A stretch of DNA of 7,773 nt from an uncultured Verrucomicrobiota bacterium (GTDB lineage: Bacteria; Verrucomicrobiota; Kiritimatiellia; RFP12; UBA1067). A model generated the notes under the pieces. It did not search any database. It saw only the letters and a program-made list of their open reading frames with translations, and was not told the origin of the DNA. Made by a program: the position numbers and the translations under genes. Location of the stretch: NCBI GenBank assembly GCA_945483525.1, contig CALYRV010000081.1, positions 1 to 7,773 of the forward strand, given 5' to 3'. Each line of letters opens with the position of its first letter. Positions within the stretch are counted from its first letter, which is position 1. Below are positions 1 through 7,773 of the stretch, piece after piece.

Positions 1-9
1 TCTGGCCCA

Positions 10-39
10 GGTGGGTTAAAGAATTTTTGCTGACCCACC
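10..39 (-). terminator. Hairpin just past the operon's last stop codon, possible terminator
   Basis: GGTGGGT at 10-16 is the exact reverse complement of ACCCACC at 33-39. The stem can be extended by a T-G wobble and one A-T pair, giving about 9 bp around a 12-base loop. It begins 4 bases after the TAA of the MATE gene. In the minus-strand transcript no U-run follows the stem (the next bases are TGGGCCAGA), so it is not a classical intrinsic terminator. It could be a weak or Rho-assisted terminator or an mRNA 3'-end stabiliser. The position supports the call; the missing U-tract argues against it. Confidence 0.4.
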
Positions 40-43
40 CTCT

Positions 44-1465
44 TTACAAGTCACCAATCCGAATCCGCTTCCAACCGCCGAGGCGCCAACGGATGAAGGA
101 CCCGATCGAGATGATTACCACATAAAATACCATCGTAAGCCAGAGATCAACAATGTCACCGCCGAACCTTTTCACGACAAACACGAGCGGCATCCAGATG
201 ACGAACGATGAGATGAACATCCAGACGAAGACAAACCTCGTATCTCCTGCGCCCTTCAACGCGCCAGAAACGATCACATCGAGCGCATCAAATAAGAGCC
301 ATGCGGACATGATAGTCAGCAAACAGAACCCTAGCCCACAGAACGAAGACAGAGAAACGCCGTCCGGCACGAACAGCAAAAGTATTGGACGGCTGAACAC
401 CAACACACCGACACAGGCCGCGAACACGAAACCCAGTCCCAAGGTCATGGTCTTGTGAAAATCGGAGACCGCCGCCGCGATTTCACCCCGTCCGATCGCC
501 TGTCCCACCAGCGTCTGCGCCCCAATCCCGAATCCGATCATCGGCGCAAATATAAGATAGTTAATCGTAAAACACGCGTTCGAGACAGCGAACTCAAGAT
601 CGCCGAGGGTACCGGTGACGAAGACGAAAATCGTAAATGACAACATATTAAGCACTTCGTAACCACCGGCAGGAATACCGTAGCGGAGAATACGAAGAAT
701 CAGGCTGAAATCAAAGGTTGAGGTCGAGAGTTGGGCGATCGCTCTGCGTGAAGCCACAAACAGGATAACGAACTGGACGAACTGCGAAAATACAGTGGCA
801 TAAGCGGCGCCGGCGATGCCGAACGCCGGCAGATGAAGACTGAAAGTTGAACTGAAACAGGGAATGTCTAGATCCAAACCGAAAATCAGCAACGGATCAA
901 GCGCAATGTTAAGGAGGTTGCCGACAAGATTAACCCAGAAGACGATCCTCGTGCGCCCGTGTCCAGTAAAATACGAAATCGCAGCCATCTGCGCATAAAG
1001 AAAGACGCTTCCGAAAACAACTGCGTCAAAATATACGGACTCCTTAGCGACAATCGCAGGAGATGGTGCGGTCAGAGAGAAGATCCATCCACCAAGCGGA
1101 ACTAACGCGAACGAAAACAGTCCGGAACCGAGCGCGATTACAAGTCCCGCCCGATAGCTTTCGCCGCACTTTTCCTCATTGCCTGCGCCGAAATACTGCG
1201 ACACAAACACACCAGAATAGCCGACAACAGACTGGAAGAAGCCCATGAACACCCAGGCGAGAGTACAAGCCGGCAGCACCGCCTCAATCGACGAAAGAGA
1301 ATCCCGAGCAAGAAAAACACGGTCAACAAACTGCATGACAGCGTTATTGACCATGCCAAGCGCAAGCGGCCAAACCAACTTCAAGATTTCAAGATAACGT
1401 TTGATAATTTGTCGAAGTTGATGGTTGAAGTAGAAGAACAGAGTCGAGACTGAAGAATCAGACAA
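44..1465 (-). CDS. MATE-family multidrug/metabolite efflux transporter
   Basis: This is an inner-membrane antiporter of the MATE (NorM/DinF-like) family, which exports drugs or metabolites using a Na+ or H+ gradient. The 473 residues are the usual family length and show about 12 hydrophobic segments in two halves. The first segment starts near residue 29 (LKLVWPLALG) and runs into VDRVFLAR. The motif SQYFGAGNEEK near residues 89-99 and its second-half counterpart IGAQTLVGQAIGRGE are the repeated family signatures. The start used is TTG at 1465. It overlaps the preceding gene by 8 bases, has no clear Shine-Dalgarno sequence, and no ATG or GTG lies just upstream in frame. The first internal Met (residue 38) lies inside the first membrane segment and would remove its beginning, so the TTG or another nearby TTG is preferred. 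The overlap suggests translational coupling to the radical SAM fusion, so the substrate may be that enzyme's product. This is inference; MATE substrates cannot be read from sequence. Confidence 0.9.
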   Translation of the reverse strand: MSDSSVSTLFFYFNHQLRQIIKRYLEILKLVWPLALGMVNNAVMQFVDRVFLARDSLSSIEAVLPACTLAWVFMGFFQSVVGYSGVFVSQYFGAGNEEKCGESYRAGLVIALGSGLFSFALVPLGGWIFSLTAPSPAIVAKESVYFDAVVFGSVFLYAQMAAISYFTGHGRTRIVFWVNLVGNLLNIALDPLLIFGLDLDIPCFSSTFSLHLPAFGIAGAAYATVFSQFVQFVILFVASRRAIAQLSTSTFDFSLILRILRYGIPAGGYEVLNMLSFTIFVFVTGTLGDLEFAVSNACFTINYLIFAPMIGFGIGAQTLVGQAIGRGEIAAAVSDFHKTMTLGLGFVFAACVGVLVFSRPILLLFVPDGVSLSSFCGLGFCLLTIMSAWLLFDALDVIVSGALKGAGDTRFVFVWMFISSFVIWMPLVFVVKRFGGDIVDLWLTMVFYVVIISIGSFIRWRLGGWKRIRIGDL

Positions 1466-2933
1466 CTGGCAGTTTACGACCGGCTGCCGACTTGCCAGGA
1501 TAGAGATTGTAATTGGCCCTATATTTCGAGGGAGTGATATTTGTCATGTAAACGTTCGCGCCGTTCGTGAAACCCTTGTCACGACCTTCAGCATCAAGCA
1601 CTTCAAGCGCAGTCGCCGCGACAATATTGATCCCTGGCATCCGCCTTCTCGTCTCGCGAATCATCCACAGCGCCGTTTCCAACCGCGACACCTCGCTCCA
1701 CACTCCCGCCTCCACACTGCCCAACGGCGTATCCGCCGAAGGAACATACGGACCCATCCCGACCATATCCAAGCGCTCTTCGACAAACCAGTCAAGATCA
1801 CGCTCAAGATCCTCCTTAGTCTGTCCTGGAAGTCCGATCATCACACCGGAGCCCGTCACATACCCCAAACGCTTCAACGTGCGGATGCATTCAAGTCGCC
1901 GGGTGAACGAATGATCCGCCGGATGAAGACGCGCGTAAAGTTCAGGGTTGGAAGTCTCGATCCGTAGAAGATAACGAAGCACGCGATCTCCCGCGGCGGA
2001 CTTCCACCTGCGATAAACCTCCTCGGTCTGCTCGCCGAGACTCAGCGTCACCTCGAGCGTTGGCGGAAGCTTGCGAAGCACGCGCTCATAAAAAACCGTG
2101 TTCGACTCGCTCTCCACCTCACCCGCTTGAAGTGCAATCGCGGGAAATCCGAGTCGCACTGCTTCTGCAGAACACTCTAACACCTCTGCTTCCGTCATAT
2201 GGTATCGCGGCAGTTTCACCGCATCATGTCGGATACCGCAGTACAGACAGTTTTTTTTGCAGATGTTACTGACCTCAATGAGTCCGCGCGGCAATTTCAC
2301 CGCGCAGCGCTGAATCCCCTTCACCGCCGACGAAATCAACTCCGGGACCTTAGACGGAAGATCATGATTCTGCCCCTCAACCCAAGTCAACGACGCCTGC
2401 GGAAATATCCGGTTAAGATAATTAGCGTTATGAGGGCGAACAATCCCGTCCTTAATGGACTGAAAAATCGCCACAGGAAATCGTGTCTTACCAGCAATCG
2501 ACTCAAGCCCAGAACGAAGATCCGTAGTCTCGAGAAAGTCAAGACCGGCATCAAGATTCCGCTCGGCGAAAATCGGCGACGAATCATACGGATTCATCAT
2601 CTGCGTCCCAAGCTTCAGCGCATGCCTTCTCCGGAGCGACATCCCTATCCACCCCTCAGACTTCAACTCCATCATGCGCGGAGTAGCGGAAATGAGAACC
2701 GCTCCGCGGATCTTCTCTGGAAAATCAAGAATCGCCTGCTGTACGATAGACGCGCCCATCGAGAATCCAACCAGGACCACCGCATCCGCCTCAGAAACCG
2801 CCTTAAGCGACGCTCCCGAAAGATGATCAAGATATGAAAATATCCGATCATAATGAAAATCGCACCGATTCCAGCTTTCCGTAGTCGCGGCCCAGCCGTT
2901 AAACACAAATGTACAAACTTTCTCCATTATCAT
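1458..2933 (-). CDS. Fusion: BioG/BioH-like alpha/beta hydrolase plus HydE-like radical SAM domain
   Basis: Two enzyme domains share one 491-residue chain. Residues 1-205 are an alpha/beta hydrolase: FNGW near the N-terminus, nucleophile elbow GFSMG with Ser58, probable acid Asp162 (KDGIV) and His190 (NHD). The segment GLDFLETTDLR (130-140) recalls E. coli BioH (GLEILKTVDLR), while the short N-terminal half recalls BioG; both free pimeloyl-ACP in biotin synthesis. Residues 211-480 match HydE, the [FeFe]-hydrogenase maturase: C225-x3-C229-x2-C232 for the 4Fe-4S/SAM cluster, then LSLGE, RYLLRIETSNPEL, MIGLPGQT, GPYVPSADTPL and a C-terminal YPGK. HydE's N-terminal helices are replaced by the hydrolase. 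The chain stops 11 residues after YPGK, without HydE's C-terminal cysteines. BioB's auxiliary-cluster ligands are also missing. The start overlaps the peptidase stop (ATGA) without a Shine-Dalgarno sequence, implying coupling; an ATG two codons later is an alternative. No HydF or HydG gene is nearby. Fold assignments are firm; the reaction is unknown. Confidence 0.88.
   Translation of the reverse strand: MIMEKVCTFVFNGWAATTESWNRCDFHYDRIFSYLDHLSGASLKAVSEADAVVLVGFSMGASIVQQAILDFPEKIRGAVLISATPRMMELKSEGWIGMSLRRRHALKLGTQMMNPYDSSPIFAERNLDAGLDFLETTDLRSGLESIAGKTRFPVAIFQSIKDGIVRPHNANYLNRIFPQASLTWVEGQNHDLPSKVPELISSAVKGIQRCAVKLPRGLIEVSNICKKNCLYCGIRHDAVKLPRYHMTEAEVLECSAEAVRLGFPAIALQAGEVESESNTVFYERVLRKLPPTLEVTLSLGEQTEEVYRRWKSAAGDRVLRYLLRIETSNPELYARLHPADHSFTRRLECIRTLKRLGYVTGSGVMIGLPGQTKEDLERDLDWFVEERLDMVGMGPYVPSADTPLGSVEAGVWSEVSRLETALWMIRETRRRMPGINIVAATALEVLDAEGRDKGFTNGANVYMTNITPSKYRANYNLYPGKSAAGRKLPVV
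2250..2258 (-). other. A8 homopolymer inside the radical SAM cysteine motif, possible slippage site
   Basis: On the coding (minus) strand, the codons for C225-K-K-N-C229 read TGC AAA AAA AAC TGT. They contain eight consecutive A residues and, in the zero frame, the heptamer A AAA AAC. After a -1 shift the frame ends at TGA 2226-2224 after 8 codons. After loss of one A the other frame ends after 11 codons. Either event would give a protein with the whole hydrolase domain but no radical SAM cluster. The run may simply be the codon choice for Lys-Lys-Asn. No stimulatory stem or upstream Shine-Dalgarno sequence was established. Confidence 0.3.
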
Positions 2934-4204
2934 AACGGACGCAGAAAAAAGGCGTCATGAGTAATTGCGAAAGCCCAGTCTTCTGGAATGCGCTTGAGCT
3001 CGTGTCCAGCGCCCCAAGTATCGGTATAGAGCACCTCGCCGGTCTTGGCGTTATAGCCGATGATCAGCCGCATATGTCCGCCACGGCCCTGAATGTTCAA
3101 TCCCGGTTCAGGAAAGATCCCAAGCGTAACACCCCAACAAATCGGGATCCCCTTGTCGACCTGGGTTTTGACCCCAGAAAGGAACTTCTTATATCGAGAA
3201 TCCTTCGTGCGCATCTTCTTCAGCACCTTCGGCTTCATTTCGTCATAAAGCTCATTCACGGACACCATATTACCATGCATGTGCGACGCGAGGGAGATTT
3301 CGTCCTCCTTCATCGACTTGGCAGTCTTGTTATACGATTCGATCTCCTTTTCAATCTCACCGAACGATCCCGCCATCGAAACGATCTGATTGAAGCCAAG
3401 CCGCTTCTTAACTCCAATCGCCCTAATGGTCTCAATCATATCGCTCACCCTCGTTCCGCCCCGAGCTTGGCTACCAGCCTGCTGGGCAATCTCGTGCTCG
3501 TCGATGTCATGCCCGTAATACCTAAGCAACCGCTCGGAAACCGCGGCGGCACAATAGCCCTTCTGTCCCTGATCCACCATCGGAACCCCGTCAATCCACA
3601 CGTCGCCTTCGCCGTTCTTCTTAACGTTTGCCTTGACCTTCGCGGCTGCGTTCTGTCCCGAGATAGCTTTGGTCGCACCTTTTGGACGCATCTTCTGCTT
3701 CGGCGTCAGCGTCACCTTGACAAACTGTATCGAACCGTCGGAACCGACTCCCCAACTCAACTCCACCGCCGGATCCGCAGTAGGCCAACATCGCTCGTAC
3801 CGTAAACCCCGGGACTTCAACTTCGTCTTGACATCCTTCGGTTCCTTCTCGTCCTTGGCAAAGGACTTCTGAATCGCCCTCTTGAGGATCTCGAGATCGC
3901 CGGACAGAAAGTGATCGCCGGGGCCAGCGTCGCCGCGGTTATAAAGCGACATCTCGATGCGCTTCGCACCCGCACCGTTATTGTAGTAAATCCGCGTCTC
4001 CCAAACGTCGCAACCGAGCCACGAGACCTTACCCCGCTTCATGCAATTGACGACATCGCGCTTCTGACTGACGAAGTTGAAGCCGTCACCGATATGCTCA
4101 ACCGCGAAATCCGTCGCCGTCTCATCCCACGACTCCTTTTCGGCGAAATGTTCGCCGATATCGAAAACCGCGAGCATCAGTCCGGTAGCCAGTATCGAGA
4201 CCAT
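2930..4204 (-). CDS. Papain/C39-like cysteine peptidase with N-terminal domain of unknown function
   Basis: The C-terminal half (about residues 200-424) carries a papain-superfamily active site resembling Peptidase_C39-like proteins. VPMVDQGQKGYCAAA gives Gln212 (oxyanion hole) and Cys218 with papain spacing (Q-x5-C). GGHMRLIIGYN gives His377, and YTDTWG gives Asp395 in the place of the usual Asn/Asp. Residues 25-170 are a separate domain I do not recognise. Residues 1-14 are hydrophobic but lack a basic n-region or an obvious cleavage site, so export is possible but not shown. The start is supported by the Shine-Dalgarno sequence AAGGAAG at 4217-4211, six bases before the ATG, inside the end of proA. 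The stop overlaps the next start (ATGA). The true substrate is unknown. It could be a housekeeping or cell-envelope peptidase, or could process a peptide linked to the radical SAM and MATE genes downstream. Confidence 0.75.
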   Translation of the reverse strand: MVSILATGLMLAVFDIGEHFAEKESWDETATDFAVEHIGDGFNFVSQKRDVVNCMKRGKVSWLGCDVWETRIYYNNGAGAKRIEMSLYNRGDAGPGDHFLSGDLEILKRAIQKSFAKDEKEPKDVKTKLKSRGLRYERCWPTADPAVELSWGVGSDGSIQFVKVTLTPKQKMRPKGATKAISGQNAAAKVKANVKKNGEGDVWIDGVPMVDQGQKGYCAAAVSERLLRYYGHDIDEHEIAQQAGSQARGGTRVSDMIETIRAIGVKKRLGFNQIVSMAGSFGEIEKEIESYNKTAKSMKEDEISLASHMHGNMVSVNELYDEMKPKVLKKMRTKDSRYKKFLSGVKTQVDKGIPICWGVTLGIFPEPGLNIQGRGGHMRLIIGYNAKTGEVLYTDTWGAGHELKRIPEDWAFAITHDAFFLRPL

Positions 4205-4207
4205 CTG

Positions 4208-5503
4208 TTACTTCCTTATTACTCCGTCTCCGGTAATAGTGTACTTGTAGGTGGTCAGCTCTTCAAGCCCCATCGGTCCGCGCGCATGGAGTTTATCAGT
4301 CGAGATGCCGATCTCGGCCCCCATGCCGAATTCCGCGCCGTCCGTAAACCGCGTGGATACGTTATGATACACGCACGCCGAATCAACGTCGCGCAAAAAC
4401 TCCTTCGCCCGAGCTTCATCCGCAGTGACGATACAGTCGGAATGATGCGATCCGTACCGGTTGATATGCGCAATCGCCTCACGATAATCCTTCACGATCC
4501 CGACGTTCATCTCCAGCGCTAGAAATTCTCTACCCCACAACTGCTCACCGCGCTCAGCTTCCAGTTCATTCTCGGGCATATGCAATACGACCGACTCCCC
4601 CTTAGCCCACGCCTCAATCATCGGCATGAACATCGGCGCGAGCCTTTCATGGACGAGCAGACACTCCACAGCGTTGCACGCGCTGGGACGCTGACGCTTG
4701 GCGTTGTCGAGGATCGCAAGCGCCATCGACATATCCGCCTTATCATCCACGTAGACATGGCAAACGCCCTTGTAGTGCTTCAGCACCGGAACAAGCGACG
4801 CCTCACACATCGCCCGGATCAAACGTTCACCGCCGCGCGGAATCGCGACGTCGATGAGCCCGACGGCCCGCACCATCTCACTCACCGCCTCATGGTCGAG
4901 AATGTCGACAAACTGAACGGCGCAACGAAGAGAATGAGGATCTACGAACGAGGAATGAGGAATGGCGGAATTTTCCTTCATCTCTAATTCATAATTCTTA
5001 ATTCCTAATTCCACCGTCTTCGCCAACGCCGAGTTCGACTTGATCGCCTCCTTGCCGCCACGCAGGATGATCGCGTTGCCGGTCTTGAGACAGAGCGCGA
5101 CTGTATCAACGAAGACGTTGGGACGACTCTCAAAGACGACGGCAACCACGCCGAAAGGTTCACGAACTTTGCGAATGGTGATGCCACTGGGACGCTCACG
5201 AGTCCAGATCGTCTCGCCAACTGGATCAGGAAGCGTGGCAACGCAACGGACCCCGTCAACCATTGATTTGAAGCGCGCATCATTCAACGTAAGACGATCG
5301 ACCATCGCGGCACTGACTCCGCGCTCCTTCGCAGCCGCGACATCCTCAGCATTCGCCGAGAATATCTCCGCCTTCTTGGCCTCAAGCGTATCCGCAATCT
5401 TAATCAGAATTGCATTCTTCTCCTCGGCAGTGAGTTTCCTCAGCTCCGCTGCGGCGGCCCTCGCCTTTAGGGCCATGTCGTGAATGTATTCTTTAACTTT
5501 CAT
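4208..5503 (-). CDS. proA: Glutamate-5-semialdehyde dehydrogenase (gamma-glutamyl phosphate reductase)
   Basis: ProA catalyses NADPH-dependent reduction of gamma-glutamyl phosphate to glutamate-5-semialdehyde, the second step of proline synthesis in the cytoplasm. Family landmarks run through the 431 residues: ESRPNV (125-130), CLKTGNAIILRGGKE (138-152), IPRGG (221-225), catalytic Cys276 in QRPSACNAVE, STRFTDGAEFGMGAEIGIST (383-402) and KLHARGPMGLEELTTYK near the end. E. coli ProA has 417 residues. The excess lies around residues 165-193, where the expected GLPxGAVQ region is replaced by a repeat-derived peptide (KNYELE...PHSS) before returning at AVQFVD. The catalytic residues are intact, so the enzyme may still work. 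The gene starts 15 bases after the codB stop. The weak Shine-Dalgarno sequence AAAGG at 5520-5516 lies 12 bases before the ATG. The partner ProB (glutamate 5-kinase) is not in the window. Confidence 0.96.
   Translation of the reverse strand: MKVKEYIHDMALKARAAAAELRKLTAEEKNAILIKIADTLEAKKAEIFSANAEDVAAAKERGVSAAMVDRLTLNDARFKSMVDGVRCVATLPDPVGETIWTRERPSGITIRKVREPFGVVAVVFESRPNVFVDTVALCLKTGNAIILRGGKEAIKSNSALAKTVELGIKNYELEMKENSAIPHSSFVDPHSLRCAVQFVDILDHEAVSEMVRAVGLIDVAIPRGGERLIRAMCEASLVPVLKHYKGVCHVYVDDKADMSMALAILDNAKRQRPSACNAVECLLVHERLAPMFMPMIEAWAKGESVVLHMPENELEAERGEQLWGREFLALEMNVGIVKDYREAIAHINRYGSHHSDCIVTADEARAKEFLRDVDSACVYHNVSTRFTDGAEFGMGAEIGISTDKLHARGPMGLEELTTYKYTITGDGVIRK
4211..4217 (-). promoter_or_regulatory. 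Ribosome binding site of the peptidase gene
   Basis: AAGGAAG on the minus strand lies six bases before the ATG at 4204 and just inside the 3' end of proA (stop TAA at 4210-4208). It is one of the two strong Shine-Dalgarno sequences in the window and fixes the start of the peptidase. Confidence 0.7.
4925..5012 (-). repeat. Heptamer-repeat, quasi-palindromic element inserted in frame in proA
   Basis: On the coding strand from 5012 to 4985 there are four tandem heptamers: GGAATTA, GGAATTA, AGAATTA, TGAATTA. After a 19-base spacer come C plus CATTCCT, CATTCCT and CGTTCGT (4965-4944), then CATTCTCTT near 4935-4927. The outer units form an imperfect inverted repeat: GGAATGAGGAATGG at 4952-4965 against TAATTCCTAATTCC at 4999-5012 on the + strand. 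The encoded peptide (KNYELE then IPHSSF and DPHSL) is of a kind I recall from dispersed bacterial repeats that translate as NYELRIKNYEL and PHSALPTPHS strings. Compared with E. coli ProA, this stretch is about 18 residues longer. The boundaries are approximate. Confidence 0.75.
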
Positions 5504-5518
5504 GGCGATTACTGGCCT

Positions 5519-6859
5519 TTATCGGCCAAGCTTGGAAAGTCCGACGTAGATAATGGTAGCTACCACCATGCCGTTGACTGCAGGAATGCCCCAGGTCGCC
5601 CAGGAGCCAAGCGGTAGATAACCGAAGCCGCCAAGCGCCAGCACCGAACCGAGCGCCCAGGCGACAACTGCGGGAAGCGAGACCGGCACCGCGGGACGCT
5701 CGCCCGTGCGCCGGAGCAGGAAGTAGTCGGCGATGACGATCGCTCCGCACGGAGGAATCACCGTATTGAGGATGTTGAGCCAGCCGCAGAAGTTGTCGTA
5801 GAGCCAGAGCGCGAGGACCGTGCCGAGGACGCCGTCGAAAAGCACGATCCAGCGCTTCGGCAATCGCGTGATGTTCGCAAGCCCGAGACCCGAGGTGTAG
5901 AGCGCGTTGTCGTTGGTCGTCCAAATGTTGAGTCCGAGCACGAAGATCGCCGGCAGCAGTAGCCCTTGGAGCGCCAGGACTTCGGAGATATCGTTCTTGC
6001 CGTAGACCATCGCCGCCGCCGCGCCGAAGAAGAACATGAGCGAATTGCCGATGAAGAACGCGAGCGAGGTCGTCAGCACCGCGTGCCTGCCGTTCTTCGC
6101 GAATCGCGCGAAGTCAGGAGTGCAGCTGCCGCCGGAGATGAACGAACCGATGGACATCGAGATTGCGGCCACCATGCCGATGGCGAGCGAGGTTCCGTCC
6201 TCGGCAGTTCCCGGGACATGCTGGAAGAGCCGCACATAGCCCTGTCCGTCACCATCGAAGAACATGGCGGCAATCGCGCTCCAGAGTCCGAGCACCGCGA
6301 TCGACGGTACCGCGACGAGCGAGATGATGTGCAGCGCGCGGATTCCAAAATAAGCACTCGAGGTCATCAGTAGGCCAGAGACACCAGTGAGCAAATAAAG
6401 GCAGTGCACTGGCAAATCCGCAGCTCCAAAGACCGAGACCAAAGGACCGGACATCAGCCAAGTGCCCTGGAGCGACGCGACCCCCTTCAGAAATACTGTA
6501 GTCGGAATCGAGAACATCGCCACGCCCACGCCAAACCAGCCGATCTGAGTAAAGGCGAGCACCGACGAGGGAATGTAGGAACCGTACGTGCCGAAGCTTC
6601 GGCGCGAGAGCAGATGGATTGAAAGCCCGGTCTTGGCCGCGGCGAACGCCAGCAACGAACAATAGACTGCAAGGATCAGATTACCTGCCATCATCCCGGA
6701 GACGAAACCGCCGAACGTCATACCAGAACCGATTTTCTGCCCTACCCACATCGAGGCAGAGAAGAACGTGAAACCCATCATGATCATGAACATTGACCAG
6801 AACCCGCAGCGTTCGCCAGAGCTTACAGAGGTCTGTTCAAAGTCGTTGTGATTAGCCAT
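5519..6859 (-). CDS. codB: Cytosine permease, NCS1 family
   Basis: CodB is an inner-membrane symporter that imports cytosine for pyrimidine salvage. Similarity to E. coli CodB is visible throughout: GFTFFSASMW (29-38), KTGLSIHLL (76-84), TQIGWFGVGVAMFSIP (104-119), GSFISGGSCTPDFARF (238-253), FFIGNSLMFFFGAAAA (268-283), and the near-identical QGLLLPAIFVLGLNIWTTND (298-317), then NALYTSGLGLANIT, followed by ALWLYDNFCGWL and IPPCGAIVIADY. The 446 residues make about 12 membrane segments; E. coli CodB has 419, and the extra residues lie mainly around 120-150. The ATG lies within the end of the upstream PRTase gene (8-base overlap), with a good Shine-Dalgarno sequence, AAGGAAA at 6872-6866. No cytosine deaminase (CodA) is seen here, though one could lie upstream of the window. 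Specificity for cytosine rather than another nucleobase is inferred from similarity. Confidence 0.93.
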   Translation of the reverse strand: MANHNDFEQTSVSSGERCGFWSMFMIMMGFTFFSASMWVGQKIGSGMTFGGFVSGMMAGNLILAVYCSLLAFAAAKTGLSIHLLSRRSFGTYGSYIPSSVLAFTQIGWFGVGVAMFSIPTTVFLKGVASLQGTWLMSGPLVSVFGAADLPVHCLYLLTGVSGLLMTSSAYFGIRALHIISLVAVPSIAVLGLWSAIAAMFFDGDGQGYVRLFQHVPGTAEDGTSLAIGMVAAISMSIGSFISGGSCTPDFARFAKNGRHAVLTTSLAFFIGNSLMFFFGAAAAMVYGKNDISEVLALQGLLLPAIFVLGLNIWTTNDNALYTSGLGLANITRLPKRWIVLFDGVLGTVLALWLYDNFCGWLNILNTVIPPCGAIVIADYFLLRRTGERPAVPVSLPAVVAWALGSVLALGGFGYLPLGSWATWGIPAVNGMVVATIIYVGLSKLGR

Positions 6860-7773
6860 TGATAATTTCCTTCATGCGGTTAATTTGACGGTTAGAAAGT
6901 TCTATCAGATCAACATTCCCGAAGCGCTTCGAATCCAGCTGCGGGAATCGTTCGGCAAGTAGCGCCTCGAAGGTCATCCCATTCTGGGCCAGAGCCCTGG
7001 TCTGCTGCCAGTACCCGAGCACGTCTTCGGCGTATTCGTCGGGGGCGAAAGCGCGGCTGCCGGCATCATAGATGATGCAGCGTTCGATCGGATAGGCTGG
7101 ATCCTCGTACTGCGACTCGACGAAGGCATCGGCCATAACCGCCCCGTAACGGAGCAAATCGGTGCCGGGCAGCTTGATCGAAAGCGGAGTGGACCGGTCT
7201 GGCACGGTGAACATACCCTCGAGGTAGATCAGTGTCGTCCCTTCATAAGAAGAGAAAAGTCGGCGACATCTCTCGTCAACCGCCTCCAGAATCTTCAACG
7301 CCTTCGGCCCGCCATACGTAAAGAAGACGACGCTACGGAGATTCACTCCCGTGGACCGTGCGTTATTAACGAGTTCGTCAAGGGCGTATACAAGCGAAGT
7401 CCCAGTGGCGACGACATCGCCGATGACAAGCGAGGCGTTCCGCGGGAAACGGAGCTTCCTGTAGGCGTTTTCGGTGATGTGCCAGTCATCACCTTCGCAA
7501 TCTTTGGCGCGTTGCGCGGAGAGGAAGCAGGTGGCGTGGACATTCCAGCCGTAGGCGGCGCCAAGCGCATCGCGAAGCCCGTAGTTGAGACCACCACGGA
7601 GAATATTCACCACCGCGGTCTCACGCTCCACCAGTTTTAACTCCGGCCCCAATTTACTGAGGATCTCCGCGCAAGATCTGGAAAGCGTCTTCGTGTAATC
7701 ACAGCCGAGACAACGCGGGTCGTTACAAATCCGACGAGTTCCTTCGGTCGATGCAATCAGCGCTAGGACCCGT
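6852..7773 (-). CDS. Phosphoribosyltransferase-family protein, 5' end outside the window
   Basis: Type I phosphoribosyltransferases join a nucleobase to PRPP. The PRPP loop is clear: SLVIGDVVATGTSL, encoded near 7433-7392. ILRGGLNYGL nearer the N-terminus matches the substrate-side loop common in this fold. A TTG at 7652 could serve as a start (266 residues), but its reading frame stays open through all 40 codons up to the window edge. Those codons translate sensibly (LALIASTEGTRRICNDP...), so the TTG is probably internal and the gene is partial. The upstream part contains a cysteine cluster, C-x4-C-x2-C-x9-C, that could bind a metal. The loop has Gly-Asp where most family members have two acidic residues. 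About 130 residues follow the core fold and are unassigned. The gene overlaps codB by 8 bases, so a salvage role with an imported base is likely. The base itself (uracil, orotate or purine) cannot be decided. Confidence 0.82.
   Translation of the reverse strand, partial: RVLALIASTEGTRRICNDPRCLGCDYTKTLSRSCAEILSKLGPELKLVERETAVVNILRGGLNYGLRDALGAAYGWNVHATCFLSAQRAKDCEGDDWHITENAYRKLRFPRNASLVIGDVVATGTSLVYALDELVNNARSTGVNLRSVVFFTYGGPKALKILEAVDERCRRLFSSYEGTTLIYLEGMFTVPDRSTPLSIKLPGTDLLRYGAVMADAFVESQYEDPAYPIERCIIYDAGSRAFAPDEYAEDVLGYWQQTRALAQNGMTFEALLAERFPQLDSKRFGNVDLIELSNRQINRMKEIING
6866..6872 (-). promoter_or_regulatory. Ribosome binding site of codB
   Basis: AAGGAAA on the minus strand lies six bases before the ATG at 6859 and inside the last codons of the phosphoribosyltransferase gene. 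It confirms the overlapping start of codB. Confidence 0.7.

Follow-up and report, generated by a model that had tools for sequence, protein, structure and literature searches.

The window, a stretch of 7,773 nt from an uncultured Verrucomicrobiota bacterium, contains a gene of 491 codons plus stop that is a single open reading frame on the minus strand, from an ATG to a stop codon (positions 1458–2933). The protein consists of an alpha/beta hydrolase joined to a HydE-type radical SAM domain (Table 1). Pfam analysis shows matches to Abhydrolase_1 (residues 50–88, 1.6e-8) and Radical_SAM (residues 219–382, 3.6e-20). Together with the BioH-like and HydE matches given below, these bear out both domain assignments of a preliminary description of this DNA. 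The adjacent MATE gene noted there is real by Pfam; the 8-base overlap of its frame with the fusion is frame-based, and the true MATE start codon is uncertain. Scans of the window with Rfam and for tRNA genes gave no matches.

Table 1. Features of the hydrolase-HydE locus, in positions of the window
Feature	Position	Strand	Evidence
Gene of the hydrolase-HydE fusion, 491 aa and a stop codon	1458..2933	-	Open reading frame, family matches, ten fusion clusters
N-terminal alpha/beta hydrolase domain, residues 1–209, nearest BioH	2307..2933	-	Family matches, PDB matches, predicted model
Ser58 codon, catalytic nucleophile (GFSMG)	2760..2762	-	Invariant in 10/10 fusions and 18/18 hydrolases
Asp162 codon, catalytic acid	2448..2450	-	Invariant in 10/10 fusions and 18/18 hydrolases
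His190 codon, catalytic base	2364..2366	-	Invariant in 10/10 fusions and 18/18 hydrolases
Joint, residues 207–216	2286..2315	-	Fusion alignment and secondary structure of model
C-terminal HydE domain, residues 211–491, lacking the first 48 positions of the model	1461..2303	-	Profile, PDB, fold, tree
CX3CX2C motif, Cys225/Cys229/Cys232, for SAM-binding [4Fe-4S] cluster	2238..2261	-	Alignments
MATE-family transporter, downstream; frame overlaps fusion by 8 bases	44..1465	-	Open reading frame and Pfam
C39-peptidase-like gene, upstream, 4-base overlap with fusion (context only)	2930..4204	-	Open reading frame and Pfam

The fusion is a real, recurring bacterial protein. An architecture search of the kind proposed in the preliminary description found ten fusion clusters at 66–99% identity, one of which (P0001, 99%) is practically the window's own protein. 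In an alignment of ten fusions (the window and P0002–P0010), the catalytic residues named at the outset, Ser58, Asp162 and His190, and the cysteines of the CxxxCxxC motif (Cys225, Cys229 and Cys232) are all invariant, and the joint is constant in length. An AlphaFold model of the whole fusion, a check that had also been suggested, is compact (pLDDT 90.4, pTM 0.89). In this model the final hydrolase helix continues into the first HydE strand with no linker, and the two halves are placed rigidly side by side, the predicted rigid stretch being residues 197–220. A separate HydE might start in frame near the joint, at a TTG (residues 199 and 214) or a GTG (residues 204 and 212); by eye, none of these codons has a well-placed ribosome site.

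An assembly artefact or a misread frame would be in keeping with the fusion clusters carrying no names and with the occurrence of long spurious frames on high-G+C contigs. The ten clusters come from several sources, however, with both halves homologous throughout and the joint constant. At 66–99% identity this recurrence rejects an artefact, which had been named earlier as a possible refutation, and such an origin has next to no chance of being correct.

Three enzymes are dedicated to building the [FeFe]-hydrogenase centre; HydE is one of them, and the C-terminal half of the fusion is a HydE-type radical SAM domain. Residues 215–486 match HydE (TIGR03956) at profile positions 49–313 of 340 with 251.0 bits, and the first 48 positions are unmatched. 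The score is 3.6 bits short of the curated cut-off of 254.6. G001 and G002, the closest relatives that were readable, score 253.6 and 248.6 bits, both also below the cut-off, with matches that begin at profile position 5. They have the N-terminal part yet fall short, so that the missing N-terminus is not the sole cause of the low score, and the branch of HydE that holds the fusion is somewhat divergent. Since it has neither a score above the cut-off nor a full-length N-terminus, the fusion is filed as a HydE variant and not as a standard HydE. The best PDB match by sequence is Thermotoga maritima HydE (1e-63), and the best match of the predicted model by fold is 3cix (2.1e-26, 1.8 A rmsd over 271 columns, 45% identity). 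There are 88 columns that are fixed in 18 hydG+hydF-linked HydEs; the fusion retains 68, the same share of HydE-fixed residues as in three other HydE groups (0.78–0.79).

A quick, midpoint-rooted HydE tree of 141 rows took in 34 of the 120 proteins listed as relatives; four rows, two frames from G152 and two from G156, were dropped because their alignment did not exceed 200 residues. The side of the tree on which the fusion HydE falls also includes Bacteroidales HydEs linked to hydF or hydG, together with the HydE from L185, a cluster of hydE, hydG, hydF and hydrogenase. The HydE halves of the fusions (11 rows) form one group with a support of 90, which points to a likely single origin of the fusion. 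That it has been kept, with the whole triad, down to 66% identity suggests that it is useful. The fusion is absent among the matches listed for the nearest searched order (161 genomes) and for the class (345 genomes, threshold 1e-90). In viral contigs 16 stretches fit a search pattern, and none is a relative. As far as was searched, hydrolase-HydE is a new architecture; no earlier account was found among the open-licence papers searched, in line with the first impression that it is undescribed. It is best read as a protein with two functions, particular to its lineage, in which a hydrolase is tethered to a HydE maturase.

The N-terminal half has an alpha/beta-hydrolase fold with a Ser-Asp-His triad, as indicated by the alignments and by an AlphaFold model of the hydrolase alone (pLDDT 94.6, pTM 0.91). 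A resemblance to BioG and BioH had been proposed, and the BioH part of it holds. BioH (TIGR01738) is matched by the whole fusion (34.9 bits) and by the hydrolase domain (38.7 bits), both below the cut-off of 207, and by all 18 aligned hydrolases (best 2.8e-19). BioH structures 4nmw, 4etw and 1m33 are the best PDB matches. No BioG family is present among the Pfam matches or among the NCBIfam matches shown (25 of 33 families for the hydrolase set). Plant karrikin/strigolactone receptors, which are among the Foldseek matches, have only the fold in common. The substrate may be a small ester or thioester.

The BioH matches of the hydrolases and the structures would fit a biotin or other acyl-cofactor pathway, in which a BioH-like pimeloyl-ester hydrolase works with an unrecognised radical SAM partner. 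A stand-alone hydrolase is present in 77 of the 161 genomes and absent in 84. It is found in 48 of the 79 genomes that have BioB and BioD, and 47 of these 48 are without a recognisable BioC, which also fits. BioB and BioD are slightly enriched with the hydrolase (p 0.022 and 0.007), a comparison confounded by common descent. However, the score of the window's hydrolase domain against BioH is far under the cut-off, and hydrolase and BioC are rarely together (1/77 hydrolase genomes vs 17/84 others, odds ratio 0.05, p 8e-5, again confounded by descent). Neither BioB nor BioD is present in 16 of the 77 hydrolase genomes, and the radical SAM half belongs with HydE and not with BioB (39.1 bits vs a cut-off of 225). 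The BioB count is 102 of 105 genomes, with G038, G048 and G054 excluded (108–112 bits) as they look like HydE cross-matches, and the BioC count is the 18 genomes with matches >130 bits, 11 of which exceed the cut-off. The biotin role put forward in the preliminary description is improbable.

Comparison of loci does not tie the hydrolase to HydE. In 22 stand-alone hydrolase loci, taken from the 77 genomes, the neighbours include coaB (9 loci), an MtaD-like deaminase (5) and a MATE homologue (5, at a distance of 1.9–2.3 kb), and hydE was not found; genes in these loci were called by codon usage and some starts are wrong. HydE is present in 71/77 hydrolase genomes vs 72/84 others, i.e., there is no association (p 0.22). 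Other fusion partners of this hydrolase family are HPPK (P0121) and a glycosyltransferase (P0123), and an ABC ATPase is joined to a short HydE relative (P0031). The fusion is therefore weak evidence for a shared pathway, and the earlier argument that joined domains act on one pathway is not borne out. A new biotin pathway, or one exported by the MATE transporter, is not supported.

The content of related genomes also bears on the question. In the nearest searched order, a single HydE match is found in 136 of the 161 genomes. In 82 of these it occurs together with HydG and HydF, both scoring over their cut-offs, and with a hydrogenase match to PF02906, a low count given that genes are fragmented in draft genomes; 127 of the 128 HydG genomes entered into it. 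Looser thresholds gave 98, but the HydG search at 1e-30 also catches ThiH-like proteins (a control matched in E. coli), which is why HydG and HydF were recounted over cut-offs. The hydrogenase count includes every PF02906 match (138/161 genomes) and may include non-catalytic relatives; the draft genome of G002 has no hydrogenase match. The preliminary description had weighed against its own reading a single HydE together with HydF, HydG and hydrogenase, with the hydrolase part absent from all homologues. The first is often found in relatives (82/161), whereas all ten fusion clusters have the hydrolase. HydF, HydG and hydrogenase in the fusion's own host are assumed from these relatives.

Functional coupling, in which the hydrolase aids or protects H-cluster assembly, is a possible though unlikely reading. 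The hydrolase might cleave a thioester or ester by-product, or act on H-protein in its aminomethyl-lipoyl form, from which the bridging ligand is supplied. A fusion of probably single origin has retained all catalytic residues, and the predicted two-domain model is compact with its pTM of 0.89. H-protein is a known maturation partner in the part of PMC11736057 consulted. The green-algal HydE-HydF fusions described in the portion seen of PMC3897525 are a precedent, and they indicate that HydE tolerates functional fusions. Against coupling, the maturation account in PMC11736057 names HydE, HydF, HydG and H-protein and, in the part consulted, no such hydrolase. Exactly one HydE with HydG, HydF and hydrogenase is present in 40 of the 84 hydrolase-free genomes, and the hydrolase family is joined to unrelated partners as well. 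A more specific proposal makes the hydrolase an unrecognised participant in HydE-linked chemistry (H-cluster or sulfur cofactor), with Ser58 cleaving an acyl, thioester or carrier-bound species that HydE makes or needs and that the rigid linker-free fusion would channel from one active site to the other; this would be a little less likely still.

The HydE half could instead have been repurposed for a sulfur-containing cofactor (biotin or thiamine thiazole), with the hydrolase trimming its substrate. The branch of the fusion is just below the HydE cut-off, and hydE adjoins bioB in 9 of the 94 genomes that have both, with a gap of 27–391 bases. One such locus (L144) has hydE/bioB with cysK, mnmA, thiF, a partial thiH and a ThiS-like gene, and mnmA is ≤1.6 kb from hydE in 7 of 79 loci. 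An adjacent bioB was the reason for picking the first nine hydE loci, and the adjacency frequencies are taken from genome-wide counts. On the other side, most of the nine hydE-bioB genomes carry the maturation genes (single HydE in 6, HydG over cut-off in 8, HydF over cut-off in 7, hydrogenase match in 7), so that hydrogenase in these genomes probably requires that HydE. The fusion retains HydE-fixed residues equally well. The nearest non-fused HydEs with readable context (L001 and L002) have none of the bioB, thiamine, cysteine or mnmA neighbours in the seed search. Such repurposing is doubtful.

The explanation that we favor, and consider probable, is that two ordinary enzymes were joined, a HydE maturase fused once to a hydrolase of separate role. 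The fusion would have formed, probably once, in an uncultured relative of Kiritimatiellae/Verrucomicrobiota, when a BioH-like hydrolase gene and a short hydE gene lost the stop codon that separated them. The C-terminal half, to judge from its family, would work as the [FeFe]-hydrogenase maturase HydE. The [4Fe-4S] cluster on Cys225/229/232 would cleave SAM to a radical, which would act on the cysteine-bound Fe(CO)2(CN) complex from HydG, and the product, a diiron precursor, would be handed to HydF. The Ser58-His190-Asp162 hydrolase may have a housekeeping reaction of its own, the cleavage of a small ester or thioester, and the halves need not share a pathway.

Existing in-vitro maturation systems allow the fusion to be tested directly. 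Either a missing maturation step would be exposed, or HydE would be found to tolerate a large N-terminal partner and to function in the absence of its N-terminal segment. The fusion also carries a caution, in that the same hydrolase is joined to several unrelated enzymes and one fusion is no proof of a shared pathway.

Compared with known systems, the fusion resembles HydE (TIGR03956; T. maritima, PDB 3cix/3ciw) in fold, CX3CX2C motif, 68/88 fixed residues and place in the tree. It differs in that the hydrolase stands in place of the N-terminal 48 model positions, and in its score (251.0 vs 254.6 bits). With BioH, the pimeloyl-ACP methyl ester esterase, it shares the alpha/beta-hydrolase fold and Ser-Asp-His triad, and BioH is the best named family and fold match; yet the fusion hydrolase has 17% identity, is about 45 residues shorter and scores 38.7 bits vs 207, and BioC is missing in 76 of the 77 genomes of hydrolase-bearing relatives. 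As in the green-algal HydEF, HydE is found inside a fusion protein. The algal HydE is N-terminal with the maturase HydF, as far as described in the portion seen of PMC3897525, whereas here HydE is C-terminal with a hydrolase. The BioGC of Bacteroides fragilis likewise joins a biotin-type esterase to a SAM-using enzyme and is sporadic within its group, but BioG belongs to a different hydrolase family, and its partner BioC is a methyltransferase and not a radical SAM enzyme (PMC3494674, in the part consulted). The linker of BioGC is given there as ten residues, and the joint of the hydrolase-HydE fusion has none.

The fusion is encoded in a frame that overlaps the neighbouring genes by 4 and 8 bases. 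The fragment at the window edge has no Pfam match, and its match to uracil phosphoribosyltransferase is weak (0.0044).

The six genes of the window, all on the minus strand
Feature	Position	Strand	Remarks
Phosphoribosyltransferase-like fragment	6852–7772	minus	306 aa, at window edge
Cytosine permease	5519–6859	minus	
proA	4208–5503	minus	
C39-peptidase-like gene	2930–4204	minus	
Hydrolase-HydE fusion	1458–2933	minus	single unbroken frame, 491 aa
MATE transporter	44–1465	minus	

The hydrolase-HydE architecture is real and recurrent. A search of 5.8 billion proteins reveals ten fusion clusters that are 66–99% identical, one of which (P0001) is practically the window's own protein. Joint length is constant across the ten aligned fusions, no flexible linker is present, and the model of the whole fusion is compact (pTM 0.89). 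Mean pairwise identity among the fusions (45 pairs) is 0.72 for the hydrolase and 0.79 for HydE; the two halves have thus diverged together.

Residues 1–209 represent an alpha/beta hydrolase (AlphaFold pLDDT 94.6). The nearest named family is BioH (TIGR01738), which is matched by 18/18 aligned hydrolases (best 2.8e-19), and BioH structures are on top in both profile and fold searches with the window's domain (fold TM about 0.68, 17% identity). Ser58, Asp162 and His190 are invariant in 10/10 fusions and in 18/18 diverse hydrolases, as is Asn12-Gly13-Trp14 in the 18 diverse hydrolases. This agrees with the fold and active site proposed in the preliminary description. The biotin role also proposed there is not borne out. 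Against the BioH model, the window's domain reaches 38.7 bits, well short of the cut-off of 207. A separate hydrolase gene is present in 77/161 genomes of the nearest searchable order, and BioB and BioD co-occur with it somewhat more often than not. BioC is rarer with the hydrolase (1/77 genomes) than without it (17/84), and neither BioB nor BioD is found in 16 of the 77. Because of this distribution, the hydrolase is unlikely to act as BioH in the known BioC-dependent route. In 47 of the 161 genomes, though, BioB, BioD and the hydrolase are present and BioC is not recognisable.

At 1e-10 the hydrolase has 469 database relatives (from 716 candidates), the closest stand-alone protein being 59% identical. 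In 22 loci drawn from the 77 genomes, a coaB-like gene is within 2.7 kb of the hydrolase in nine, an MtaD-like deaminase adjoins it in five and a nucleosidase-like gene is within 3.5 kb in three, all three neighbours scoring under their curated family cut-offs. A MATE gene approximately 55% identical to that of the window is 1.9–2.3 kb upstream on the same strand in 5/22 loci. Export of a product by the MATE transporter, an earlier suggestion, is not supported. In L167–L170 and L172 the stand-alone hydrolase overlaps the coaB-like gene, with the MATE gene (~55%) and an HD-domain-like gene upstream; the latter is assigned by eye and has no NCBIfam match. A hydE was not found in any of the 22 loci. 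HydE occurs in 71/77 genomes with the hydrolase and 72/84 without it and is not associated with it (p 0.22; such co-occurrence p-values are descriptive only, the genomes being drafts related by descent).

Residues 211–491 are of HydE type, as first described. The best PDB match is Thermotoga maritima HydE (1e-63), with 1.8 A over 271 columns. HydE model positions 1–48 are unmatched in the fusion, and the score is slightly under the curated cut-off (251.0 vs 254.6). The missing N-terminus accounts for only part of this, since the HydEs of two genomes of the order (G001 and G002) have this segment yet score 253.6 and 248.6. The window's HydE branch is somewhat divergent, and with the score under the cut-off the protein is therefore classed as a HydE variant. 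In 18 hydG- and hydF-linked HydEs, 88 columns are at least 95% fixed, and the window keeps 68 of them. The mean share kept is 0.78 in fusions, short HydEs and bioB/mnmA-linked HydEs alike, and 0.79 in hydF-linked Bacteroidales HydEs. A HydE match is found in 143/161 genomes of the order, exactly one in 136 of them. Exactly one HydE, HydG and HydF over cut-offs and a PF02906 hydrogenase match occur together in 82/161 (98 at looser thresholds). This sole HydE presumably serves the hydrogenase. HydE is described as adenosylating the HydG product, after which the diiron complex goes to HydF (PMC11736057).

A second sulfur-cofactor role for the window's HydE branch has a small chance, because hydE of several relatives lies in sulfur-cofactor loci. 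It directly adjoins bioB (gap 27–391 bases) in 9/94 genomes with both, and mnmA is within 1.6 kb in 7/79 genome loci. The nine bioB neighbours have HydG in eight genomes, HydF in seven and a hydrogenase match in seven. Four or more of HydE, MnmA, BioB, ThiF and CysK were not found together in any paper of the literature searched.

Locus L144 (6576–12279) has cysK, hydE, bioB, mnmA, a gene judged ThiS-like by eye, thiF and an incomplete thiH, and hydE is near parts of this set in the Kiritimatiellae-type loci L147, L150, L151, L158, L160 and L161. mnmA adjoins or is within 1.6 kb of hydE in L003, L004, L012, L013 and L016, and likewise on the opposite strand in L008 and L010; this proximity is mostly in Lentisphaeria-type or rumen genomes. 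Three Pelobacter genomes have two hydE each (L035/L059, L039/L055, L041/L051), one in a hydE-hydG-hydF cluster and the other apart, with cysK ~2–3 kb away.

A quick HydE tree (137 rows) places all 11 fusion rows in a single group with SH-aLRT support of 90. Beside this group are short stand-alone HydEs of 275–315 aa and one HydE fused to an ABC ATPase; the short HydEs with inspected sequences lack the same N-terminal segment as the fusions. The shortening therefore probably predates the fusion, which probably had a single origin. By identity of the HydE half, the nearest genome records come from two MAGs, one of Verrucomicrobia (L001, 59%) and one of Kiritimatiellae (L002, 54%); neither has the fusion, and 0/345 searchable genomes of the class have a fusion-length match. 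One HydE relative of 548 aa (P0111) contains a long internal repeat that may reflect a duplication or a fault of assembly.

The preliminary description took the fusion to imply one pathway. That the fusion has persisted among proteins as little as 66% identical, both active sites being intact, is consistent with this, and it is possible that the hydrolase is coupled to H-cluster assembly. The inference is weak because fusions in these groups join unrelated partners. A search with the hydrolase half (proteins of 270–859 aa, threshold 1e-5) gives 21 matches: the ten HydE fusions, a fusion to HPPK (P0121), a fusion to a group-1 glycosyltransferase (P0123), a protein whose tail lacks a domain assignment (P0122), and eight proteins (282–315 aa) for which no second domain is listed. 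A short HydE is likewise fused to an oligopeptide-type ABC-transporter ATPase (P0031).

The protein is best read as a predicted HydE maturase to which a BioH-like hydrolase is tethered. No report of this fusion was found in the open-licence literature, and the architecture is apparently undescribed. Other fusions are described in print, HydE-HydF in green algae (PMC3897525) and BioG-BioC in Bacteroides fragilis (PMC3494674).
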